NCBI GenBank assembly: GCA_022821965.1 | Contig: JAJECN010000040.1 | Span: 1 to 64,000 of the forward strand | Source of the DNA: Candidatus Poribacteria bacterium | Lineage (GTDB): Bacteria; Poribacteria; WGA-4E; WGA-3G | Reading direction: 5' to 3' | DNA length: 64,000 nucleotides | In this document: positions 1-64,000 of the stretch, in pieces | Layout of the letters: each line of letters opens with the position of its first letter | How positions within the stretch are numbered: the first letter of the stretch is position 1 | Translations under genes and position numbers: made by a program | Notes under the pieces: model-generated | Seen by the model: the letters and a program-made list of their open reading frames with translations, nothing else | Told to the model about the DNA's origin: nothing | Databases searched by the model: none

Positions 1-60
1 GGCAAGATACTTATCGAAGACTTGCCATTAGCTACGATAAACTTAGAGAAACGCGTTTAG
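1..60 (+). CDS. possible 3' end of a gene cut by the window edge
   Basis: Reading from base 1 gives 19 sense codons ending in TAG at 58-60 (GKILIEDLPLATINLEKRV). The residue mix is protein-like, but the segment is too short to assign to a family. It may equally be chance open frame. The 90 bases between it and the next gene hold a TATGAT hexamer (83-88) without a good -35. Confidence 0.2.
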   Translation, partial: GKILIEDLPLATINLEKRV

Positions 61-150
61 GATTTCGGTATCTCGCATATTCTATGATTAACTTTCGCAC
101 GACTTTCAACCATTCTTAGCGCGTACTCGCTATGAGTTCAAGGAGTAAAA

Positions 151-2316
151 GTGAAAAATTTTTTTATGCTGACAAGTATCGCTATTGTGATTCTCTGCCA
201 CTTGAGCTGCTCTCCTGACGAAGAGCAGATGCAAACTGAAAATCCTTTGACAAGCGATACACTAACAAGTTTCGGTGCCCCACTTTTAGGGGATGTCGTC
301 CTGGAAAATATGTATGAAGACGAAGCCCGAAAGTTAACAGATAAAACTCCCGTTCAAATCGTTACAGTTCTTGAAGGCACGAGCAGAGTTGTCCTTCAGG
401 CTCGGTTTCGTGGCGTTCGAGATCTTGGCTTCGGATTCCCCCTTTACGAGTGCGAACTGATGGATGAATCTGCCGAGGCTATGGGTGGTATTGCCCAAGG
501 AATGTCGGGAAGTCCGGTCGGACCTCCCGGACGTATCATGGGTGCACTTGCTTACGGCAACAGTTTCTCGAAGGCACCGACTCGGTTTTTGGTGACATCC
601 ATTGACGCAATGGATGCTTCAATTGATCATCAACCGCTTGGTGATTTTCTCGAACAAGAGCCTGCGCCTGCTGCTCCCGCTGCAGGAATTAACGCCACCT
701 ACGCGCCAGTAAAAACGCCTATAATGATCACCGGAATACAACCACATAGGATTCAGGAACTTTCTTCACATCTCCCTGACTCACGGCACAATTTCGTTGA
801 ATTATTCGCGCATATTGGTGGTGCACCCGCGGCACCTCCAGCAGGGACCTCACCGAAACTGGCAGCGGGCGATATGATTGGTGTTGCCATAGCGACCGGG
901 GACATTGTCAACGCAATAGGCTTTGGCACCGTGACACAAGTTTACGACGATAAATTTATAGCGTTTGGGCATCCGATGTTTGGCGATGGAAAGTCCGCAT
1001 TACCGGTATATAGAGCCGTCACCAATGGTATCGTCCCGAACTTAATGGCATCCTTTAAATCTTCCTCCATTTACGGCAATCCAATCGGAACCATAACAAA
1101 AGACCTCACACCGGCGATTGTCGGTGAATTTGGGGCACCACCACCCATGATTCCTGTCAAGGTCTCTTACCATCCAGCAAACAGCCCAACAGCGATAGAG
1201 AAACACCATCGCGTGGCGTATGGACAAGAATTATACGTACCCATTGTTGCTGCGATTACTATGGATGCCCTTCGGATGGAGGTAAGTAATGGTACAGTGG
1301 ATGGCACTGTTACACTCCAATTTCAAGAAACAGATACCGTTTATACCGAATCGTTCCGAAGAACCTCTCCAGTTCCATTTATAGATGTGCTAATAAACGT
1401 AGATCAGATTGTCCGCTCTTTCGTTGATACACTGGCAAACAGTGCCGGTAAAGCGACCTTAAAATCGGTATCGATCTCCATCACAGATAAACCACAAATC
1501 ACTAAAGCAGAGATTGCGGAAGTTATCGCGCCTGAAGAGATTATACCGGGTGAAAGTGCCACCTTCTCAATTGTCTTAGTCCCACACTGGAGCACGGCTG
1601 GCGTTGAACGCACGATTCAGAGAGACGTTACGCTCGAAATTCCTGAAGACTTCCCAGCTGGAGAAGCAAACCTTAGTGTTGCCGCAGCAGGTCCACCTGA
1701 CTTTTTCGGGGACTTCGGACCGCCACCTGGTGCTATTATTGATTTTGAATTCGGTGGCTTCGGCGATGAAGAGGAAAGACCCGTACCGAAAAATCTGGAT
1801 GAACTCATCAAGCAGATGCAGGAAGATCAGATAGACCCAGGTTTAATCACGGTAACCCTGTCGCCATCTGGATTCGGTGGAGACTTCCCACCACTACCAC
1901 CAGGCCTATTCCCCGGAGACCTTCCACTTCCTGAAGGCTTCCTACCACCAGACGCTGAAATGCCTGAAGATGATGAAGAAGGTGATGATGGCAACGGTGA
2001 TGCGGAAGAAATGCCTGAAAATGGCGAGGAAGATGATGGTGAAGCACCTGAAGATGGTGAGGACGGCGGGGATGGTGATGGTGAAATACCACCAGATTTA
2101 CAACTCCCTGAAGGTTTCCCACCGCTTGATGGATTACCATTCCCAGAGGATATTGGACCACCACCGACTGTCGAAACTGAACTCACTATCAATGGATTCA
2201 TCGTAACAGGTTATAAGGATATAACAGTTACGATAAAAGGTGAAGACCTGGACATGGGTGATGGGATGATCCCAGAACTCCCTGAGTTACCCGCGGAACC
2301 ACCCGTAGAAGAATAA
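151..2316 (+). CDS. SpoIVB/S55-type peptidase-domain lipoprotein with acidic Pro-rich C-terminus
   Basis: GTG start at 151, preceded by AAGGAG (140-145). An N-terminal hydrophobic segment ends in Cys20, so an exported lipoprotein is likely, although the lipobox is imperfect (His at -3). The S55 nucleophile motif GMSGSP lies at residues 117-122 (Ser119 by analogy with SpoIVB). The GTVTQVYDD..AFGHPMFGDG block with His274 lies further on, so the order is the reverse of SpoIVB (His before Ser). Residues of about 540-700 are Pro/Asp/Glu/Gly-rich low complexity, possibly a periplasmic or surface spacer. A second S55 protein is encoded at 49438-51315. In sporulating bacteria the family cleaves a signalling protein; here no sporulation genes are seen, so the substrate is unknown and protease activity is inferred from the motif only. 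Confidence 0.8.
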   Translation: MKNFFMLTSIAIVILCHLSCSPDEEQMQTENPLTSDTLTSFGAPLLGDVVLENMYEDEARKLTDKTPVQIVTVLEGTSRVVLQARFRGVRDLGFGFPLYECELMDESAEAMGGIAQGMSGSPVGPPGRIMGALAYGNSFSKAPTRFLVTSIDAMDASIDHQPLGDFLEQEPAPAAPAAGINATYAPVKTPIMITGIQPHRIQELSSHLPDSRHNFVELFAHIGGAPAAPPAGTSPKLAAGDMIGVAIATGDIVNAIGFGTVTQVYDDKFIAFGHPMFGDGKSALPVYRAVTNGIVPNLMASFKSSSIYGNPIGTITKDLTPAIVGEFGAPPPMIPVKVSYHPANSPTAIEKHHRVAYGQELYVPIVAAITMDALRMEVSNGTVDGTVTLQFQETDTVYTESFRRTSPVPFIDVLINVDQIVRSFVDTLANSAGKATLKSVSISITDKPQITKAEIAEVIAPEEIIPGESATFSIVLVPHWSTAGVERTIQRDVTLEIPEDFPAGEANLSVAAAGPPDFFGDFGPPPGAIIDFEFGGFGDEEERPVPKNLDELIKQMQEDQIDPGLITVTLSPSGFGGDFPPLPPGLFPGDLPLPEGFLPPDAEMPEDDEEGDDGNGDAEEMPENGEEDDGEAPEDGEDGGDGDGEIPPDLQLPEGFPPLDGLPFPEDIGPPPTVETELTINGFIVTGYKDITVTIKGEDLDMGDGMIPELPELPAEPPVEE

Positions 2317-2364
2317 TATTTTCTTAAATAGGATCGGTCTCCAGACCACAATACCTATAACAAC

Positions 2365-2407
2365 AATCTGGGCAGATCTTCGGAACTGCCCAGATTATTC
2401 CTTTTTT
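2365..2407 (+). terminator. intrinsic terminator after the S55 gene
   Basis: Perfect 11-bp stem AATCTGGGCAG / CTGCCCAGATT (2365-2375 and 2386-2396) around a UCUUCGGA-type loop, followed by ATTCCTTTTTT. It lies between the convergent S55 gene and the oxidoreductase gene, so it may end transcription from both sides. Confidence 0.8.
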
Positions 2408-2422
2408 CAACAGAGTTGCTAT

Positions 2423-3550
2423 CTATGTGCTTTCACGCATAACTGGGCCCCGCTGCACATAACACTGCACAATGTCAATGATGAGTGCAATGTCGTTTCG
2501 TGCTGATTCCAGTGAGGTATAGCACGGTTCACCTTCCGTGATGCAGGCATGGAAATGACGCAATTCCCGCACAAACGCGCTTTCCCATTCAACCGCAGGT
2601 GTCTTGCTATAGGTCGTGCCATCGGCATCTATTCCGTGTATTGTCACTTCTGACAGGATACCCCGAGAAAAACCGGTCGGATAGGATACGAGTACCCGTT
2701 TGTTATCGCCGTAGATTTCCAACGTCTCCTTGAAATCCCACAAATCTGGCAGATCTACCCACGTCGCGACACAGCGTGCGCCATTCGGATATCCAAACAC
2801 AATCGTCACACCGCGTCCCTCGGACCAGACTTCCGCGCTCACGACTTCATTCGGTGAGCCGAGCATGACCCGTAAACTATAGATGTCGTGGATCATGCTG
2901 CCAGCAAGCAGATAGAACACTCGTGCTGCCTTGCTTTGGATGTCGCTGTCGAGTCCGGTTTGTGATAACAACTCGCCGATGGCTTCCGCTTGTGCTTTTT
3001 CACGCGCCGCGCCCGCTGGCTTAAATGCATCCGCTGGAACATCATCGAATCGCTCAACATCGAATTGGCTCAGGTGTAGACTATTATTTGGATGGAGATG
3101 GTTAATCTGGACAAAGCGGTAACTTTCCATTGTATCTACTTCATGTTTGGCGACCTGGAAAGCGGGGTCATGCACCTTCATATAACCGGCTTGCGCGACC
3201 GTGCCGGACTTACGTTGTGCTGCCAGCATCGCATCCATCTCTTGAAGTGAAAAGCAGACAGGTTTCTCAATAAAAACATGCTTCCCCGCTTCAAAAGCGG
3301 CGAGTGCCACTTGCGTTTTCGGGTCACCGTGGCACAGCAGCACCGCATCTACATCTGTAGCCAACAATTCATTGTAATCCGTCACGAATTGCGGAACATG
3401 GAATCGTTTCGCAACCGCTTGTGCAGCACCGCGAGACAGATCACAGACAATCGGCACCTCAAATTCTCGATGGAGCGCGGTAAGATTAGGAAGATGATGC
3501 ACTTGGGCAATCGCACCACACCCGATAACACCTATTTGTATACGACTCAT
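2423..3550 (-). CDS. Gfo/Idh/MocA family NAD(P)-dependent oxidoreductase
   Basis: A 375-aa protein with an N-terminal Rossmann fold: the nucleotide-binding glycine motif is in IGVIGCGAIAQVHH (residues 6-19). The family EKP motif (FIEKPVCFSL, about residue 95) follows, where Lys is the usual catalytic residue. The C-terminal half is the alpha/beta substrate domain. The family oxidises or epimerises sugars and related polyols; the actual substrate cannot be read from the sequence. GGAGG lies about 10 bases before the ATG. It is a single gene, convergent with the S55 gene and divergent from the PIN module. Confidence 0.9.
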   Translation of the reverse strand: MSRIQIGVIGCGAIAQVHHLPNLTALHREFEVPIVCDLSRGAAQAVAKRFHVPQFVTDYNELLATDVDAVLLCHGDPKTQVALAAFEAGKHVFIEKPVCFSLQEMDAMLAAQRKSGTVAQAGYMKVHDPAFQVAKHEVDTMESYRFVQINHLHPNNSLHLSQFDVERFDDVPADAFKPAGAAREKAQAEAIGELLSQTGLDSDIQSKAARVFYLLAGSMIHDIYSLRVMLGSPNEVVSAEVWSEGRGVTIVFGYPNGARCVATWVDLPDLWDFKETLEIYGDNKRVLVSYPTGFSRGILSEVTIHGIDADGTTYSKTPAVEWESAFVRELRHFHACITEGEPCYTSLESARNDIALIIDIVQCYVQRGPVMREST

Positions 3551-3743
3551 AAAGTCTAACCTCCAGCAGACAACGCTTTCTATATGCGATTATCGTATCA
3601 TATACACGAAATAGATGCAATGACAGTTATCATACCATTTCAGATTATTTTCTTTTACTCTTTTATCCTAAATTATGCTACAATAGTAGACAGACATGCT
3701 TCTGAACTTTTTGGAAAATCCTGATAACAGGAGGTAATAAAAA

Positions 3744-4184
3744 ATGGACGTAATTGAGATGCCTGATGCTGATATTTATGAAGTGAGTCTCGAAGCCCTT
3801 ATGGACAAACTGGGTCCTGGTGGAATGAAGCGGTTTCTTCGGCAGTGCAAACCGCAAGAGAGTGAGGCTGCCTTGGTGTCGTGGAAACTTTGCAAACGAG
3901 ATATGGCACTGATTCAGCAGAAGATTTATGAAGCAAGGGTAGCGGAACAAGACAATCTTGAAAAAGGAGTGGAACTAAGCGATCATGAGATTTATCAATT
4001 GGGGCTCAAAGCGATTTCGGGAAAACTGGGGCCCGCTGGTCTAATGCGGTTTCTCTTAATTAGCAAACCCGGCACGGGCGATTATTCGGTAGACCGGCAT
4101 AAACTCTTTACGCCTGATCTGGATACAATCGTGGACGAGATTCAAAGTGCAGAAAAGGCAAACCAAGTGCTAGAAACGGAATAA
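3744..4184 (+). CDS. putative antitoxin-like partner of the PIN protein, internally duplicated
   Basis: A 146-aa soluble protein, AGGAGGT at 3729-3735. It contains two copies of a module of about 40 residues: DIYEVSLEALMDKLGPGGMKRFLRQ (first 20 shown by its ends only: starts at residue 10, ends about 36) and EIYQLGLKAISGKLGPAGLM..FL (about residues 83-107), the second followed by GTGDYSVDRH. Single-module proteins with the LGP.G..RFL and GDY..R pattern are, from memory, common beside PIN genes in Poribacteria and cyanobacteria. The next gene, a PIN nuclease, starts 9 bases downstream, so an antitoxin role is inferred from context. No known DNA-binding domain was recognised. Confidence 0.6.
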   Translation: MDVIEMPDADIYEVSLEALMDKLGPGGMKRFLRQCKPQESEAALVSWKLCKRDMALIQQKIYEARVAEQDNLEKGVELSDHEIYQLGLKAISGKLGPAGLMRFLLISKPGTGDYSVDRHKLFTPDLDTIVDEIQSAEKANQVLETE

Positions 4185-4193
4185 ACAAAGCAC

Positions 4194-4667
4194 ATGGAAA
4201 CCTATTTTCAACGCAAGAAAATCTATCTGGACACTTGTTGTCTAATTCGTACCTTTGATGACCAGACACAAGTAAGAATTCAGCATGAAACTGAATCCAT
4301 CGTAGGCATTATCTCCCATTTTCAGACAGGACACTGGCTATGGATTTCCAGCGGGATTTTGACGTTTGAAGTCAACCAAACCTTTGATTCAACACAGCGA
4401 GACGATATAAACGACATACTAAATTACGTGCATCAGACAGTCCGCATTGGGACCGCGGAAAAAGCGAGAGGCAAAACTCTTGAAGCGTTGGGTTTTAAGG
4501 CAGCAGATGCCTTGCATATTGCTTGTGCTGAAAGTGGTAGAGCAGATGTCTTGCTTACAACAGATGACAGGATGCTGAGACAGTCGAAACGTCGCCTCGC
4601 GCAACTTCACGTCCGCGTCGAAAATCCGCACATCTGGTTCCAAGAAATGACTGAAAGTGACAAGTAA
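4194..4667 (+). CDS. PIN-domain ribonuclease, probable toxin
   Basis: A 157-aa PIN fold. The acidic metal-binding residues are visible: Asp13 in IYLDTCCLIR, Glu59 in ILTFEVNQ, Asp105 in KAADALHIA and Asp124 in LLTTDDRML. PIN toxins cut RNA, often tRNA or the sarcin-ricin loop; the target here is unknown. The start has no clear ribosome site and lies 9 bases after the preceding stop, so translation is probably coupled to the partner gene. The pair looks like a type II toxin-antitoxin module. Confidence 0.8.
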   Translation: METYFQRKKIYLDTCCLIRTFDDQTQVRIQHETESIVGIISHFQTGHWLWISSGILTFEVNQTFDSTQRDDINDILNYVHQTVRIGTAEKARGKTLEALGFKAADALHIACAESGRADVLLTTDDRMLRQSKRRLAQLHVRVENPHIWFQEMTESDK

Positions 4668-4711
4668 GAAATGACAGACATTGAAGTAGATAAACTCAAG
4701 CAAGGGAGAGT

Positions 4712-6334
4712 ATGAATATGGATATGACAATTATCCCATGGCAAATGGTTCTTTTGTGTGGATTATCTGTGTGTGTTGGATGGGGAATACGCGGCAACTT
4801 CGGGCACGAATATGGGGCAGCACTCGCCGGTGCGCTCGGAGCGATGGCAATCGCTTTACTCTCCGGAAGAGAAGATTGGTGGCGGCACGTTCACTACTTC
4901 GCGCTGTTTGGGGCAATCGGTTGGTCCTTCGGTGGAAGTATGTCATATATGATGGTCGTCGGGTACAGCCATTCGTCTCAATCTCTGACTGTGTTTTATG
5001 GATTCGCGAATCTATTCGCGATCGGTTTCTTGTGGGCAGCTTTGGGCGGTGCCGGAACTGCGCTGCCTGCGTTCCTGACGCATAATCAACTGTCTCTGCT
5101 CTTTACGCCAATCGCGGCAGTCTTCATCGGTTGGTCGCTTCAAGCAGCCATCATTGACCGTGTTCTTGCACCGAAACGGATGCAACGCCACGAAAGTCCG
5201 CTCTACTGGTATGATACAGATTGGGTCGCTGCATTGGTGGCGATCATCGCCGCAGTTATCGTCGCGCTCTTCCGTGGCGGTTTGGATATGGGCACGAACC
5301 TCGTCCTATATATGGGTATCGGTTGGTTCGGCGGATTTTTGTTGCTCGTAAATGTTTGTCGCCTCCGTATGACCCCACCGCGTGGGGACAACTGGGCAGG
5401 TTGTGTCGGTATGGTTATCGGAATCTTGGGGTACTGTTCGCGTTATGAACTCAGCGGTGTCGCTTTTGCTACACTAATGACAGGTTTCGGCGGCGGCATT
5501 GCGTTTTCATTTGGACAATTATTGAAACTTATCTTCATCTGGATCGGTAACCGAACGAATTTGCACACGAATTGGCACAGCGTCATGGAACAGACCCAAG
5601 GCTTCCTATTCGGACTCGGTATTGCAATACCGTTTGGTCTCCTTCTTAACAAAGCACCGCTCTTAGAAACAAACCCAAATTTTCCACAATGGACGGAAAT
5701 ATTCGCTGTGTTCACTGTGCTGATTCTATTGACGTACGTCAATTATAGGAAGGCAGCGGGAACGTGGGTGGATTTAGTTGAAGGCTTACCAGAGCGATTT
5801 TTTGGGCTGCCTGTTGTCGGCTGGTTTCGGCATTCGAGAGGATGGATAGGCTGGTTCGAGCTGTTCTATATCGGTCTCGGTATTGCCTGTGTCTGGCTTT
5901 TGTCGGTACATTTCCGAGAACCGCTCGCCTTTATTCCAGCGAGTTGGTTAGGGAAAGGTCAACTTCTCTTTTTTGTATTTATCTGGTGGGTAGTTATCTT
6001 CAACTTTGAGCGGGCGTTAGTCGGCTTCAGTCCACACCGTCTGACAACAGAAGGCGTGATTACGCTCAACGCGATTATCTGCACCGTGCTGATGGCATTG
6101 GGACCATTGGCTGTGCCGAAACAGACAGGGAGTCTCTTTTCGTTCACCGACTGGGTTTGGCAGACATTGATCTGGGGGATAGTCGTGCTGGTAGGGACGA
6201 CGGTTGTTTTCTGGGGTATCAAGCACCTGCTCTACGGAAAAGAACATGCAGGAGGCGCAGCACTCCACATCCGATTCGGAGCGGATTCCAACGCGCCGAA
6301 GGCGAAACCAAAAGCGGGAGAACAGCACCCGTAA
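4712..6334 (+). CDS. polytopic membrane protein of unknown function
   Basis: A 540-aa protein with roughly 11-13 hydrophobic segments spread over its length, and Gly-rich helices such as GAALAGALGAMAIALLSG near the N-terminus. I do not recognise the family. A charged, Lys/Ala/Pro-rich tail follows the last segment. AAGGGAGAG at 4702-4710 suits the ATG at 4712 or, with better spacing, the ATG at 4718. It follows the PIN gene by 44 bases on the same strand but need not be in its operon. It could be a transporter or membrane enzyme; no signature decides. Confidence 0.7.
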   Translation: MNMDMTIIPWQMVLLCGLSVCVGWGIRGNFGHEYGAALAGALGAMAIALLSGREDWWRHVHYFALFGAIGWSFGGSMSYMMVVGYSHSSQSLTVFYGFANLFAIGFLWAALGGAGTALPAFLTHNQLSLLFTPIAAVFIGWSLQAAIIDRVLAPKRMQRHESPLYWYDTDWVAALVAIIAAVIVALFRGGLDMGTNLVLYMGIGWFGGFLLLVNVCRLRMTPPRGDNWAGCVGMVIGILGYCSRYELSGVAFATLMTGFGGGIAFSFGQLLKLIFIWIGNRTNLHTNWHSVMEQTQGFLFGLGIAIPFGLLLNKAPLLETNPNFPQWTEIFAVFTVLILLTYVNYRKAAGTWVDLVEGLPERFFGLPVVGWFRHSRGWIGWFELFYIGLGIACVWLLSVHFREPLAFIPASWLGKGQLLFFVFIWWVVIFNFERALVGFSPHRLTTEGVITLNAIICTVLMALGPLAVPKQTGSLFSFTDWVWQTLIWGIVVLVGTTVVFWGIKHLLYGKEHAGGAALHIRFGADSNAPKAKPKAGEQHP

Positions 6335-6340
6335 TGATAG

Positions 6341-6453
6341 CAATTAGCTATCAGCAGTTAGCAATCAGAAGGCGAGGTTGAGAAACCTCGCCAACGGTAG
6401 AGGGTAACAGGCAATGAATTTCCCTACTACGAGCGGGTGTGTTTGTAGTAGGG
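6341..6453. repeat. intergenic repeat and hairpins
   Basis: AGCAATTAGCTATCAGCAG (6346-6364) belongs to the CAGTTATCAG-type repeat family seen in at least six other gaps. GGCGAGGTT / AACCTCGCC (6371-6379 and 6384-6392) and CCCTACTAC / GTAGTAGGG (6422-6430 and 6445-6453) are perfect hairpins. Neither has a strong T-run, so termination is possible but not clear. Confidence 0.6.
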
Positions 6454-6514
6454 CGATTCATCGTACGTTCGGGAATTACCTATGTGCGAGAATAGGAACT
6501 GCGCCTACGAAATT

Positions 6515-7666
6515 TTAACCGTGTGTATGTCGTTGGCGATATACTTGTCCACCCTTCACAACGGCAACCGGCTCCAATTTCTGTTTGCCGACCCTCACCT
6601 GATCTCGCGCATCTATCAGTTGAAATTCACCCTCGCGCAGTTCAAAAATCACAGCGTCGCCCCACGCGTCAACAGCCAACGTGCCGACCTGTTCCGGCAT
6701 CAATATGGTTTCAGCGGGGACACTTGTGACCTTCGCGAGTGCGTCATCAAACGACATACCGAGATATAGGAATTTGTTAACGACATTCACGAGATCGTAA
6801 ACCGGACCGTCAACATTATAGGTATGTAGATCAGACGAAATTGTTGTCGGTTCAACGCCTTGTGCCATCGCTTTCTGGACGACATCCCAACTGAAAGAGC
6901 CTGCACCGTGTCCAACGTCGAAGATAACACCGCGCGCAATCGCCGCATGGACTGAATCCCGTATCTTGCCATCTTCATCTAAGATACCACATTCCATATC
7001 ATGAAAGCAGTGCGTTAGAATATCACGCTCACCCATCAGAGCCAATATATCGTCAATGGACTTACACCACGCATCTTGTGGATGCACCATTATCGGCAGT
7101 CCAGCAGCATCAGCAGCTTCACGCGCTCTGTGCAACGGCACCATACCTGCTCTCTCACCGACGATACTCTCCCGCGTCAATCGGACCTTAACGCCTAAGA
7201 TGATGTCCCGATGCTGTTCTATCATTTGGCATGCTTTGCCAACATCGGCATAGTCAGGGTTTTCTAACTCCCCAATCTCTTGCGTGAGCATGCCTTGCGA
7301 TGAAATGTTCAGTTGTGCGAGGATACGAGTATCGCTGACATCAATGACGTATTTACGGAAACCGGGAAATGTATCTGCCCCTGCTGAACCGGCATCAACA
7401 ACTGTCGTTGCACCGCGTGCTAAACAGGTCGGATCCGGTTCAATCCCGAAGTGGCTTACGCCGTAGAAAACATGCACGTGTAAGTCGATTAAACCGGGTG
7501 TGACGAAACATCCGTCAGCATTTAATACTTCGCGTGCCTCAGATGTCGGTATATTATTACTGATTGCTGAGACGCGCCCATTCGCAAATGCTACGTCTTT
7601 GCGTGCGTGGATACCTTGCGCCGGATCGACGACGGTTCCGTTTTTGATAACCAGTTCATAGTTCAT
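6515..7666 (-). CDS. amidohydrolase/deacetylase-family metallohydrolase
   Basis: A 383-aa protein of the dihydroorotase-like amidohydrolase superfamily. Visible metal ligands: HxH in GLIDLHVHVFYG, the Lys of LGVKVRL (candidate carboxylated lysine), His in MVHPQD, His in LTHCFH and Asp in SSDLHTY. The open frame extends 15 codons upstream, but the ATG at 7666 has AGAGG before it and begins the conserved MNYELVIKNGTVVDPAQG, so it is preferred. Relatives are annotated as selenocysteine-neighbour or N-acyl deacetylases; the substrate is unknown. It sits 73 bases after the dioxygenase-HEAT gene on the same strand and may be cotranscribed. Confidence 0.85.
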   Translation of the reverse strand: MNYELVIKNGTVVDPAQGIHARKDVAFANGRVSAISNNIPTSEAREVLNADGCFVTPGLIDLHVHVFYGVSHFGIEPDPTCLARGATTVVDAGSAGADTFPGFRKYVIDVSDTRILAQLNISSQGMLTQEIGELENPDYADVGKACQMIEQHRDIILGVKVRLTRESIVGERAGMVPLHRAREAADAAGLPIMVHPQDAWCKSIDDILALMGERDILTHCFHDMECGILDEDGKIRDSVHAAIARGVIFDVGHGAGSFSWDVVQKAMAQGVEPTTISSDLHTYNVDGPVYDLVNVVNKFLYLGMSFDDALAKVTSVPAETILMPEQVGTLAVDAWGDAVIFELREGEFQLIDARDQVRVGKQKLEPVAVVKGGQVYRQRHTHG

Positions 7667-7739
7667 GTAGGAAGCCTCTAAGAATAAGAAGTAAGCGCGC
7701 TTTGTCAGCACGCCGACCAGAAATTAACCTGTTGTCTGT

Positions 7740-9248
7740 TTAATGTGTACTCTCACGACTTGTAATCGGACACCATCGTGCCATCAGTAGATAATCAAAC
7801 AGTGCCGATTCCGCTTCCGGTGTGTCAATACGCTTCAGTGCGTGGATAGTGTTGTCTCGGACATAGCGATCTTCGTCCCAAAGGGCTTTCGCCAGTACCG
7901 GAACTGCGTCGCTTGCGGCGGGTCCAATCTGTGCCAACGCCAAGGCCGCTTCAAAGCGCGCCTGCTTATCGTCATCATTATCGAGCATATCAATTAGGAC
8001 AGGGACAGCCGGTGCGGCGATTGGACCGAGACTACCGAAGGCTTCAGGGAGATAGCGACGGACTTCTACATTATCGTCTTTCGTCCGTTCCATCAACGCT
8101 GGGATAGCAGGTTCCGCTGCGTCACCTATCTGTGCCAAAGCATAAGCGGCTTCAATGCGGACCGTCTCTTCGGTGTGTTGTAACGCTTCGCTCAATGCAG
8201 GAACAGCCGGAGCACCGACCGCTGTCAATGCATAAGCTGCCATTCGTCGCATGATCTGGTCTTCAACGCCAAGCACCTCAATCAATTGAGAGACAGCTGG
8301 TGCACCAATCGCCCCGAGGGCATAAGCGGCGTTCAGGCGAACAGGTTCATAAACATCACACAAACCTTGGATGAGGTGCGGAACTGCCTCTGCAGCGGAT
8401 TCACCAAACATACCCAAGCCGTCAGCGGCGCGGGAACGAACAGCCCCGTCATCATCGCTCAATCCTGCAATGTGTTTTGTCAAATTCCCATTAGCAGCCT
8501 GTGCTGCCTGTCCATTGGATTCCCCTGCCATCCAATTCCAGACGTGTCGCCACGTCCCCTGATGCGTGAGGGTTTCCCGATCGCTATCTTCCAGTTTCCA
8601 GTCCGGATCTGTTACGTTCCACTCGGGTGCTTGTGGTGCGTCCATCCGAATGAACTGGAACTTCATCATATAGCGTGTTTTGTCCGTCTGGTTTGCCATG
8701 GCACGATGCCAGAGGTCGAAGTGGATAATCGTTAAGGTGCCAGCCTCACCACTGAGTGCTAACTCACCATCGTTATCCTTAGTGATTCTCGTGTCATAGT
8801 ACTGCGTTCCGGGTAAGACAGCAGAAGGTCCAATTTCGAGGGGTGAGTCCTGTGGATAGTAGAACGCCATCGCCCAGCGCGGTCGGTGGTGACGCACCTT
8901 TTGATAACCCCAATAACTATCCTTGTGAAATCCCTGCCCGTCGCTATGCGGACGGTTTTGGTGGGGATGTCGATGGGAATGCATGACGTAATTCTCGCCC
9001 AAAATACTCGTAAATGCCCCACGGACGGTAGGTTCTTCAAAAACCGCCTGTAGTTCAGGGACGCGAGGCAAGATATTATTCCCTAAATTCCCCTCTTTTG
9101 CGGTGTATTCCTGCGTTTTGCGGTAGATAGTCTCATGAACACTGCGTGGCAGATCGGCTTTTATCGTGAGATGCCCATTCACAATAAAATCACGCATCTG
9201 TGCGTCGGTTAGTTTATTGCTTTCATTTAAACGCGAATTCGCTTGCAT
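7740..9248 (-). CDS. phytanoyl-CoA dioxygenase domain fused to HEAT repeats
   Basis: A 502-aa two-part protein. Residues about 10-220 form a PhyH-type Fe(II)/2-oxoglutarate dioxygenase: HxD iron ligands His108 and Asp110 (GFHKDSYWG), distal His181 (LWHRAMAN) and Arg192 as the likely 2-oxoglutarate ligand. Residues about 255-500 hold seven HEAT-like repeats with the pattern ..VR..AA.ALG.IG..A.P.L. HEAT or phycobilin-lyase-like repeats normally bind proteins, so the tail may dock a partner. ATG at 9248 is chosen because GGGAG lies 8 bases upstream; a TTG two codons earlier is too close to it. The substrate is unknown. Confidence 0.85.
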   Translation of the reverse strand: MQANSRLNESNKLTDAQMRDFIVNGHLTIKADLPRSVHETIYRKTQEYTAKEGNLGNNILPRVPELQAVFEEPTVRGAFTSILGENYVMHSHRHPHQNRPHSDGQGFHKDSYWGYQKVRHHRPRWAMAFYYPQDSPLEIGPSAVLPGTQYYDTRITKDNDGELALSGEAGTLTIIHFDLWHRAMANQTDKTRYMMKFQFIRMDAPQAPEWNVTDPDWKLEDSDRETLTHQGTWRHVWNWMAGESNGQAAQAANGNLTKHIAGLSDDDGAVRSRAADGLGMFGESAAEAVPHLIQGLCDVYEPVRLNAAYALGAIGAPAVSQLIEVLGVEDQIMRRMAAYALTAVGAPAVPALSEALQHTEETVRIEAAYALAQIGDAAEPAIPALMERTKDDNVEVRRYLPEAFGSLGPIAAPAVPVLIDMLDNDDDKQARFEAALALAQIGPAASDAVPVLAKALWDEDRYVRDNTIHALKRIDTPEAESALFDYLLMARWCPITSRESTH

Positions 9249-9370
9249 GATCAAAACTCCCTTTTGTGAAAATAGAGTTATTTCTCTACAGATAGTTCTT
9301 AGCAGTCAGCGGGCGGAATACGGAAATATTCCTACAGAAAATAAGATACCTATACCCTATTTTATTTAAG

Positions 9371-9389
9371 ACGAATTTATTTGTCATCT
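9371..9389 (+). repeat. 19-bp direct repeat, copy 1
   Basis: ACGAATTTATTTGTCATCT occurs here and, exactly, at 11483-11501, so the two copies flank the PLP decarboxylase gene at a distance of about 2.1 kb. Confidence 0.85.
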
Positions 9390-9524
9390 GTTTATACTAA
9401 AGTTTGGACAATTTGTGTTGCCTGCAAGTTGCGTTTTCACAGACACTCAACTTCGAGAAAAAGAGACCAAAGGCACTAAAAACGCAGCCCCACCGGGGTG
9501 GATAGTAAAATTTTTTGAAAACGG

Positions 9525-9558
9525 TTGAAGGCAAGCTTCGGATATGCTATTATATCCG
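9525..9558 (+). promoter_or_regulatory. candidate promoter with operator-like palindrome
   Basis: TTGAAG (9525-9530), 17 bases, TATTAT (9548-9553). The perfect inverted repeat CGGATAT / ATATCCG (9539-9545, 9552-9558) covers the -10 box, as an operator would. It precedes the PLP decarboxylase gene. A second TATAAT (9594-9599) lacks a good -35. Confidence 0.35.
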
Positions 9559-9761
9559 TTAGACAGGGAAGTTAACTCCCAATATAACGCTATTATAATA
9601 GACTCCGTAATTACCTATGCACCAACACAGTGGCGAGAATACTAGAAAAAACACCCTATCAAAAACACCTTCGCCAGCGGCGGTTGGGTGCCTGTTCCTT
9701 GACGAACTGTAAATATATTCTCGTATTTTACCATAAATTCGGTGATGGAGATCCAAAAAAC

Positions 9762-11396
9762 GTGAACTACCGCGATATTTTAGAAAACATCCGCCTCGCC
9801 TTTCCACAACCCGTATCTGATCCGATTCATGATTCCTATTTCGTGCATTCAATTATGCGCGCCTTAGACCAAGTTGACACCCTCAAAACACATCTACCAA
9901 TGCTCGGTACCATCGTCCCCGCTGATTTTGAAGGGGCGCGGCAGACAACATTACCGGCTACCATGTCCTCAGTTGAGGATGTCACCGCAGCCCTCGTCGG
10001 CTACCTCCGAGGGATGACCATTTTCGGACATCCTCGGAGCCAACAGAACGTCATACCGCCACCGACAATTCCAAGCGTGATTGGTGTACTCGTCGCTTCA
10101 CTCTACAACCCGAATATTACATGGGATGAATTTAGCCGCCTCGTCGCATTGGCTGAAGTTGAGGTCGTCGGGATCACCTCAAAAATGGTTGGATATGACC
10201 CAGGAGCATCAAGTGGGGTGTTTACCTTTGGTGGCACCGGAACAACGCTCTACGGTGTGAAAATCGGTTTGGAGAAGGCGTGCCCAGGGACTGCCCAAAA
10301 CGGTACCTCTGAGGATGCGATTGTGTTCGTGTCAGATACAGGGCATTATTGTGCCACGAATATCGTCGGTTGGCTCGGCATCGGAACGAACAATCTGGTG
10401 ACAATTCCGACAACACCCGAAAATGAAATGGATCTCACCCATCTTGAACAAGCAACTCGGCAGGCACTTGCGAATGGGAAAAAGATTGCTGCCATCATCG
10501 CAACGTTGGGTACCACGGATGCGTTCGGATTGGACGATTTAGAGCATATTGCGGCGTTGCGGGATACACTCGTCGATGAATTCCAACTCGACTACCGTCC
10601 GCACATTCACGCGGACGCAGTAATCGGATGGGCATGGTCGGTATTTAACGACTACAATTTTGAGGAGAATGCCTTAGGGTTCCGTCCACGCACTATCCGA
10701 GCATTAGCAGGGGCGTGCCGGCGCATACGGCACCTATCCCTCGCAGACTCTATCGGTATTGACTTCCACAAAACCGGTTTCGCACCTTATATCTCCAGTC
10801 TCGTTCTCGTCAAGAATCAGGCAGACTTGGATTTGGTGAAACGGCATCCTGAACAGATGCCTTACCTTTATCACTTTGGAGACTACCGCCCTGGCATGTT
10901 CACGCTTGAAACCTCAAGATCGGGGACAGGTCCCCTCGCTGCGCTTGCGAATCTCAAGTTATTTGGTGAACAAGGCTTGTGCGTTATCCTTGGCCACATC
11001 GTTGAAATGACACAACTCCTGCGGGAACACCTGGAGGGGCACGCGGGGACCACTGTGTTGAATCGGGATAATTTTGGAACCGTCACCCTTTTTCGCGCCT
11101 ACCCGCCCGGCGTGGATACCTTTTCAATTAAACAAGAAGAATTCGAGGACGCTGCTTATCGCGAGAGTTTGATTGCGCACAACACCTACAATCGAGACAT
11201 TTATCAATACGTACACTCTGAAGCGATGGAAGGGAGAGGCGTGGTTATTTCAATAACCGACTGCTATCGGCACACTACTTATGGCGAGCCGATTGTTGCA
11301 TTAAAATCGTATATCCTCTCTCCGTTTGTGGATGAAGCCGATGTTAAAACTGTTGTGGATAAGGTGCTGGAAGCCAGGGAAAAGTTACGTGAGTAG
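9762..11396 (+). CDS. group II PLP-dependent decarboxylase
   Basis: A 544-aa fold-type-I PLP enzyme of the glutamate/aromatic amino acid/diaminobutyrate decarboxylase family. The cofactor lysine is in SIGIDFHKTGFAPY (Lys337); IHADAVIGWAW supplies the pyridine-binding Asp; the His of SDTGHYC stacks on the ring. An open frame continues upstream to GTG 9630, but the extra 44 residues are Cys/Lys/Tyr-rich and not protein-like. GTG at 9762 has GGAG (9747-9750) upstream and starts NYRDILENIRLAFP, so it is preferred. The product would be an amine from an unidentified amino acid. The gene lies alone between two copies of a 19-bp repeat. Confidence 0.8.
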   Translation: MNYRDILENIRLAFPQPVSDPIHDSYFVHSIMRALDQVDTLKTHLPMLGTIVPADFEGARQTTLPATMSSVEDVTAALVGYLRGMTIFGHPRSQQNVIPPPTIPSVIGVLVASLYNPNITWDEFSRLVALAEVEVVGITSKMVGYDPGASSGVFTFGGTGTTLYGVKIGLEKACPGTAQNGTSEDAIVFVSDTGHYCATNIVGWLGIGTNNLVTIPTTPENEMDLTHLEQATRQALANGKKIAAIIATLGTTDAFGLDDLEHIAALRDTLVDEFQLDYRPHIHADAVIGWAWSVFNDYNFEENALGFRPRTIRALAGACRRIRHLSLADSIGIDFHKTGFAPYISSLVLVKNQADLDLVKRHPEQMPYLYHFGDYRPGMFTLETSRSGTGPLAALANLKLFGEQGLCVILGHIVEMTQLLREHLEGHAGTTVLNRDNFGTVTLFRAYPPGVDTFSIKQEEFEDAAYRESLIAHNTYNRDIYQYVHSEAMEGRGVVISITDCYRHTTYGEPIVALKSYILSPFVDEADVKTVVDKVLEAREKLRE

Positions 11397-11416
11397 GGCT
11401 TTTGTCCCAAGGGACC

Positions 11417-11547
11417 CTTGTAGCACAAACTTTTAGTTTGTGTCAGTGAACGGTTCTGCTCTGAGCAGTTATTTTCCTTGACACGAATTTATTTGTCATC
11501 TAATTTATTGGTTAGTTTTCAGTTATCGGTTATCAGTTGTCAATTAA
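11417..11547. repeat. hairpin, 19-bp repeat copy 2 and CAGTTATCAG tract
   Basis: ACAAACT / AGTTTGT hairpin (about 11425-11441) follows the decarboxylase gene. The second exact copy of ACGAATTTATTTGTCATCT is at 11483-11501. TTTTCAGTTATCGGTTATCA (11516-11535) is a member of the dispersed CAGTTATCAG repeat family, followed by GTTGTCAATTAAG. Confidence 0.7.
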
Positions 11548-11582
11548 GAGTCGTAAAACTGGATGACGGAGGCTATACATAG

Positions 11583-12383
11583 ATGGGAATTCTAACGAAG
11601 GATCAGCGTAAACAGTGGAAGACAGCGGGTTACATCGTGTTGAGAGGGGTGCTCTCTCCTACAGAGGTGCAGGCATTGTTGGCGACGGTAGATGAAATGG
11701 ATGCGGAATTTCGGACAGGTGAGAATGTCACTGCCGACTCTGTTTTCGACAAGCGGAATGTGATGGAAGATAATGACATTTTCGTCAACCTGATGGATCA
11801 CCCGGTGACGTTTCCGATTGTGCGTGAGTTGATAGGAGACTTCATCCAATTGAGCATGTCCGAGGTTATCGTGCGTCCGCCGAACCCTAAAGATCAGGGT
11901 TATTTGCATACGGACGGCGGGCAGGCAATGCGAACCATCAGGGTCAGTCGATCAAGTTCACCCCTGCAAGTCAAAATCCATTATTTCTTGACGGATCTTG
12001 AGCGTCCAGACAGTGGGAACTTCACTGTCGTGCCGGGAAGCCATAACCGTACTTTTCCAGAAACGGGAGTCAAGGACGGTCCCTATATTCCTGAAGCCGT
12101 CCAGTTGTGCGTGAAAGCAGGGGATGCCGCTGTCTTTCCACACGCCTTATGGCACGGTGTTGTCGCAAACCGATCAGAACAGCCTCGAAAGACCTTAATC
12201 TATTGCTATAGCCATCAGTGCTTCCGTCCCTTTGACTACGAAAAGGCAACACCAGAACTTATGGAGCGTTGCACACCGCGCCAACGTCGGTTAATTGGAG
12301 ACATCGGTGATTGGAAACCGGGCTCCTACTTCTATTCTCCAGGTGATCAGGAAAAAATAATCGACGGGTTGGAGGAAGATTAA
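11583..12383 (+). CDS. phytanoyl-CoA dioxygenase family protein
   Basis: A 266-aa single-domain Fe(II)/2-oxoglutarate dioxygenase. Iron ligands: His109 and Asp111 in GYLHTDGG, and His191 in LWHGVVANRS. Arg202 (PRKTLIYCY) is the expected 2-oxoglutarate ligand. The full family length is present. GGAGG lies about 10 bases before the ATG. It is followed, on the opposite strand, by a Rieske protein gene and two amidohydrolase genes. Members hydroxylate diverse small molecules; the substrate is not evident. Confidence 0.9.
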   Translation: MGILTKDQRKQWKTAGYIVLRGVLSPTEVQALLATVDEMDAEFRTGENVTADSVFDKRNVMEDNDIFVNLMDHPVTFPIVRELIGDFIQLSMSEVIVRPPNPKDQGYLHTDGGQAMRTIRVSRSSSPLQVKIHYFLTDLERPDSGNFTVVPGSHNRTFPETGVKDGPYIPEAVQLCVKAGDAAVFPHALWHGVVANRSEQPRKTLIYCYSHQCFRPFDYEKATPELMERCTPRQRRLIGDIGDWKPGSYFYSPGDQEKIIDGLEED

Positions 12384-12440
12384 TTAGCCATCAGCGGTTA
12401 GTGGTCAGTGGAGTCGGGATTCGGAGATCCCTCCTACAGA
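12384..12440. repeat. composite intergenic repeat
   Basis: TTAGCCATCAGCGGTTAGTG is followed by GGGAT..ATCCC (12416-12431) and CTCCTACAGAAG. The same order (CAGTCAGCGG, hairpin with CGGA loop, CCTACAGAA) recurs at about 9303-9334. No T-run is present. Confidence 0.55.
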
Positions 12441-12451
12441 AGAACTACGCT

Positions 12452-12889
12452 CTAATCAATTTCAATGACGATGTATTGTTGTTCAACGGTGACCGGAAAC
12501 GTATCCGCGATGTATGGTCCTTTTTCACGTTCAGAACTGGAAACCTCAATGTCCTCGCCACTTTCAACTTGGACTTCGTATTTTCTAACACGCCGTTGTG
12601 CAGGATTCCACCACGATTGTCCAGTTTTAATATCAAATTCCCAACTGTGCCACGGGCACCGGAGAATCTCACCTTTACGAGTATAGTGATAGTTGCCCGG
12701 AGCAGAGGACTCTAAAAAACCGGTGACCAGACCTTTGCACAAAGGTCCGCCTTGGTGTGGGCAACTGTTACGGATGGCGAAAAATTCGCCATCTATATTA
12801 AAGATGCCGATAGAACGTCCGCCGATGTCAACGATTTTGCTTTCACCGGCGGGAATTTCATCTGGAGTTGCTACTACGTATTTAGGCAT
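12452..12889 (-). CDS. Rieske [2Fe-2S] protein
   Basis: A 145-aa single Rieske domain: Cys43 and His45 (SCPHQGG), Cys78 and His81 (RCPWHSWEF). The two boxes are 35 residues apart, longer than the usual 15-20, because of an insertion with SSAPGNYHYTRKG. It has no signal peptide or membrane anchor, so it is a soluble ferredoxin-type electron carrier or a subunit of an oxygenase. The ATG lacks a good ribosome site. The next gene on this strand, upstream in transcription order, is over 25 kb away from any oxygenase alpha subunit; its partner is unknown. Confidence 0.9.
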   Translation of the reverse strand: MPKYVVATPDEIPAGESKIVDIGGRSIGIFNIDGEFFAIRNSCPHQGGPLCKGLVTGFLESSAPGNYHYTRKGEILRCPWHSWEFDIKTGQSWWNPAQRRVRKYEVQVESGEDIEVSSSEREKGPYIADTFPVTVEQQYIVIEID

Positions 12890-12892
12890 TTA

Positions 12893-13008
12893 GGTATTAG
12901 TTGTCGGTTGTCGGTTTCCGTCAGTTAAGAGCATCTTATGACGGGAAAAATGTTGTTCCCTACCAGACGCTCTACTGATAGAAACCGGCGGATGACGGCT
13001 GATGGCTG
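12893..13008. repeat. CAGTTATCAG-family repeats
   Basis: TTAGGTATTAGTTGTCGGTT (12889-12908) with GTCGG and TCAGTTAAG following, and a second tract GGATGACGGCTGATGGCTGA (12988-13007) beside the amidohydrolase stop. Both are variants of the dispersed family; nothing else was seen in the gap. Confidence 0.5.
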
Positions 13009-13009
13009 A

Positions 13010-14086
13010 CTACAGTTTTTCAAACGCGTAAAGTTCGCGGGCGTTCTCCGATAAGATTTTGCGACGCAGTTCCGGTTTCAGGAAACTGGGCAGCGCACGG
13101 TCGGGAGCATCGAAATCCCAATGCGGATAATCTGTGGCAAACATGAGTTTGTCGTTCATATCCATCTGCTCAAGCATCTGCTCGAAATACTCACGTTTCG
13201 GTGGCTCCTCCATGGGTTGCGTGCTGAGCCAGAAATGATCGCGGATGTATTCTGAAGGTTTCCGTTTAAGGTCAGGCACTTCCACACGTAACTTCTCCCA
13301 TGTCGCATCGAGTCGCCAAATGAGCGGTGGGAGCCATGCGAATCCACCTTCAATAAGGACGACCTTGAGGTTCGGGAAACGCTCAAATACGCCTTCAATG
13401 ACGTAACTGATGACTTGGGTATGGAAGGCTTGCGGCATACCACCATGGTCTTCAATGTAATAAGAGGGCCATCCGGCACCTGTAATCTGACCCTGGTTGC
13501 CCCCGAAGTGGATACCGATGGGTAGGTCATACTCAGCGGCTGCCTCGTACATTTTCCAGTATTTTTGGTTTCCAAGCGGATCTCTCGTCCGCGCGAGCAG
13601 CAAGATTTGAACAAACGCAGGATTTGGACCGCAGCGATGGATCTCCTCAGCAGCGAGATCTCCGTTCTCATAAGGAACAACGATAGATGCTCGAAGGCGC
13701 GGATCAGGTTCAACCCAGTCGGCGACCTGCCAATCGTTGACCGCGCGTGCAAGTGCGGCACCAAATTCAATATTTAATTGCTCACCCACAGGCATGAGTG
13801 GGTTAAGCACACCGTACTCAATGTCAAATGCATCGAGCAGTTGTTCCTGCATGAATTCTAAATCTGCACCGGGTGAGAGTCCCGAGGGGGGCCATGCGTC
13901 CCGCCGTGCGGCATTCATGAGCGCACGCGGATAGTAGCCACCTATACGACCCCGAAGACCGAAAGTTTTGTAGTGCTCTTGCCACCGTTCAGATAGATAG
14001 GGCGACAAACCTCCGGGCGGAATAGAGTTGTGAATATCGCAATCAATCACCTTGAACTTGGAACGTTTTGTCATTGTATCTTCCAT
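13010..14086 (-). CDS. amidohydrolase family protein (ACMSD-like)
   Basis: A 358-aa amidohydrolase_2-type protein. The metal-binding motif DxH is in VIDCDIHN near the N-terminus; a His in GIHFGGN (about residue 190) and the Asp of MFATDYPHWDF (about residue 320) complete the usual set. The open frame runs 29 codons further upstream, but ATG 14086 has GGAG 9 bases before it and is preferred. It is a close paralogue of the gene immediately upstream (37-base gap), with which it must be cotranscribed. ACMSD relatives decarboxylate or hydrolyse aromatic ring-cleavage products; the substrate is unknown. Confidence 0.85.
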   Translation of the reverse strand: MEDTMTKRSKFKVIDCDIHNSIPPGGLSPYLSERWQEHYKTFGLRGRIGGYYPRALMNAARRDAWPPSGLSPGADLEFMQEQLLDAFDIEYGVLNPLMPVGEQLNIEFGAALARAVNDWQVADWVEPDPRLRASIVVPYENGDLAAEEIHRCGPNPAFVQILLLARTRDPLGNQKYWKMYEAAAEYDLPIGIHFGGNQGQITGAGWPSYYIEDHGGMPQAFHTQVISYVIEGVFERFPNLKVVLIEGGFAWLPPLIWRLDATWEKLRVEVPDLKRKPSEYIRDHFWLSTQPMEEPPKREYFEQMLEQMDMNDKLMFATDYPHWDFDAPDRALPSFLKPELRRKILSENARELYAFEKL

Positions 14087-14123
14087 CGTGTTTATCTCCA
14101 AGAAACTTGAAATGTAAAACGAC

Positions 14124-15194
14124 CTAAAGTTGATAAAATGCACTTGCGTTCTCGTGCAAAATCTTACGAGCAAGTGATCCCGGTAATTCTTCAGGGAATG
14201 CTTCTTTCGATGTGTTGAACTGCCAGTGTGGATAATCCGTTGAAAACATCAGCATCTCATCTGATTCCAATTGTCCAATGATTTGAAGGAGCTGCTCTGG
14301 TGTCGGTGGTGAATCGATAGGTTGTAAAGTAAATCGGATGTGTTTCCGCATGTACTCAGAGGGCGGACGTTTCAGCCACGGTGTGTTGTTTCGGAGTCCG
14401 CGCCACTCTTTATCAATCCGCCACATAACAGCCGGGAGCCATGTAAAACCACTTTCAATCAGAACAACGCGAAGGTCCGGGAACTGGTTGAAAACGCCTT
14501 CCGCAACGAGACTAATTACCTGTGCTTGGAAGACCTGCGTCATCCCACTGTATTCCTCTAAGAATGTGGAGGGCCAGCCTGTTGCTGAAGGTTGACTGCC
14601 GGGTGCACCACCGTACTGAATACCAATAGCAAGATTATGTCGGACTGCTGCTTCGTAAATCGGATAATAGATACGATTGCCGTACGGGGTACGCGAACGG
14701 ACAGGCATGACCACTTGGACAAACCCTGGATGTTCACCAACTCGCTCAATCTCTTTTGCAGCGAGATCTGGAATTTGGCTTGGAATCACAAGAGAGGCGC
14801 GGAGTCTCGGTTCCTGATCCAACCAATGTTCTATCTGCCAATCGTTTACTGCCTTTGCAATAGCCGCAGCGAGATCCGGATTATGAATACTTTGCACGCG
14901 ATAGGCACAATTGAGGATTCCGTATTCGAGATTCCAACCCTTAAGCAAGTGTTCACGTACATGTTCAAGATTAATCTCCGATGGGTACGGTGCATCGGGA
15001 TGAGATGTTATCGGTGCCTCGCGTGGATAATCGTTTGCATCGGGACCCCTAAAACCAGAAGTACTACAATAGTCGGTCCAGAAATCAGACATGTAAGGGA
15101 AAAGCACCTGTAAGTTTGGGACTTCGTTATGGATGTCGCAGTCGATCGCCCTGACACCTGCCTGCACAAAATGTGGGGCATCCCTACTTTCCAT
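14124..15194 (-). CDS. amidohydrolase family protein (ACMSD-like), paralogue
   Basis: A 356-aa protein with the same motif order as its neighbour: AIDCDIHN near residue 20, GIQYGGAPGS (about residue 195; Gln where the paralogue has His), and MFSTDYPHWQF (about residue 330). The change of the His in the middle box may alter metal binding or substrate and is worth noting. AAGGAGAG precedes the ATG. Two diverged copies in tandem suggest either two steps of one pathway or a hetero-oligomer. Confidence 0.85.
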   Translation of the reverse strand: MESRDAPHFVQAGVRAIDCDIHNEVPNLQVLFPYMSDFWTDYCSTSGFRGPDANDYPREAPITSHPDAPYPSEINLEHVREHLLKGWNLEYGILNCAYRVQSIHNPDLAAAIAKAVNDWQIEHWLDQEPRLRASLVIPSQIPDLAAKEIERVGEHPGFVQVVMPVRSRTPYGNRIYYPIYEAAVRHNLAIGIQYGGAPGSQPSATGWPSTFLEEYSGMTQVFQAQVISLVAEGVFNQFPDLRVVLIESGFTWLPAVMWRIDKEWRGLRNNTPWLKRPPSEYMRKHIRFTLQPIDSPPTPEQLLQIIGQLESDEMLMFSTDYPHWQFNTSKEAFPEELPGSLARKILHENASAFYQL

Positions 15195-15220
15195 CTATCT
15201 CTCCTTGGTCTCAGAAACGA

Positions 15221-15293
15221 TGGGGCGTACTGGATTTGAACCAGTGACTTCTACCGTGTGAAGGTAGCGCTCGTACCCCTGAGCTAACGCCCC
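15221..15293 (-). tRNA. tRNA-Val (CAC)
   Basis: 73 nt with a full cloverleaf: acceptor GGGGCGT / ACGCCCC, anticodon stem CTACC / GGTAG with loop TTCACAC, and T-arm CTGGTTCAAATCCAG. The anticodon CAC reads GUG. The 3' CCA is not encoded. It is cotranscribed with the next tRNA, 11 bases away. Confidence 0.92.
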
Positions 15294-15304
15294 ACGTAAA
15301 AATA

Positions 15305-15377
15305 TGGGCCCACTAGGACTCGAACCTAGGACCAGCCGGTTATGAGCCGGCGGCTCTGACCACTGAGCTATGGGCCC
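15305..15377 (-). tRNA. tRNA with CAU anticodon (elongator Met or Ile2)
   Basis: 73 nt: acceptor GGGCCCA / TGGGCCC, anticodon stem GCCGG / CCGGC with loop CTCATAA, T-arm CTAGGTTCGAGTCCTAG. It is not an initiator, since position 1 pairs with 72 and the GGG/CCC anticodon-stem signature is absent. CAU could be Met, or Ile2 if the C is lysidinylated by TilS; the sequence alone leaves this open. CCA is not encoded. Confidence 0.9.
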
Positions 15378-15401
15378 TTAAATGAATAACTTCGGTAAGA
15401 A

Positions 15402-15430
15402 ATTATACTATATTCCGAATTAAAAATCAA
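15402..15430 (-). promoter_or_regulatory. promoter of the tRNA pair
   Basis: On the minus strand, TTGATT (15430-15425), 17 bases, TATAAT (15407-15402). The predicted start would be about 15 bases before the first tRNA. Confidence 0.65.
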
Positions 15431-15526
15431 ATTTTAAGTTTTTCTATAAACCTATAAGATCCTTTATCTAAGTGTGGTTTCTCCGATTCTATGGATATGT
15501 CGCCTCCACGGGGCTGTTGGTGTTCA

Positions 15527-17065
15527 TTAGTTAACAAAATCACGGAGTTTCCGACTTCGCCTCGGATGTCGTAACTTACGGAGCGCCTTTGCTTCAATCT
15601 GTCGGATTCGTTCACGTGTCACATCAAAGATATTTCCAACCTCTTCAAGCGTCCTCGGATAACCATCATCAATTCCGAAACGGAGGGAAATCACTTTCCG
15701 TTCGCGCTCATTTAAATCGGAGAGGACTTCTTGAATCTGCTCCTTGAGAATATTCAACTCCGCTTCTTGGACAGGAGAGGGAGAGTCAATATCCATAATG
15801 AAGGCACCGAGAGGATTATCGTCTTCTTCACCGATCGGAGTATCTAAGGAAGCAGTCTCCGGCGCGACAGCTAAAGCCTCATTGACTTTGCTGGTAGAAA
15901 TCTTGAGATCCGCGGCGATCTGCTCGGCTGTTGGTTCACTCCCTAACTCCTGCAAGAGGGAACGCTGAACACGCCGAATCTTATTAATGCGCTCGTGCAT
16001 GTGGACAGGGATGCGAATTGTACGTCCTTGATCGGCGATGGCGCGTGTGATACCCTGTCGAATCCACCACGTCGCGTAAGTGCTAAACTTATACCCGCGC
16101 TGATAATCGAATTTGTCCACTGCCCGCATCAAACCGATGTTCCCTTCCTGAATTAAGTCAAGGAATTCAAGTCCCGATGCACGGTGCCTATGTCTCTTCG
16201 CAATACTGACGACAAGTCGGAGATTCGCCTCAACAATTGCCATCTTTGCGTCCTGTGCCTCGGATTCGCCTTTATCAATCTGCTGTGTAAGCGACCTGAG
16301 GTGCTCACGCGGAATACCGATCTCGATTATATGCTGCCGGATATTGCGCTGTAGTCGGATGATCTCTATATAGGCATTCTTCATCTCATCCGTTTCAAAC
16401 TTCCGTTCGGTTCCATTACTTTCATTGAGCCACTCATCAGGGATATTATGTGTCTGCTGAAGGTGGAGGATCTCATTTTCCCAAGTGCTAATCTGATATT
16501 CCGCTTGTTTGACGAGGTCAGAAATTTTGCTAATCTCCTCCCTATCAATCTTCAGTTCCTCAAGCGTCTTAATGAGATTGGTACGCGTCTTCGATTTCTT
16601 CAAAGATTGCGTTCCATTCCCATCAAAATCAGGTGGATCAGAGGTAAGACGTTCCATCTCCAATGCCTCCAGTACACCTAACGCCTTCTTAACCTGTTCA
16701 CGTAACTTCCGCTCCTTGTTCTGGGTCGATGTACTGGAAACGGGCATATCAATAATATCAGAGGCACGTTTTTTCGCCGTGACAATCTTATAGAGCAGCT
16801 TCCGAATTTCGGTAATAGCCAGTGCTGTGCCGAAAGTCGCTTCATGCGCGGCACGATGCCCTGCCTCAATCCGTTTGGCAAGTTCAACCTCCCGCTTCTT
16901 GTCAAGCAGCTGAAATTTCCCCATCTCGCGCATATACACCTTCACCGAATCATCGGTGTAACTGGTACCAGCTGCAGCTATTTCCGAAATTTCATCGTCG
17001 TATCCGAGGTCATCGTTTCCTTCGGTATCCAGAAAATCAAGAGCCGGATAGTCTTTAAAATTCAT
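15527..17065 (-). CDS. rpoD: RNA polymerase primary sigma factor RpoD
   Basis: A 512-aa sigma-70. Region 1.2 ([16 protein letters not shown]) is near residue 40, followed by a non-conserved insert. Regions 2.1-2.4 include [19 protein letters not shown] and [14 protein letters not shown], and region 4.2 ends in [20 protein letters not shown]. An ATG at 17065 has AGGAGG (17080-17075) 9 bases upstream; the in-frame TTG at 17071 is too close. The start lies two bases after the dnaG stop, so the two form a tight dnaG-rpoD unit. Length is shorter than the 613 aa of E. coli. Confidence 0.97.
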
Positions 17066-17067
17066 TG

Positions 17068-18900
17068 TCAATTTCCTCCTTCACTTGGACTATCACTGCG
17101 GTTGTCCACTGCATCACGATCGCGTAAGGCACGTCTTTGATTTGAAAGTTGTACCAACTCCTTAAGGGTCTCTCTTTCATCTGCGCCTTCAGCGAGTGCG
17201 TGCGAGCGAACACGTTGTTCAAGATCTTGCAAGAGAAAATGCTTTAGTTTTTTGAGGCATCCCTCCGCTCGTAGTTGTAAATTCGGCGGAGGCGTTTTCT
17301 GTAGGAGCATACTTGAAATGAGAGCACTGAGTTTTTCGTCAGGGCACTCATTAATTAGCGTTTGGATATCCACATTCTGGTCATCCGTACAAGCCTCCCA
17401 CAGCAGTTGTGCTACCTTAACAAAACTCGGTTCCGTGAAACTTTGATAATCAAACTGAAGTTTGATATGTGGAATTAACGACGGACTTTGGATTAATGCT
17501 TCAATCAATTGACGCTCGATTTGTGCACGGGGTGTCAACTTTTCAGCGGCATTCCTAACTCGCCTCATTTGACGAGGCGTAGAAGTCTCCTTGAGACCTG
17601 CGTCTCGCAACGCCTGCCAAAGGGCAGTTTCCTCAACACGAAGTTCTCTTGAGGCATACTTGACGTATTCGTTCCGCTCCATCCGGTTATTGACACTCAA
17701 AAGCGTCTGAGTCAACTCTTTAACCACCTGTGCTTTCACATCTACCCGATGAATGTCTTGTTGTTGAATAGCAGCCTGAATCTGAAATTCAATAAGGTTT
17801 ATGGCTTTGTCCGTAAGTTCTGTGAACGCAGCGGCACCGTGTTGTCGTGCAAACGAGTCTGGATCTTCGCCTGTGGGCAGCAGTGCGATGCGCACCCGCA
17901 ATCCCTCAGCAAGCAGTCGGTCCAACCCACGTTGCGCGGCTTGGAAACCGGAGGCATCCCCATCATACACAATAACCACTTCCGGGGCAAACCGTTTTAA
18001 TAAGTTCGCATGATTTTCACTCAAAGAGGTGCCAGAAGACGCTACTACATTCTCAATACCAGACTGCGAAAGCATCAAAACATCCATATAGCCTTCAACA
18101 AGAAGCACCTGCTGCTTTTTGTAGATAGACTGACGCGCTTTGTCAAGGTTGTAAAGGATATTACTCTTATCATAGAGAACCGTTGCCGGAGAATTCAAGT
18201 ACTTCGGTTGATGTTCTTCAGAAAGCGAACGACCCCCAAAACCGACCGGTACACCACGCTCATTCTGAATTGGAAAAAGAATCCTGTTCCAAAATCTGTC
18301 CTGAGGTCCCCGATCCTCGTCCTTAATGAGTCCGGCATCAACGAGTTGTTGGACAGTAAAACCCTTGTCTGTCGCAACCTTCACAAAATCTCGCCGTCCA
18401 GCCTTCGCATATCCCAATTGGAACGACCGGAGCGTTTTCGACTGGACACCACGGTGCTTGAGATACTGTCTCGCCTGCCCACCAACCCTCTCTGTGAGGA
18501 GTTGACGGTGGTAATACTCCACTGCAAAGCGATTGAGATCCTCTAAAGTTGCGAACCTTTTTCGGTTAGCACCCTCACGAACACCCTGATTCGGGAGAGC
18601 AATATTCAATCTATCCGCTAACCACTCCAGCGTCTCTCTGAAATCCTTACCTTCATGCTTTTGCACAAAGGAAATGACATTACCCCCTGTTTGACACCCA
18701 AAACAGTAGAAAATCTGTTTTTGCACCGAGACAGTAAAAGAGGGTGTTTTCTCATCATGAAACGGACACAGTGCTTTGTAATCACGACCCGCTGGACGCA
18801 GCGCGATGCCACATTCGGAGATAATTTCAACGATATCACTTCGGCTCCGAATTTCATCAATCGTTTCGCGCGGCACAAAACCTTTACGGGTGTTGTTCAT
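17068..18900 (-). CDS. dnaG: DNA primase DnaG
   Basis: A 610-aa bacterial primase. The N-terminal CHC2 zinc ribbon has Cys45, His48, Cys66 and Cys69 ([18 protein letters not shown]). The TOPRIM core follows with [10 protein letters not shown] and [10 protein letters not shown]. The C-terminal part is the DnaB-interacting helical domain. It makes the RNA primers for replication. Directly followed by rpoD, the classical macromolecular-synthesis order without rpsU in the window. Confidence 0.97.
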
Positions 18901-18963
18901 GATTAATTTGCCTCTTTGTATCTCTGATCATTCAACTAAGACCGGTAACGAAGATGTAGCCCC

Positions 18964-21381
18964 TCACTCTTTGAACGTGACAATAGTTACACCTTCACCA
19001 CCTTGGCTAAGCGGGGCAAACTGGTATTTGGTTACACGCGGGTTTTCGCTCAACTCGGCATGAACCGCTTTACGCAAAGCACCTGTCCCTTTGCCGTGAA
19101 GAATGCGCACCGACGGGAGACCCGCGAGATAGGCATCATCAAGATACTTGTCGGTGACACCTAACGCTTCTTTCACAAGCAATCCGCGAATATTAAGCTC
19201 ACTATTGATTGTATTGGCTTTGGTATATTGGATATCAAGCACAGAAGTTGATAAATGCGATGTCTCTTGTTTCGGTTGAACGGAGTCAATATCCTGATAA
19301 GCAGCCTGCATCTGCATATTCCCAACCAGAATTTGGAGTGGTGTTTTTCCGTGCGGTTTAACAGCAGTGACCTCCCCGAATCGGTTTAGTTTCTTGACGC
19401 GCACTTTATCACCAACCTCGACTTTAAATTTTGGTTGGTTGGGTTGTTTCTTCGGACGTTCTTTCTCAAGCGACTTTTTGGCAGTCTCTATTTCTGAGAA
19501 CGCTTTTTGAATGCTGGCTTTAGAGGCTTGGTTCTTACGAATATCGGCGACAAGTTTTTCCACAGTTCGCCGCGCGCCGGAAACGATGTCACGTGCTTCA
19601 TTCTCAGCCTGCTGTTTCAACGTCCCACGTTCCGCTTCCAGCGTCTCAAGGAGTTGTGTGTGTGTCTCGGAGGCTTCCTCAGCAACGCGGATTTTATCGT
19701 GCAGGAGGGCACGCTCTGTCTCCAATTCGTCTTGTGTTTGTTGCAAACGCACAAGAAGGTCTTCAACAGCAACGTTGTTATTGCCTAAGTGTACCTGTGC
19801 TTCATCAAGAATTTCGGACGGAATCCCCAACCGCGAGGCGATCTTTATCGCATTGCTACTCCCCGGCACACCCACCTGTAAGCGGTATGTTGGACGCAGC
19901 GTCGTCCAATCAAACTCCATCGAAGCGTTTTCCATACGTGGCTGCGTATGGGCATACGCCTTGAGTGCTCCGTAATGCGTCGTGACAATAGTATTAACTT
20001 GTCTTTCTCCAAGCCAATCAAGAAGTGCCATACCGAGCGCAGTCCCTTCACTCGGATCTGTTCCAGCACCAATCTCATCCAACAGGACAAGCGAGTGCTC
20101 AGCATGCTCAATTTTACGGAGCATCTCCGCAATTTTAGTGATATGCGAGGAAAAGGTACTCAGGCTCTGTTCTATCCCTTGATCGTCACCGATGTCAGCG
20201 AACACATGGTCAAAGATAGCGATTCGACTCCCATGCTCCGCGGGGATATGTAAACCGGATTGTGCCATGAGCACTAAAAGCCCAACCGTTTTGAGAACAA
20301 CTGTTTTGCCACCCGTATTTGGACCGGTAATAATCAGTGTCCTGAAAGTGTTGCCGATATGAACGTCTGTTGGGACAACCTTTTCTGGTAGATCTACGCT
20401 TCTGTCGCCATCAGAATCAGATGGCGACTCGTTCTGAAGATGGAACTCCAGCACCGGATGCCGCGCTTGAATTAATTTAACAATACCGCGGGTATTCAAC
20501 TTAGGCTCAACGGCGTTCAGCGCGAGGCTAAAACGCGCCTTTGCGTTCAAAAAATCCAGTTCTGCTAACAATTCAAGGGAAAGTTCTAATTCGTGTAGGT
20601 TGTCGCGCACACGATCAGTGAGGTCAAGGAGGATGCGACGAATTTCGCGTTGTTCTGCTTCAGCGGCTTCATGTAGGGCATTGTTCATCTGGACGATATC
20701 CAAAGGCTCTACAAAGAAGGTGGCACCACTTGTGGATTGCCCCTGAACAACACCTCGAAAAGAGGTTCTCGCTTCCTGCTTTATTGGGATAACGTAACGA
20801 TTGTTTCGAGAGGTGATGACCGATTCCTGAATTGCTTTTTGATGCTCTGGTGAACGCAGTGTCGCTTCCAGTTTTTGATGTATATCTTCGCGAAGGCGTG
20901 ATAACTTGCGACGAATAGCGCGTAATTCAGGGCTTGCACGATCCAGCAAATTACCTTCAGCATCAATGCAATCGCCAATTGCCTCAACCAATTCCGGGAA
21001 TATTGGCAGCGCATCTACAATGGAAAAGAGGTTCGGAAATTCTTCTCGGTCGCGTTTCTCAAAAACACGGTGAACGTCTGTCGGAATCTGTGCGACTTTT
21101 CGGACATCAAGAAGTTCCTCAGCATCCAAAAGCGCGCCTGCCTTAGCAGCATGGGTCAATGATTTACGGATATCCCTTAAGCCATTGAGCGGAATTCCAC
21201 CATAGACTTGATGGAAAAATTTGGTTTCACTGCACAACGCGAGTAGATAGCGAACCTTATCAACATCATAAGACGGCGTAAGGGTGTCAACGCGCGCCGT
21301 CCCCAGTTGAGAAGCGGTATACTTTTTCAGAAGTTCCCGAATTTTATCGTATTCTAACGCTTGTTCAACATTGGCTAACAC
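18964..21381 (-). CDS. mutS2: MutS2 family ATPase/endonuclease
   Basis: About 805 aa. The MutS ATPase core has Walker A ITGPNTGGKTVVLKTVGL, and Walker B with LVLLDEIGAGTDPSEG. A coiled-coil insert (TQDELETERALLHDK..) leads to a C-terminal Smr domain with LNIRGLLVKEAL and HGKGTGALR. MutS2 suppresses recombination and, in some bacteria, rescues collided ribosomes. The frame is open to TTG 21417; GTG 21381 (preceded by AGGAAGGGA) fits the usual N-terminus VEQALEYDKI better and is chosen. It lies 63 bases after dnaG on the same strand in transcription order. Confidence 0.93.
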   Translation of the reverse strand: MLANVEQALEYDKIRELLKKYTASQLGTARVDTLTPSYDVDKVRYLLALCSETKFFHQVYGGIPLNGLRDIRKSLTHAAKAGALLDAEELLDVRKVAQIPTDVHRVFEKRDREEFPNLFSIVDALPIFPELVEAIGDCIDAEGNLLDRASPELRAIRRKLSRLREDIHQKLEATLRSPEHQKAIQESVITSRNNRYVIPIKQEARTSFRGVVQGQSTSGATFFVEPLDIVQMNNALHEAAEAEQREIRRILLDLTDRVRDNLHELELSLELLAELDFLNAKARFSLALNAVEPKLNTRGIVKLIQARHPVLEFHLQNESPSDSDGDRSVDLPEKVVPTDVHIGNTFRTLIITGPNTGGKTVVLKTVGLLVLMAQSGLHIPAEHGSRIAIFDHVFADIGDDQGIEQSLSTFSSHITKIAEMLRKIEHAEHSLVLLDEIGAGTDPSEGTALGMALLDWLGERQVNTIVTTHYGALKAYAHTQPRMENASMEFDWTTLRPTYRLQVGVPGSSNAIKIASRLGIPSEILDEAQVHLGNNNVAVEDLLVRLQQTQDELETERALLHDKIRVAEEASETHTQLLETLEAERGTLKQQAENEARDIVSGARRTVEKLVADIRKNQASKASIQKAFSEIETAKKSLEKERPKKQPNQPKFKVEVGDKVRVKKLNRFGEVTAVKPHGKTPLQILVGNMQMQAAYQDIDSVQPKQETSHLSTSVLDIQYTKANTINSELNIRGLLVKEALGVTDKYLDDAYLAGLPSVRILHGKGTGALRKAVHAELSENPRVTKYQFAPLSQGGEGVTIVTFKE

Positions 21382-21435
21382 CGGTTCGTCCCTTCCTAAA
21401 TGTGCTTGAAGCCCCAAACGACAATCAGTAAAACG

Positions 21436-22464
21436 TTATTTCTGATTCCCACCACGTTTAAGAGCACTCCACGTCGTGACCAATTTCTGCTCTGGTTCGA
21501 CCGACAATACAGCCCCTTCCCGCGACCATGCAATGACGAAGATACTTCCGTCAACCTCTACTATTGCCTCGGTCTCATCAGTTGCGAAGTTATACAGGTA
21601 GATAGATCCCCATCGAGAATAGACGATATAGTCACCTTCAGGCGACCAATCCCCCCAATAGCCAGTGGCTTTGTCGACATCAAACAAGGGTTCAATTGCT
21701 TTGGTTTCAACGTCAATCGTGTAAAACGTGTCAAACTCTCTATTCCATCTGAGAAAGAGGATGCTTCTACCATCAGGAGACCATACAGGATAAAAATCTT
21801 TATGGAGTTCGGTTAAAACCTCTATCTCTTTTGTTTCAACGTCTAAAAGATACATGTGTTCCAACCAGCCGGGTCTCGAAAGTGAAAAGACGAGTCGTCT
21901 TCCACTCGGTGACCAAGATATTCCATAGAATGAGTAAGGCCATCCTAAGTGCGGCACTTGCGTCATTACTTCCATTTCTCCGGTATCGACATCCAGCACC
22001 CAAATCTGGTTTTCTTGGGGTAACTGGTCTAAGGTATAACCGTTAAAGGCGAGTTTTTTGCCATCAGGAGAAACGGAAAGAAACCGATATGTACCAGAAA
22101 TCGGCGTAATTCGTTTTTTATTCTTTGGATTTTCTGGATCAACGGAATAGATATCAGCGTGTCCTTTACCGCGTTGGATGAAATAGAGCACATCTCCGTT
22201 GGGTCCCCATGATGGGTACATCCCTTTGTGGTTCAAGGAGACAGCCTTTAAATCCTTAGTGCCACTGATTTCGGTGATGTATAGATTCCAATCAAATCGA
22301 CCCAGATTTTCATCAAATCCATTGACTGCGTAAGCGAAATATCCGGTTGGTTCAGCTTCGCCGAGTGAGGTGAATGAAACAAGGGTTAGAATAAGCACTC
22401 CCAAGAAAGCGAACATAGCAGCCTTAGAGGTATAAAGCCGTCCAATGCTATATTTACGTATCAT
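21436..22464 (-). CDS. exported TolB-like beta-propeller protein with W..LK tail
   Basis: A 342-aa protein with an N-terminal signal/anchor (AAMFAFLGVLILTLVSF). At least five PD40/WD40-like blades follow, with the repeats YPSWGPNGDVLYF, FLSVSPDGKKLAF, GISWSPSGRRLVF, YPVWSPDGRSILF and WGDWSPEGDYIVY. Such propellers bind proteins or glycans in the periplasm. The last residues (VEPEQKLVTTWSALKRGG) share a short motif with two nearby exported proteins. AAGGAG precedes the ATG. The specific role is unknown. Confidence 0.75.
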   Translation of the reverse strand: MIRKYSIGRLYTSKAAMFAFLGVLILTLVSFTSLGEAEPTGYFAYAVNGFDENLGRFDWNLYITEISGTKDLKAVSLNHKGMYPSWGPNGDVLYFIQRGKGHADIYSVDPENPKNKKRITPISGTYRFLSVSPDGKKLAFNGYTLDQLPQENQIWVLDVDTGEMEVMTQVPHLGWPYSFYGISWSPSGRRLVFSLSRPGWLEHMYLLDVETKEIEVLTELHKDFYPVWSPDGRSILFLRWNREFDTFYTIDVETKAIEPLFDVDKATGYWGDWSPEGDYIVYSRWGSIYLYNFATDETEAIVEVDGSIFVIAWSREGAVLSVEPEQKLVTTWSALKRGGNQK

Positions 22465-22514
22465 TACTACTCCTTATAAAAAAATGGATTGAAAATAAAA
22501 AAATAAATTTAAAA

Positions 22515-23618
22515 TTATTGGGCGGGTTCAAGTCGTTTATAATGGAGCAGTGCGTTCTCATAAAGGCGGCGACTTAAGCCCAGTTTTTCAAGTTCAACAA
22601 CCACATCATAACTGTACAGTGCCGAGCTTTCTCTTCCCTCCTTGTCAGCACGACGGGCATTCCGAATACTGTTTATTACCTCCAACGCCCCTTTTTCAAA
22701 ACTTCCAATCTTCTTTCGGAGTTCCGAAGACAATCCACTCTGAATGTCCTTGTTTACCTTGTAAGTACGAATCGCATCGGTATACGCAACATAAGCCTCA
22801 TAGTAGCGCTTTTCGCCTTCCAGTTTTTCCGCAGCTGAGGTATCCACTGGTTCTCCAAGGGCGGCGATAACTTCCTTTGCCTCTCCAATCAACTCAAGGC
22901 TTTTCTGGGAAAGTCCTGCCTCAAGCGCTGCTCGGAAGTCGTCTACGATCTCTTTATAGGTTGCCCTTGCTGCAGCCGAATCACCCGACTTTTCATAGGC
23001 GAGTGCTTGGTTAAATTTAGCTTCAGCGAGCACAAACCTCCGAATCTCAGGCGAGAGTTGTGGCGTGGGCGGGAATGCCTTCGCCTGATAGGCAGCAATA
23101 GCTTTTTCGTAGTCACCTTCCTGTTCGTAGGTATTACCTATCGCCTTCTGGGCATATAGACTATATATCTGATTTTCGGGTTGATGCTCTGCAATTATCT
23201 GCTGAAATTGCGTGCGTGCCTCCGCGTAGTTCCCCTGATAATAGAGTGTACTGGCGTACTGATAACGCGCTTTGTCGGAAAAAACCGTATTCGGGTGTTT
23301 CTCAAAGACTTCTCGAAGTTGCGTCTGTGCTGTTTTAAGTGATTCTTCGCTTTCCCCTAATTTTTCTGCATCAAACAGGCTCTCCGCCGCGGTACCGTAT
23401 GCTTCCGTGGCTTCACGCAGTGCGATGGCTGCTTCGGCGCGACGGGTCTCTCGATTCTGATGATACGCCGCATAACCCGCAACAGCAACAAGCACTACGC
23501 CTACTACAATGATAATAGTTCGTAGATTCTCCTTCAGGTACGCGTAGACTTTCAGGATCCCTTCAACAAACTTATCTTCTTGGATTTCTTCTTTCGTGAG
23601 TCGTTGGTCTCGTGCCAT
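22515..23618 (-). CDS. membrane-anchored TPR protein (YfgM/BamD-like organisation)
   Basis: A 367-aa protein with a cytoplasmic N-terminus of about 32 residues, one transmembrane helix (TIIIVVGVVLVAVAGYAAYH), then TPR units. These include SDKARYQYASTLYYQGNYAEA, YAQKAIGNTYEQEGDYEKA and LAEAKFNQALAYEKSGDSAAA (each shown in part). The layout, a single N-terminal helix plus periplasmic TPRs, resembles YfgM, an ancillary subunit of the Sec translocon. No neighbouring envelope-assembly gene confirms this. GAGGAA lies 6 bases before the ATG. Confidence 0.7.
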   Translation of the reverse strand: MARDQRLTKEEIQEDKFVEGILKVYAYLKENLRTIIIVVGVVLVAVAGYAAYHQNRETRRAEAAIALREATEAYGTAAESLFDAEKLGESEESLKTAQTQLREVFEKHPNTVFSDKARYQYASTLYYQGNYAEARTQFQQIIAEHQPENQIYSLYAQKAIGNTYEQEGDYEKAIAAYQAKAFPPTPQLSPEIRRFVLAEAKFNQALAYEKSGDSAAARATYKEIVDDFRAALEAGLSQKSLELIGEAKEVIAALGEPVDTSAAEKLEGEKRYYEAYVAYTDAIRTYKVNKDIQSGLSSELRKKIGSFEKGALEVINSIRNARRADKEGRESSALYSYDVVVELEKLGLSRRLYENALLHYKRLEPAQ

Positions 23619-23652
23619 GAATTTCCTCAGTTTTAGGCAATTTAATATTTTA

Positions 23653-23724
23653 AGCGGGTGACGGGAATTGAACCCGTGACCCTCAGCTTGGGAAGCTGAC
23701 GCTCTACCGCTGAGCTACACCCGC
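23653..23724 (-). tRNA. tRNA-Gly (CCC)
   Basis: 72 nt: acceptor GCGGGTG / CACCCGC, anticodon stem TCAGC / GCTGA with loop TTCCCAA, T-arm ACGGGTTCAATTCCCGT. The anticodon CCC reads GGG. CCA is not encoded. It is preceded by a consensus promoter. Confidence 0.93.
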
Positions 23725-23733
23725 ATTAATGAT

Positions 23734-23762
23734 ATTATATCATACATTTTTGGCATTGTCAA
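23734..23762 (-). promoter_or_regulatory. perfect sigma-70 consensus promoter of tRNA-Gly
   Basis: On the minus strand TTGACA (23762-23757), exactly 17 bases, TATAAT (23739-23734), both hexamers identical to the consensus. Transcription would start about 5 bases before the tRNA. It shows that the housekeeping sigma factor here reads the standard consensus. Confidence 0.85.
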
Positions 23763-23781
23763 TGTTACCAAAGTTAAAATG

Positions 23782-23843
23782 AAAAGCGGGCGTTGGCATG
23801 ATATACAATCATAATTTGCAAGTTTCGCCAGATGCCCGCTTTC
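23782..23843. repeat. inverted repeat after the tRNA-Gly promoter
   Basis: AAAGCGGGC and GCCCGCTTT (about 23783-23791 and 23834-23842) pair over a 42-base loop. It lies between two minus-strand genes (upstream of tRNA-Gly, downstream of the peroxiredoxin stop) and could act as a terminator for the latter. No T-run is obvious. Confidence 0.4.
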
Positions 23844-23897
23844 CCGTTTCATTGCGGCACATAGACCGTGCCTACAATACCGGTTACGCCGGAGTAT

Positions 23898-24365
23898 TTA
23901 TTGTAATTTGTCCAACTCGCCCAGAACTTGCTCAGCTGTCAGTGTGTTATCCGGCGGAGCCTCTTCAACGTGTTTAAAGGCAATCTTCCCCGCCTTGTCA
24001 ATAATAAACACACCGCGCGTGGTAATACCAACCTCTTCAAGTGCCATGCCGAATTGTTTAGAAACAGCAAGGTTCATATCCGTGAGGAGCGGAAAATCGA
24101 CACCCCCGAGATCCTCACTCCATGCCTTGTGAGCAAACGCCGAATCGCGGTTGATAGCGATGACATCAGCACCTTTCGCCTGAATCGCGGCGAGGTTTTC
24201 ATTAAAATCCGGCACCTGTTCAGAACAAACCGGGGAGAAATCGAGCGGATAAAAGAGAACAACTAAATTTTTACCTGCATAATCACTCAACGAAACTTCA
24301 GTATCTTCTTGATTGACTGCACCCGTTAACGTGAAATCCGGGGCAGCACTTCCTACATCTGACAT
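23898..24365 (-). CDS. 1-Cys peroxiredoxin (AhpE/Bcp-like)
   Basis: A 155-aa thioredoxin-fold peroxiredoxin. Peroxidatic Cys47 lies in FYPLDFSPVCSEQ, in the PxxxS/TxxC pattern. No other cysteine is present, so it must be resolved by an external thiol. It reduces H2O2 or alkyl hydroperoxides in the cytoplasm. AGGAG precedes the ATG. It is a single gene, upstream of the tRNA-Gly in genome order. Confidence 0.92.
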   Translation of the reverse strand: MSDVGSAAPDFTLTGAVNQEDTEVSLSDYAGKNLVVLFYPLDFSPVCSEQVPDFNENLAAIQAKGADVIAINRDSAFAHKAWSEDLGGVDFPLLTDMNLAVSKQFGMALEEVGITTRGVFIIDKAGKIAFKHVEEAPPDNTLTAEQVLGELDKLQ

Positions 24366-24430
24366 TAAAATTCTCCTATGTGCGCTTAAAAAGCGCGTCT
24401 AAAACAAACAGGACTTACGCAGCCCTTTTT

Positions 24431-24457
24431 GCAGGCGAGGTTTCAAACCTCGCTTGC
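24431..24457. repeat. G+C-rich hairpin of a dispersed family
   Basis: GCAGGCGAGGTTT / AAACCTCGCTTGC with a one-base centre and one mismatch. Similar GCGAGGTT..AACCTCGC palindromes occur at 6371-6392 and 25198-25225. It could terminate the LamG-like gene, but the T-rich flank is on its other side. Confidence 0.55.
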
Positions 24458-24482
24458 GGGGGGTTATGTAAATTGTATAAGA

Positions 24483-25163
24483 TTACTTTCTCTTCAAGGC
24501 TGCCCACGACACCGCAAGCTTTCCCTGAGGCTTGATTTCCGTGAGGGGGACTGTGTCGCCCTTAACACTTACGTCATCAAAACTGGCTTGTGTATCCCAT
24601 GTCCAGACTCCGACTTTCCCAACGGAATATGTATTATCAAAAAAGACACCCTGTTCTATGCCATTAATTGCAACTGCGAAACGGCTGCCTTCAACGACAA
24701 CGCGGAGCGTGTACCACTCGTTGCGGATAATCGTAAGCCCGATAGGTTCAATGTCGTGTTCAATCTCATCGCGCGCCTCAAACCCATCTTTAAAGGCAGT
24801 GCTGCGCCGGTGTCGCCACAATTCAGACTTGTTTTCCTTCGGACAGATGAGGTACACATAGTACTCAAATTCATTTTGTGCCCGGAAAACGATACCACCC
24901 CAGTGTCCGTCATCAACACGGACCTTTGCTTCCAGCGTGTGATCTGTCCATTCCATCCCATCAACCAACGCTTTCTGTGCTTCACCCCAGCGCGTTGTCT
25001 GTTTATAGACCCCCTCTTCTACTTCCCAAGTACCATTCGCCGGGATCCAATCGGTAGCATTGTTATCAAACGTCCAAAGTTGCTCCTCAGCAGTCGCAGA
25101 GGAAGCAAAATAAATACTGATGCACATCACAAAGAGTGTGAATCCGCTTTGCATAACGCCCAT
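24483..25163 (-). CDS. exported concanavalin-fold (DUF1080/LamG-like) protein with W..LK tail
   Basis: About 226 aa. Signal peptide (SGFTLFVMCISIYFASSATA), then a jelly-roll domain resembling 3-keto-disaccharide hydrolase/DUF1080 proteins: LWTFDNNATDWIPANGTW at the start, and GGIVFRAQNEFEYYVYLI in the middle. DDVSVKG is the typical last strand. The C-terminus IKPQGKLAVSWAALKRK shares a tail motif with its neighbours. The role may be binding or modification of glycans; catalytic residues cannot be assigned. ATG 25163 or GTG 25166 may start it; neither has a strong ribosome site. Confidence 0.75.
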   Translation of the reverse strand: MGVMQSGFTLFVMCISIYFASSATAEEQLWTFDNNATDWIPANGTWEVEEGVYKQTTRWGEAQKALVDGMEWTDHTLEAKVRVDDGHWGGIVFRAQNEFEYYVYLICPKENKSELWRHRRSTAFKDGFEARDEIEHDIEPIGLTIIRNEWYTLRVVVEGSRFAVAINGIEQGVFFDNTYSVGKVGVWTWDTQASFDDVSVKGDTVPLTEIKPQGKLAVSWAALKRK

Positions 25164-25197
25164 CACGGTTGGTAGGTTTCGCTAAACGCTATCAAAA

Positions 25198-25225
25198 TAG
25201 GGCGGAGGCACTGGACCTCGCCCTA
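25198..25225 (-). terminator. hairpin after the LamG gene
   Basis: TAGGGCGGAGG / CCTCGCCCTA surrounds a short loop, directly after the stop of the minus-strand gene at 25237. On that strand TTTTGATAG follows, a weak T-run. It belongs to the same palindrome family as 24431-24457. Confidence 0.5.
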
Positions 25226-25236
25226 TACTTAAGCAC

Positions 25237-26004
25237 TTACTTCGCTTTAAGTTTTGCCCATTTGGTGGCAAGTTTGCCCTTGGGATCAACGGAAAGCGTT
25301 CCGATTTCCATTTCGTTAACTTCGTCTTCCGTCAAGGCAACGGAGTAAATACGGGATTCCTCAATATGGGCGTTGAGGTCTCCGGGACCGCCGAGTCCGT
25401 TTGTATGTCGTTTCCCCCAGATCGCTTCGGCATCGCCTGTGGGCCAGGTTTTGATGTCGCCCTTTTCATAACTACCAAGGCTCTCCCCGTTGCGGTAGCC
25501 AGTAATCTTGTAAGTGCCACCCTTATCTTCATAAGTGAAGGCTAAGTACACCATTTCGCCTTCTTTCTTTTCATTGTGCGCTTTCGGGAAATCTTCAGTG
25601 CGATGGAACCAACTGCTTCCAGACATCCATTGATTCGGTTGCCGTTCGGCATAGACGATGGCGTTAAATTGGTCCTCTGTGGCTTTATCTAACGTGAGTG
25701 CCGAACCCTTTGTCGCAGCGAGGTTGTCCAAGGCAACCCATGTCATCAAAGTTTTCTCTTCGATATCGGGTCCGGTGTATTCAAGTGCGTGTGCCCATTT
25801 CCCGGTCTCAACAATCAGTTGACCGTCTTTGAGTTCGGCACCGTGGAGATCTATATCATCCCAATTGCCGATCTCATCTTTTTCATTATCAAACAACCAC
25901 CACCCAAGCAGCTTATCTGCTTGTGCGTCTTGTGCGAATACTGCTGGTGCCGATAGACCCAACATCAGCAGGACAGCACAGATATAATAGACTTTCATTC
26001 TCAT
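25237..26004 (-). CDS. exported LamG-like protein with W..LK tail
   Basis: About 255 aa. Signal peptide MRMKVYYICAVLLMLGLSAP..FAQ, then a LamG/concanavalin-type domain (LLGWWLFDNEKDEIGNWDD at residues about 35-52; HIEESRIYSVALTEDEVNEM near the end, the typical last helix/strand of LamG_3). It ends LSVDPKGKLATKWAKLKAK, the clearest copy of the shared tail. AGGAG (26018-26014) is 9 bases before ATG 26004; the upstream TTG is too close. Probably a surface or periplasmic carbohydrate-binding protein. Confidence 0.8.
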   Translation of the reverse strand: MRMKVYYICAVLLMLGLSAPAVFAQDAQADKLLGWWLFDNEKDEIGNWDDIDLHGAELKDGQLIVETGKWAHALEYTGPDIEEKTLMTWVALDNLAATKGSALTLDKATEDQFNAIVYAERQPNQWMSGSSWFHRTEDFPKAHNEKKEGEMVYLAFTYEDKGGTYKITGYRNGESLGSYEKGDIKTWPTGDAEAIWGKRHTNGLGGPGDLNAHIEESRIYSVALTEDEVNEMEIGTLSVDPKGKLATKWAKLKAK

Positions 26005-26510
26005 TACCAATCGCTCCTTTTTAGATTCAGGTTGTGGTTTGGCGCGGGCAGATTATCTCGCGGACAGAAAGCAGGTTTCACTCCTACCCGCAGGGGTAAA
26101 TAAATTAAAGTATATTATAACGTACATTTCGTGCCAAAGTCAAATGTTTTTCTAAGGTATTTATGGTGAATTATAGAATTAAGTTGACGTTTCAATGGAA
26201 GCAAAAACCTCCACCGCCGCTGACGAGGATTGTATCCTCGCCTCTTTAAAATGTCTAAGTAATTGCAAAATCTACCATAGTTGTCAGTTACCGAGCCTTT
26301 TGATTCAAGAATCTGTCTTCTTTTCCACCCCATCTATACGGTGTATTGCTCCTACAGCAAAGAAATTCCGGGCAGGCGATTAACTATAGCACAACTGAAT
26401 GCCTCCGAAGGAAATCATTCCTGCTTGCAAATTATCCTCGTATGTGTTACCATTAATGCCATCTACACATAATAACAATACCTAAAGAAACAGAGGCAAA
26501 GGAACAAAAG
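26005..26510. other. 506-base intergenic region, divergent genes
   Basis: It separates the divergent LamG gene and the 901-aa surface-protein gene. Visible contents: a hairpin CGAGGAT / ATCCTCG (26224-26240), an A+T-rich tract (26095-26190), a CTCCTACAG repeat end (about 26350), and a candidate plus-strand promoter at 26425-26453. Short open frames here (62-72 codons) do not look coding. Confidence 0.5.
26425..26453 (+). promoter_or_regulatory. candidate promoter of the 901-aa protein gene
   Basis: TTGCAA (26425-26430), 17 bases, TACCAT (26448-26453), about 58 bases before the ATG. The ribosome site AAAGGAA is at 26498-26504. Confidence 0.35.
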
Positions 26511-29216
26511 ATGAACCGATTGATGCTGTTGCTACTCGCTATTAGCATTGGACTTGTCAGTGAAATTGTCTGTCAAGACCTTTTCGCCCAAGAGAATCCT
26601 GCCACAAAACGGATGACAGCAACCCTAACAGGAAATGTTATCTGGGAGGGGCAAGATCTGTCACATACGAGCGTATCGGTCTATCGAGACGATACACTAA
26701 GAGATCTGTATATCAGCGGGATTCCACAACTCGGCGACGGGCGATTCACGCTCCGCGTTGAACCGGGTCGCTATTATCTCGTCGCTTATGTTGATGTCGA
26801 TAAATCTGGCAATTTTGATGCAGGCGATGGCTTGGGTATCTTCGGAATTACCAATTGGAACGATCAACAACAAAAGTATCAGTTAATTGAGATAGACGAC
26901 GGACAAAAGGTGCAAGGCTTAGATATCCCGATAACAGCACGGATGACTTACGTTAACAGGGAACCCAAAATTGTTTCAACTTCTCAATATGAACCGAGTC
27001 AACTCCAACAATTTCAAACGGAATTGCGCACCGCAACATCCGGCTGTAGCGGCACACTCAGTGTTGCCCAGACGAACCAAAATTCACAATCACCGCTCGG
27101 AAATCGAAAAGCGTTAATTCTGGCGTATACAGATCTATCTTGGAAATATCGCGCCGGTATTGCCCGAGTAACAGATGCAGGAACATGGGCACTCAATCTA
27201 TTGCCGGGAAAATACTACCTCATGGCGATTGTCGACAATAACAACACGAATAAATTGGACGCAGGCGATGATTTCGGGTTCTATGGTGTCGAAGATATGC
27301 GGAAGCGTGGCGAATTCCCAGAGCCGGTGCTGATCTCCCCAAACAAATTCACTGAAGATATTGTGATAGCCGTCACTGCAACCTATCAGACGCGCAAAAA
27401 GACACAGACCAAAAACACAAGTATACTCACAGGGCACGTATCCCTTCCTGAAGATGCAACCGCACGCGTCGAGGTGTATGGCGAACCCACTTTGGTCACC
27501 CCTATCGCAAGTGGAGATACAGCTGCCGGAGGCATATTCCGCATCGCGCTTCCAGCGGGTGAATACTATGTCATCGTCAACTTCGATGCTGACAAAGATG
27601 GCAGATACAGCGACGGCGACGGTTTGGGTGGGTATGGAACAGTGGACATTACAACGCAACCCCCGGCTCCAATCACACTTGGAGAGGGAGAAAACTTTGA
27701 CATCGAACTCGTGATAAGTGCTCGCTATGACACGAACGGACATCTGCACCCTGCGCCGCCCGGCATTGAAACACACATCGAACAGGGCAACATCACCGGA
27801 CGAATAGTGTGGGATGGGCATACCATTCAATACGGCATTTTGACGCTCTCCTATACCCTCGATTTCAGTGCCCCTATCGCCATGCCAATTTCCGTTGCAA
27901 GTGATGGGAGCTATCAGATCTCCGTATTGCCCGGCAGCTACTATGTGATGGCAGTGATGGACGCAAACAAAGACGGAAAAACGGGTATCACTGATGGCGT
28001 TGGGATATATGGCACACGCCAACCCGCGCGCGGCGAACCCACGATGGTCAATGTGTTCCCAGGTCAGACAACGTCGCACATTGACATTGACATTTTCGCT
28101 ACCTATATTGATGAAGAGGGGAATATGGCGGAAATTGAGGACGGTGGACGCTGGGAAATTAGAAAACGGTATGGTGAACCTGAAGACATCTTTAGACTTA
28201 CCCGTAATGGACGTGTGAATGAGGAATGGAAATACTGGACAAAGGGACTCAGCTTTCTCTGGAAAGCCAACGGTGCAGGCTGGGAACTTGGAGCGGAAGA
28301 ACCCTTTACGCCGAAAAAGGGAATCACTGCAGACCAGATAAACAGTAGTCCAACAGAAACATTTGAACTGGAAAGCCCGACGACAGATCTTCCACAAAAT
28401 CCATCTTCAACAGAACAGTTACCCGCGTTTATCTACTTCGCCTACGACAATATTATTTGGGGAATTGCCCCAGATGGCAGTAATGCGCCGCTGGGTGCTG
28501 GACACAACCCAACAGTCGCTAACGATGGGACACTTGTCTATCAGGATAGGGATGGAAACGTTATCGTTCGGAGCCGTGAGAAACTACAAGGTGCCCTGCT
28601 GCTTGATAGTCGACAACTGGCAAGAGATGTAGCAATATCACCCAACGCGGAATATATCGCATACACACGTCCAGAATTTGGAAACCGCAGCCGCGTTGTC
28701 ATCCGACATATTTCTACTGATGCTGAGTTTGTCTTGCCATCAACGGCGATGCAGAGTTTCACACCGACATGGAATAGCGATAGTACAGTACTCGCTTACG
28801 TCACAACTGGAACCATCGAAAATCCAGATGCCACGGAACAGAAACGAAATATCTACGCGTTTGACCAATTGACAAACAGCGTGGAGCCAGTTGTCGTATC
28901 CACTGCAGATGATACAGAACCGGCGTGGTCGCCTGCTAATCCGAACCAATTGGCGTTCACTCGAACGGAAGGCAATTATCAACAGATTTGGATCGTCACC
29001 TACTCGGATGAAGGTATTCCGACGGAGCGACAACTAACCCAAAAGGGTGGCTCCCATCCGGTATGGATACCACCGAAGGGACACCGGATCTTGTACGAGA
29101 ATAACGGGCAACTCTGGACAATTGACACGGAGAATCCAGAGGCAACTGAATCACCACTGACGTACAACGGACAGGTCGTGTTTGGGTACGAACCCGCAGT
29201 TTTAGGTTCTAAATAG
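26511..29216 (+). CDS. exported four-repeat Ca-loop protein with C-terminal PD40 propeller
   Basis: A 901-aa protein. Signal peptide (LMLLLLAISIGLVSEIVC). Four repeats of about 120 residues (about 35-150, 175-290, 300-410 and 425-545) each form a prealbumin-like beta-sandwich ending in a G.YYL.A..D.D.. loop. The loops are DVDKSGNFDAGDGLG, DNNNTNKLDAGDDFG, DADKDGRYSDGDGLG and DANKDGKTGITDGVG, which look like calcium-binding dockerin/EF loops. After a linker, residues about 640-890 contain PD40 blades (DVAISPNAEYIAYTRP, TPTWNSDSTVLAYV, EPAWSPANPNQLAFT). Probably a cell-surface adhesion or sensing protein. Its stop abuts the next start, so the two are coupled. Confidence 0.75.
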   Translation: MNRLMLLLLAISIGLVSEIVCQDLFAQENPATKRMTATLTGNVIWEGQDLSHTSVSVYRDDTLRDLYISGIPQLGDGRFTLRVEPGRYYLVAYVDVDKSGNFDAGDGLGIFGITNWNDQQQKYQLIEIDDGQKVQGLDIPITARMTYVNREPKIVSTSQYEPSQLQQFQTELRTATSGCSGTLSVAQTNQNSQSPLGNRKALILAYTDLSWKYRAGIARVTDAGTWALNLLPGKYYLMAIVDNNNTNKLDAGDDFGFYGVEDMRKRGEFPEPVLISPNKFTEDIVIAVTATYQTRKKTQTKNTSILTGHVSLPEDATARVEVYGEPTLVTPIASGDTAAGGIFRIALPAGEYYVIVNFDADKDGRYSDGDGLGGYGTVDITTQPPAPITLGEGENFDIELVISARYDTNGHLHPAPPGIETHIEQGNITGRIVWDGHTIQYGILTLSYTLDFSAPIAMPISVASDGSYQISVLPGSYYVMAVMDANKDGKTGITDGVGIYGTRQPARGEPTMVNVFPGQTTSHIDIDIFATYIDEEGNMAEIEDGGRWEIRKRYGEPEDIFRLTRNGRVNEEWKYWTKGLSFLWKANGAGWELGAEEPFTPKKGITADQINSSPTETFELESPTTDLPQNPSSTEQLPAFIYFAYDNIIWGIAPDGSNAPLGAGHNPTVANDGTLVYQDRDGNVIVRSREKLQGALLLDSRQLARDVAISPNAEYIAYTRPEFGNRSRVVIRHISTDAEFVLPSTAMQSFTPTWNSDSTVLAYVTTGTIENPDATEQKRNIYAFDQLTNSVEPVVVSTADDTEPAWSPANPNQLAFTRTEGNYQQIWIVTYSDEGIPTERQLTQKGGSHPVWIPPKGHRILYENNGQLWTIDTENPEATESPLTYNGQVVFGYEPAVLGSK

Positions 29217-30533
29217 GTGACCAAATTGAAGCATTTAAAAATCTCAGGTTTTATATTAATATTATGCGTTATTACAGTAAGCGCGGCTGGCGCGCAATGG
29301 CTCCTGATACCCATGGAGATCGGTGCACAAACCAATCATCTGAAGGCTTACGGCTTGACGTACTGGGCATTAGAGGTTCCACGCGAGTACCGATGTTATT
29401 GGTGGCTCAACTACCGCGGCGGCGCGTTCGTTCTGCCGGATTCGCAAGATGTCCGACTGCAAGCAGCATTAATGGGTGTCCGTTTTGAACCGATAAACCA
29501 CGCTGACTACACCAATATAAAGGAATCCGTCCTCGCAAGTAGCAACATGGACGAGATTCTGTTAGAAAAGGCACCGAAAATCGCCGTATACGCGCCATCA
29601 GAAGCGTCACCCTACCGAGACCCTTGGGACGATGCGGTCAAAATCGCACTGGACTACGCACAAATCCCCTACGACGAAATCTGGGATAAAGAGGTCCAAA
29701 GTGGTCTACTGGAACTCGGTGAATACGACTGGCTACACCTCCACCACGAAGACTTCACTGGACAGCACGGTAAATTCCACGCCTCATTTTCCTCACAAGT
29801 TTGGTATCAGCAGCGGATGCTGATGTTCGAGCAAGCCGCCACAGAAGCTGGATTTAAGCGGGTCGCGCGGCATAAAGGACAGACAGCGCAAATGATCTCA
29901 GACTACATCGCCAACGGTGGGTTTATCTTCGCAATGTGTTCAGCCCCAGAAACACTCGACATCGCATTGGCGACACACGGCGGGGCAATCGACATCGTCG
30001 CCCCGGAGTTAGACGGCACCCCCATCGATGGAGACGCTGAGGCGAAACTTGACTTTCAGCGTACCTTGGCATTTGAAAATTTCAACCTCTACACGAATCC
30101 ATACCGCTATGAGTTCTCGGACATAGACAATCCGAACCCTGATCGAGATGCCCAAAGCGGTGTTGAAGACTTCAAACTCTTTGAATTTGCCGCAAAGCAC
30201 GATCCGATTCCAACGATGCTCACACAAAACCATGTCAGTGTTGTGCCCGGTTTTCTTGGACAGACGACATCGTTTAACATGGACAAGATTCGAGGTTCCA
30301 TCACAATTTTGGGAGAGGTAGAAGGTAGTAAGTATGCCAAATACATCCACGGCAAATTAGGGAAGGGCACCTTTACGTTCCTCGGTGGACACGATCCTGA
30401 AGACTATCGCCATCTTGTCGGAGAGGGAAAAATTCCGACGAACCTCGATTTGCACAAACACTCACCCGGTTACAGATTGATACTGAACAATATCCTGTTT
30501 CCAGCTGCCCGTAAGAAACCGCAGAAAACGTAA
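29217..30533 (+). CDS. exported conserved protein of the family mislabelled asparagine synthetase B
   Basis: A 438-aa protein with signal peptide (ISGFILILCVITVSAAGAQ). Recalled landmarks of a Bacteroidetes family often annotated as asparagine synthetase B are all present: TNHLKAYGLTYWAL, YRCYWWLNYRGGAF, YDWLHLHHEDFTGQHGKF, GGFIFAMCSAPE, GQTTSFNMDKIRG, GGHDPEDYRHLVGEG, and SPGYRLILNN at the end. Neither the N-terminal Cys nucleophile nor the ATP-PPi loop of real asparagine synthetase is visible, so that name is unsupported. The MCSAPE/HDPEDY pattern suggests a ThuA/glutaminase-like fold. GTG start at 29217 directly follows the TAG of the previous gene. Confidence 0.7.
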   Translation: MTKLKHLKISGFILILCVITVSAAGAQWLLIPMEIGAQTNHLKAYGLTYWALEVPREYRCYWWLNYRGGAFVLPDSQDVRLQAALMGVRFEPINHADYTNIKESVLASSNMDEILLEKAPKIAVYAPSEASPYRDPWDDAVKIALDYAQIPYDEIWDKEVQSGLLELGEYDWLHLHHEDFTGQHGKFHASFSSQVWYQQRMLMFEQAATEAGFKRVARHKGQTAQMISDYIANGGFIFAMCSAPETLDIALATHGGAIDIVAPELDGTPIDGDAEAKLDFQRTLAFENFNLYTNPYRYEFSDIDNPNPDRDAQSGVEDFKLFEFAAKHDPIPTMLTQNHVSVVPGFLGQTTSFNMDKIRGSITILGEVEGSKYAKYIHGKLGKGTFTFLGGHDPEDYRHLVGEGKIPTNLDLHKHSPGYRLILNNILFPAARKKPQKT

Positions 30534-30540
30534 AAGGAAT

Positions 30541-30683
30541 AGTTATAAGTTTTCAGTTCGGTTTTTCTACGAAAAACCTTTCAGTCATCAGTTAAAGAGA
30601 TATGCTGTGGTAGTTCCCGATAAAGCAACTGCCACAAGGTATTAACCGACAACTGACAACTGATAACCGATAACTAATAGCAA
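30541..30683. repeat. composite intergenic repeat
   Basis: AGTTATAAGTTTTCAGTTCGG, a hairpin GGTTTTTC / GAAAAACC, a CTGCCACAAGG block (30629-30639), and CCGACAACTGACAACTGATA (30645-30664). The same order recurs at 62600-62770 (CTGCCACAATG followed by AATCGAC and CTGACAACTGATAAC). Confidence 0.6.
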
Positions 30684-30684
30684 C

Positions 30685-32778
30685 ATGAAAGCAGTTCTCG
30701 CAACGTGTAACCTGAACCAATGGAGCCTTGATTTTGAAGGCAATACCGCCCGTATAATTGAATCCATAGAGATGGCAAAAGAACGCGGGGCAAGGTATCG
30801 GTTGGGACCGGAACTGGAGATCACGGGATACTCTTGCGAAGACCATTTTCTGGAACTGGACACGCTTCAGCACAGTTGGGAAGCATTGGCGTGTATCCTC
30901 AAAGGCGGACACACAGACGGCATTCTGTGCGACATCGGGATGCCTATCATGCACAAAAACGTCCGGTATAACTGTCGGGTTTTCGTGTTAGATGGCAAAC
31001 TGCTGCTAATCCGACCAAAGATGATATTGGCAAGTGACGGTAACTACCGAGAAGCGCGCTGGTTTACCGCATGGGAACGCGGTTGGACAACCGAACCCTA
31101 TACACTGCCCCACGAAATTGTCGAACTGACGGGGCAACGAAAGATTCCTATCGGTATTGCAGCGATTGCCACTACGGACACGCTCTTGGCAGCTGAAACC
31201 TGTGAGGAACTCTTTGTCCCGATGAGTCCACATCCCCATTTGGGTAATGCCGGCGTTGAAATCATCGCGAACGGATCGGGTTCTCACCACGAGTTACGGA
31301 AATTGGATACGCGCCTCGCGCTTATTCGGAACGCGTCTGCTAACAGTGGTGGGGTCTACCTCTACGCGAATCAACAAGGGTGTGATGGCGGTAGGCTTTA
31401 CTTCGATGGCTGCGCACTGATTGCGCAAAACGGTGAAATCCTGGCGCAAGGTTCCCAGTTCTCACTCAAGGATGTTGAAGTTGTCACTGCTACGGTGGAC
31501 CTCCGCGATGTCCGCGCATATCGCGGTGCAAAGGCGAGTTGGGCTATACAGGCAAGTAAAACGGAGGCACTTCTACAGATAGATGTTGATTTTGAACTCA
31601 ACACCCCAGACTCGGAAATCTTGCTAAAAGCACCACCAAAGATTGAACCGTACCTCCACTCCCCCGAAGAAGAGATTGGTCTCGGTCCCGCTTGTTGGCT
31701 TTGGGACTACCTACGGAGATCAGGGGCTGCGGGGTTCTTTGTTCCGCTCTCTGGTGGTGCGGACAGCGGTGCCGTCGCAACGATTGTCGGTTCAATGTGT
31801 CAACTCGTCGCTAAAGCCATCCGCGAAAAGAATGAATCGGTCACCCGTGATGTCAGTCGATGGTTAGAGGCGGGTGAAACCCCTGATGTTCTCACAGATC
31901 CGCGTGTACTTGCCAATCGTTTGTTATACACATGCTACATCGGCACGGAGAACAGCTCCCGTGATACACAGAAACGTGCGAAACAACTCGCTGAGCAAAT
32001 CGGAGCCGATCATCTAAACATCAATATGGACGGACTCGTTAGTGCGTTGCAAACCCTCTTTACCCGTATCACACAGAAAACGCCTCGATTCAAAGTGGAG
32101 GGTGGATCATATAGAGAAAATCAGGCACTCCAGAATATACAGGCGCGACTACGGATGGTGCTCAGCTACCTCTTCGCCCAGATGATGCCGTGGGTGCGGA
32201 ACCGTGAAGGCACGCTTCTCGTTTTGGGCACGGGTAACGTTGACGAAGCACTCCGTGGCTACCTTACGAAATATGATTGCAGTAGCGGCGACATCAACCC
32301 GATTGGGGGGATTAGTAAACACGACCTACGCAGATTCCTCAACTGGGCTAAAGACAACCTCGGCTATACGGTGCTCTCGGAAATTGTTGAGGCACCGCCG
32401 ACAGCAGAGTTGGAACCCATAACCGAAACCTATACGCAAACCGATGAAGATGATATGGGAATGACCTACGCCGAATTGAGCCGTTTCGGGCGACTCCGAA
32501 AAATGGAGCAGTGTGGTCCCGTCAGCATGTTTGAGAAATTAGTGCAAGAATGGGATCATTTACCGCCGCATGAAGTTGCTGAAAAGGTGAAAAGGTTCTT
32601 TAGATATTATGCCATCAATCGGCACAAAATGACAACGCTAACCCCGTCCTACCACGCCGAATCTTATTCGCCAGATGACAACCGTTTCGACCTGCGACAA
32701 TTCCTCTATAACGTCCAATGGACCTGGCAGTTCCGTCACATCGATGCCCGTGTTAAGAAACTGGAGGCGGAGATGTGA
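30685..32778 (+). CDS. nadE: glutamine-dependent NAD+ synthetase, eukaryote-type
   Basis: A 697-aa two-domain enzyme that makes NAD+ from deamido-NAD+, ATP and glutamine. N-terminal nitrilase-type glutaminase with catalytic triad Glu43 (GPELEITGYSC), Lys112 (LIRPKMILASDGNYRE) and Cys173 (ETCEELF). Then the synthetase with the ATP-binding loop SGGADS (356-361) and HTCYIGTENSSRDT-type box. The whole sequence tracks yeast Qns1 and human NADSYN1 (TLATCNLNQW, ELEITGYGC, HKNVRYNCR, CGGVYLYANQ, YLTKYDCSS, INPIGGISK, SPDDNRFDLRQF), not the usual short bacterial NadE. It overlaps the start of the porin gene by 4 bases. Confidence 0.95.
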   Translation: MKAVLATCNLNQWSLDFEGNTARIIESIEMAKERGARYRLGPELEITGYSCEDHFLELDTLQHSWEALACILKGGHTDGILCDIGMPIMHKNVRYNCRVFVLDGKLLLIRPKMILASDGNYREARWFTAWERGWTTEPYTLPHEIVELTGQRKIPIGIAAIATTDTLLAAETCEELFVPMSPHPHLGNAGVEIIANGSGSHHELRKLDTRLALIRNASANSGGVYLYANQQGCDGGRLYFDGCALIAQNGEILAQGSQFSLKDVEVVTATVDLRDVRAYRGAKASWAIQASKTEALLQIDVDFELNTPDSEILLKAPPKIEPYLHSPEEEIGLGPACWLWDYLRRSGAAGFFVPLSGGADSGAVATIVGSMCQLVAKAIREKNESVTRDVSRWLEAGETPDVLTDPRVLANRLLYTCYIGTENSSRDTQKRAKQLAEQIGADHLNINMDGLVSALQTLFTRITQKTPRFKVEGGSYRENQALQNIQARLRMVLSYLFAQMMPWVRNREGTLLVLGTGNVDEALRGYLTKYDCSSGDINPIGGISKHDLRRFLNWAKDNLGYTVLSEIVEAPPTAELEPITETYTQTDEDDMGMTYAELSRFGRLRKMEQCGPVSMFEKLVQEWDHLPPHEVAEKVKRFFRYYAINRHKMTTLTPSYHAESYSPDDNRFDLRQFLYNVQWTWQFRHIDARVKKLEAEM

Positions 32779-34376
32779 GGCAATCGACTTTACAAAACAA
32801 GAGTGGAAAGACGGAAGGACGGAAGGATGGCAGAAAAACATCTCTAATCCTCCAATCTTCCACCTTTCCAATCTTTCTCTTTGCATTCATGTTCATTCTC
32901 AGTACGGCGTACGGCGCGCCCGATGTCCCTCTGAATTTCGATGGATGGGTTACCGATGCACTCGCGAAGTTAGAGACCGACGGCATCACAGGTGGGTTTC
33001 ATCGGCAAACTGCTCCACTCTCAAGGAGTGAAGTCGCACAAATAATCGAGCAGGCAGAATCTCGGATTCGTGCAGGTGCTGTTGCGCCATCAGTAATAGA
33101 TCGGAAACTCTTAGAGAAATTGAAACGGGAGTTTACCAAAGAACGCTTGCAGGGTGAAGGACGGAGCATACGATTTTTTCCGCAACTGCGAGCAACAGAA
33201 AAAAAAATAGCACCCGGATTTGAGACTGGGTTTCACTATACACTGGGAAAACTTGAACAGAGAACCGTACCGCGTTTAACGTTCTACTCTGAATTTGAGG
33301 CACATAACTTCGAGAGTCCACCACTTATAGGAAAAACAGCCGAACAACGCCTTGAACGTTGGCGTGGCGGATATACAGGCGATTTCAAAAGAGGATACCT
33401 GCAAGTCAACAGCGCATACCTCGACCTACTCGTTGGGAGAGATTGGCTTTTCTGGGGTGCAAGCCATCACAAAACGGTTGGTATCTCGGATAACTCACCG
33501 CCGTTCGATCAGGTGCGACTCACAGGTAGATTCGGAAAACGACTCAAAGCGACAGCCTTTACCTCACAACTCGATTCAACGTGGTATGACGACGGTAAAA
33601 AACGTTATCTGGCGAAACGCTACATCAGCGGACACCGACTCGATTACCAATTCAACGACCGTGTGGAAATCGGGGTCGCGGAATGGGTGCTTTACGGCGG
33701 CGATGCACAAACCTTGGAATGGAAATACGCAAACCCGATTACCTTTTATTACGCGCTACAGTATAATGCCAAAGCCGACGATAACGTCATGTTCGCCTTC
33801 GATGCAGCGGTTCGACCCGTTGACGGCGTACGTCTTTATGGGGAATGGGTCATCGATGATATTCAATATGTCCCTGGCGCGAACGATCCGCACGCAGTCG
33901 CATGGCTTTTGGGGTTGACATGGTATCCGAAATATCTCGACCGCCAACTCGGACTCCATAGTGAATATGCCCGCGTTAACCGATGGGCATACACACATCT
34001 CGTGCCCGATAACCAGTTCACGCACTTCGGTTACGCAATCGGACATCCCATCGGTACCGATTCGGATACACTGCGATTTTTAGCCGCTTATCAATTGACT
34101 GTCTCGACGCAAGCGGAGATTCGCGCAGTGCTAACCCGACACGGTGAAGGCACAATCGCAGATCGGTTCTACGGAGAAGACTTCGAGGCACTCCCATTTC
34201 CGACAGGTGTCGTCGCAAAAACCACAGAGATCGGCGCGCGCTTCTCTTATCGCCCACTAAATGGATGGAACGCCATATTCTCTTACGCGTGGCAGCACAC
34301 ACAAAACAGTGAACACTTTAAGGGAAAAACCAGCCAAACGCATCGACTCACATTCCAGATGGGGTACCTCTGGTAA
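32775..34376 (+). CDS. Wzi-like capsule-assembly/outer-membrane barrel protein
   Basis: A 533-aa protein. GTG start overlaps the nadE stop (GTGA), and GGAGG (32763-32767) lies 7 bases upstream, so it is translationally coupled. A long charged n-region (MRQSTLQNKSGKTEGRKDGR) precedes a signal core (FPIFLFAFMFILSTAYGA). An SLH-like segment follows (DALAKLETDGITGGFHRQTAPLSRSEVAQ, in part), then beta-strands to the C-terminus. GRDWLFWGASHHKTVGISDN and LTFQMGYLW (C-terminal aromatic, barrel signature) fit the Wzi/capsule-assembly family. It may anchor surface polysaccharide. Confidence 0.7.
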   Translation: MRQSTLQNKSGKTEGRKDGRKTSLILQSSTFPIFLFAFMFILSTAYGAPDVPLNFDGWVTDALAKLETDGITGGFHRQTAPLSRSEVAQIIEQAESRIRAGAVAPSVIDRKLLEKLKREFTKERLQGEGRSIRFFPQLRATEKKIAPGFETGFHYTLGKLEQRTVPRLTFYSEFEAHNFESPPLIGKTAEQRLERWRGGYTGDFKRGYLQVNSAYLDLLVGRDWLFWGASHHKTVGISDNSPPFDQVRLTGRFGKRLKATAFTSQLDSTWYDDGKKRYLAKRYISGHRLDYQFNDRVEIGVAEWVLYGGDAQTLEWKYANPITFYYALQYNAKADDNVMFAFDAAVRPVDGVRLYGEWVIDDIQYVPGANDPHAVAWLLGLTWYPKYLDRQLGLHSEYARVNRWAYTHLVPDNQFTHFGYAIGHPIGTDSDTLRFLAAYQLTVSTQAEIRAVLTRHGEGTIADRFYGEDFEALPFPTGVVAKTTEIGARFSYRPLNGWNAIFSYAWQHTQNSEHFKGKTSQTHRLTFQMGYLW

Positions 34377-34382
34377 ACAGAA

Positions 34383-35054
34383 ATGTTGCGCAAACGCACA
34401 CTCTTCTTTCTTATTTTAATACTCGTCTTAATCGTCCTGTTAAGTGCTGTCATGAGCGTCCCGTCAGATTTGCGGTTGCTCGTGTTGACCCCAAAGATGC
34501 TTAAGTACAGAGGACTGATTCAACAACACGCTGCCAAACAAGGGTTGGACGCTCGGCTGCTCTGTGCGTTGATTGTGCAGGAATCTGGGTTTGACGAAAA
34601 CGCACAAAGCCCGGTAGGTGCACAGGGACTGACACAATTGATGCCAAAAACAGCAGAAGAACTCGGTGTGCAAGATCCACTTAACGCGGAGCAGAATATT
34701 GCGGGTGCAACGCGTCATCTATACACTTTATATCGCGCTTTCCCACAAAGTCCTTATGAGCAGCGTCACCGGTTGGTATTAGCGAGTTACAACAGCGGTC
34801 TCGGGCGCGTTCGCGATGCCCAAGCAATCGTCCGTCATCATGAAGTGGGAAACCCACTCTTATGGAAACCCGTGAGCGTTGCACTTAGTCAATTGACGCA
34901 GAAGCACGCACATATCCATCGCGAAGTGTGGGAAAATGGAAAACCGCCCCACGGTCATTTTGAGGGGTTTAACGAAACGTTATACTACGTGGAGCGGGTG
35001 ATGCATTACTATGAACGCATCTGTTTTTACGATACGTTGCTGTTCTTCCTCTGA
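34383..35054 (+). CDS. SLT-type lytic transglycosylase
   Basis: A 223-aa protein with an N-terminal membrane anchor (LFFLILILVLIVLLSAVM). The lysozyme-like domain has catalytic Glu67 (LIVQESGFDENAQSPVGA), then the QGLTQLMPKTA and ASYNSGLGRV motifs. It cuts the glycan strand of peptidoglycan to 1,6-anhydro products. It starts 6 bases after the porin gene and is probably in that operon. The 3' end overlaps the convergent SRPBCC gene by 28 bases. Confidence 0.9.
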   Translation: MLRKRTLFFLILILVLIVLLSAVMSVPSDLRLLVLTPKMLKYRGLIQQHAAKQGLDARLLCALIVQESGFDENAQSPVGAQGLTQLMPKTAEELGVQDPLNAEQNIAGATRHLYTLYRAFPQSPYEQRHRLVLASYNSGLGRVRDAQAIVRHHEVGNPLLWKPVSVALSQLTQKHAHIHREVWENGKPPHGHFEGFNETLYYVERVMHYYERICFYDTLLFFL

Positions 35055-35494
35055 TGGAAGATCTCATCTAACTGCTCAGAGCGGTATCCAAAAATTTTCT
35101 GCAGATCGGGACGGACAAAGAGTTTATTAATAATTTGACCACCCCAGACAGCATATTCGACTGAATCGTCCACAATAACCCCATCTTCTGTCTCCGAAAA
35201 TATATGTGAATGTCGCCAGAGCCGATAGGGTCCGCGACGTTGTTCATCAGCAAAAAAATGAGGTGGATTCCACTCCGTAATCTCGGTCTGCCAGCGAAGT
35301 GGAATGCCGTGGAGTTTCAGCCGATAATCAATAAGTGTTCCGGCGAACATGTCAATTGGGGCAGGGGTTAATATTTCAAGATGGAGTTCTGGCGGTGTAA
35401 TCGCCGCAAGGTTATGTGCATTAGAAAAGAATTCAAAAACTTCTGTGAGTGGACGCTCAAGCGTGCGTTGTGTTTTAAAAAGGAAGGTTTTCAT
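35027..35494 (-). CDS. SRPBCC/polyketide-cyclase-like lipid-binding protein
   Basis: A 155-aa START/SRPBCC domain protein: N-terminal strand FLFKTQRTLERPLTEVFEFF, ending in a long C-terminal helix (RSEQLDEIFHQRK). GPYRLWRHSHIF and DDSVEYAV are the typical central strands of the ligand-binding cleft. Members bind hydrophobic ligands or act as cyclases; the ligand is unknown. It ends inside the 3' end of the lytic transglycosylase gene, convergently. Confidence 0.75.
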   Translation of the reverse strand: MKTFLFKTQRTLERPLTEVFEFFSNAHNLAAITPPELHLEILTPAPIDMFAGTLIDYRLKLHGIPLRWQTEITEWNPPHFFADEQRRGPYRLWRHSHIFSETEDGVIVDDSVEYAVWGGQIINKLFVRPDLQKIFGYRSEQLDEIFHQRKNSNVS

Positions 35495-35810
35495 TTTTCG
35501 TCTCCATACCGTTTATTTTTCCAACTCATGTTATAAATACTATACTAAACTTTGGACAGTTTCTACCCAAAGCACGCGATGCTTCCACCGCGTTTTGCGT
35601 GTTTTCTTCGCATTATAGCTACAAACGAAACTCAGAGAAAAATAAACTCAGATGCAGCTATGCGCAGCCCCGTAGGGGCGATATTGCTTCGCAGTGAGAA
35701 TAGAAACGTTATCTCTCGCGAAGCTAAGCCCCGTAGGGGCGGCATGTGAACACGGGTGTGACTTCGGTATTTATAGGCTGTATACTACCATCGGAAAGTC
35801 GGGCCACTGT
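35495..35810. repeat. intergenic region with composite elements
   Basis: 316 bases. TATACTAAACTTTGGACAGT (35542-35561), GAGAAAAATAAACTC (about 35636), GCAGCCCCGTAGGGGCGA (about 35665-35682) match the order of an element at 9393-9501. A second AAGCCCCGTAGGGGCGGCAT lies at about 35726-35745. No coding sequence was recognised; a 65-aa frame here is not convincing. Confidence 0.6.
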
Positions 35811-36101
35811 CTAAAACAAGATTGTGGTATAATACCGATCTACTTGATCTGTTAGCAACCCATCACCGATCAACTCATCGTGGCGATCACTGATGTTCTC
35901 CTCGTTACATTCCAACGTCCCTGCCAATGCCAGCAGTAGAACCACCTTATCCGAACTTCCTTGTTTTTCCGACTCCGCTTCGGCTGCCCAAAGATCAGAA
36001 TTCCGAAGAGCAGCGAGGTAGTTAAGGGCGATCTCGAGCTTTTCAGTCGAAAGCTGCTCAATATAAGTAATCGCTTGTTGTTTAAGTTCAGCGTTTTTCA
36101 T
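35811..36101 (-). CDS. orphan antitoxin-like small protein (DUF2281-like)
   Basis: A 96-aa protein. The N-terminal helices AELKQQAITYIEQLSTEKLE and IALNYLAALRNSDLWAAEAE resemble DUF2281/RelB-type antitoxins of PIN toxins. A C-terminal LALAGTLECNEENISDRHDE motif, usually just before a PIN gene, also fits. No PIN gene follows it here, and the last ten residues look unlike the family, so the toxin may be lost or the 3' end altered. ATG 36101 begins the conserved part; upstream codons are discarded. Confidence 0.55.
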   Translation of the reverse strand: MKNAELKQQAITYIEQLSTEKLEIALNYLAALRNSDLWAAEAESEKQGSSDKVVLLLALAGTLECNEENISDRHDELIGDGLLTDQVDRYYTTILF

Positions 36102-36195
36102 GATGTCTCCTTGTCGCCAGACAGGCGCGTACTGCAATTACATCATGGATTAGAGGATTTTTTCAGGATTATAGACACCGTTTGATTGCCAGCGT

Positions 36196-36549
36196 CTATT
36201 CCTCATCAGGTGTGGAGGGGGAATCGTCAGATGTTTGTTCTAATTGAGAAAGCCGTTTGTCGAGTTCTCGCTGCTGCTGTCCCAAGCGTAGTAGGTACAG
36301 TATAAAGACCAACCAAATGACGAAATAGGCAGCGGCAAGATACTTGAGGCGAGTGCTTTGCCCCTTTTCGAGTTTCTCAACGGATAGTCTCACTGCTCGT
36401 TCCAAGACCTCTTCATCCACAGGCAATTCCGAACTTGTCTCCGAAACAGCCTTAGCGACTTCATCATCTGTCAAGGTGATCGGCACTTGCGTTGCGAAGA
36501 AGAATAACCCCAAAACCACCAAAAAACTTATCACAACAATTATTTTCAT
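36196..36549 (-). CDS. small membrane protein next to ccmC
   Basis: A 117-aa protein with an N-terminal hydrophobic helix (IIVVISFLVVLGLFFFA), a periplasmic helical stretch (SELPVDEEVLERAVRLSVEKLE), a second transmembrane helix (YLAAAYFVIWLVFILYLLRLG) and a charged tail. The second half resembles CcmD-like proteins placed after heme-handling CcmC. Its ATG overlaps the ccmC stop by one base. A role in cytochrome c maturation is inferred from position. Confidence 0.55.
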   Translation of the reverse strand: MKIIVVISFLVVLGLFFFATQVPITLTDDEVAKAVSETSSELPVDEEVLERAVRLSVEKLEKGQSTRLKYLAAAYFVIWLVFILYLLRLGQQQRELDKRLSQLEQTSDDSPSTPDEE

Positions 36550-37226
36550 CAAAGTGCCTCCCCTAAATGCTTTTGCCGTAGTATTTCATAACGCGCTTGG
36601 GTCTTTTTCATACGATACCGGACGATTAGCAAGAGGATAAATAACATAATAAATGCGAGGAGTGCCACCATCCATGTATGACGCATCGTCGCCTCAAGGT
36701 TCCATTTCGTTCCACGATCCGGATGTAAACCTCCCTGCCAGATATCCACAGCATAATATACAATCGGTACATCGAGGTAGGCGATAATTCCGAGGACAGC
36801 TGAATAGATCCCCCGTTTATCCTCTTCCAAAGCGGAACGGAGAATAAAATAACCGACGTACATCAGCCAAAGGATGAGCGTACTCGTGAGGCGCGGTTCC
36901 CAATTCCACCATGTGTTCCATGCGTATCTTGCCCAGATAGGACCGGAAAGGAGCGCAATGGTACAAAAGATAAGTCCCAGTTCTGCTGCTGCGACCGCCA
37001 GCAGGTCATCATTCGATTTCCGTTGAATGAGATATTTGATACTAAAAACGCAGTTGACACCGAATGCCACGAAGACGGTCAACGCGGCAGAGACGTGGTA
37101 GTAGAAGATTTTTTGTACTTCCAGCATTGTGCCTTCAACCCGCGCGTATCCAAAGATGAGATAGAGCGAAACAAAGATAAGGATTGCGGTGATAATAGCA
37201 ACAATCTTTGTGCTTAGACTTCCCAC
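36549..37226 (-). CDS. ccmC: heme-handling cytochrome c biogenesis protein CcmC/CcsA
   Basis: A 225-aa polytopic protein. The heme-handling tryptophan-rich motif is present as WNTWWNWEPRLTS (about residues 112-124), and conserved histidines at FYYHVSAA (about residue 43) and MRHTWM (about residue 187) flank it. Six membrane helices fit CcmC. It presents heme at the periplasmic side for cytochrome c assembly. No ccmE/ccmF is visible in the window. It overlaps the 3' end of map by 13 bases. Confidence 0.9.
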   Translation of the reverse strand: MGSLSTKIVAIITAILIFVSLYLIFGYARVEGTMLEVQKIFYYHVSAALTVFVAFGVNCVFSIKYLIQRKSNDDLLAVAAAELGLIFCTIALLSGPIWARYAWNTWWNWEPRLTSTLILWLMYVGYFILRSALEEDKRGIYSAVLGIIAYLDVPIVYYAVDIWQGGLHPDRGTKWNLEATMRHTWMVALLAFIMLFILLLIVRYRMKKTQARYEILRQKHLGEAL

Positions 37227-37999
37227 AGTGAACTCCCCGTTAGAATTTCAGGTCCGTCCGAAAGGACAGCGACCGTATGCTCAAAGAGGGCAGACAGGGA
37301 GCCATCTAAGGTCGTAATCGTCCATCCATCCGCTGCCATCTCCACATCAGACAGTCCGATGTTTACCATCGTTTCAATTGCGAGCACCATTCCCGGTCTT
37401 AGACGCAAACCGCGTCCAGCAACCCCCAAGCAGGGAATCTCCGGTGCCTCATGGAGGCTCCGCCCGATGCCGTGCCCCGCAAAACTCTGAAGCACAGAGA
37501 ACCCTTGAGACTCTGCCCCATCTTGTAATTTGGAAGAAATGTCGCCGATACGGTTTCTCGGTTTCGCTTCGGCAATCGCATCGTAAAGCGAATCCCGCGT
37601 TACTTTAAGCAACCTTTCGGCTGATGGTGAGATGTCGCCAACGGGAAAGGTATAGGCATTATCGCCGTGGTAACCATCAATGCTAACAGCCGAATCAATC
37701 CCGATGATGTCTCCGTCTCGCAGAACATCCCTCTTGTTTGGAATCCCATGGATGACAACATCGTTAATCGAGGTACATATTGTAGCAGGATAAGGGTCGT
37801 GGTCAGGAAGTTGGTAGCCTAAAAAGGAAGATGTGGCGTTGACTTCGGCGATTGTCTCACGTGAGATGCGTTCCAAATCGGCGGTAGATACACCGGGAGC
37901 GATTGCCTCTCCGATGCGCTTCAGCACCGTTGCTGCCGCTTTGCCACTCCGCTTCATCTTCTCAATTTCGACCTTACTCTTGATTCTAAGTTTGTCCAT
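37214..37999 (-). CDS. map: methionine aminopeptidase
   Basis: A 261-aa type I MetAP. The five metal ligands are visible: Asp in IIGIDSAVS, Asp in GYHGDNAYTF, His in GHGIGRSLHE, Glu in LAIETMVN and Glu in ALFEHTVAVL. It trims N-terminal Met cotranslationally. Its ATG shares one base with the miaB stop (TAATG), so miaB-map-ccmC form one run. Confidence 0.95.
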   Translation of the reverse strand: MDKLRIKSKVEIEKMKRSGKAAATVLKRIGEAIAPGVSTADLERISRETIAEVNATSSFLGYQLPDHDPYPATICTSINDVVIHGIPNKRDVLRDGDIIGIDSAVSIDGYHGDNAYTFPVGDISPSAERLLKVTRDSLYDAIAEAKPRNRIGDISSKLQDGAESQGFSVLQSFAGHGIGRSLHEAPEIPCLGVAGRGLRLRPGMVLAIETMVNIGLSDVEMAADGWTITTLDGSLSALFEHTVAVLSDGPEILTGSSLWEV

Positions 38000-39423
38000 T
38001 AAACGATCTGTCCAATCAAAGTATGCGCTGTAGTGCTGTCAACGCAAACGTTGACAACTTCGCCGATTTTGCTGTCCGCTTTCGGAAATACAGCCGTTTT
38101 GAAGCCGTCTGTCTTTCCGTGGTATCTATCTGCATCCCGACGCGATTCACCTTCTACAAGCACTGTGACAGTCCCACCGATTACAGCACTGTTGATGTCT
38201 CCTGAAATACTTTCCTGAAGTTTAATAATCTGTTCAAGACGTTCGCCCTTCACGGATTCAGGCACATCATCCGGTAAGGCTTTATGTGCGAGGGTTCCCT
38301 CACGCTCAGAATACTTGAACATGAACGCCGAATCGTATCGGATATCCGCCATCATCTGATACGTCTCCATAAATTCCGCATCGGTTTCACCACAAAAACC
38401 GACGATAATATCGGTCGTGAGTGCAATATCGGGGATACGTTCTCGGAGTTTCGAGACGAGCGAGCGATACGCTTCCGCCGTGTAAGTGCGGCGCATACGA
38501 TCCAGCACCTCTGTCGAACCAGATTGCAGTGGGAGATGCAAGTGCTTACAGACACTCGGTGAACTCGCCATCGCGTCAATCATACTATCCGTCGCATCTG
38601 CGGGGTGTGGAGAGGTAAATCGCACACGCTCCAGTCCGTTTACTTCACCAACAGCGAAAAGCAGGTCTCCAAAATCAGAACCATTTTCGCGATAGGAGTT
38701 AACCGTCTGACCGAGCAGAACGACCTCTTTGAACCCTTGGTCCACCAATTTCTCAACATCCTCAACGAGGAGTTTTAGCGGAAGACTCCGCTCTCTGCCA
38801 CGGACAAACGGAACGATGCAGAAGGTGCACATTTTATCACACCCACGCTGAATAGTGAGCCATGCTCGAATTCCTTCTTTTCGGATAGGGGCAATGTCGG
38901 CGTAATCCTCACTTTTGTCCAACCGCAAGCCTACAAACGGATCCCGATCCGTCAGGGAGACATGGGATTCCACACCACGCGCCAAAGAATCCAGTGCCAC
39001 CGGTAGATCCCGATAAGCATCGGGACCCATCACAAGATCCACATAAGGTGCCGCGTCTAAGAGTTTGTCTCGGAGATGCTGCGCCATACAACCACACACA
39101 CCGATAATGAGCTCTGGCTGCCGACGTTTGCGGTGATTGAGATGCTTGAGCCGATTAATGACCTTCGTTTCCGCGTTTTCCCGTATCGCGCAAGTATTCA
39201 CGAGAACGACATCTGCATCGTCAAGATGAGGCACGGTTTGGTGTCCACTCTGGGTCAAAATGCCTGCCATCAGTTCACTGTCACTCACATTCATCTGGCA
39301 TCCGTACGTTTCAATATAGACGCGACGCGCATGCGCATGTGGCACGCCCTCTTGTTGTACTTGTGGAGGCGGATGCGGTAAATCTTTTTTATTGTAAAGT
39401 GGGAAAAGCGTCTGGTCTTTCAT
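37999..39423 (-). CDS. miaB: tRNA-2-methylthio-N6-dimethylallyladenosine synthase MiaB
   Basis: A 474-aa radical-SAM methylthiotransferase. N-terminal domain Cys ligands in IETYGCQMN (Cys42), VNTCAIRE and GVCGCMAQ; radical-SAM CxxxCxxC in RGCDKMCTFCIVPFVRG; C-terminal TRAM domain. It adds the methylthio group to ms2i6A37 of tRNAs reading UNN codons. The frame runs 21 codons upstream of ATG 39423, but AGGAT sits 6 bases before that ATG, within a segment duplicated from the end of the neighbouring gene. Confidence 0.95.
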   Translation of the reverse strand: MKDQTLFPLYNKKDLPHPPPQVQQEGVPHAHARRVYIETYGCQMNVSDSELMAGILTQSGHQTVPHLDDADVVLVNTCAIRENAETKVINRLKHLNHRKRRQPELIIGVCGCMAQHLRDKLLDAAPYVDLVMGPDAYRDLPVALDSLARGVESHVSLTDRDPFVGLRLDKSEDYADIAPIRKEGIRAWLTIQRGCDKMCTFCIVPFVRGRERSLPLKLLVEDVEKLVDQGFKEVVLLGQTVNSYRENGSDFGDLLFAVGEVNGLERVRFTSPHPADATDSMIDAMASSPSVCKHLHLPLQSGSTEVLDRMRRTYTAEAYRSLVSKLRERIPDIALTTDIIVGFCGETDAEFMETYQMMADIRYDSAFMFKYSEREGTLAHKALPDDVPESVKGERLEQIIKLQESISGDINSAVIGGTVTVLVEGESRRDADRYHGKTDGFKTAVFPKADSKIGEVVNVCVDSTTAHTLIGQIV

Positions 39424-39427
39424 ACTT

Positions 39428-39514
39428 ATCCTATGTAATCTTGATGGCTGGCCCCAGGCCCGGTAGGTGCGGTTTCCCAACCGCATCTGATGTCATCCTA
39501 TGTAATTTTGATGG
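39428..39514 (-). mobile_element. short inserted element with 20-bp direct-repeat ends
   Basis: ATCCTATGTAATYTTGATGG occurs at 39428-39447 and 39495-39514 (one mismatch), with 47 bases between. The inner part has GCCCCAGGCCCGGTAGGTG and a TGCGGTT / AACCGCA hairpin. The right copy is the last codons of the PmoA-like gene (HQNYIG, TGA). The left copy still reads HQDYIG, TAA, two bases before the miaB ATG. This is what an insertion with target duplication would leave. A related segment, CACCTACCGGGCCTGGGG, is at 46992-47009. Confidence 0.6.
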
Positions 39515-40251
39515 TACCCCCACACGTCAAAAGTAAAGAGATCACCGGTATATGCAAGCACCCGGTATTTCAGCGTGTGCGTCTCACCGGCATTCACGGT
39601 GAAAGGTGTCGCCTGTGCGAAGAGAAATCCGAACGATGCGTCCTCTGCCAGAAACACTGTTTCATCGTTTGATGGATGTGGGAGAATTGCGACTCCAACC
39701 GCCTCTTGCTCAGCAGCAGTGAGACCACAGAGTGTGCCCCATGCCGATGCCTTGCCATTCACTTCCGACTCGCCGATCCGTCCATCTGCGTCCGCTGCTT
39801 TGCGGTACTCCATCTCAACAGCGAGGTAACCGAGTCCTATATTGTCCCTAAATTCAAGGGGACTGCTCGGTGCGTGTAATAAGATTTCTATATCCAAGAC
39901 CTGTACTTCGGTCTGACGCGGGTGTACCCTCACCGCGCAGGTTTCCATCAGCAAAAGTTCCCCAGAACCCTTCCACGTCGTGACAACAGAAAATCTCGCC
40001 GAATCAGCCTTTGTGTCGCGCGTAATTTCATCGTGATCCAGCTGCGCACCGTTGACGGTTCCGCGAGTGAAACAAATTCCCTGTGGATGCTGATGCCCTA
40101 TGCGCGTATCATCCGTTACCACTTGCCCATTGGGGGCATAAAGCGGATGCAGATATGGCGAATGCGCCACATCGCCACCATGATAGCACGTGAGTATCGG
40201 CGCGCCGTCTTCTGTGATGGATAATTCTTTTTCGTTAAATTCGTGTAACAT
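39493..40251 (-). CDS. PmoA-like (DUF6807) protein
   Basis: About 252 aa. Landmark motifs of the DUF6807/methane-oxygenase PmoA-like family: SPYLHPLYAPNGQVVTDD near residue 35 and HQHPQGICFTRGTVNG just after. The family is a jelly-roll type sugar-binding or mutarotase-like fold often beside sugar oxidoreductases; it is not a methane monooxygenase. ATG 40251 is the first in frame; the ribosome site is weak. Its 3' end lies at the border of an inserted element, and the ancestral gene likely ended next to miaB. Confidence 0.75.
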   Translation of the reverse strand: MLHEFNEKELSITEDGAPILTCYHGGDVAHSPYLHPLYAPNGQVVTDDTRIGHQHPQGICFTRGTVNGAQLDHDEITRDTKADSARFSVVTTWKGSGELLLMETCAVRVHPRQTEVQVLDIEILLHAPSSPLEFRDNIGLGYLAVEMEYRKAADADGRIGESEVNGKASAWGTLCGLTAAEQEAVGVAILPHPSNDETVFLAEDASFGFLFAQATPFTVNAGETHTLKYRVLAYTGDLFTFDVWGYHQNYIG

Positions 40252-40312
40252 AAATGCTATGTGCAAATTATACCACGCATCTGCGTATAATGCAAATGCG
40301 ATTCAGATCGGT

Positions 40313-40342
40313 TTGCTGTTTGTCATCAAGATAAGGTATAAT
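40313..40342 (+). promoter_or_regulatory. candidate promoter of the C26 hydrolase gene
   Basis: TTGCTG (40313-40318), 18 bases, TATAAT (40337-40342). Transcription would begin near 40349, leaving a 125-base leader that contains the inverted repeat at 40355-40451. Confidence 0.55.
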
Positions 40343-40354
40343 TTAACCGCGTAG

Positions 40355-40451
40355 GTTGGGTTGAGCGGAAAATAAAAAATGCTGCCACGCTTTCATGAAG
40401 TCTTTTTGCATTGACGACACACTTCTGGAATTAGACATAGCGAAACCCAAC
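40355..40451. repeat. GTTGGGTT / AACCCAAC inverted repeat
   Basis: GTAGGTTGGGTTGAGC at 40351-40366 and GCGAAACCCAACA at 40440-40452 form the ends of an element of a type widespread in bacteria (ends GTTGGGTT..AACCCAAC). It fills most of the leader before the C26 hydrolase gene. Confidence 0.55.
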
Positions 40452-40473
40452 AATCTAAAGGAGGCTATTATAG

Positions 40474-41169
40474 ATGAAACCTACTATTGGAATTACATTT
40501 AGCGAAAATATTGAAAACACTTCTGACAATAACTATATTCGTGCCATTGAAAAACACGGAGGCATAGCCCGTACACTGTATCCAGGGGCACCACCAGAGG
40601 CATTTAGCGGTCTAAAAGGGCTTTTACTCACCGGAGGTCGTGATATTGACCCGATCCATTACGGTGAAGAAGAACACGAGACAACAGACATTGATCCCGA
40701 GCGCGACGAGTTGGAACTACCGCTGTGCAAGCAGGCAATGGAAGAAAATCTCCCCGTTTTCGGAATCTGCCGCGGCATCCAGATTATGAACGTCGCAATT
40801 GGGAGCAGCCTGTACCAAGACATCCCTTCACAGTTTATAGACCATTTGACGCATAAGATATTGGTAAATACCAACGATTCTTGGCACAATATTCAGATTC
40901 AACGGAGCAGTCTACTCAACCAAATTACAGGTGAAACCATCGCCGAAGTCAATTCAAGACATCATCAATCTTTAAAAGTAATTGGTGAAGGGTTTACCGT
41001 AACGGCGCAATCAAAAGATGGGATCATTGAAGCAATAGAGGACACATCAAAAAGGTTTATGCTCGGTGTGCAATACCATCCGGAGCGGATGTTCAAAGAG
41101 CCAGATTCTTCGGAACTTCAGGAACATTCGGCAAAACTATTTACCGCATTTATTGATGCTTGCGCCTAA
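40474..41169 (+). CDS. gamma-glutamyl-GABA hydrolase-like class I glutamine amidotransferase (C26)
   Basis: A 231-aa C26 hydrolase. Nucleophile Cys99 in VFGICRGIQIMN, His202 and Glu204 in GVQYHPERM. LLTGGRDIDPIHYGEE is the typical N-terminal loop. The family includes PuuD (gamma-glutamyl-GABA hydrolase of putrescine breakdown) and folate/aminodeoxychorismate relatives; without puu neighbours the substrate is open. AAAGGAGG lies about 7 bases before the ATG. Confidence 0.9.
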   Translation: MKPTIGITFSENIENTSDNNYIRAIEKHGGIARTLYPGAPPEAFSGLKGLLLTGGRDIDPIHYGEEEHETTDIDPERDELELPLCKQAMEENLPVFGICRGIQIMNVAIGSSLYQDIPSQFIDHLTHKILVNTNDSWHNIQIQRSSLLNQITGETIAEVNSRHHQSLKVIGEGFTVTAQSKDGIIEAIEDTSKRFMLGVQYHPERMFKEPDSSELQEHSAKLFTAFIDACA

Positions 41170-41200
41170 GTCCTTTAGCAAGCAACCCATTTGCATCTCA

Positions 41201-42136
41201 CTAAAAATTGGCAATCAACGAGAATCGGTGTGTTAACCCCAAAACACCGAACGGCACGAGCGCGTAATCGATTTGGAAGCGAAGGAACTTCAACCCAAAA
41301 CCGCCTGTGAGACCAGAAATCGCCCCTAAATCGTTACCACCGATTTTGTATTTATAACCGGTGCGGAGTTCCAAAACATTGCCGATCGTGTAGCCTGTCC
41401 CCGCTGCGATTGCGATGTCGTTGTCAGACGGTCGGATAATATCCAGCGTTAGGATGAATGGCTGGCTCGAAGTTCTGTAAGCCGCACCGAGTCTAAAGGT
41501 AAAGGGTAAACCAAACGCCTCCTCTATAAACTTCACTCGCGGTCCCACATGCTGTGCATTGAACCCCAATGCAAGAAGAGGCATCTCTGAAAAGGTGTAT
41601 ATCCCACCGAGATCGAAAGCAATACCGGTTCCGCTTTCGTCAGCGATCTGCTCACGCAGGAACTTCGCGTTCGTACCGAAAGCGAATGACTTCCCGAAAC
41701 CGCGGGCATAGGACAGCACCACCGCCAGATCGTAAGGACGGAAAATAGTCGTTTCGTTCCCCTCTCGATCGCGTCCCTGCAACTCACCGAAGGACAAGAA
41801 ACTCGCGCTTGCACCGAGCGTCCCAGCACTCCCGAACGGGTGTGCGAATCCGACGAACTCGTGATTGATCCCCGCGAACCATTCGTTATGCATGAGGGCG
41901 AGTTGTGGGTGTTGGAGCCTTGCAAGCCCTGCGGGGTTCCAATACGAGGCGTAAAGGTCATCGGTCGCAGCGACGTGAGATTCTCCCATCCCCATCGCTT
42001 TCGCACCTACCCCGATTTTGAGGAAGGTCATGGCGCGAGTACCAGCGTTTTCGTGGATGTCCGTGCTATCTGCTGCAGCGGATATACAGCCAAGAACGGA
42101 TATTATGATAAGAATATACGTAAAGCCTTGGTTCAT
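41201..42136 (-). CDS. PorV/PorQ-family outer-membrane barrel protein
   Basis: A 311-aa protein with signal peptide (FTYILIIISVLGCISAAA). It then shows FLKIGVGAKAMGMGESHVA and DDLYASYWNPAGLARL, the hallmark N-terminal block of PorV/PorQ (UPF0164) barrels, followed by alternating strands to the terminal F (FSLIANF). PorV acts in type IX secretion as the shuttle that takes proteins with C-terminal tags. No PorT/SprA genes are in the window, so a link to the tailed proteins at 21.4-26.0 kb is only a hypothesis. ATG 42136 has AAGGTG 9 bases upstream and is preferred over GTG 42148. Confidence 0.8.
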   Translation of the reverse strand: MNQGFTYILIIISVLGCISAAADSTDIHENAGTRAMTFLKIGVGAKAMGMGESHVAATDDLYASYWNPAGLARLQHPQLALMHNEWFAGINHEFVGFAHPFGSAGTLGASASFLSFGELQGRDREGNETTIFRPYDLAVVLSYARGFGKSFAFGTNAKFLREQIADESGTGIAFDLGGIYTFSEMPLLALGFNAQHVGPRVKFIEEAFGLPFTFRLGAAYRTSSQPFILTLDIIRPSDNDIAIAAGTGYTIGNVLELRTGYKYKIGGNDLGAISGLTGGFGLKFLRFQIDYALVPFGVLGLTHRFSLIANF

Positions 42137-42221
42137 AAAGTGTTTCACCTTATATTTCGGTGTAAATAGTGTCGTTTTTCTTCAAAAAATGAGAAACTCT
42201 AAGACATTCTTCAAGTCATTG

Positions 42222-42665
42222 CTAAACCGCTGCTGGATCAGCAGCGACAATCCCTTCATCAGCATAGCGTTCAAAATCTGTTGCGTTGAAAGTTAGAATA
42301 TGTGTTACGTTATGAACTATCATCGCCGCAACCAACCGCGCGTCGTGAACCTGAACACCAGACACATCATACTTCACGACAAGTCGTCTCCATTCGCGAT
42401 ACACATCAGCTGAATCCGGAAGCAAAGAGAAAGCCTTTTCTAAGTCTTGCAAGAGATCGTCTGTTTGCACCGGCGTGCGCCCAAAACCGTTTCGTTCAGT
42501 AGGTCGAGTAGATACGTTCCAGAATTCTGCAAAATTTTGCAATGTTGTCTGCAGTTGATGACCATCTGCCTCCAATGTATGTACTGCATTCCGAGAAATT
42601 TGATAACGTGGATCCTCAGGGCGTGAGAATCGCAATAAAACATTGGTATCAACCAGATAAATCAT
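42222..42665 (-). CDS. vapC: PIN-domain toxin VapC
   Basis: A 147-aa PIN nuclease with the four acidic residues: Asp6 (YLVDTNVLLR), Glu47 (NFAEFWN), Asp108 (QVHDARLVA) and Asp130 (NATDFERY). It cleaves RNA, probably tRNA, when freed from its antitoxin. Its ATG overlaps the stop of the partner gene by 4 bases. Confidence 0.85.
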   Translation of the reverse strand: MIYLVDTNVLLRFSRPEDPRYQISRNAVHTLEADGHQLQTTLQNFAEFWNVSTRPTERNGFGRTPVQTDDLLQDLEKAFSLLPDSADVYREWRRLVVKYDVSGVQVHDARLVAAMIVHNVTHILTFNATDFERYADEGIVAADPAAV

Positions 42666-42892
42666 AATTTTGGATGATTTTCATATATGCTTTCGCGGCT
42701 CACCGCGTAATCCGATAAGGGCTGGACATCAGAGCCATCAAATTTCATAGCTTTGGCTGCCAACCGATCTAATATTGCTTTAAACTCTTCAGAAGACAAC
42801 CGCGAATTATTACTCCCTAATGCTTCCTCGGCATCATCAGGAATTTCTATAGGTGTCCCATTATTAGCGTAGATATAAATTGTAACTGCCAT
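42662..42892 (-). CDS. antitoxin of the VapC toxin
   Basis: A 76-aa acidic protein (MAVTIYIYANNGTPIEIPDD..). It has an N-terminal strand and C-terminal helices; no DNA-binding motif was recognised. ATG 42892 has AGGAGG (42906-42901) 8 bases upstream. The 4-base overlap with the PIN gene and the size indicate an antitoxin. The gene before it ends 16 bases upstream. Confidence 0.7.
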   Translation of the reverse strand: MAVTIYIYANNGTPIEIPDDAEEALGSNNSRLSSEEFKAILDRLAAKAMKFDGSDVQPLSDYAVSRESIYENHPKL

Positions 42893-42908
42893 CTGTTCCA
42901 CCTCCTTT

Positions 42909-43670
42909 TTATGATGAATTCACGTCCGTTTCTGTCTCATCATTCTGCGGTTTTTCACGTATTTCCCGATCTTGCTCTTGAATAAGAAAGTCTACTTTCT
43001 GTAAAATTTTGCTTTGAATATTATGCGGGAATTGACTTATTCGCTTCTCCAGAAAGTCAGTATGGTTCCGTATGCGATGCTCAAATACGGGTTCAGTGAG
43101 AATTACGGGTTTTCGAGTGCCAGTAGCAATGCGGTTGACATCCTCCTGTAACTTTTGAGTAGCCTCGGCTATCTCAAAAAGCGGCGGTTTGCCAACGCGG
43201 GCGTAACCTTCATCCTCACCAAAATCAAGATGAAAGGCGCGTTGATGTGCCGTTTTCACCGAATCCGTATAAGTAACACCGATTTCAAACGGCGTTTCTT
43301 TGAGTTTATCTAATTTACCTATCACACTCACCAAAAAGTGCTCAATCTTTTCCCCCGGTCCAAAGTAGTCAATTCCATTCTTGAGGAAACCAACATCCTC
43401 AAATGATCTTTCCCCATCAGGTTTAAAAGAAAGGTCTGTTTGGAATTGGATATTACGAGCCGCTCCCGTCCCTATATTCTCTATGCAGAGCATAACACAA
43501 TGAATATGTGCTTCATGTGGACGCAGGGAAATCGCAATTTCAGGTGTGTTGTTAGCTTTCAGGAGCCGCCACGTCAGATAGACGTAAATACCTGTGATAC
43601 CGACAAGTACAACGGTGGCAATCCCTATTATCACACCATTATATGTATTTAACCATTCTATGATTCCCAT
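42909..43670 (-). CDS. membrane-anchored protein of unknown function
   Basis: A 253-aa protein with one N-terminal transmembrane helix (VIIGIATVVLVGITGIYVYLTW, in part) and a large soluble domain rich in charged residues. The start MGIIEWLNTYNG has AAGGAG (43682-43677) 6 bases upstream, so ATG 43670 is preferred over the longer frame that begins at 43904. Upstream in frame lies the tail of a type ISP restriction-modification gene, which runs through the start without a stop. I do not recognise the soluble domain. Confidence 0.6.
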   Translation of the reverse strand: MGIIEWLNTYNGVIIGIATVVLVGITGIYVYLTWRLLKANNTPEIAISLRPHEAHIHCVMLCIENIGTGAARNIQFQTDLSFKPDGERSFEDVGFLKNGIDYFGPGEKIEHFLVSVIGKLDKLKETPFEIGVTYTDSVKTAHQRAFHLDFGEDEGYARVGKPPLFEIAEATQKLQEDVNRIATGTRKPVILTEPVFEHRIRNHTDFLEKRISQFPHNIQSKILQKVDFLIQEQDREIREKPQNDETETDVNSS

Positions 43671-43995
43671 GACTTTCTCCTTGAACTTGTCTCTCCACGC
43701 TAAATCTAAGCCCGGCAATCCTTCAACAATATCCACCGTCTCCAAACTGACGGTAATCACTTTCCCGATGCGTTTGACGATGTACTGCGGGTCATCTGCA
43801 CGGTTCGGGTCGTTGATGATTCCGCTCCGTTTATCTATTTTAACATAATATTGATTAATTATCCATTCCAATGCGGAACGGGTGCCGAGCCGATAATCAC
43901 ACATCTTTTCAGGAATGCCAGCAAGCGTCAGGAAATCAACGAAGATGAGGTAGTAGCGTTGAAGTAGATTTTGGAATGCGGTTCGGACAAACTCA
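43671..43995 (-). pseudogene. C-terminal fragment of a type ISP restriction-modification enzyme
   Basis: The frame reads FVDFLTLAGIPEKM, DYRLGTRSALEWIINQYYV, KRSGIINDPNRADDPQYI and IGKVITVSLETVDIVEGLP. This is the conserved C-terminus of type ISP (LlaGI/LlaBIII-like) enzymes (recalled pattern: DFLTLSGIP, YRLGNRSALEWVIDQY, KRSGI.NDPNR.DDPQYI). A stop upstream at about 43996 and the break in similarity before FVDFL show the rest of a protein of over 1000 residues is gone. It reads through into the membrane-protein gene at 43670. Confidence 0.85.
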
Positions 43996-44012
43996 TGTTA
44001 GTTTCCAGAAGG

Positions 44013-44846
44013 TTAGCCTTCTTGTTCCCCAACTGTGAACTCAAACAAGCCGTGTCGATACACAACCACGACCTTCTCTCCAATCCGCATATAGAGAACA
44101 TATTCGTCAAAATGTTGGAGCCAGCCATCTAAGACGTATCCTGCCCGCGTGACAATGTTGACGTTAGATTTGTTTTCTCGCGCCTGCTTAAGAAGGTCGT
44201 CATCAACATGGAACCGTTCGTCTTGGTTCTCAATCGGCTGAAGGTTTTGCGCTTTCAATGGTTTTCTTACTTTCACGTATGGTTTCAGGTCTGGCATCTT
44301 CTCTTTCGGAAACGCAAACAAGACGTGAAGTTTCGCCATTTTAACCTCTTCACCGTTGACATCAGTCCCCCATAGGGTATAAGGTTTCGCTTTAATTTCG
44401 GAGAGATCCTTTATACCTGTATACGTAATAAAGCGGACGGGTTGTGCGAAATATTGGCTTAGGAGCCTATCAGCATCCCAATTACTGCCCTTTTTCTTGG
44501 ATTGTTGAGACTTTTTTTCCTGCTTCTCGCTCGGTTCCGGTTGAGGTGTCGGTGAGATGATGGACGTAGATTCAGACGGCGATTGTAGCAATGACTCAAT
44601 TTGCTTAATTGTCTCAGGTGGGGCATTAATAATCCGGCTAAGAATATCTGAGGATGTACTCACCTGCAATTGAGAAACATCAAAACTCTGAATCTTACCC
44701 TCAGCAAAAACAGTGATTCGGTTTTCAGGGCTCCCAGGTAATACTTCAACAACTGCCCCACGAGTAGAGGGATTTGATTTCAAGAAAACAATTTGCCCCG
44801 GAGCAAACTCCGGTGAAGGATTTGAGTTCATATTCATATCTTCCAT
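44013..44846 (-). CDS. SH3-like plus Sm/Hfq-like domain protein
   Basis: A 277-aa protein. Residues about 14-60 (FAPGQIVFLKSNPSTRGAVV..) look like the SH3-type N-terminal domain of RapA/SNF2-like helicases. After a Ser/Pro/Lys-rich linker, the C-terminus (VNIVTRAGYVLDGWLQHFDE, then VVVVYRHGLFEF) has the Sm1/Sm2 pattern of Hfq/LSm proteins: strand, G, long strand, FDxY, and a final VYRHG like Hfq YKHAI. So it may bind RNA. It lies between the type ISP remnant and the polysaccharide exporter gene and ends 18 bases before the remnant frame. Function unknown. Confidence 0.6.
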   Translation of the reverse strand: MEDMNMNSNPSPEFAPGQIVFLKSNPSTRGAVVEVLPGSPENRITVFAEGKIQSFDVSQLQVSTSSDILSRIINAPPETIKQIESLLQSPSESTSIISPTPQPEPSEKQEKKSQQSKKKGSNWDADRLLSQYFAQPVRFITYTGIKDLSEIKAKPYTLWGTDVNGEEVKMAKLHVLFAFPKEKMPDLKPYVKVRKPLKAQNLQPIENQDERFHVDDDLLKQARENKSNVNIVTRAGYVLDGWLQHFDEYVLYMRIGEKVVVVYRHGLFEFTVGEQEG

Positions 44847-44858
44847 TTCTTACAAAAT

Positions 44859-46025
44859 TTACTTCGTTAGTTGGATTATAATACCCACGCCGCTGATGAC
44901 GATGTAGGCAAGTGTGCTGACAAGACCCCAATTTACCTGAAACTTCTTTTTCACCTCTAAGATGTCACCCGGATAGAGTAAAACCTGTTGTGTTGTGCCA
45001 TCCGCAGGACCGGGCGTAAAAGGTACCTCCACAGTCGTACCGTCACGTCGGTGGATGAGCACCTCCTCACGGTTCGCCGATGCTTCAAATCCACCACTGA
45101 GCGCGACCGCTTGGGAGAGATTCAAGGGACCGCGAACGCGTTGTGTCCCCGGCATGCGAACATAACCGGTCACGTAGATAGGTTCAACCTTAAATACATT
45201 CGGAACAAACAACACGTCTCCATCCGATAGGTAGGCAGAAGGATTGCCGTTTAGAGACGATTTCCAGAACTGTTCGGAGAGATTGAATTCGGAGAGTTTA
45301 CCGTTCCTTTCAACTTTTACCACGGCGGTGAGATCAGCTTCCGGCGTGACACCACCAGCGCGCGCGAGTGCCTGCGCAATACCGAGTTGCCCACGAATAA
45401 AAAGCTTTCCGGGGGTCTGCACTTGTCCTTGCACCTCAACGACCCTTAGCGGCATGACGAACACCAAATCGTTGATGTTGACTCGGATGTCGCTGTAAGG
45501 ACGGTTTATTGAGAGATCATAACTCTCAACTTTTTGCGCTGTGTCGCTCCGAATTAATTGCACCTCTTGGCGATCAGCATTCTCTGCCATATCGCCAGCG
45601 AGTGCGATAGCACGGTATAAACCGATGTCCGTCTCCGGTGAAATAGGATAACGTCCCGGAGCCTTCACCGCACCACCGACGAAAACACCTTTCTCTTGCA
45701 ACACCGGCGACACCAGAACGACGGGGTTCCTGACGAGCCCCGCACTGAGATACTCGCGAATCTGATGATTGACCGCCGCGACTGTCTGTCCAGCAACGTC
45801 AAAATCGCCGCTAAAGTAACTAATTCTACCATCTCCACGGACTTGCACGGAATGTGTAAATTCCGGCTGTCCGATCACCGCAATCAGGAGCGTGTCCCCT
45901 TTTTTGATACGGTAAACATCACCGAAAATCGTTGGCGTTGCGATGAAAAGCAGCAAAATAATCAGAACTTGCAAGCTTCGCAATGTAAAACGGGAGCCTT
46001 GCAAGCTTCGCAAAAAGTAGATCAT
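44859..46025 (-). CDS. polysaccharide export protein (Wza/SLBB type)
   Basis: A 388-aa protein. Signal/anchor (LQVLIILLLFIATPTIFG). Then the Poly_export domain (DVYRIKKGDTLLIAVIGQPEF), SLBB repeats (VFVGGAVKAPGRYPI, VVEVQGQVQTPGKLFI, PIYVTGYVRMPGTQRV) and a C-terminal membrane helix (GLVSTLAYIVISGVGIII), as in Wza-type exporters. ATG 46025 is the likely start; the longer frame is not needed. The N-terminal region is doubled at DNA level: CTTGCAAGCTTCGCAA at 45968-45983 and 45998-46013 gives LRSLQ twice. Confidence 0.85.
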   Translation of the reverse strand: MIYFLRSLQGSRFTLRSLQVLIILLLFIATPTIFGDVYRIKKGDTLLIAVIGQPEFTHSVQVRGDGRISYFSGDFDVAGQTVAAVNHQIREYLSAGLVRNPVVLVSPVLQEKGVFVGGAVKAPGRYPISPETDIGLYRAIALAGDMAENADRQEVQLIRSDTAQKVESYDLSINRPYSDIRVNINDLVFVMPLRVVEVQGQVQTPGKLFIRGQLGIAQALARAGGVTPEADLTAVVKVERNGKLSEFNLSEQFWKSSLNGNPSAYLSDGDVLFVPNVFKVEPIYVTGYVRMPGTQRVRGPLNLSQAVALSGGFEASANREEVLIHRRDGTTVEVPFTPGPADGTTQQVLLYPGDILEVKKKFQVNWGLVSTLAYIVISGVGIIIQLTK

Positions 46026-46115
46026 AGCATTTTTGGAGAAGACGTGGCTCGATGACACTACAGACACCATCGCATCGGTATCTTCTCACATAACCCTTTC
46101 GACGTGTTGTCAACG

Positions 46116-46337
46116 TCAGGTATTGTCGTCTTCAAAAAGTGGGAGTTGCATATCGTTTTCAAAGAAGCGGATTTGTTCAAATTGTCTGTGCGTACCAACC
46201 TTTTTACTCGGTTTCCGCCGCCAATGCTCTTTGACATAACTACCGTTGCGTCTACGGTGCGCTCTCACATGGATTTTTCCAGCCACGCGGACGTGAGATT
46301 TCGCTTCCTTAATGAGATAGATCTGCTTGGCTTTCAT
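46116..46337 (-). CDS. small basic protein with doubled H.RR motif
   Basis: A 73-aa Arg/Lys/His-rich protein. KIHVRAHRRRNGSYVKEHWR contains the V..H.RR.G..V..H.RR pattern that recurs in many small proteins of unknown role, sometimes phage-linked. The opposite-strand frame of similar length lacks any such pattern. The ribosome site is weak. It follows the DUF2007 gene by 19 bases. Confidence 0.45.
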   Translation of the reverse strand: MKAKQIYLIKEAKSHVRVAGKIHVRAHRRRNGSYVKEHWRRKPSKKVGTHRQFEQIRFFENDMQLPLFEDDNT

Positions 46338-46356
46338 GACGATCTGCTCGCGTGTG

Positions 46357-46704
46357 TTATTCGTCCTTTAGCGAATCAAAATAGGCTTTGAGAGATTCTC
46401 GCGCCTGCGGAAGTAGATTAGCCGGTACAAGGACATCACCCCACTCGGACTGACTCGCGTTACCTTTCACCGCGCCATAATTCGGTACATCGTGGCAGCG
46501 TAAATACACAGGGATACCGTCCTCCTGTAAGACGCTTTGAAGGATATTGCCCGCCAATTCATTCGGCACGGATTCGACAGGGGCCCAGTCTCCATATTCC
46601 ATAAATTCGGTTTCGGGCAACTGAGCCACGAGGTCTACTTGACAATCCGGGCATGTTGAGACTTCCGGCTTATATTCAGCATTGCATTGTGGACAGAACG
46701 GCAT
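46357..46704 (-). CDS. zinc-ribbon plus DUF2007 protein
   Basis: A 115-aa protein. N-terminal zinc ribbon FCPQCNAEYKPEVSTCPDCQ (two CxxC), then a DUF2007-like module (AGNILQSVLQEDGIPVYLRC; DVLVPANLLPQARESLKAY). DUF2007 proteins are described as putative signal-transducing proteins. AAGGAGGAG precedes ATG 46704; the frame upstream of it is discarded. Confidence 0.75.
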   Translation of the reverse strand: MPFCPQCNAEYKPEVSTCPDCQVDLVAQLPETEFMEYGDWAPVESVPNELAGNILQSVLQEDGIPVYLRCHDVPNYGAVKGNASQSEWGDVLVPANLLPQARESLKAYFDSLKDE

Positions 46705-47127
46705 CGTTTCTCCTCCTTGTGAACGGACAAGGATAGAAATCTTGTCGGTAAAAGAGCATAGCGTTTTGTATCGTTTGGTGCCTTGCCACGGTGCTGTTTT
46801 TTTGCAGAGGGTTGGGAACGGGATACACGACGACATTTAACTTATTCTTTGCATAATAACATAAGCGTAAGGAATTTGTCAAATATTAATTCCAGAACCG
46901 TTCCAGTTTTAAGAAACTATCGGGTTTCTCGTTTTTTCACGATCCGGTGCGGTTAGGAGGGAAATTGAAGAACACCGCAGCAAAAACACCTCACCTACCG
47001 GGCCTGGGGAAAATCGGGATTACCGATTTAAATTTAAATAATTAAACTTTATGAAACCGCGCCTATCAAGGGGTATGAAAAAAAATAGGGCGGGTTTGAA
47101 ACCCGCCCTACGATTCGCTAAAATCTG
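46705..47127. other. 423-base intergenic region
   Basis: It lies between two minus-strand genes. It holds a copy of CACCTACCGGGCCTGGGG (46992-47009), whose reverse complement lies in the inserted element at 39451-39468, an A+T-rich stretch, and the terminator at 47078-47110. No gene was recognised. Confidence 0.5.
47078..47110 (-). terminator. strong intrinsic terminator after the propeller-protein gene
   Basis: Stem TAGGGCGGGTTT / AAACCCGCCCTA (47086-47097, 47099-47110). On the minus strand it is followed by eight T (complement of A run 47078-47085). The hairpin belongs to the same G+C-rich palindrome family found in other gaps. Confidence 0.85.
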
Positions 47128-49269
47128 TTAGAAACTTCCACGGCTCACTGCCATATTCTGCGCTCTGTCCGTTACCTGAATGGTAATCGTGTGCGCACCT
47201 TCAGGGAGTTCACCGGTTTCCAATAAAAGCTGCTCCTGTTTGGAATCAAAGATACCATCTTCAGGGAAAATCGCCTTCCAGTATTGATCGCTGTCAATCT
47301 TATAGACGGCTTTCTGGATGGGTGTCGTCATGTCCGTAACGTCACAGGCAATTTTGTAGGTGCCATCGCCGTTCGCAGTGACTTGGATTTCGCCGATAGA
47401 AGGTTGTGTGTTATCCACCTCAAGCGGTTTACTCACCTTTTCAGCGGATTTCGCCCATCCAACAGGATTGCTCAGTTTATCTGATGCCACGACTTTTAAG
47501 GTGTAGCGTCCATCCGGGACAATGGTGATATCCCATTCATAATTTGCACTGGACAATTCCTTTTTGAGAAGACGCCAGTTGTCCTCATCAATAGCCTTGT
47601 AGTAGAGCGTATATTGGAGTGTATCGGCATTTGCGTCCTCAACCTTCCAACTCACTTTCCACTTTTTAGAAGGCACGTCGGCTCCACCGCTTGATCCGCC
47701 ACTATCTCCACCGCGTCTGCTTGGAGGAGGTAAGTTCCCGCCAGAAGACCGTCGCCCTGTTTCCTGGTTCCCACTGCCAGTGCCATCATTTACCTCAATA
47801 CTGGTAAATCGTGGTTCAACATTCGTCTGCACAGAAGCAAGGGTGACCTTCTTCAAGATAGGTGTTTGTGCGGTGTCACTGGTGGTGAATTTGGCGCGCC
47901 ATTGGATGTACTGAGCCTCCGCGTTTGGAATCTGGGAGCCGTCTGCTGTCGTGAGTTCATCGGACCATTCATTCCATGTATCATCCGGTTTTTTGGTGTT
48001 ACCGGTGCGGGTCGAAAAGGCAACTGCGGTTCCTTCTGCCATCTCACCTTCCCAAGAGAGTTTTCCCCAACGGGACAGAGTTTCGGCATCGTGAACTTTT
48101 GATTCGAGGGTTCCCTCTTTGACGTAAGTTGCCGTGAGGTCAAAGATTTTACCCGGGTTACCAGTCGCGAGGAGTGTGCGGGTATTCCCATCCACTTCCT
48201 TCTGATGTATCGCCACCACTTGGTTCGCTGAGCATTTACCGACTTCAACAGAATCTCCACTCATCGGGTTGACGCGATAAAGTTTCCCTTCATCTCCAGT
48301 GCCCACCAAGATTTGCGAGTCACTTTCAAGGACGATAGCCAAGATAAGAGGCTCTGGCGAATTCCAAACTGAAACGGCAGTTCCGTCCGGACGAATTTTG
48401 TAGATGTTGGATTTGTTTTCCTGGGGTGCCCTGCCACCCGGTGGTGGCGGTCCACTGGGTGTCGGGGGTCCGCTTGAATCACGCCGCCCCCTTGAGGGTT
48501 CAGCAGGTTGAGATGTAACAACTGCCGCGTAGAGGTTACCTTGGGTATCCATTTCAAGGGCGCGAACTTCTTTCTCTTTGGCTTGATAGATGACCTTTGC
48601 GGTACCGTCGGCCATAATATGGTAGATAATACCGTTGTCGCTACTGCCAGCATAAAAACCGTTTTCATGTAGGAGGAGGGTCATTATATTCTTTTCTTCG
48701 GCATCAAATAGCACACTCGACTCCCCATCGGGTGTAATTTTGTAAATCTTGCCATCGGTGCCCGTCGCTGCGTAGAGATTGCCGTCAGTATCAAACTGCA
48801 ACGCCCATACATATTTGTCGCCCTCATTCAGAAGTGTTGTAGGCGGCGTTGTAGCGTCAGTGATTTTGTAAATTAACCCATCGGGTCCGGTACCAGCGTA
48901 GAGTGCCCCGTCGGGTCCAACAGCGAGACTGTAAATGGTAACTTCGGGCGAATTGTAATAAAGCTCAGCATCGTCACCATCAGCAGCAATTTTATAGATT
49001 TTCCCTTCATTTCCAGTACCAGCGTAGAGGTTGCCTGCTGAATCTTCCACAAGTGCCCAGACCTGAGTTTCCTTGAGTTTGGTGAAAGCATCAATTTTTG
49101 GAGACAACATAACATCTCCGGTACTCGTAAATGACAGGCCTTTGGGTTTACCAGCCTCAAAATCCGCATGGTTTTGCTGTTCCCATAAAGAGGTTTTGAC
49201 TGCGGATGCAACATTTGCGTAAATAAAGACGGTTAAAATAAGACTCCAAAAGGAGATGACACGGCGCAT
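47128..49269 (-). CDS. exported beta-propeller protein with Ig-like C-terminus
   Basis: A 713-aa protein. Signal peptide (FWSLILTVFIYANVASA). An N-terminal propeller of repeats NLYAGTGNEGKIYKI, ALYAGTGPDGLIYKI, NLYAATGTDGKIYKI and KLYRV.. follows; a Pro/Gly/Arg low-complexity insert sits at about 262-290. An Ig/FN3-like C-terminus comes after a second Gly-rich linker (SGGNLPPPSRRGGDSGGSSGG, in part). Probably binds a partner at the cell surface. The upstream gene on the same strand is the second S55 protein, 168 bases away; no link is proven. AGGAGGG precedes the ATG. Confidence 0.75.
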   Translation of the reverse strand: MRRVISFWSLILTVFIYANVASAVKTSLWEQQNHADFEAGKPKGLSFTSTGDVMLSPKIDAFTKLKETQVWALVEDSAGNLYAGTGNEGKIYKIAADGDDAELYYNSPEVTIYSLAVGPDGALYAGTGPDGLIYKITDATTPPTTLLNEGDKYVWALQFDTDGNLYAATGTDGKIYKITPDGESSVLFDAEEKNIMTLLLHENGFYAGSSDNGIIYHIMADGTAKVIYQAKEKEVRALEMDTQGNLYAAVVTSQPAEPSRGRRDSSGPPTPSGPPPPGGRAPQENKSNIYKIRPDGTAVSVWNSPEPLILAIVLESDSQILVGTGDEGKLYRVNPMSGDSVEVGKCSANQVVAIHQKEVDGNTRTLLATGNPGKIFDLTATYVKEGTLESKVHDAETLSRWGKLSWEGEMAEGTAVAFSTRTGNTKKPDDTWNEWSDELTTADGSQIPNAEAQYIQWRAKFTTSDTAQTPILKKVTLASVQTNVEPRFTSIEVNDGTGSGNQETGRRSSGGNLPPPSRRGGDSGGSSGGADVPSKKWKVSWKVEDANADTLQYTLYYKAIDEDNWRLLKKELSSANYEWDITIVPDGRYTLKVVASDKLSNPVGWAKSAEKVSKPLEVDNTQPSIGEIQVTANGDGTYKIACDVTDMTTPIQKAVYKIDSDQYWKAIFPEDGIFDSKQEQLLLETGELPEGAHTITIQVTDRAQNMAVSRGSF

Positions 49270-49437
49270 TGAAAATACCCTCCTGTAGGGTTATTTAGGC
49301 GAGGCTTGTCAGTCAATGTTTGCAAGCCACCAAATTTAAGTTTTTATATTAGGATTAAGCGTCCAACCGCATTGTTGAATGAGGTATTTGTGCCTCCGGG
49401 TGCTATAGCGCGAGATTTCTCTATTCCGTTTTCGGCA

Positions 49438-51315
49438 CTATTCTGCGTTCCTATCCACGACGAACCGAATGATGCCACTTCCAGAAACGACATAGTCTGT
49501 CGATGTCTTGTCAACATGTAAGGTTGTGCCTGTTGTATATCCACTATTGCCGATCTGCTTCGCAGTGTTCATAACAGACATGACTGAAGGCGGTAGATGC
49601 GCGAATTCTTTACCCTGAACGGTAAGCCCCGGTTCAGGCACAAAGAGTTCCATAATAATATTCGTGTTATTTTCGCCGCGTTGCAGCAACTCAACTAACT
49701 GGTTGATGTTCCTGTGGCGAAAATTCAGCGGTGCTCGGTTATGCTGCCAAATTTCGTGAAAGCTTGCATTGGTGGCTAAGAGCGTAACAAGTCCATCTGG
49801 CACATCCTTAGGAATCGTAATCGTCGCTGTTTGCACGATAGGCACCTCAAGATAGGGCTGCAGCGTTATTTCCACCTCAACAGTGTCTCCAGGACGATAG
49901 CGGAGTTTATCCACTTGGAGGCTCTGGACCCTCGCTGTCCGCCGCTTATCCTCTACTTTCACATCAAAGGAGACATCCTCGACCTGCACCTTTGTGTAGG
50001 GGTTGTTGAGTAACTGTGATATCGGTGTCACAACTGTCTGTCTGGCAGCAAGCCCCGGTGAAAAACTGGAAGAATAGATATTCTTGTAAACCAACTCACG
50101 CGTTTTGAGGTCGGGGTGCTCCTTCAAGGTGATAGTCGCTTCCACGTTCATTGTATAGTCACCGAAATAGAATTCAAGCGAATCCAAAAGGAACCATACC
50201 CCTATACCAATGCCAGACGGGGACAGACCCTTGTGGCGCATCACTTCATAATATTTTTTATGCTGTTTCCCATCGCTCGTTTGGAGATTGACATTGACAG
50301 GAATATAACTGGGGTGCTTCCCGATAATAGCAGCGATTGAAGTCTCTCTGTCTTGCACCAAGGTCCCGATAGGCTGTGTCGCTGCTGCGTATTTGAAGGA
50401 ACGGGAACGGCTCGGCATGATAAAATGGACATAACCTCCAGAAAGAGGGAGGTTGACATTACCTTCTTGCCCATCGCCATGCCCCCAAGCGAGCAGCTCA
50501 TTCCCATCTACATAAGTGATAGTGCCGTAGCCAAAGAAGGGGACATCACCGCGAATTAACTCCATTCCGATTATTTGCCCTTCCTCAACCGGTGATTCCT
50601 TAACGCGACCGCCACCACCTGCAGCTTGAACAGGGGTATAATTGAATTTGTCAAAAATTGGTTTGACAAATCGCATGAGTTCTGGATTTAGTGGTGGAAG
50701 TGCAAGAGGCTTTAACAACTCTGCAGGTCGTGTTCGGGAAGGGGTGCTGGAAATGCCTTCAAACCGTGCTTCATCAAAACTGCGAGGTGTTTGGGCAATT
50801 TTACCGTCGCGAAGCAGAGACGGTCCCATATCCAGTCCATATCCTTGTACCGCAGCAGAATCGAGATTAAAGAGTTGCGAGCCTTCATAACTGAGATTGG
50901 GTTCCATACCCCACTTTGCTACATTAACCATCAATTCAATCGGTGTGACACCAAAAAGATTGGCATGCTCCCGCTGATTGAAATGCCCGAGTGAGAGGGC
51001 ACCTATAAGCCGCCCATTAAGATACATCGGGCTACCGCTCATGCCACCTGCGACACCGGTGCGTTTAAAGTTGTCGCTGAGGCCTTTACACCATATCACG
51101 TGCCAATCCGGGAAATAGTTGTGTTCAATACTTACAACTTCAAAATCAAATTCTTCCACCGTTGTTCCGGAAAATACCGTGTAGCCTTTCCCTTTCATAC
51201 CCGGTTCCACCTCAGACAACGGCATAAACTTTGCAGCATCCCACTGAATCTGCGCATCACTATGATAGGCAGCGAAGCAGAACACAACAAGTGCACAAAG
51301 CAAAGCTTTTTTCAC
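49438..51315 (-). CDS. SpoIVB/S55-type peptidase-domain protein
   Basis: A 625-aa protein. GTG 51315 follows AGGAG by 8 bases and starts KKALLCALVVFCF, a signal peptide; the longer frame is discarded. LSEVEPGMKGKGYTVFSGT opens the mature part. The nucleophile motif GVAGGMSGSPMYLNGRLIGA (Ser93) precedes YGTITYVDGNELLAWGHGDG (His279), so the SpoIVB order is reversed. The C-terminus is beta-rich. The protease activity is inferred only from the motif. Paralogue at 151-2316. Confidence 0.8.
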   Translation of the reverse strand: MKKALLCALVVFCFAAYHSDAQIQWDAAKFMPLSEVEPGMKGKGYTVFSGTTVEEFDFEVVSIEHNYFPDWHVIWCKGLSDNFKRTGVAGGMSGSPMYLNGRLIGALSLGHFNQREHANLFGVTPIELMVNVAKWGMEPNLSYEGSQLFNLDSAAVQGYGLDMGPSLLRDGKIAQTPRSFDEARFEGISSTPSRTRPAELLKPLALPPLNPELMRFVKPIFDKFNYTPVQAAGGGGRVKESPVEEGQIIGMELIRGDVPFFGYGTITYVDGNELLAWGHGDGQEGNVNLPLSGGYVHFIMPSRSRSFKYAAATQPIGTLVQDRETSIAAIIGKHPSYIPVNVNLQTSDGKQHKKYYEVMRHKGLSPSGIGIGVWFLLDSLEFYFGDYTMNVEATITLKEHPDLKTRELVYKNIYSSSFSPGLAARQTVVTPISQLLNNPYTKVQVEDVSFDVKVEDKRRTARVQSLQVDKLRYRPGDTVEVEITLQPYLEVPIVQTATITIPKDVPDGLVTLLATNASFHEIWQHNRAPLNFRHRNINQLVELLQRGENNTNIIMELFVPEPGLTVQGKEFAHLPPSVMSVMNTAKQIGNSGYTTGTTLHVDKTSTDYVVSGSGIIRFVVDRNAE

Positions 51316-51660
51316 AACGCTTACTCCTCTCTGAACTATTATTGGAAATCTGTTTACATTCACGACAATAATCTTACTCAATCACTATTTTTTTAGCGTA
51401 AACCGTCTCGTTCATCCTCGCGGAACTCTGTTTTGGAAACCCAAGTTTCCGTCTGATAAAAACAAATAAAGTGGCTAAACTTCTTATGATACTTACCGAG
51501 AGAACGAAAATGGCTCCGTGTAATTTATAGTGCTACAATACATTCAAGATATGACAATATAGTATAGCAGAACAATAGGTTTGATGTCAACTTTTCACCT
51601 TGATTTTTTTTCCAATCGGTGCTATCCTTAAAAAAACACGCCAGGAGCAGCACTTATAGC
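51316..51660. other. 345-base divergent intergenic region
   Basis: It separates the S55 gene from glpK. A GGAAAC / GTTTCC hairpin lies at about 51435-51451. Two weak plus-strand promoter candidates: TACAAT (51534-51539) with TGGCTC 17 bases before, and TTGATT (51600-51605), 17 bases, TATCCT (51623-51628). No gene was recognised. Confidence 0.4.
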
Positions 51661-53205
51661 ATGTCGAATACCGCTTGTATCCTTTCAATCGATCAGGGCA
51701 CAACAGGCACTACTGCCCTCCTCGTTGATGTACAGGGCAACATTATCGCACAAGGGTACCAAGAATTCACACAATATTATCCCCAGCCCGGTTGGGTAGA
51801 ACACGACCCAGACGAAATCTGGAACGCCACTTTACAAGCAATAGACGCACTTTTTGCAGAAGAAAACGCACTGAATATTGTTGCTATCGGAATTACAAAT
51901 CAACGTGAAACCACCCTCGTTTGGGATCGACACACTGGAAAACCGATCCATCCTGCAATTGTGTGGCAGTGTCGCCGCACCGCAGACAGATGCGCTCTCC
52001 TTGAAAAAGAGGGGGCTGCCGAAGAGATAACAGCGAAAACGGGACTCGTAATTGATGCCTACTTTTCCGGAACAAAGATCGCATGGATTCTCGACCACGT
52101 TAGCGGTGCCCGAGAACGTGCAGAACGCGGGGAACTCGCATTCGGTACTATAGACACATGGCTCCTTTGGAAACTAACAGATGGCGCAGTCCATAAAACC
52201 GACTACACAAACGCATCGCGTACGCTGCTCTTTAATATCAATACCCTTTCATGGGACGAAACTCTCTTAGAAATTTTGAACGTCCCGAAAGCGATTTTAC
52301 CCGAAGTCTGTCCCTCTGCGAGCAACTTCGGTACAGCAAATTTCTACCGCAATTTTTGGCTCGAAACCTTCGGTAAAAATATATCCTTAGATGGTATTCC
52401 AATCGCTGGCATTGCAGGGGATCAACAAGCAGCACTCTTCGGTCAATTGTGCACCGAACCCGGCATGGCGAAAAATACCTACGGCACTGGATGTTTCCTT
52501 ATGCTCAACACAGGGGCCGAAAAAATAACGACAAAGACCGGGTTACTGACGACACTCGCTTGCAGCTTAGATGAGAATCCTGTCTACGCGTTGGAGGGGA
52601 GCGTATTCGTTGCCGGTGCTGCTGTCCAATGGCTCCGAGATGGCATTCAGATTATTGAGACTGCGGCGGAAACAGAAGAAATTGCCGCCAATACACCAGA
52701 TTCAGGCGGTATCTTTGTTGTACCTGCCTTCACTGGACTCGGAGCGCCGCATTGGGACGCTGAGGCGCGCGGTGCCATTCTCGGTTTAACGCGAGGAAGC
52801 ACCCGTGAACAGATCGTCCGCGCGACTTTAGAGTCAATTGCGTATCAATCCGCGGATGTTGTCAGTGCGATGTTAACCGACGCAGAGATGACACTCGACA
52901 GATTACGTGTTGACGGTGGGGCAGCCGCAAACAACTTTCTCATGCAGTTCCAAGCGGACATCCTGGGAATAAACGTAGAACGTCCAGCACAGATAGAATC
53001 AACAGGTCTCGGTGCTGCATACCTCGCCGGTATCACAACCGGTATGTGGAACAACGTTGAAGAATTAGAAGCGAATCGATCCGCACAAGCAGCACTTGAT
53101 GGTGATCCTCTTAAAAGTCATGTATTTTCACCACAAATAGACGCAAAGCAACGTAACGAAAAACTCGCGCAGTGGAAAAAGGCAGTGCAACGGGTTATGA
53201 GTTAA
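51661..53205 (+). CDS. glpK: glycerol kinase
   Basis: A 514-aa FGGY kinase. Signature motifs: SIDQGTTGTTALLVD near the N-terminus, NQRETTLVWDRHTGKPI, GDQQAALFGQLC, NTYGTGCFLMLNTG, and PAFTGLGAPHWDAEARGAI. All are GlpK-specific. It phosphorylates glycerol to sn-glycerol-3-phosphate. ATG 51661 (CAGGAG upstream) is preferred over 51619. Neither glpF nor glpD is next to it; the kinase/regulator pair starts one base after its stop, so the three genes share a transcript. Confidence 0.93.
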   Translation: MSNTACILSIDQGTTGTTALLVDVQGNIIAQGYQEFTQYYPQPGWVEHDPDEIWNATLQAIDALFAEENALNIVAIGITNQRETTLVWDRHTGKPIHPAIVWQCRRTADRCALLEKEGAAEEITAKTGLVIDAYFSGTKIAWILDHVSGARERAERGELAFGTIDTWLLWKLTDGAVHKTDYTNASRTLLFNINTLSWDETLLEILNVPKAILPEVCPSASNFGTANFYRNFWLETFGKNISLDGIPIAGIAGDQQAALFGQLCTEPGMAKNTYGTGCFLMLNTGAEKITTKTGLLTTLACSLDENPVYALEGSVFVAGAAVQWLRDGIQIIETAAETEEIAANTPDSGGIFVVPAFTGLGAPHWDAEARGAILGLTRGSTREQIVRATLESIAYQSADVVSAMLTDAEMTLDRLRVDGGAAANNFLMQFQADILGINVERPAQIESTGLGAAYLAGITTGMWNNVEELEANRSAQAALDGDPLKSHVFSPQIDAKQRNEKLAQWKKAVQRVMS

Positions 53206-53206
53206 A

Positions 53207-54967
53207 ATGCGACTCCAATGGAAATACTCCCTCGTTATCAACCTTTCTGTCATAGCGATCCTTGTGGCGTTTTACCTTTTTGATAGCATCCGGGTACGAA
53301 ATGATATGAATGCGCTTCACGCTTTGGGGGCAGAACGTGGTGCTGAACTGAGGAAAATCGCTGAAAACGCAATCCTTGATGCTGTTGAGATGGAAATCGA
53401 AACAACAAGGGTGTTTGATGCACAGCGATTAGATCAAGTGTTGAATAAACTGAAGCGTGAACACCCGGATATGCAAAATGTGCTGAATATCCACGTCTCC
53501 TTAAATGATACCCGTATTCGTTCCAGTCTGCTCGCCGGTGAAAATGCAGGTGAAATAAATCTTGATTCAGCGGATTTTGAGCAAATCGACACAAAAGGCG
53601 CGACGATATACGCTGTTGAGGGACAGAACGCAACGGCTATTGTTATTAAATACGTTGCCGTTTTGACCGGACCAAAGTTGATTGAGTTAGAGCCGAGCAA
53701 TTCCGCACACAAACCAATACTCGATGACAGGACGCTGCCGTATGAGGTCTGGGTGAGAGCCTTTGGGGAACTCGATGCCGGGACGCTGCCGTATGAGGTC
53801 TGGGTGAGAGCCTTTGGTGAAGAGGTCTATGTCCCAGAGGATCCAGTGATAACCGAAGAAAAAGGTAGAAGCTGGCGAATGACAGATCAGGAAAAAGGCG
53901 AGGTTTATAATTTATGGGAGCAAGATGAGACTTTGCGGATTCAAAAAGCATTAACCGGCTACATACAAGTCCTTTTCGATGTTCCTTATATCGGCAGGTC
54001 AATTCGATATTCATTGCTCATGCACGCAATATTGATTGTAATTGTTGGGGCACTGCTCGTGATCCTGATTGATTTAACGACAAATCACCTAATTATGAAG
54101 CCGTTAGAACGGATGACTCGTATTATTCAGAGTGCGGAAAGCGGAGATTTATCGCCTCAGGAGACTTATTCATCAGATGAAATCGGAAGGGCAACCTACA
54201 ATCTTGCACGGATGCTGTGGCAACTACGGGACTCTCATTCAAAACGGATTGCTGCTTTAGGGCAATTTGCCGCTGGTGTGGCACACGAAATTCGGAACCC
54301 GCTTAATTCCATCGGGATGACTGCTCAGCACCTGAAATCTGTTTTCTCACAACGAAAGGTAAGTCAAGACGACATTGAAGAAGCGAAAGAACTTTTAGAG
54401 ATCGTTGACCAAAAAATAACGGAACTGAAGCAGACCTCGGAGCAGTTCCTTACTTTAAATCGACCGAGAAAATTAAATGTAGAATCGGTAAACCTTAACG
54501 CCCTTGTAGAGCAAGTTTTAGCGGAATTCACACTCATTGCCGAAGAAGCCAAAGCTCAGATCATCAGAAACTACGATGAAAATCTGCCGGATATCCCATT
54601 AGATGAAGCCTTAATGCGACAGACTATATTTAACTTTGTGCAAAACAGTATCCAAGCAATGCCAAAAGGGGGTAGCATCTATATAACCACCCTGACTGAA
54701 AAGATAGAACAAGATACAAAAGACGCAGTGATCGAAATCCGAGATACTGGCATTGGTATCCCAGAAGAAATTCAGGAACAGATTTACGATGCATATTTTA
54801 CAACGAAGGACGCTACCGGGGGGATAGGACTCGGACTTGCCGTTTCACACCAAATCATCACTGCCCATAAAGGTAAAATTGAAGTCCGAAGCAAAATGGG
54901 AATGGGAACCGCTTTCAAAATCAGTCTCCCACTGAGTGAAGATAACTCCCATAAACTTCCAGTTTAA
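53207..54967 (+). CDS. sensor histidine kinase
   Basis: A 586-aa membrane kinase. Two transmembrane helices (about 8-24 and 270-292) enclose a periplasmic domain; HAMP about 292-345; HisKA with phospho-His360 (GVAHEIRNPLNS); HATPase with N box (NFVQNSIQAMPKGG), G1 (DTGIGIPE) and G2 (GGIGLGLAVSH). It phosphorylates the NtrC-type regulator that follows. In the sensor domain a 17-residue unit containing TLPYEVWVRAFGE is tandemly duplicated. It starts one base after the glpK stop. Confidence 0.92.
   Translation: MRLQWKYSLVINLSVIAILVAFYLFDSIRVRNDMNALHALGAERGAELRKIAENAILDAVEMEIETTRVFDAQRLDQVLNKLKREHPDMQNVLNIHVSLNDTRIRSSLLAGENAGEINLDSADFEQIDTKGATIYAVEGQNATAIVIKYVAVLTGPKLIELEPSNSAHKPILDDRTLPYEVWVRAFGELDAGTLPYEVWVRAFGEEVYVPEDPVITEEKGRSWRMTDQEKGEVYNLWEQDETLRIQKALTGYIQVLFDVPYIGRSIRYSLLMHAILIVIVGALLVILIDLTTNHLIMKPLERMTRIIQSAESGDLSPQETYSSDEIGRATYNLARMLWQLRDSHSKRIAALGQFAAGVAHEIRNPLNSIGMTAQHLKSVFSQRKVSQDDIEEAKELLEIVDQKITELKQTSEQFLTLNRPRKLNVESVNLNALVEQVLAEFTLIAEEAKAQIIRNYDENLPDIPLDEALMRQTIFNFVQNSIQAMPKGGSIYITTLTEKIEQDTKDAVIEIRDTGIGIPEEIQEQIYDAYFTTKDATGGIGLGLAVSHQIITAHKGKIEVRSKMGMGTAFKISLPLSEDNSHKLPV
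53720..53821 (+). repeat. 51-bp in-frame tandem duplication in the kinase gene
   Basis: 53720-53770 and 53771-53821 are nearly identical (GACGCTGCCGTATGAGGTCT inside each) and encode 17 residues twice. The copies differ at only a few bases, so the duplication is recent. Confidence 0.9.
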
Positions 54968-54986
54968 AATGAGGAGAACTAAGACG

Positions 54987-56378
54987 ATGGCATCAATACT
55001 GATTGTAGACGACGATCAAGCCCAACTAACAATTCTACAGCGCATTTTAAAACGCGAAGGATACACGGTTGAAACCGTTGGTGACAGCAAAGTCGCCCTT
55101 GAGAGCTTAGAGAAGCAGATGTTCGATCTTGTTATCAGTGACATGTGGATGTCCTCACGGTTTGAGGGCAGAGATCTGCTTCGTGAAATCAAACGAACAG
55201 ACCCAGATCTGCCAGTACTTATCATGACAGCGTATGCGGAGCTGAATGACGCCGTTAATCTTGTCGCGCACGAAGGCGCGTTCTACTATCTCGAAAAACC
55301 GATTCAAATCGAAGTCCTGAAACGGGAAGTGAAACACGCGTTAGAGACGCGCGGTGCCCTCCGTAGCCCCGAAGGTGAAAGTAATGATCCAACACCAGAA
55401 ATTCAGATTGATGAAATTGTGGGTGAAAGCGAGAAAATGCAGGAGCTTTTGAAAAACATGGCTCGGATTTTGCACCGTGGTGTTACACAAGTTCTCATCA
55501 CAGGCGAAACAGGCGCGGGAAAAAGCCTGATTGCGCGTGCACTTCATAAACACGGGCTGCGAGAAAACAAACCCTTTATCGCCGTAAACTGCGGTGCCAT
55601 TCCAGATACCCTTATTGAGAGTGAACTCTTTGGACACGAAAAGGGAGCATTTACAGACGCTGCACAACAGAAAAAGGGACTTTTTGAGGTTGCAAACGGC
55701 GGAATACTTTTTCTTGATGAAATCGGTGACCTTCCGATTCAAACACAAAGTAAATTGTTGCACGTCTTGGAGGAACGCGAGATACGCCGAATCGGTGGAA
55801 CTGAAAGCATAAAAGTAGATGTCTGTGTGATTGCTGCGACAAATAAAAATCTCGTTCAAGCGGTTCGAGACGATTCGTTTCGGGACGACCTTTATTTCCG
55901 TCTAAATGTTATTCCGCTCCACGTTCCACCACTTCGGGAACATCCAGAGGATATTCCACTGTTGGTGGATTTTCTCATCCAGAAATTCAGCAACGAATAT
56001 GCTGAGGCACAACCTAAACAGGTCACACCACAAGCGATGTCGGTGCTCAGGCGGTATCAGTGGCCCGGTAATATCCGACAATTGGAAAATTACCTCCGCC
56101 GGATCTTTGTGCTTTCAGAAAATGAGGTGATTGACAAAGACGAATTGCCACCGGAAATTTTAGATACATCACTGCCAGCGACCGATGTTGAATTCGATAT
56201 ACCGGAGGAAGGGGTGTCCCTCGATGAAATTATCAAGGAATATGTGTGCAGTGCCTTGGTAAAAAGCAACGGGAACCAGATTCAAGCCGCAAAACTACTG
56301 GGGATTTCGCGGCGCAAACTGCAACACCGGATGCAGAAATATGAACTTCAGAGCCAAGATTTCAAAACAGAGTCATAG
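54987..56378 (+). CDS. NtrC-family sigma-54-dependent response regulator
   Basis: A 463-aa protein. Receiver domain: Asp9/Asp10, phosphoacceptor Asp52 (LVISDMWMSS), Thr81, Lys104. AAA+ domain: Walker A GETGAGKS (173-180), Walker B GGILFLDEIGDLP, and the GAFTGA loop, here GAFTDA (220-225). C-terminal Fis-type HTH (SNGNQIQAAKLLGISRRKLQ). It should activate sigma-54 promoters after phosphorylation by the preceding kinase. ATG 54987 follows GAGGAG; the longer frame overlaps the kinase gene. Confidence 0.9.
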   Translation: MASILIVDDDQAQLTILQRILKREGYTVETVGDSKVALESLEKQMFDLVISDMWMSSRFEGRDLLREIKRTDPDLPVLIMTAYAELNDAVNLVAHEGAFYYLEKPIQIEVLKREVKHALETRGALRSPEGESNDPTPEIQIDEIVGESEKMQELLKNMARILHRGVTQVLITGETGAGKSLIARALHKHGLRENKPFIAVNCGAIPDTLIESELFGHEKGAFTDAAQQKKGLFEVANGGILFLDEIGDLPIQTQSKLLHVLEEREIRRIGGTESIKVDVCVIAATNKNLVQAVRDDSFRDDLYFRLNVIPLHVPPLREHPEDIPLLVDFLIQKFSNEYAEAQPKQVTPQAMSVLRRYQWPGNIRQLENYLRRIFVLSENEVIDKDELPPEILDTSLPATDVEFDIPEEGVSLDEIIKEYVCSALVKSNGNQIQAAKLLGISRRKLQHRMQKYELQSQDFKTES

Positions 56379-56419
56379 ACAGCGTCCTCTCTTTACCGCA
56401 AAGCCACTTTATTTTGCGA

Positions 56420-56863
56420 TTAATATCGCAGCATCTGGGGGTCAATTTCTTGCGCCCATCGATCAATACCGCCAACTAAACTCTTCGCCGATTTAAAACC
56501 GAGTTGTTGCAAAAGGAACGCCGCATCAAGGCTCCGCATACCCCAATGACAATAAACGATGACCTCAACGCCCGGGGTAATCTCGCCACAACGCCTTGGC
56601 AGCTCGCCGAAGGGAATCCACAGAGCATCCTCAAGGTGAACCATCTGATATTCCCACTCCTCTCGAACATCTAACAAAACGAAGTGGATATCTTTGTCCA
56701 TCATGTCTTTGAGCTGATCAGGCGCGATCGTGTAAGTGTCTGACTCCAACGGAAGAATCGCTTCCGCTACACTGGGCGCGACCTTCGGTAGCTTTGGTTC
56801 CCGAAAACTTCTAATATACTGCCGCCAGCTTCTCTTGAGTGCTTTTTTAATGCGCTTGAACAT
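56420..56863 (-). CDS. rhodanese-domain protein
   Basis: A 147-aa protein with a basic N-terminus (FKRIKKALKRSWRQYIRSF) and a single rhodanese domain: the active-site loop VIVYCHWGMRS has Cys105 and Arg110, the CxxxxR pattern. It transfers sulfane sulfur or binds sulfur carriers. A ribosome site is not obvious; ATG 56863 begins the basic helix. Confidence 0.85.
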   Translation of the reverse strand: MFKRIKKALKRSWRQYIRSFREPKLPKVAPSVAEAILPLESDTYTIAPDQLKDMMDKDIHFVLLDVREEWEYQMVHLEDALWIPFGELPRRCGEITPGVEVIVYCHWGMRSLDAAFLLQQLGFKSAKSLVGGIDRWAQEIDPQMLRY

Positions 56864-56953
56864 TTTAGTTTTTTGAAGGTTGCGAGGTTCATAAAGCAAC
56901 AAATAGATTCATCATTCTGGAAAATCGCGATGAAGGGACCGCAGTCATACCCC

Positions 56954-58984
56954 TTAGAACGTCACCGTAATGCCCAGTGTAGGAACAATCGGAAAGAGAG
57001 GCTCCTCCTCAATAGCACACCCAATAATAGCATTTGTCTCTTCGTCGCGGACTTCACTAAAGGCATACTGATCCAGATTCGCATGGTTATACAAGTTCAA
57101 AATCTGGAAATACCAAGACAGCTCCCACCTTCGATAGGGACTCCGTTTCGTAATACGAAAATCAAGACTATGATATGCGGGCATCCGCGCTGAGTACACA
57201 TCACCGAACTGCCGATCACAAGCGATACTGCCATTGGGTAACCGAAGTTCCTTATGAGTCAGAGGGGTTCTCGGTTCACCTGTATGGAAACGCCAACTGA
57301 GATAGAGATGCCAAGTCGGAGCAAACTGATAACTACTACTGACAGCAAAAGAATGTCGCCGATCATATTGGCGAAAACGTTTGACCCCATTAGCGATCTC
57401 TTCAGCGATACCGAACGCGTAGCCGAGTGTCCACGTCAATCGATTTGACACTGCATGCGTCATGAAGACATCAAAGCCTTTAGCATCGGCAGATTCAGGC
57501 GAGGCAAAAACTTGATTCTGTCGTCCGAACTCGCGGAGCCGTCCGACAAGATCATCAAAGGTGTTGTAATATCCTTCAACGCGCACCAAGAAACGACTGG
57601 TAGGGGTATACTCAACGCCGAGGATATGATGCGCAGCTCGCTCCGCTCGCCCGACCGTTTCAATGCCATCCTCTACCGGAACTCCCATCAGATGAACCGG
57701 TTGATGATAAATACCCCAAGCCCCTCTTAGCGTGAGGTCGTTCGTCGGTTTCACAGCGAGCATTACTCGCGGACCAACCTCATAACGCTGGATACCTTCC
57801 TCACGATAATCTTGATAGAGATAACGCCCACCAACATTGAGCGCGAGTTTGGAATGCAGCTGCCATTCATCCTGCAGAAACAGATCAATTTCACTCCCGC
57901 TGCCATCAATATCAGCGAGAATCGGCTTATAGATATTTATACCCGCCTGCCGTTCCTGTACATCGTATTGATACTGTGCAGTCAACCAACGCCATGTAAC
58001 ACCGCTACGGAAGGTATGCTTGTCGAAAAGGTTTGCCGTAAGTTCTGCTTTTGTACCGAAAAATCGGAAATCTCGATTATCAAAATCCGCCTTCCCTGTC
58101 GTTCTATCCTGACTGGAGGTCCCAGCGAAAATGAACACATCCGTCCAATGTGAACTACCAAAAGTTCGCCGCCATTTCACCCAAGCCGTCGAATTGTCGT
58201 ATTGAGAATCTAAATTATTGTCTACATCGTCTACACGAATCCGATTTTTATCCCATCCGTACAGTCCATTGAGTGTGACCGTATCTGTCGGTGTCACCTG
58301 ATACGTCAGCTTGCTATAGACATCAGCATATTGTGGTTTATAGTTTTCGTCAATCTCCATAAGCATGAGAATCAGGTCAATATACCCACGGCGGGCGGAC
58401 AGGAGCCAATTCCCTTTTTCGGAGAGAGGCCCCTCAAGGGCAGCAGTCGCATTAATTAAATCTACGCCAAAGTTCGCAGAGAATTTTTCGGTGTTTGGTG
58501 TCCTTGTCGTAATGTCAAAAACACCGGACATCTTCTCACCATATTCTGCGGGGAATCCACCTATCAATAACTCGGTGTTCTGAACAAGCTCCAGCCCTAT
58601 CAGCGAGACTGCACCACCAAAGTCCTGAAGATGATAAGGGTTATAAAGCTCCATTCCGTCTAACCTGACCGAAATATCGTCTTTTTCGCCACCTCGGACA
58701 CTGAACCGCGTGCTATAATCGCTCGAAACCACTCCGGGAAAAACATGCCCCGCGCGCATGACATCATTGTCAATTAATGGAAAACGCTCAATTGCCTCCT
58801 TAGAGAGGGAAATTCTTGCTGAGGTGCCATCGTAAATCGTAAACCGACCAGGGGTTACTACAATTCTTTCCAATTGCACGGGAACGTCCTCTTCCTCTGC
58901 CAGGGCAGTAAACAAACCCACTACCCCAAAAAACAGAGCACAAAAAACCAAATACACTGGATCCCGAAAATTGGCACTGAACAT
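56954..58984 (-). CDS. TonB-dependent outer-membrane receptor
   Basis: A 676-aa protein: signal peptide (LVFCALFFGVVGLFTALA), TonB-box-like ERIVVTPGR, plug domain with FSVRGGEKDDISVRLDGMEL and VFDITTRTPN, then a beta-barrel to the terminal TF. The ligand is not evident. GAGGTG is 5 bases before ATG 58984; the open frame upstream of it is discarded. It is a single gene with the rhodanese gene 90 bases downstream. Confidence 0.9.
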   Translation of the reverse strand: MFSANFRDPVYLVFCALFFGVVGLFTALAEEEDVPVQLERIVVTPGRFTIYDGTSARISLSKEAIERFPLIDNDVMRAGHVFPGVVSSDYSTRFSVRGGEKDDISVRLDGMELYNPYHLQDFGGAVSLIGLELVQNTELLIGGFPAEYGEKMSGVFDITTRTPNTEKFSANFGVDLINATAALEGPLSEKGNWLLSARRGYIDLILMLMEIDENYKPQYADVYSKLTYQVTPTDTVTLNGLYGWDKNRIRVDDVDNNLDSQYDNSTAWVKWRRTFGSSHWTDVFIFAGTSSQDRTTGKADFDNRDFRFFGTKAELTANLFDKHTFRSGVTWRWLTAQYQYDVQERQAGINIYKPILADIDGSGSEIDLFLQDEWQLHSKLALNVGGRYLYQDYREEGIQRYEVGPRVMLAVKPTNDLTLRGAWGIYHQPVHLMGVPVEDGIETVGRAERAAHHILGVEYTPTSRFLVRVEGYYNTFDDLVGRLREFGRQNQVFASPESADAKGFDVFMTHAVSNRLTWTLGYAFGIAEEIANGVKRFRQYDRRHSFAVSSSYQFAPTWHLYLSWRFHTGEPRTPLTHKELRLPNGSIACDRQFGDVYSARMPAYHSLDFRITKRSPYRRWELSWYFQILNLYNHANLDQYAFSEVRDEETNAIIGCAIEEEPLFPIVPTLGITVTF

Positions 58985-59085
58985 GCTGCACCTCAAGAGT
59001 TCTAAACTTCCTATCCTTATATGGCAATTATAGCACATTTTTACAGGTCCTGTCAATTAGGAACCACAAGCATTAGCAGGCAAAG

Positions 59086-59114
59086 TTGCTATTCAAACTG
59101 AAGTGTGATATAAT
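59086..59114 (+). promoter_or_regulatory. promoter of the small membrane-protein gene
   Basis: TTGCTA (59086-59091), 17 bases, TATAAT (59109-59114), 43 bases before the ATG. Confidence 0.6.
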
Positions 59115-59156
59115 TAAAATACGAATCGAGGCTGTGCGCCACAAATTGGATCGAAT

Positions 59157-59513
59157 ATGGGAACCGCTTTTAAAAAAGCCATCATTGTCTTCATCGGGTT
59201 CATCGGGATCTTAGGAGGGATTCTGATCGGGGTCATCCGACATTACTCCCAATACGGGTCGCTCCCGGAGACGATACAGATGGTAGACTTTTCAGGGATC
59301 TTGCTATCAGTTTTAGGGGCGTGTACCCTAAGTTTGGTGAGTGTTGCGTTAACTTTTTGGTTAGCGCGCGCGTGGGTAAGTGAACAACCCGAACTTGGCG
59401 AACGGATTATCCGGCTTGCCCTTGTCGTCAGCATCAGTTTTATCGTTGTTTTCGGAGGATTAGCAGGTGGATTGGTTGTTTTACGGACTTTGTGGACAAT
59501 CGGTTTTTTTTAA
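59157..59513 (+). CDS. small three-helix membrane protein
   Basis: A 118-aa protein with three predicted transmembrane segments (AIIVFIGFIGILGGILIGVI; ILLSVLGACTLSLVSVALTF; LALVVSISFIVVFGGLAGGL). It resembles many unassigned small integral membrane proteins. It has its own promoter and lies just upstream of the infC promoter. Confidence 0.6.
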   Translation: MGTAFKKAIIVFIGFIGILGGILIGVIRHYSQYGSLPETIQMVDFSGILLSVLGACTLSLVSVALTFWLARAWVSEQPELGERIIRLALVVSISFIVVFGGLAGGLVVLRTLWTIGFF

Positions 59514-59514
59514 C

Positions 59515-59543
59515 TTGCATTTCTGTTACTGATATGGTATAAT
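59515..59543 (+). promoter_or_regulatory. promoter of the infC-rpmI-rplT operon
   Basis: TTGCAT (59515-59520), 17 bases, TATAAT (59538-59543). The -35 begins just after the stop of the preceding gene. It leaves a leader of about 265 bases before infC. Confidence 0.65.
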
Positions 59544-59549
59544 TTAGTT

Positions 59550-59816
59550 AATTCATTCGGATGTCTGGCTTCTAATGACAAATGAGCCAATACTTGGCTT
59601 GTCATTTCCTGAATCTGTTGAAGTTAGCGTTTTTGACGCGCTTCACAACGTCCGAGTAGATACAAAACGTTTTGTAGATAGAGTTCATCTTGTATACCGA
59701 AGCCCAACGAATAAGTTGGTCGCTCTCGTTTTAATATAGGCTTGCAAACGGGGCCTTACAGTTAACATAGGCTTGCAAGCGGCGCGCTGTAGCGCCTTTA
59801 CTTGGGGGTGTGAAAA
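59550..59816 (+). promoter_or_regulatory. structured leader of the infC operon
   Basis: After the promoter, TGACAAATGAGCCAA / TTGGCTTGTCA (about 59577-59605) forms a bulged hairpin. Then a 31-bp unit is tandemly doubled (59731-59761, 59762-59792; each with ATAGGCTTGCAA). GGCGC / GCGCC (59781-59796) forms a hairpin directly before the ribosome site GGGGGTG (59804-59810). L20-type feedback on such operons is known elsewhere; no recognisable L20-binding mimic could be assigned here. Confidence 0.45.
59731..59792 (+). repeat. 31-bp imperfect tandem repeat
   Basis: Two 31-base units, TTAAYATAGGCTTGCAARCG at the start of each, fill part of the infC leader. The TTGCAAGC core also appears in the polysaccharide exporter repeat at 45968-46013. 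Confidence 0.75.
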
Positions 59817-60362
59817 ATACACTACAGAGGTAGACGTACACAGAAAACGAAGGAAAGACAGAGTCGTTCTAATTATCAGATTCGAGCCAAAGAGATTTTA
59901 CTGATAGATCACGAGAACAAGCAGTTAGGTGTCATGTCTCCCCGCGATGCCATGAAACTTGCCGAAGAGGTCGGATTGGATTTGGTCGAGGTTTCACCGA
60001 ACGCCACTCCGCCGGTTTGTAAGATTATGGATTATGGGAAGTATCAGTATGAGAAAAACAAACGCGCTCGTGAGGCTCGAAAGAAACAGACGAAGGTGGT
60101 ACTGAAAGGAATGCAGTTCCGTCCAGATACTGCCGAACACGACTACCAGTTCAAGAAACGGCATGTAGAGGATTTCCTCAAAAATGGCTGGAAAGTTCGC
60201 GCAACTGTCCGATTTCGCGGACGCGAGATGCTTCATACTGAGCTTGGCAAGAATTTACTCGCGCGACTCAAAGACGATCTTGGAGAAATTGCTGATGTGG
60301 AACAACCTCCACGCTTAGAGACCCGTATCATGTCAATGATCCTCGCGCCGAAATCTGCGTAA
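59817..60362 (+). CDS. infC: translation initiation factor IF-3, AUA start
   Basis: The conserved N-terminus NYQIRAKEILLIDHENKQLG and VMSPRDAMKLAEEVGLDLVE is open in frame back to a TGA at 59811. No ATG, GTG or TTG lies before the NYQIR block. ATA at 59817 sits 6 bases after GGGGGTG (59804-59810) and gives 181 aa, the normal IF3 length. A start at ATG 59934 would lose 39 conserved residues. IF3 discriminates against non-AUG starts and so represses its own mRNA, which begins with AUU in E. coli; AUA would serve the same control. First gene of infC-rpmI-rplT. Confidence 0.85.
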   Translation: MHYRGRRTQKTKERQSRSNYQIRAKEILLIDHENKQLGVMSPRDAMKLAEEVGLDLVEVSPNATPPVCKIMDYGKYQYEKNKRAREARKKQTKVVLKGMQFRPDTAEHDYQFKKRHVEDFLKNGWKVRATVRFRGREMLHTELGKNLLARLKDDLGEIADVEQPPRLETRIMSMILAPKSA

Positions 60363-60482
60363 TATTTCTGTCGTTGTACTCGTGTTTCTTCCCGTAATTT
60401 TTTATAGGGGCGACCTACCGGTCACGACACTCTCTTTTTGTAGCCGCGACCCCTGGCTCGCGAGACTTTCAAGGATATTTTG

Positions 60483-60677
60483 ATGCCGAAAATTAAAACG
60501 CATAAAGGCGCAGCGAAACGTTTCAAATTCACGTCGAAAGGCAAAATTCGCCGCAAGCGCGCGTACGCAGGACACTTGTTCATCTCAAAGTCAGCAAAAC
60601 GCAAACGCAGGTTGCGACAATCAACCCTCGTGGATTCGAGCAACGCGAAACGCCTGAAGCGCCTCATTCATCAATAG
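60483..60677 (+). CDS. rpmI: 50S ribosomal protein L35
   Basis: A 64-aa basic protein, [20 protein letters not shown] at the start, the bacterial L35 signature. AAGGA is 7 bases before the ATG. The 120-base gap from infC contains a TAGGGGCGACCTACCGG tract of the repeat type. Confidence 0.96.
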
Positions 60678-60768
60678 AAGTGAATGCCCAGTCAACTTGC
60701 AACCCGGGCAAAATAGTGGATGCGATCGTTGCGAACACCGCCGGTCGTGATAGGAGTTTTATTTAAAA

Positions 60769-61116
60769 ATGGCACGAGTAAAAACAGGGAGTGTGCGACG
60801 CAAACGCCGTAGCCGGATGCTCAAGCATTCCAAAGGTTACCGCGGCGGCAGGAATAACCTCAAGCGAACCGCTAAAGAAGCGGTAGAGAAAGGTTGGAAC
60901 CACGCCTACGCGCATCGGCGGGCACGAAAACGCGATTTTCGGCGACTTTGGATCGCAAGAATTAACGCTGCCGCCAGATTGCACGGACTGACATACAGTC
61001 GGTTTATCCATGGACTCAAAACCGCTGGCATTGAACTGGATCGAAAAGTCCTTGCCGACATCGCTGTGAATGACGAGGCTGGTTTTGGGCAGCTTGTTAC
61101 CCTCGCAAAAGGGTAG
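60769..61116 (+). CDS. rplT: 50S ribosomal protein L20
   Basis: A 115-aa protein beginning [20 protein letters not shown], with the [20 protein letters not shown] core. It binds 23S rRNA early in assembly and in several bacteria represses its own operon. AGGAG lies 12 bases before the ATG. Confidence 0.97.
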
Positions 61117-61159
61117 ACTCACACAACTGCCGCTAATTTGCATATCGTAAAGAATTAAT

Positions 61160-61412
61160 AAATAAAAAGCTACGAAGGGACTTATGTAAGTAGTTGAAAC
61201 CTCTCAATCAGAGAGACTGTGTCATCGGCTGGAAGCACGGTTTTGAGAACAACTACCGAATTTCATCCCGGAGCTGTTTGAAAAAAAAATAATGAAGCGG
61301 GCAGATTTTACGAATCTGTCAAGCGGGGTGGTACCGCGGAAGTAGATGCCTGTCGCTTTCGTCCCCATAAGGAATTAACTCTTATGGAGCGAAGCGATAG
61401 GCGTTTTTTTTT
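61160..61412 (+). promoter_or_regulatory. T-box riboswitch, Phe-type, upstream of pheST
   Basis: The core T-box TGGTACCGCG (61329-61338) is preceded by a stem-loop rich leader: AGAGAG-type motif (61211-61216), GGCTGGAAGC and the specifier region GAATTTCAT, where TTC (61262-61264) is the Phe codon followed by A. It binds uncharged tRNA-Phe and then favours the antiterminator. A TTGCAT (61138-61143) is the candidate -35, with a weak A/T-rich -10. The terminator follows at 61348-61412. Confidence 0.88.
61348..61412 (+). terminator. T-box terminator
   Basis: GCCTGTCGCTTTCG (61348-61361) pairs with CGAAGCGATAGGC (about 61390-61402) and is followed by a run of nine T (61404-61412). The left arm follows the T-box sequence, as expected for terminator/antiterminator exchange. 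Confidence 0.85.
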
Positions 61413-61582
61413 AAGGGTTATCAGTTGTCAGTGAAATGGGTTCATTATCCGCGGAGGTGTGGCAACTTAGGTTAACAGGTAACTAAAGGCATGTTAGCCT
61501 GAAACGAAGTGGAAGGCGGATATACGAATTTAGGCGTTCTTCGTCCAACTTATCGAAACGAACCGCAAGGAAAATTAAAAAT

Positions 61583-62599
61583 ATGAAAGCAGAATTACAA
61601 GCGATTCAAGCAGAGGCTCTTGAAGCTTTGAAATCGGTGCAAACATCGGACGCGCTTGAATCGCTCAGAATTACGTATTTTGGACGTAGGGGCAAATTAA
61701 CCGATGTCATGAAAGGCATGGGTAAACTCTCTAAAGAGGAGCGTCCGATAATTGGCAAATTCGCAAACGAGGTCCGTGCTACGCTCACAGAAGCGTTTGA
61801 AGCGGCAACGCAAGCACTGCATCGCCAGCAGCAAGAACAGCAGCTTGAAGCAGAATCCGTTGACATCACGCTTCCCGGACGGAAACCTGCTTACGGGAAA
61901 GCACACCCTATCATGCAGACCTTGGAACGGATTGAAGCGATTTTCTGTCAAATGGGGTTTGAAGTGGTGACAGGACCGGACGTTGAGACCGAGTATTACA
62001 ACTTCGATGCGCTGAACACACCTGCCGATCACCCCGCTCGTGATCTACACGATACTTTTTACCTAACGGATGGACACCTTTTGCGTACGCATACCTCGCC
62101 TGTCCAGATCCGCACGATGGAGAATCAGAAACCGCCGGTCCGAATTATCGTGCCAGGGAAATGTTATCGGGTGGACTACGATGTCTCACACACACCGATG
62201 TTCCATCAAATAGAAGGTTTGCTCGTAGACAAGCACGCTACTTTTAGTGAACTAAAGGGCATTCTGACCTCCTTTGCTCAGCAGATGTTCGGTGACCAGA
62301 CGCAGATGCGTTTTCGTCCGCACTTCTTCCCTTTTACAGAACCGAGTGCAGAGATGGATATCACCTGTGCCGTCTGTCAAGGAAAAGGGTGTCGGAGTTG
62401 TGGTGGCACTGGATGGGTCGAAATTCTTGGTGCGGGTGCTGTTGATCCAGCTGTATTTGAAGCCGTGAACTACGACCCAGATCAAGTCACGGGATTCGCC
62501 TTCGGTATGGGGGTAGAACGGATAGCGAACCTTCAATTCCGCATCCCGGACATCCGCACCCTCTATGAGAATGACCTCCGTTTCTTGCGTCAGTTTTAA
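61583..62599 (+). CDS. pheS: phenylalanyl-tRNA synthetase alpha subunit
   Basis: A 338-aa class II synthetase alpha subunit. N-terminal coiled coil (about 1-90), then motif 2 (FHQIEGLLVD), FRPHFFPFTEPSAEMD, and motif 3 (GFAFGMGVERIANLQFRIPD). A Cys-rich insert (CAVCQGKGCRSCGGTGW) near residue 265 is usual for many bacterial PheS. Controlled by the T-box upstream; pheT follows after a 174-base repeat-filled gap. Confidence 0.96.
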   Translation: MKAELQAIQAEALEALKSVQTSDALESLRITYFGRRGKLTDVMKGMGKLSKEERPIIGKFANEVRATLTEAFEAATQALHRQQQEQQLEAESVDITLPGRKPAYGKAHPIMQTLERIEAIFCQMGFEVVTGPDVETEYYNFDALNTPADHPARDLHDTFYLTDGHLLRTHTSPVQIRTMENQKPPVRIIVPGKCYRVDYDVSHTPMFHQIEGLLVDKHATFSELKGILTSFAQQMFGDQTQMRFRPHFFPFTEPSAEMDITCAVCQGKGCRSCGGTGWVEILGAGAVDPAVFEAVNYDPDQVTGFAFGMGVERIANLQFRIPDIRTLYENDLRFLRQF

Positions 62600-62773
62600 A
62601 ATGGTTATCAGTTTTCAGTAGGGAAACTTACGGCAGGGGACGTGATGGCTACTGCCACAATGCTCTTTAATCGACTGGCTAATGAAGACTGATGACCCTT
62701 CCTCTGATGACTGGAAACCGAACACTGATGCTTCTTCACTCTGACAACTGATAACTATCAAAGGTTTTGATAA
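62600..62773. repeat. repeat-filled gap between pheS and pheT
   Basis: GGTTATCAGTTTTCAGTAGG (62603-62622), ACTGCCACAATG (62651-62662), AATCGACTGGCTAATG, and CTGACAACTGATAACTATCA (62741-62760). The set resembles 30541-30683. It lies inside what should be a single pheST transcript. Confidence 0.65.
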
Positions 62774-64000
62774 ATGAACGTAACCCTGAATTGGCTTAAA
62801 ACTTATATCGACTTCGACCTTTCCCCGAGTGAACTCGCTGATCGACTCACAATGTTAGGGATTGAGGTCGAATCCGTCAAGCAGCTCGGAGTCGGACTCG
62901 AAGGTGTAGTCGTCGGCAGTGTCTCCTCTATTCGACCGCATCCAAATGCTGACAAACTTGTTCTTTGTCAGGTAGATGTTGGCGAGGCGGAAGAACTCCA
63001 GATCGTTTGCGGTGCCCCGAACGTCCGAGAGGGCATGCTCGCACCCGTCGCTACAATCGGGGCGACACTGCCCATCGGTTTAAAAATCAAAAGCGCAAAA
63101 CTGCGCGGCGAAACTTCGCAAGGGATGCTCTGCTCTGAAAAGGAGTTAGGATTCTCCGACGATGCCGCCGGTTTAATGGAATTGCCGACGGAGATCCCGC
63201 TCGGTATAACGCTCTCAGAGGCTCTCAGATTAGACGACATCGTGTTTGAACTTGAGATTACTCCCAACCGTCCGGATTGCCTCAGTCTGATCGGTGTCGC
63301 TCGCGAAATCCGAGCGGAAACCGGAAATTCTTTAAAACTTCCGACCGTCAATCTGAAGGAAAACAAAACCGATATCCGAGAGCTAACTTCTGTGACAATT
63401 GATGCCCCAGATCTCTGCGCGCGTTACGCAGCACGCGTCATTCAAGGTGTTAAAGTAGGGGAATCCCCTGCATGGCTGCAACAACGGCTTGAATCTGTTG
63501 GTGTCGGTGTTATTAACAACATTGTCGATATTACGAACTTCGTCTTGATGGAGTACGGGCAACCCCTTCATGCCTTCGATTATCACAAACTCGCAGAAAA
63601 CCGTATCGTCGTGCGCCGCGCAGCGGCCAATGAACAATTAACAACGCTTGACGAAGTTGAACGCGAACTCACCGCTGATATGCTCGTCATCGCTGATGCT
63701 GAGAAGGCTGTCGCACTCGCTGGTATTATGGGCGGCTACGACTCCGAAATCACAGAAACGACCTGTGATGTCCTATTAGAAAGTGCTTATTTTAATCCAT
63801 CAAGTGTTCGTGCTACCGCAAAAGCGTTAGGCATAAGCACGGAAGCCTCCTACAGATTTGAACGTGGTGCCGACCCGGGTGTCGTCATCGCCGCTCTTGA
63901 CCGTGCAGCGCAACTCATCACCGAGTTGGCAGGTGGCACTGTCTGTGAAGGTGTCGTTGATGTCTACCCGGGGCAGCAGCCCTTAACCCGAATTCAACTG
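62774..64000 (+). CDS. pheT: phenylalanyl-tRNA synthetase beta subunit, 3' end beyond the window
   Basis: 409 codons are open to the window end. N-terminus [20 protein letters not shown]; the tRNA-binding OB domain with [15 protein letters not shown] and [11 protein letters not shown]; then [23 protein letters not shown], and the B3/B4 editing domain with [19 protein letters not shown]. The enzyme is an alpha2beta2 tetramer with PheS. The 3' part (about 400 more codons) is not in the window. Confidence 0.96.

Follow-up and report, generated by a model that had tools for sequence, protein, structure and literature searches.

The closest described counterparts of the motif reported here are the C-terminal signals (CTDs) of type IX secretion (T9SS), namely CTD type A (TIGR04183) and the short CTDs of Prevotella intermedia. 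In Bacteroidota, binding of CTDs by PorV is known or has been modelled (PMC11969387; PMC11285876). Short CTDs suffice in P. intermedia (PMC11969387), and in P. gingivalis a short end segment can be enough, as GFP was secreted and attached in dependence on the last 22 residues of HBP35 (PMC11285876; PMC11969387). Por CTDs have also been described in Poribacteria, yet the Por structural genes were not found there (Kamke et al., 2014; PMC3909097).

The window analysed here is a stretch of 64,000 nucleotides on a 299 kb contig (C10) of a Candidatus Poribacteria MAG (G000; 5.69 Mb, 95% complete, 3.9% contamination). According to the original prediction, three adjacent exported proteins in this window end in near-identical tails, and these tails, VEPEQKLVTTWSALKRGGNQK, IKPQGKLAVSWAALKRK and VDPKGKLATKWAKLKAK, were indeed found (Table 1), the propeller tail being three residues longer than first given. 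When the DUF1080-like protein was aligned with the LamG protein by BLASTP, and the propeller with the DUF1080-like protein, the tail was the only significant alignment in both pairs. The three proteins had also been described as three different folds. This stands for the propeller, which is clearly different, but less so for the other two, since PF06439 (DUF1080-like) and PF13385 (LamG-like) are both what we take to be concanavalin-like β-sandwiches; genome-wide, the folds are diverse.

Table 1. Tail proteins of the window and T9SS-like or tail-plus-CTD genes. Plain positions refer to the window.
Feature	Position	Strand	Evidence or remark
Exported PD40 β-propeller protein with tail	21436..22464	(-)	Pfam PD40 3.8e-18; signal-peptide-like N-terminus
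Tail core VEPEQKLVTTWSALK	21457..21501	(-)	C-terminus of the exported PD40 propeller; followed by RGGNQK and stop
Exported 3-keto-disaccharide hydrolase (DUF1080)-like protein with tail	24483..25166	(-)	Pfam PF06439 3.5e-9
Tail IKPQGKLAVSWAALKRK of exported DUF1080-like protein	24486..24536	(-)	Profile match 7.1e-7; BLASTP
Exported LamG (Laminin_G_3) protein with tail	25237..26010	(-)	Pfam PF13385 4.3e-9
Tail VDPKGKLATKWAKLKAK of exported LamG protein	25240..25290	(-)	Profile match 8.0e-8; BLASTP; model
PorV/PorQ-family outer-membrane protein, candidate reader of C-terminal signals	41201..42148	(-)	NF033709 206.7 bits, cut-off 90
PorU-like gene, about 2,076 aa	L420:4675-10905		G000 contig C42
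PorV-family gene	L420:10997-12073		G000 contig C42; 92 bp downstream of the PorU-like gene
SprA-like gene, about 2,241 aa	L302:9914-16639		About 30 kb from the PorU-like gene, same contig
Tail-plus-CTD protein	L101:2205-4061		
Tail-plus-CTD protein	L210:2863-3795		
Tail-plus-CTD protein	L274:198-1655		

The tail shares several features with T9SS CTDs: it is C-terminal, sits on Sec-exported proteins of many folds, has no transmembrane segment, keeps a basic residue near its end and occurs in genomes with T9SS-like parts. Yet with 15–17 residues it is much shorter than CTDs (about 40–90 residues), lacks both the β-sandwich and the GxY motif, and is separate from the canonical CTDs found in the same genomes. 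A short C-terminal motif with a basic end on many exported proteins of different folds is also typical of the PEP-CTERM/exosortase and LPXTG/sortase systems. Unlike PEP-CTERM, the tail motif lies 1–10 residues from the stop with no transmembrane segment behind it, and the exosortase is absent from G000 and from 82 of 85 poribacterial genomes. The tail consensus likewise has neither an LPXTG-like motif nor the hydrophobic segment of sortase substrates. Dockerins are a common C-terminal element on diverse exported, often carbohydrate-binding proteins, but the tail is far shorter and has no Ca-binding repeat, and a cohesin-like partner was not identified. Finally, encapsulation peptides of bacterial microcompartments combine a short terminal motif and a flexible linker with diverse cargo; the tail carriers differ in being exported, and cytosolic encapsulation is therefore excluded.

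The tail follows the short consensus V-x-P-x-G-K-L-A-T-T-W-G-x-L-K (roughly 15 residues) or, in full, [LF]-[AP]-V-[ED]-[PA]-x-[GD]-K-L-[AT]-T-T-W-[GA]-x-[LI]-K, then 1–6 mostly polar or basic residues. The conserved block is sharp: information climbs abruptly 7 residues ahead of the first Lys and persists as far as the second, after which 1–10 variable residues precede the stop. The pattern used to extract tails required the first Lys and the Trp and restricted the hydrophobic positions but left the second Lys, the Val and the two Thr free; in the extracted tails the second Lys was present in 100% and the Val in 95% (remainder Ile). At the DNA level, third positions hold 0.04–0.12 bits in most tail codons, whereas first and second positions hold 1–2 bits; downstream of the stop, the DNA holds about 0.03 bits. 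As neither third positions nor downstream DNA are conserved, it is the peptide that is under selection, and a repeat at the DNA level is excluded. Across 34 aligned orthologs of the propeller (about 50–96% identity) V, K, T, T, W, and K are invariant, and both the linker ahead of the tail and the residues behind it drift. The tail was kept in all 48 propeller orthologs whose ends were read. Two adjoining exported PD40-type propellers in G000 (C10:133524-135970) have variant tails with extra residues, SVSPTMKTQTTLWGTLKK and AVSPIAQTQTTLWSRLKK, and similar variants are seen on other PD40 propellers.

The whole genome was searched in six frames, irrespective of position, with a 20-residue profile built from tails alone. 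This gave at least 150 matches, and the motif is thus present on other exported proteins of the genome rather than absent from them. Among the 150 matches listed, 149 end 1–10 residues ahead of an in-frame stop; in the sole exception, L101, a T9SS CTD comes after the tail-like segment. In the fetched stretches, which were drawn around profile matches and so represent a profile-seeded sample, 814 genes were called; 121 of these have the C-terminal motif vs. 0.8 expected from shuffled C-termini, and a wider pattern that allows for PD40-propeller insertions found 151 vs. 0.18 expected. A stricter form of the motif occurred 132 times at C-termini and 0 times internally. Tails at C-termini by chance are excluded. 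On contig C10, taken whole and with no tail selection, 55 genes were flagged as exported and 5 match the wide tail pattern, or 6 with the DUF1080 protein of the window (Ile for Val). We arrive at about 150–200 tail carriers per genome (150 counted, 200 estimated), mostly single-domain and Sec-exported. One LamG-tail gene (L031:6127-6900; G000 C10:70127-70900) is broken by an in-frame TAA and several further tail genes in the phylum contain one in-frame stop, so some members of the family have decayed or been misassembled.

Signal-peptide-like N-termini, called by a hydrophobicity rule and not by a trained predictor, were found in 126 of the 127 fetched carriers, the exception being a truncated gene. 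The wide tail pattern also matched 17 of 560 genes that had no signal-peptide flag. Visual inspection showed that in 14 of them a signal peptide had been missed because of a wrong start or the strict rule; the other 3 are fragments. The tail is therefore not equally common on cytoplasmic proteins. No credible lipobox was seen at the signal-peptide cleavage site of the 127 carriers (3 loose matches, all in the hydrophobic core). As many exported proteins have no tail, it marks a subset of them.

As to fold INDEPENDENCE, the carriers fell into 22 clusters without detectable similarity once their tails had been removed, the largest comprising 93 LamG-type proteins. Pfam domains include LamG, DUF1080, CBM4_9, CBM9, F5/8-C, Kelch, PD40, HmuY and others. 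Matches to the NCBIfam "TafC fimbrial" model in 54 carriers were rejected, as they fall within the LamG body and score far below the cut-off. The preponderance of LamG (73 of 126 carriers by Pfam) and the frequent tandem arrangement of tail genes could suggest that the tails are shared because genes were duplicated locally, because the DNA is repetitive or because the tail belongs to the protein fold. We find this hardly credible given the 22 unrelated body clusters and the lack of conservation at synonymous sites and in the 3' flank, which also speak against one local duplication behind the three tails of the window. Besides, exported FG-GAP-type relatives without the tail exist, and the tail is placed outside the folds in AlphaFold models. 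In the propeller model (pLDDT 80.9 overall) it lies beyond the propeller fold with pLDDT 31–38, and in the LamG model (80.5 overall) beyond the LamG fold with pLDDT about 46–49.

The natural reading of these models is that the tail may be a flexible linear motif that becomes structured on binding. With its invariant Trp flanked by two Lys and its basic end, the tail might also be imagined as an interfacial amphipathic peptide that binds the membrane directly. This seems very unlikely to us: the helical hydrophobic moment at 100 degrees equals that of shuffled sequences, and the two conserved Thr and the invariant pattern suggest specific recognition over general amphipathy.

The tail was found in all 85 genomes of the phylum, with 18 to at least 105 matches each. 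The most distant poribacterial families have the same motif, and some of their proteins stop right at the second Lys. When 84,980 species, each represented by one genome, were scanned with the exact DNA pattern, at least 80 loci came up, and 78 of the 80 listed belong to Poribacteria. The other two, L202 and L215, are genuine tails in a deltaproteobacterial and an archaeal (Thermoprotei) MAG. Since both sit on short MAG contigs and neither genome has a second match, they are probably misbinned poribacterial DNA. In the open-access literature, searches on the motif strings, poribacterial LamG and poribacterial secretion signals found the tail unreported.

The same genomes contain T9SS-like parts. 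PorV/PorQ-family proteins are above the cut-off in 85 of 85 genomes, with 17 matches in G000 and 8–24 per genome across the phylum. PorU-like and SprA-like matches are strong but below the cut-off in nearly all. The PorU-like proteins are found phylum-wide and have about 2,000 aa, and in the SprA-like protein (about 2,200 aa) three SprA segments are matched in order, below the cut-off. The SprA-like profile had no match in the PDB, where, as in family libraries, divergent homologs may be missed. The presence of divergent SprA-like, PorU-like and PorV-family genes across the phylum bears on the question left open by Kamke et al. (PMC3909097). The PorV/PorQ family appears expanded in Poribacteria; none of the well-known control genomes had a match above the cut-off. 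G000 also has 58 matches to type A T9SS CTDs, mostly on long proteins other than the tail carriers.

A link between the tail and type IX secretion had been offered as a guess, based on the PorV/PorQ-type protein of the window, and it meets with mixed evidence. T9SS-like parts and CTDs are present, but none of 126 carriers matched the CTD model (TIGR04183) at E 0.01, and in contrast to T9SS CTDs the tail of the two modelled carriers forms no folded β-sheet or β-sandwich, being detached and of low confidence. PorV-family genes show no enrichment around tail genes: of about 15, 3 lie no more than about 3 kb away, and the chance estimate is also about 3. As both the tail and the PorV family occur in every genome of the phylum, their co-occurrence is uninformative. 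The neighbours of tail genes, named by eye (phyH, TPR, Gfo/Idh and FG-GAP families), include no recurrent transporter and no conserved neighbour. A tail gene beside a SprA-like gene was considered as a general link and rejected, since it was seen in three genomes of one genus only and not in other families.

In three proteins a tail-like segment stands immediately ahead of a type A CTD (L101, VEPTGKQSTIWGKVK; L210, VEPQDKQIVILGAIK; L274, VEPQNKRFTTLGDIK), and in two of the three the Trp is lost. The PD40 relatives of L274 have the tail alone at their end, and exported FG-GAP relatives of L101 have neither tail nor CTD. Tail and CTD are therefore separable modules. From these sequences the tail seems less constrained where a CTD follows; that the two serve overlapping purposes is only a hint from three cases. 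The same proteins, together with the PD40 relatives, could be taken to mean that the tail is a linker remnant from a lost T9SS CTD. We regard this as highly improbable, even more so than direct membrane binding, because a remnant would decay, yet the tail is held at the protein level in orthologs and in 85 of 85 genomes, and it is better conserved without a CTD than with one.

The main rival to a sorting signal is docking: much like a dockerin, the tail would hold proteins of the periplasm or cell surface on a shared scaffold, matrix or multiprotein complex once they have been exported in the ordinary way. C-terminal position, export and fold independence also fit this, and binding domains (LamG, CBM, F5/8-C) are common among the carriers. 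Should cleavage take place just ahead of the CTD, the three tail-plus-CTD proteins would even mature with the tail as their end. Against docking, a scaffold was not found, and the degenerate tails of these proteins, with the Trp lost in two of three, are unexpected for a motif working internally. Overall we consider docking unlikely, though far less so than the other alternatives above.

In the explanation we favour, the tail serves as a short sorting signal at the C-terminus, has no transmembrane segment and acts after Sec export; judged from sequence, this is probably correct. Good support for the broader reading given originally, a signal for sorting, anchoring or processing, comes from the strict C-terminal position, the restriction to exported carriers, the independence of fold, the selection at the protein level and the retention throughout the phylum. 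Sec export and cleavage of the signal peptide would come first; a dedicated periplasmic or outer-membrane receptor would then bind the tail, recognising it as a linear motif, and would move, anchor or process the tail-bearing protein. Tentatively, the receptor may belong to the divergent T9SS of the phylum, with the tail as a minimal alternative to the 70–90-residue CTD and, for example, a PorV-family protein as its reader. The CTD proteins in the same genomes count against a sorting signal of this kind, since a second T9SS signal is then not required, and so do the absence of a conserved gene neighbour and the lack of similarity to T9SS CTD models. We lean, with some reserve, towards the tail being a new class of sorting signal, roughly 15 residues long, transmembrane-less, restricted to Poribacteria and universal among them. 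It would send over 150 exported proteins in each cell to a single destination, parallel to the CTD route, either via a dedicated receptor or via a T9SS that has diversified and uses several PorV-type adaptors.

The tail thus looks like an unrecognised address label that is read outside the cytoplasm. If this is true, a large and unexplained part of the exported proteome in a major uncultured phylum of sponge symbionts would have a shared destination, and a simple sequence rule could be used to annotate such exported proteins in Poribacteria. Much of the tail-bearing proteome consists of carbohydrate-binding or lectin-like proteins, which could meet the sponge host.
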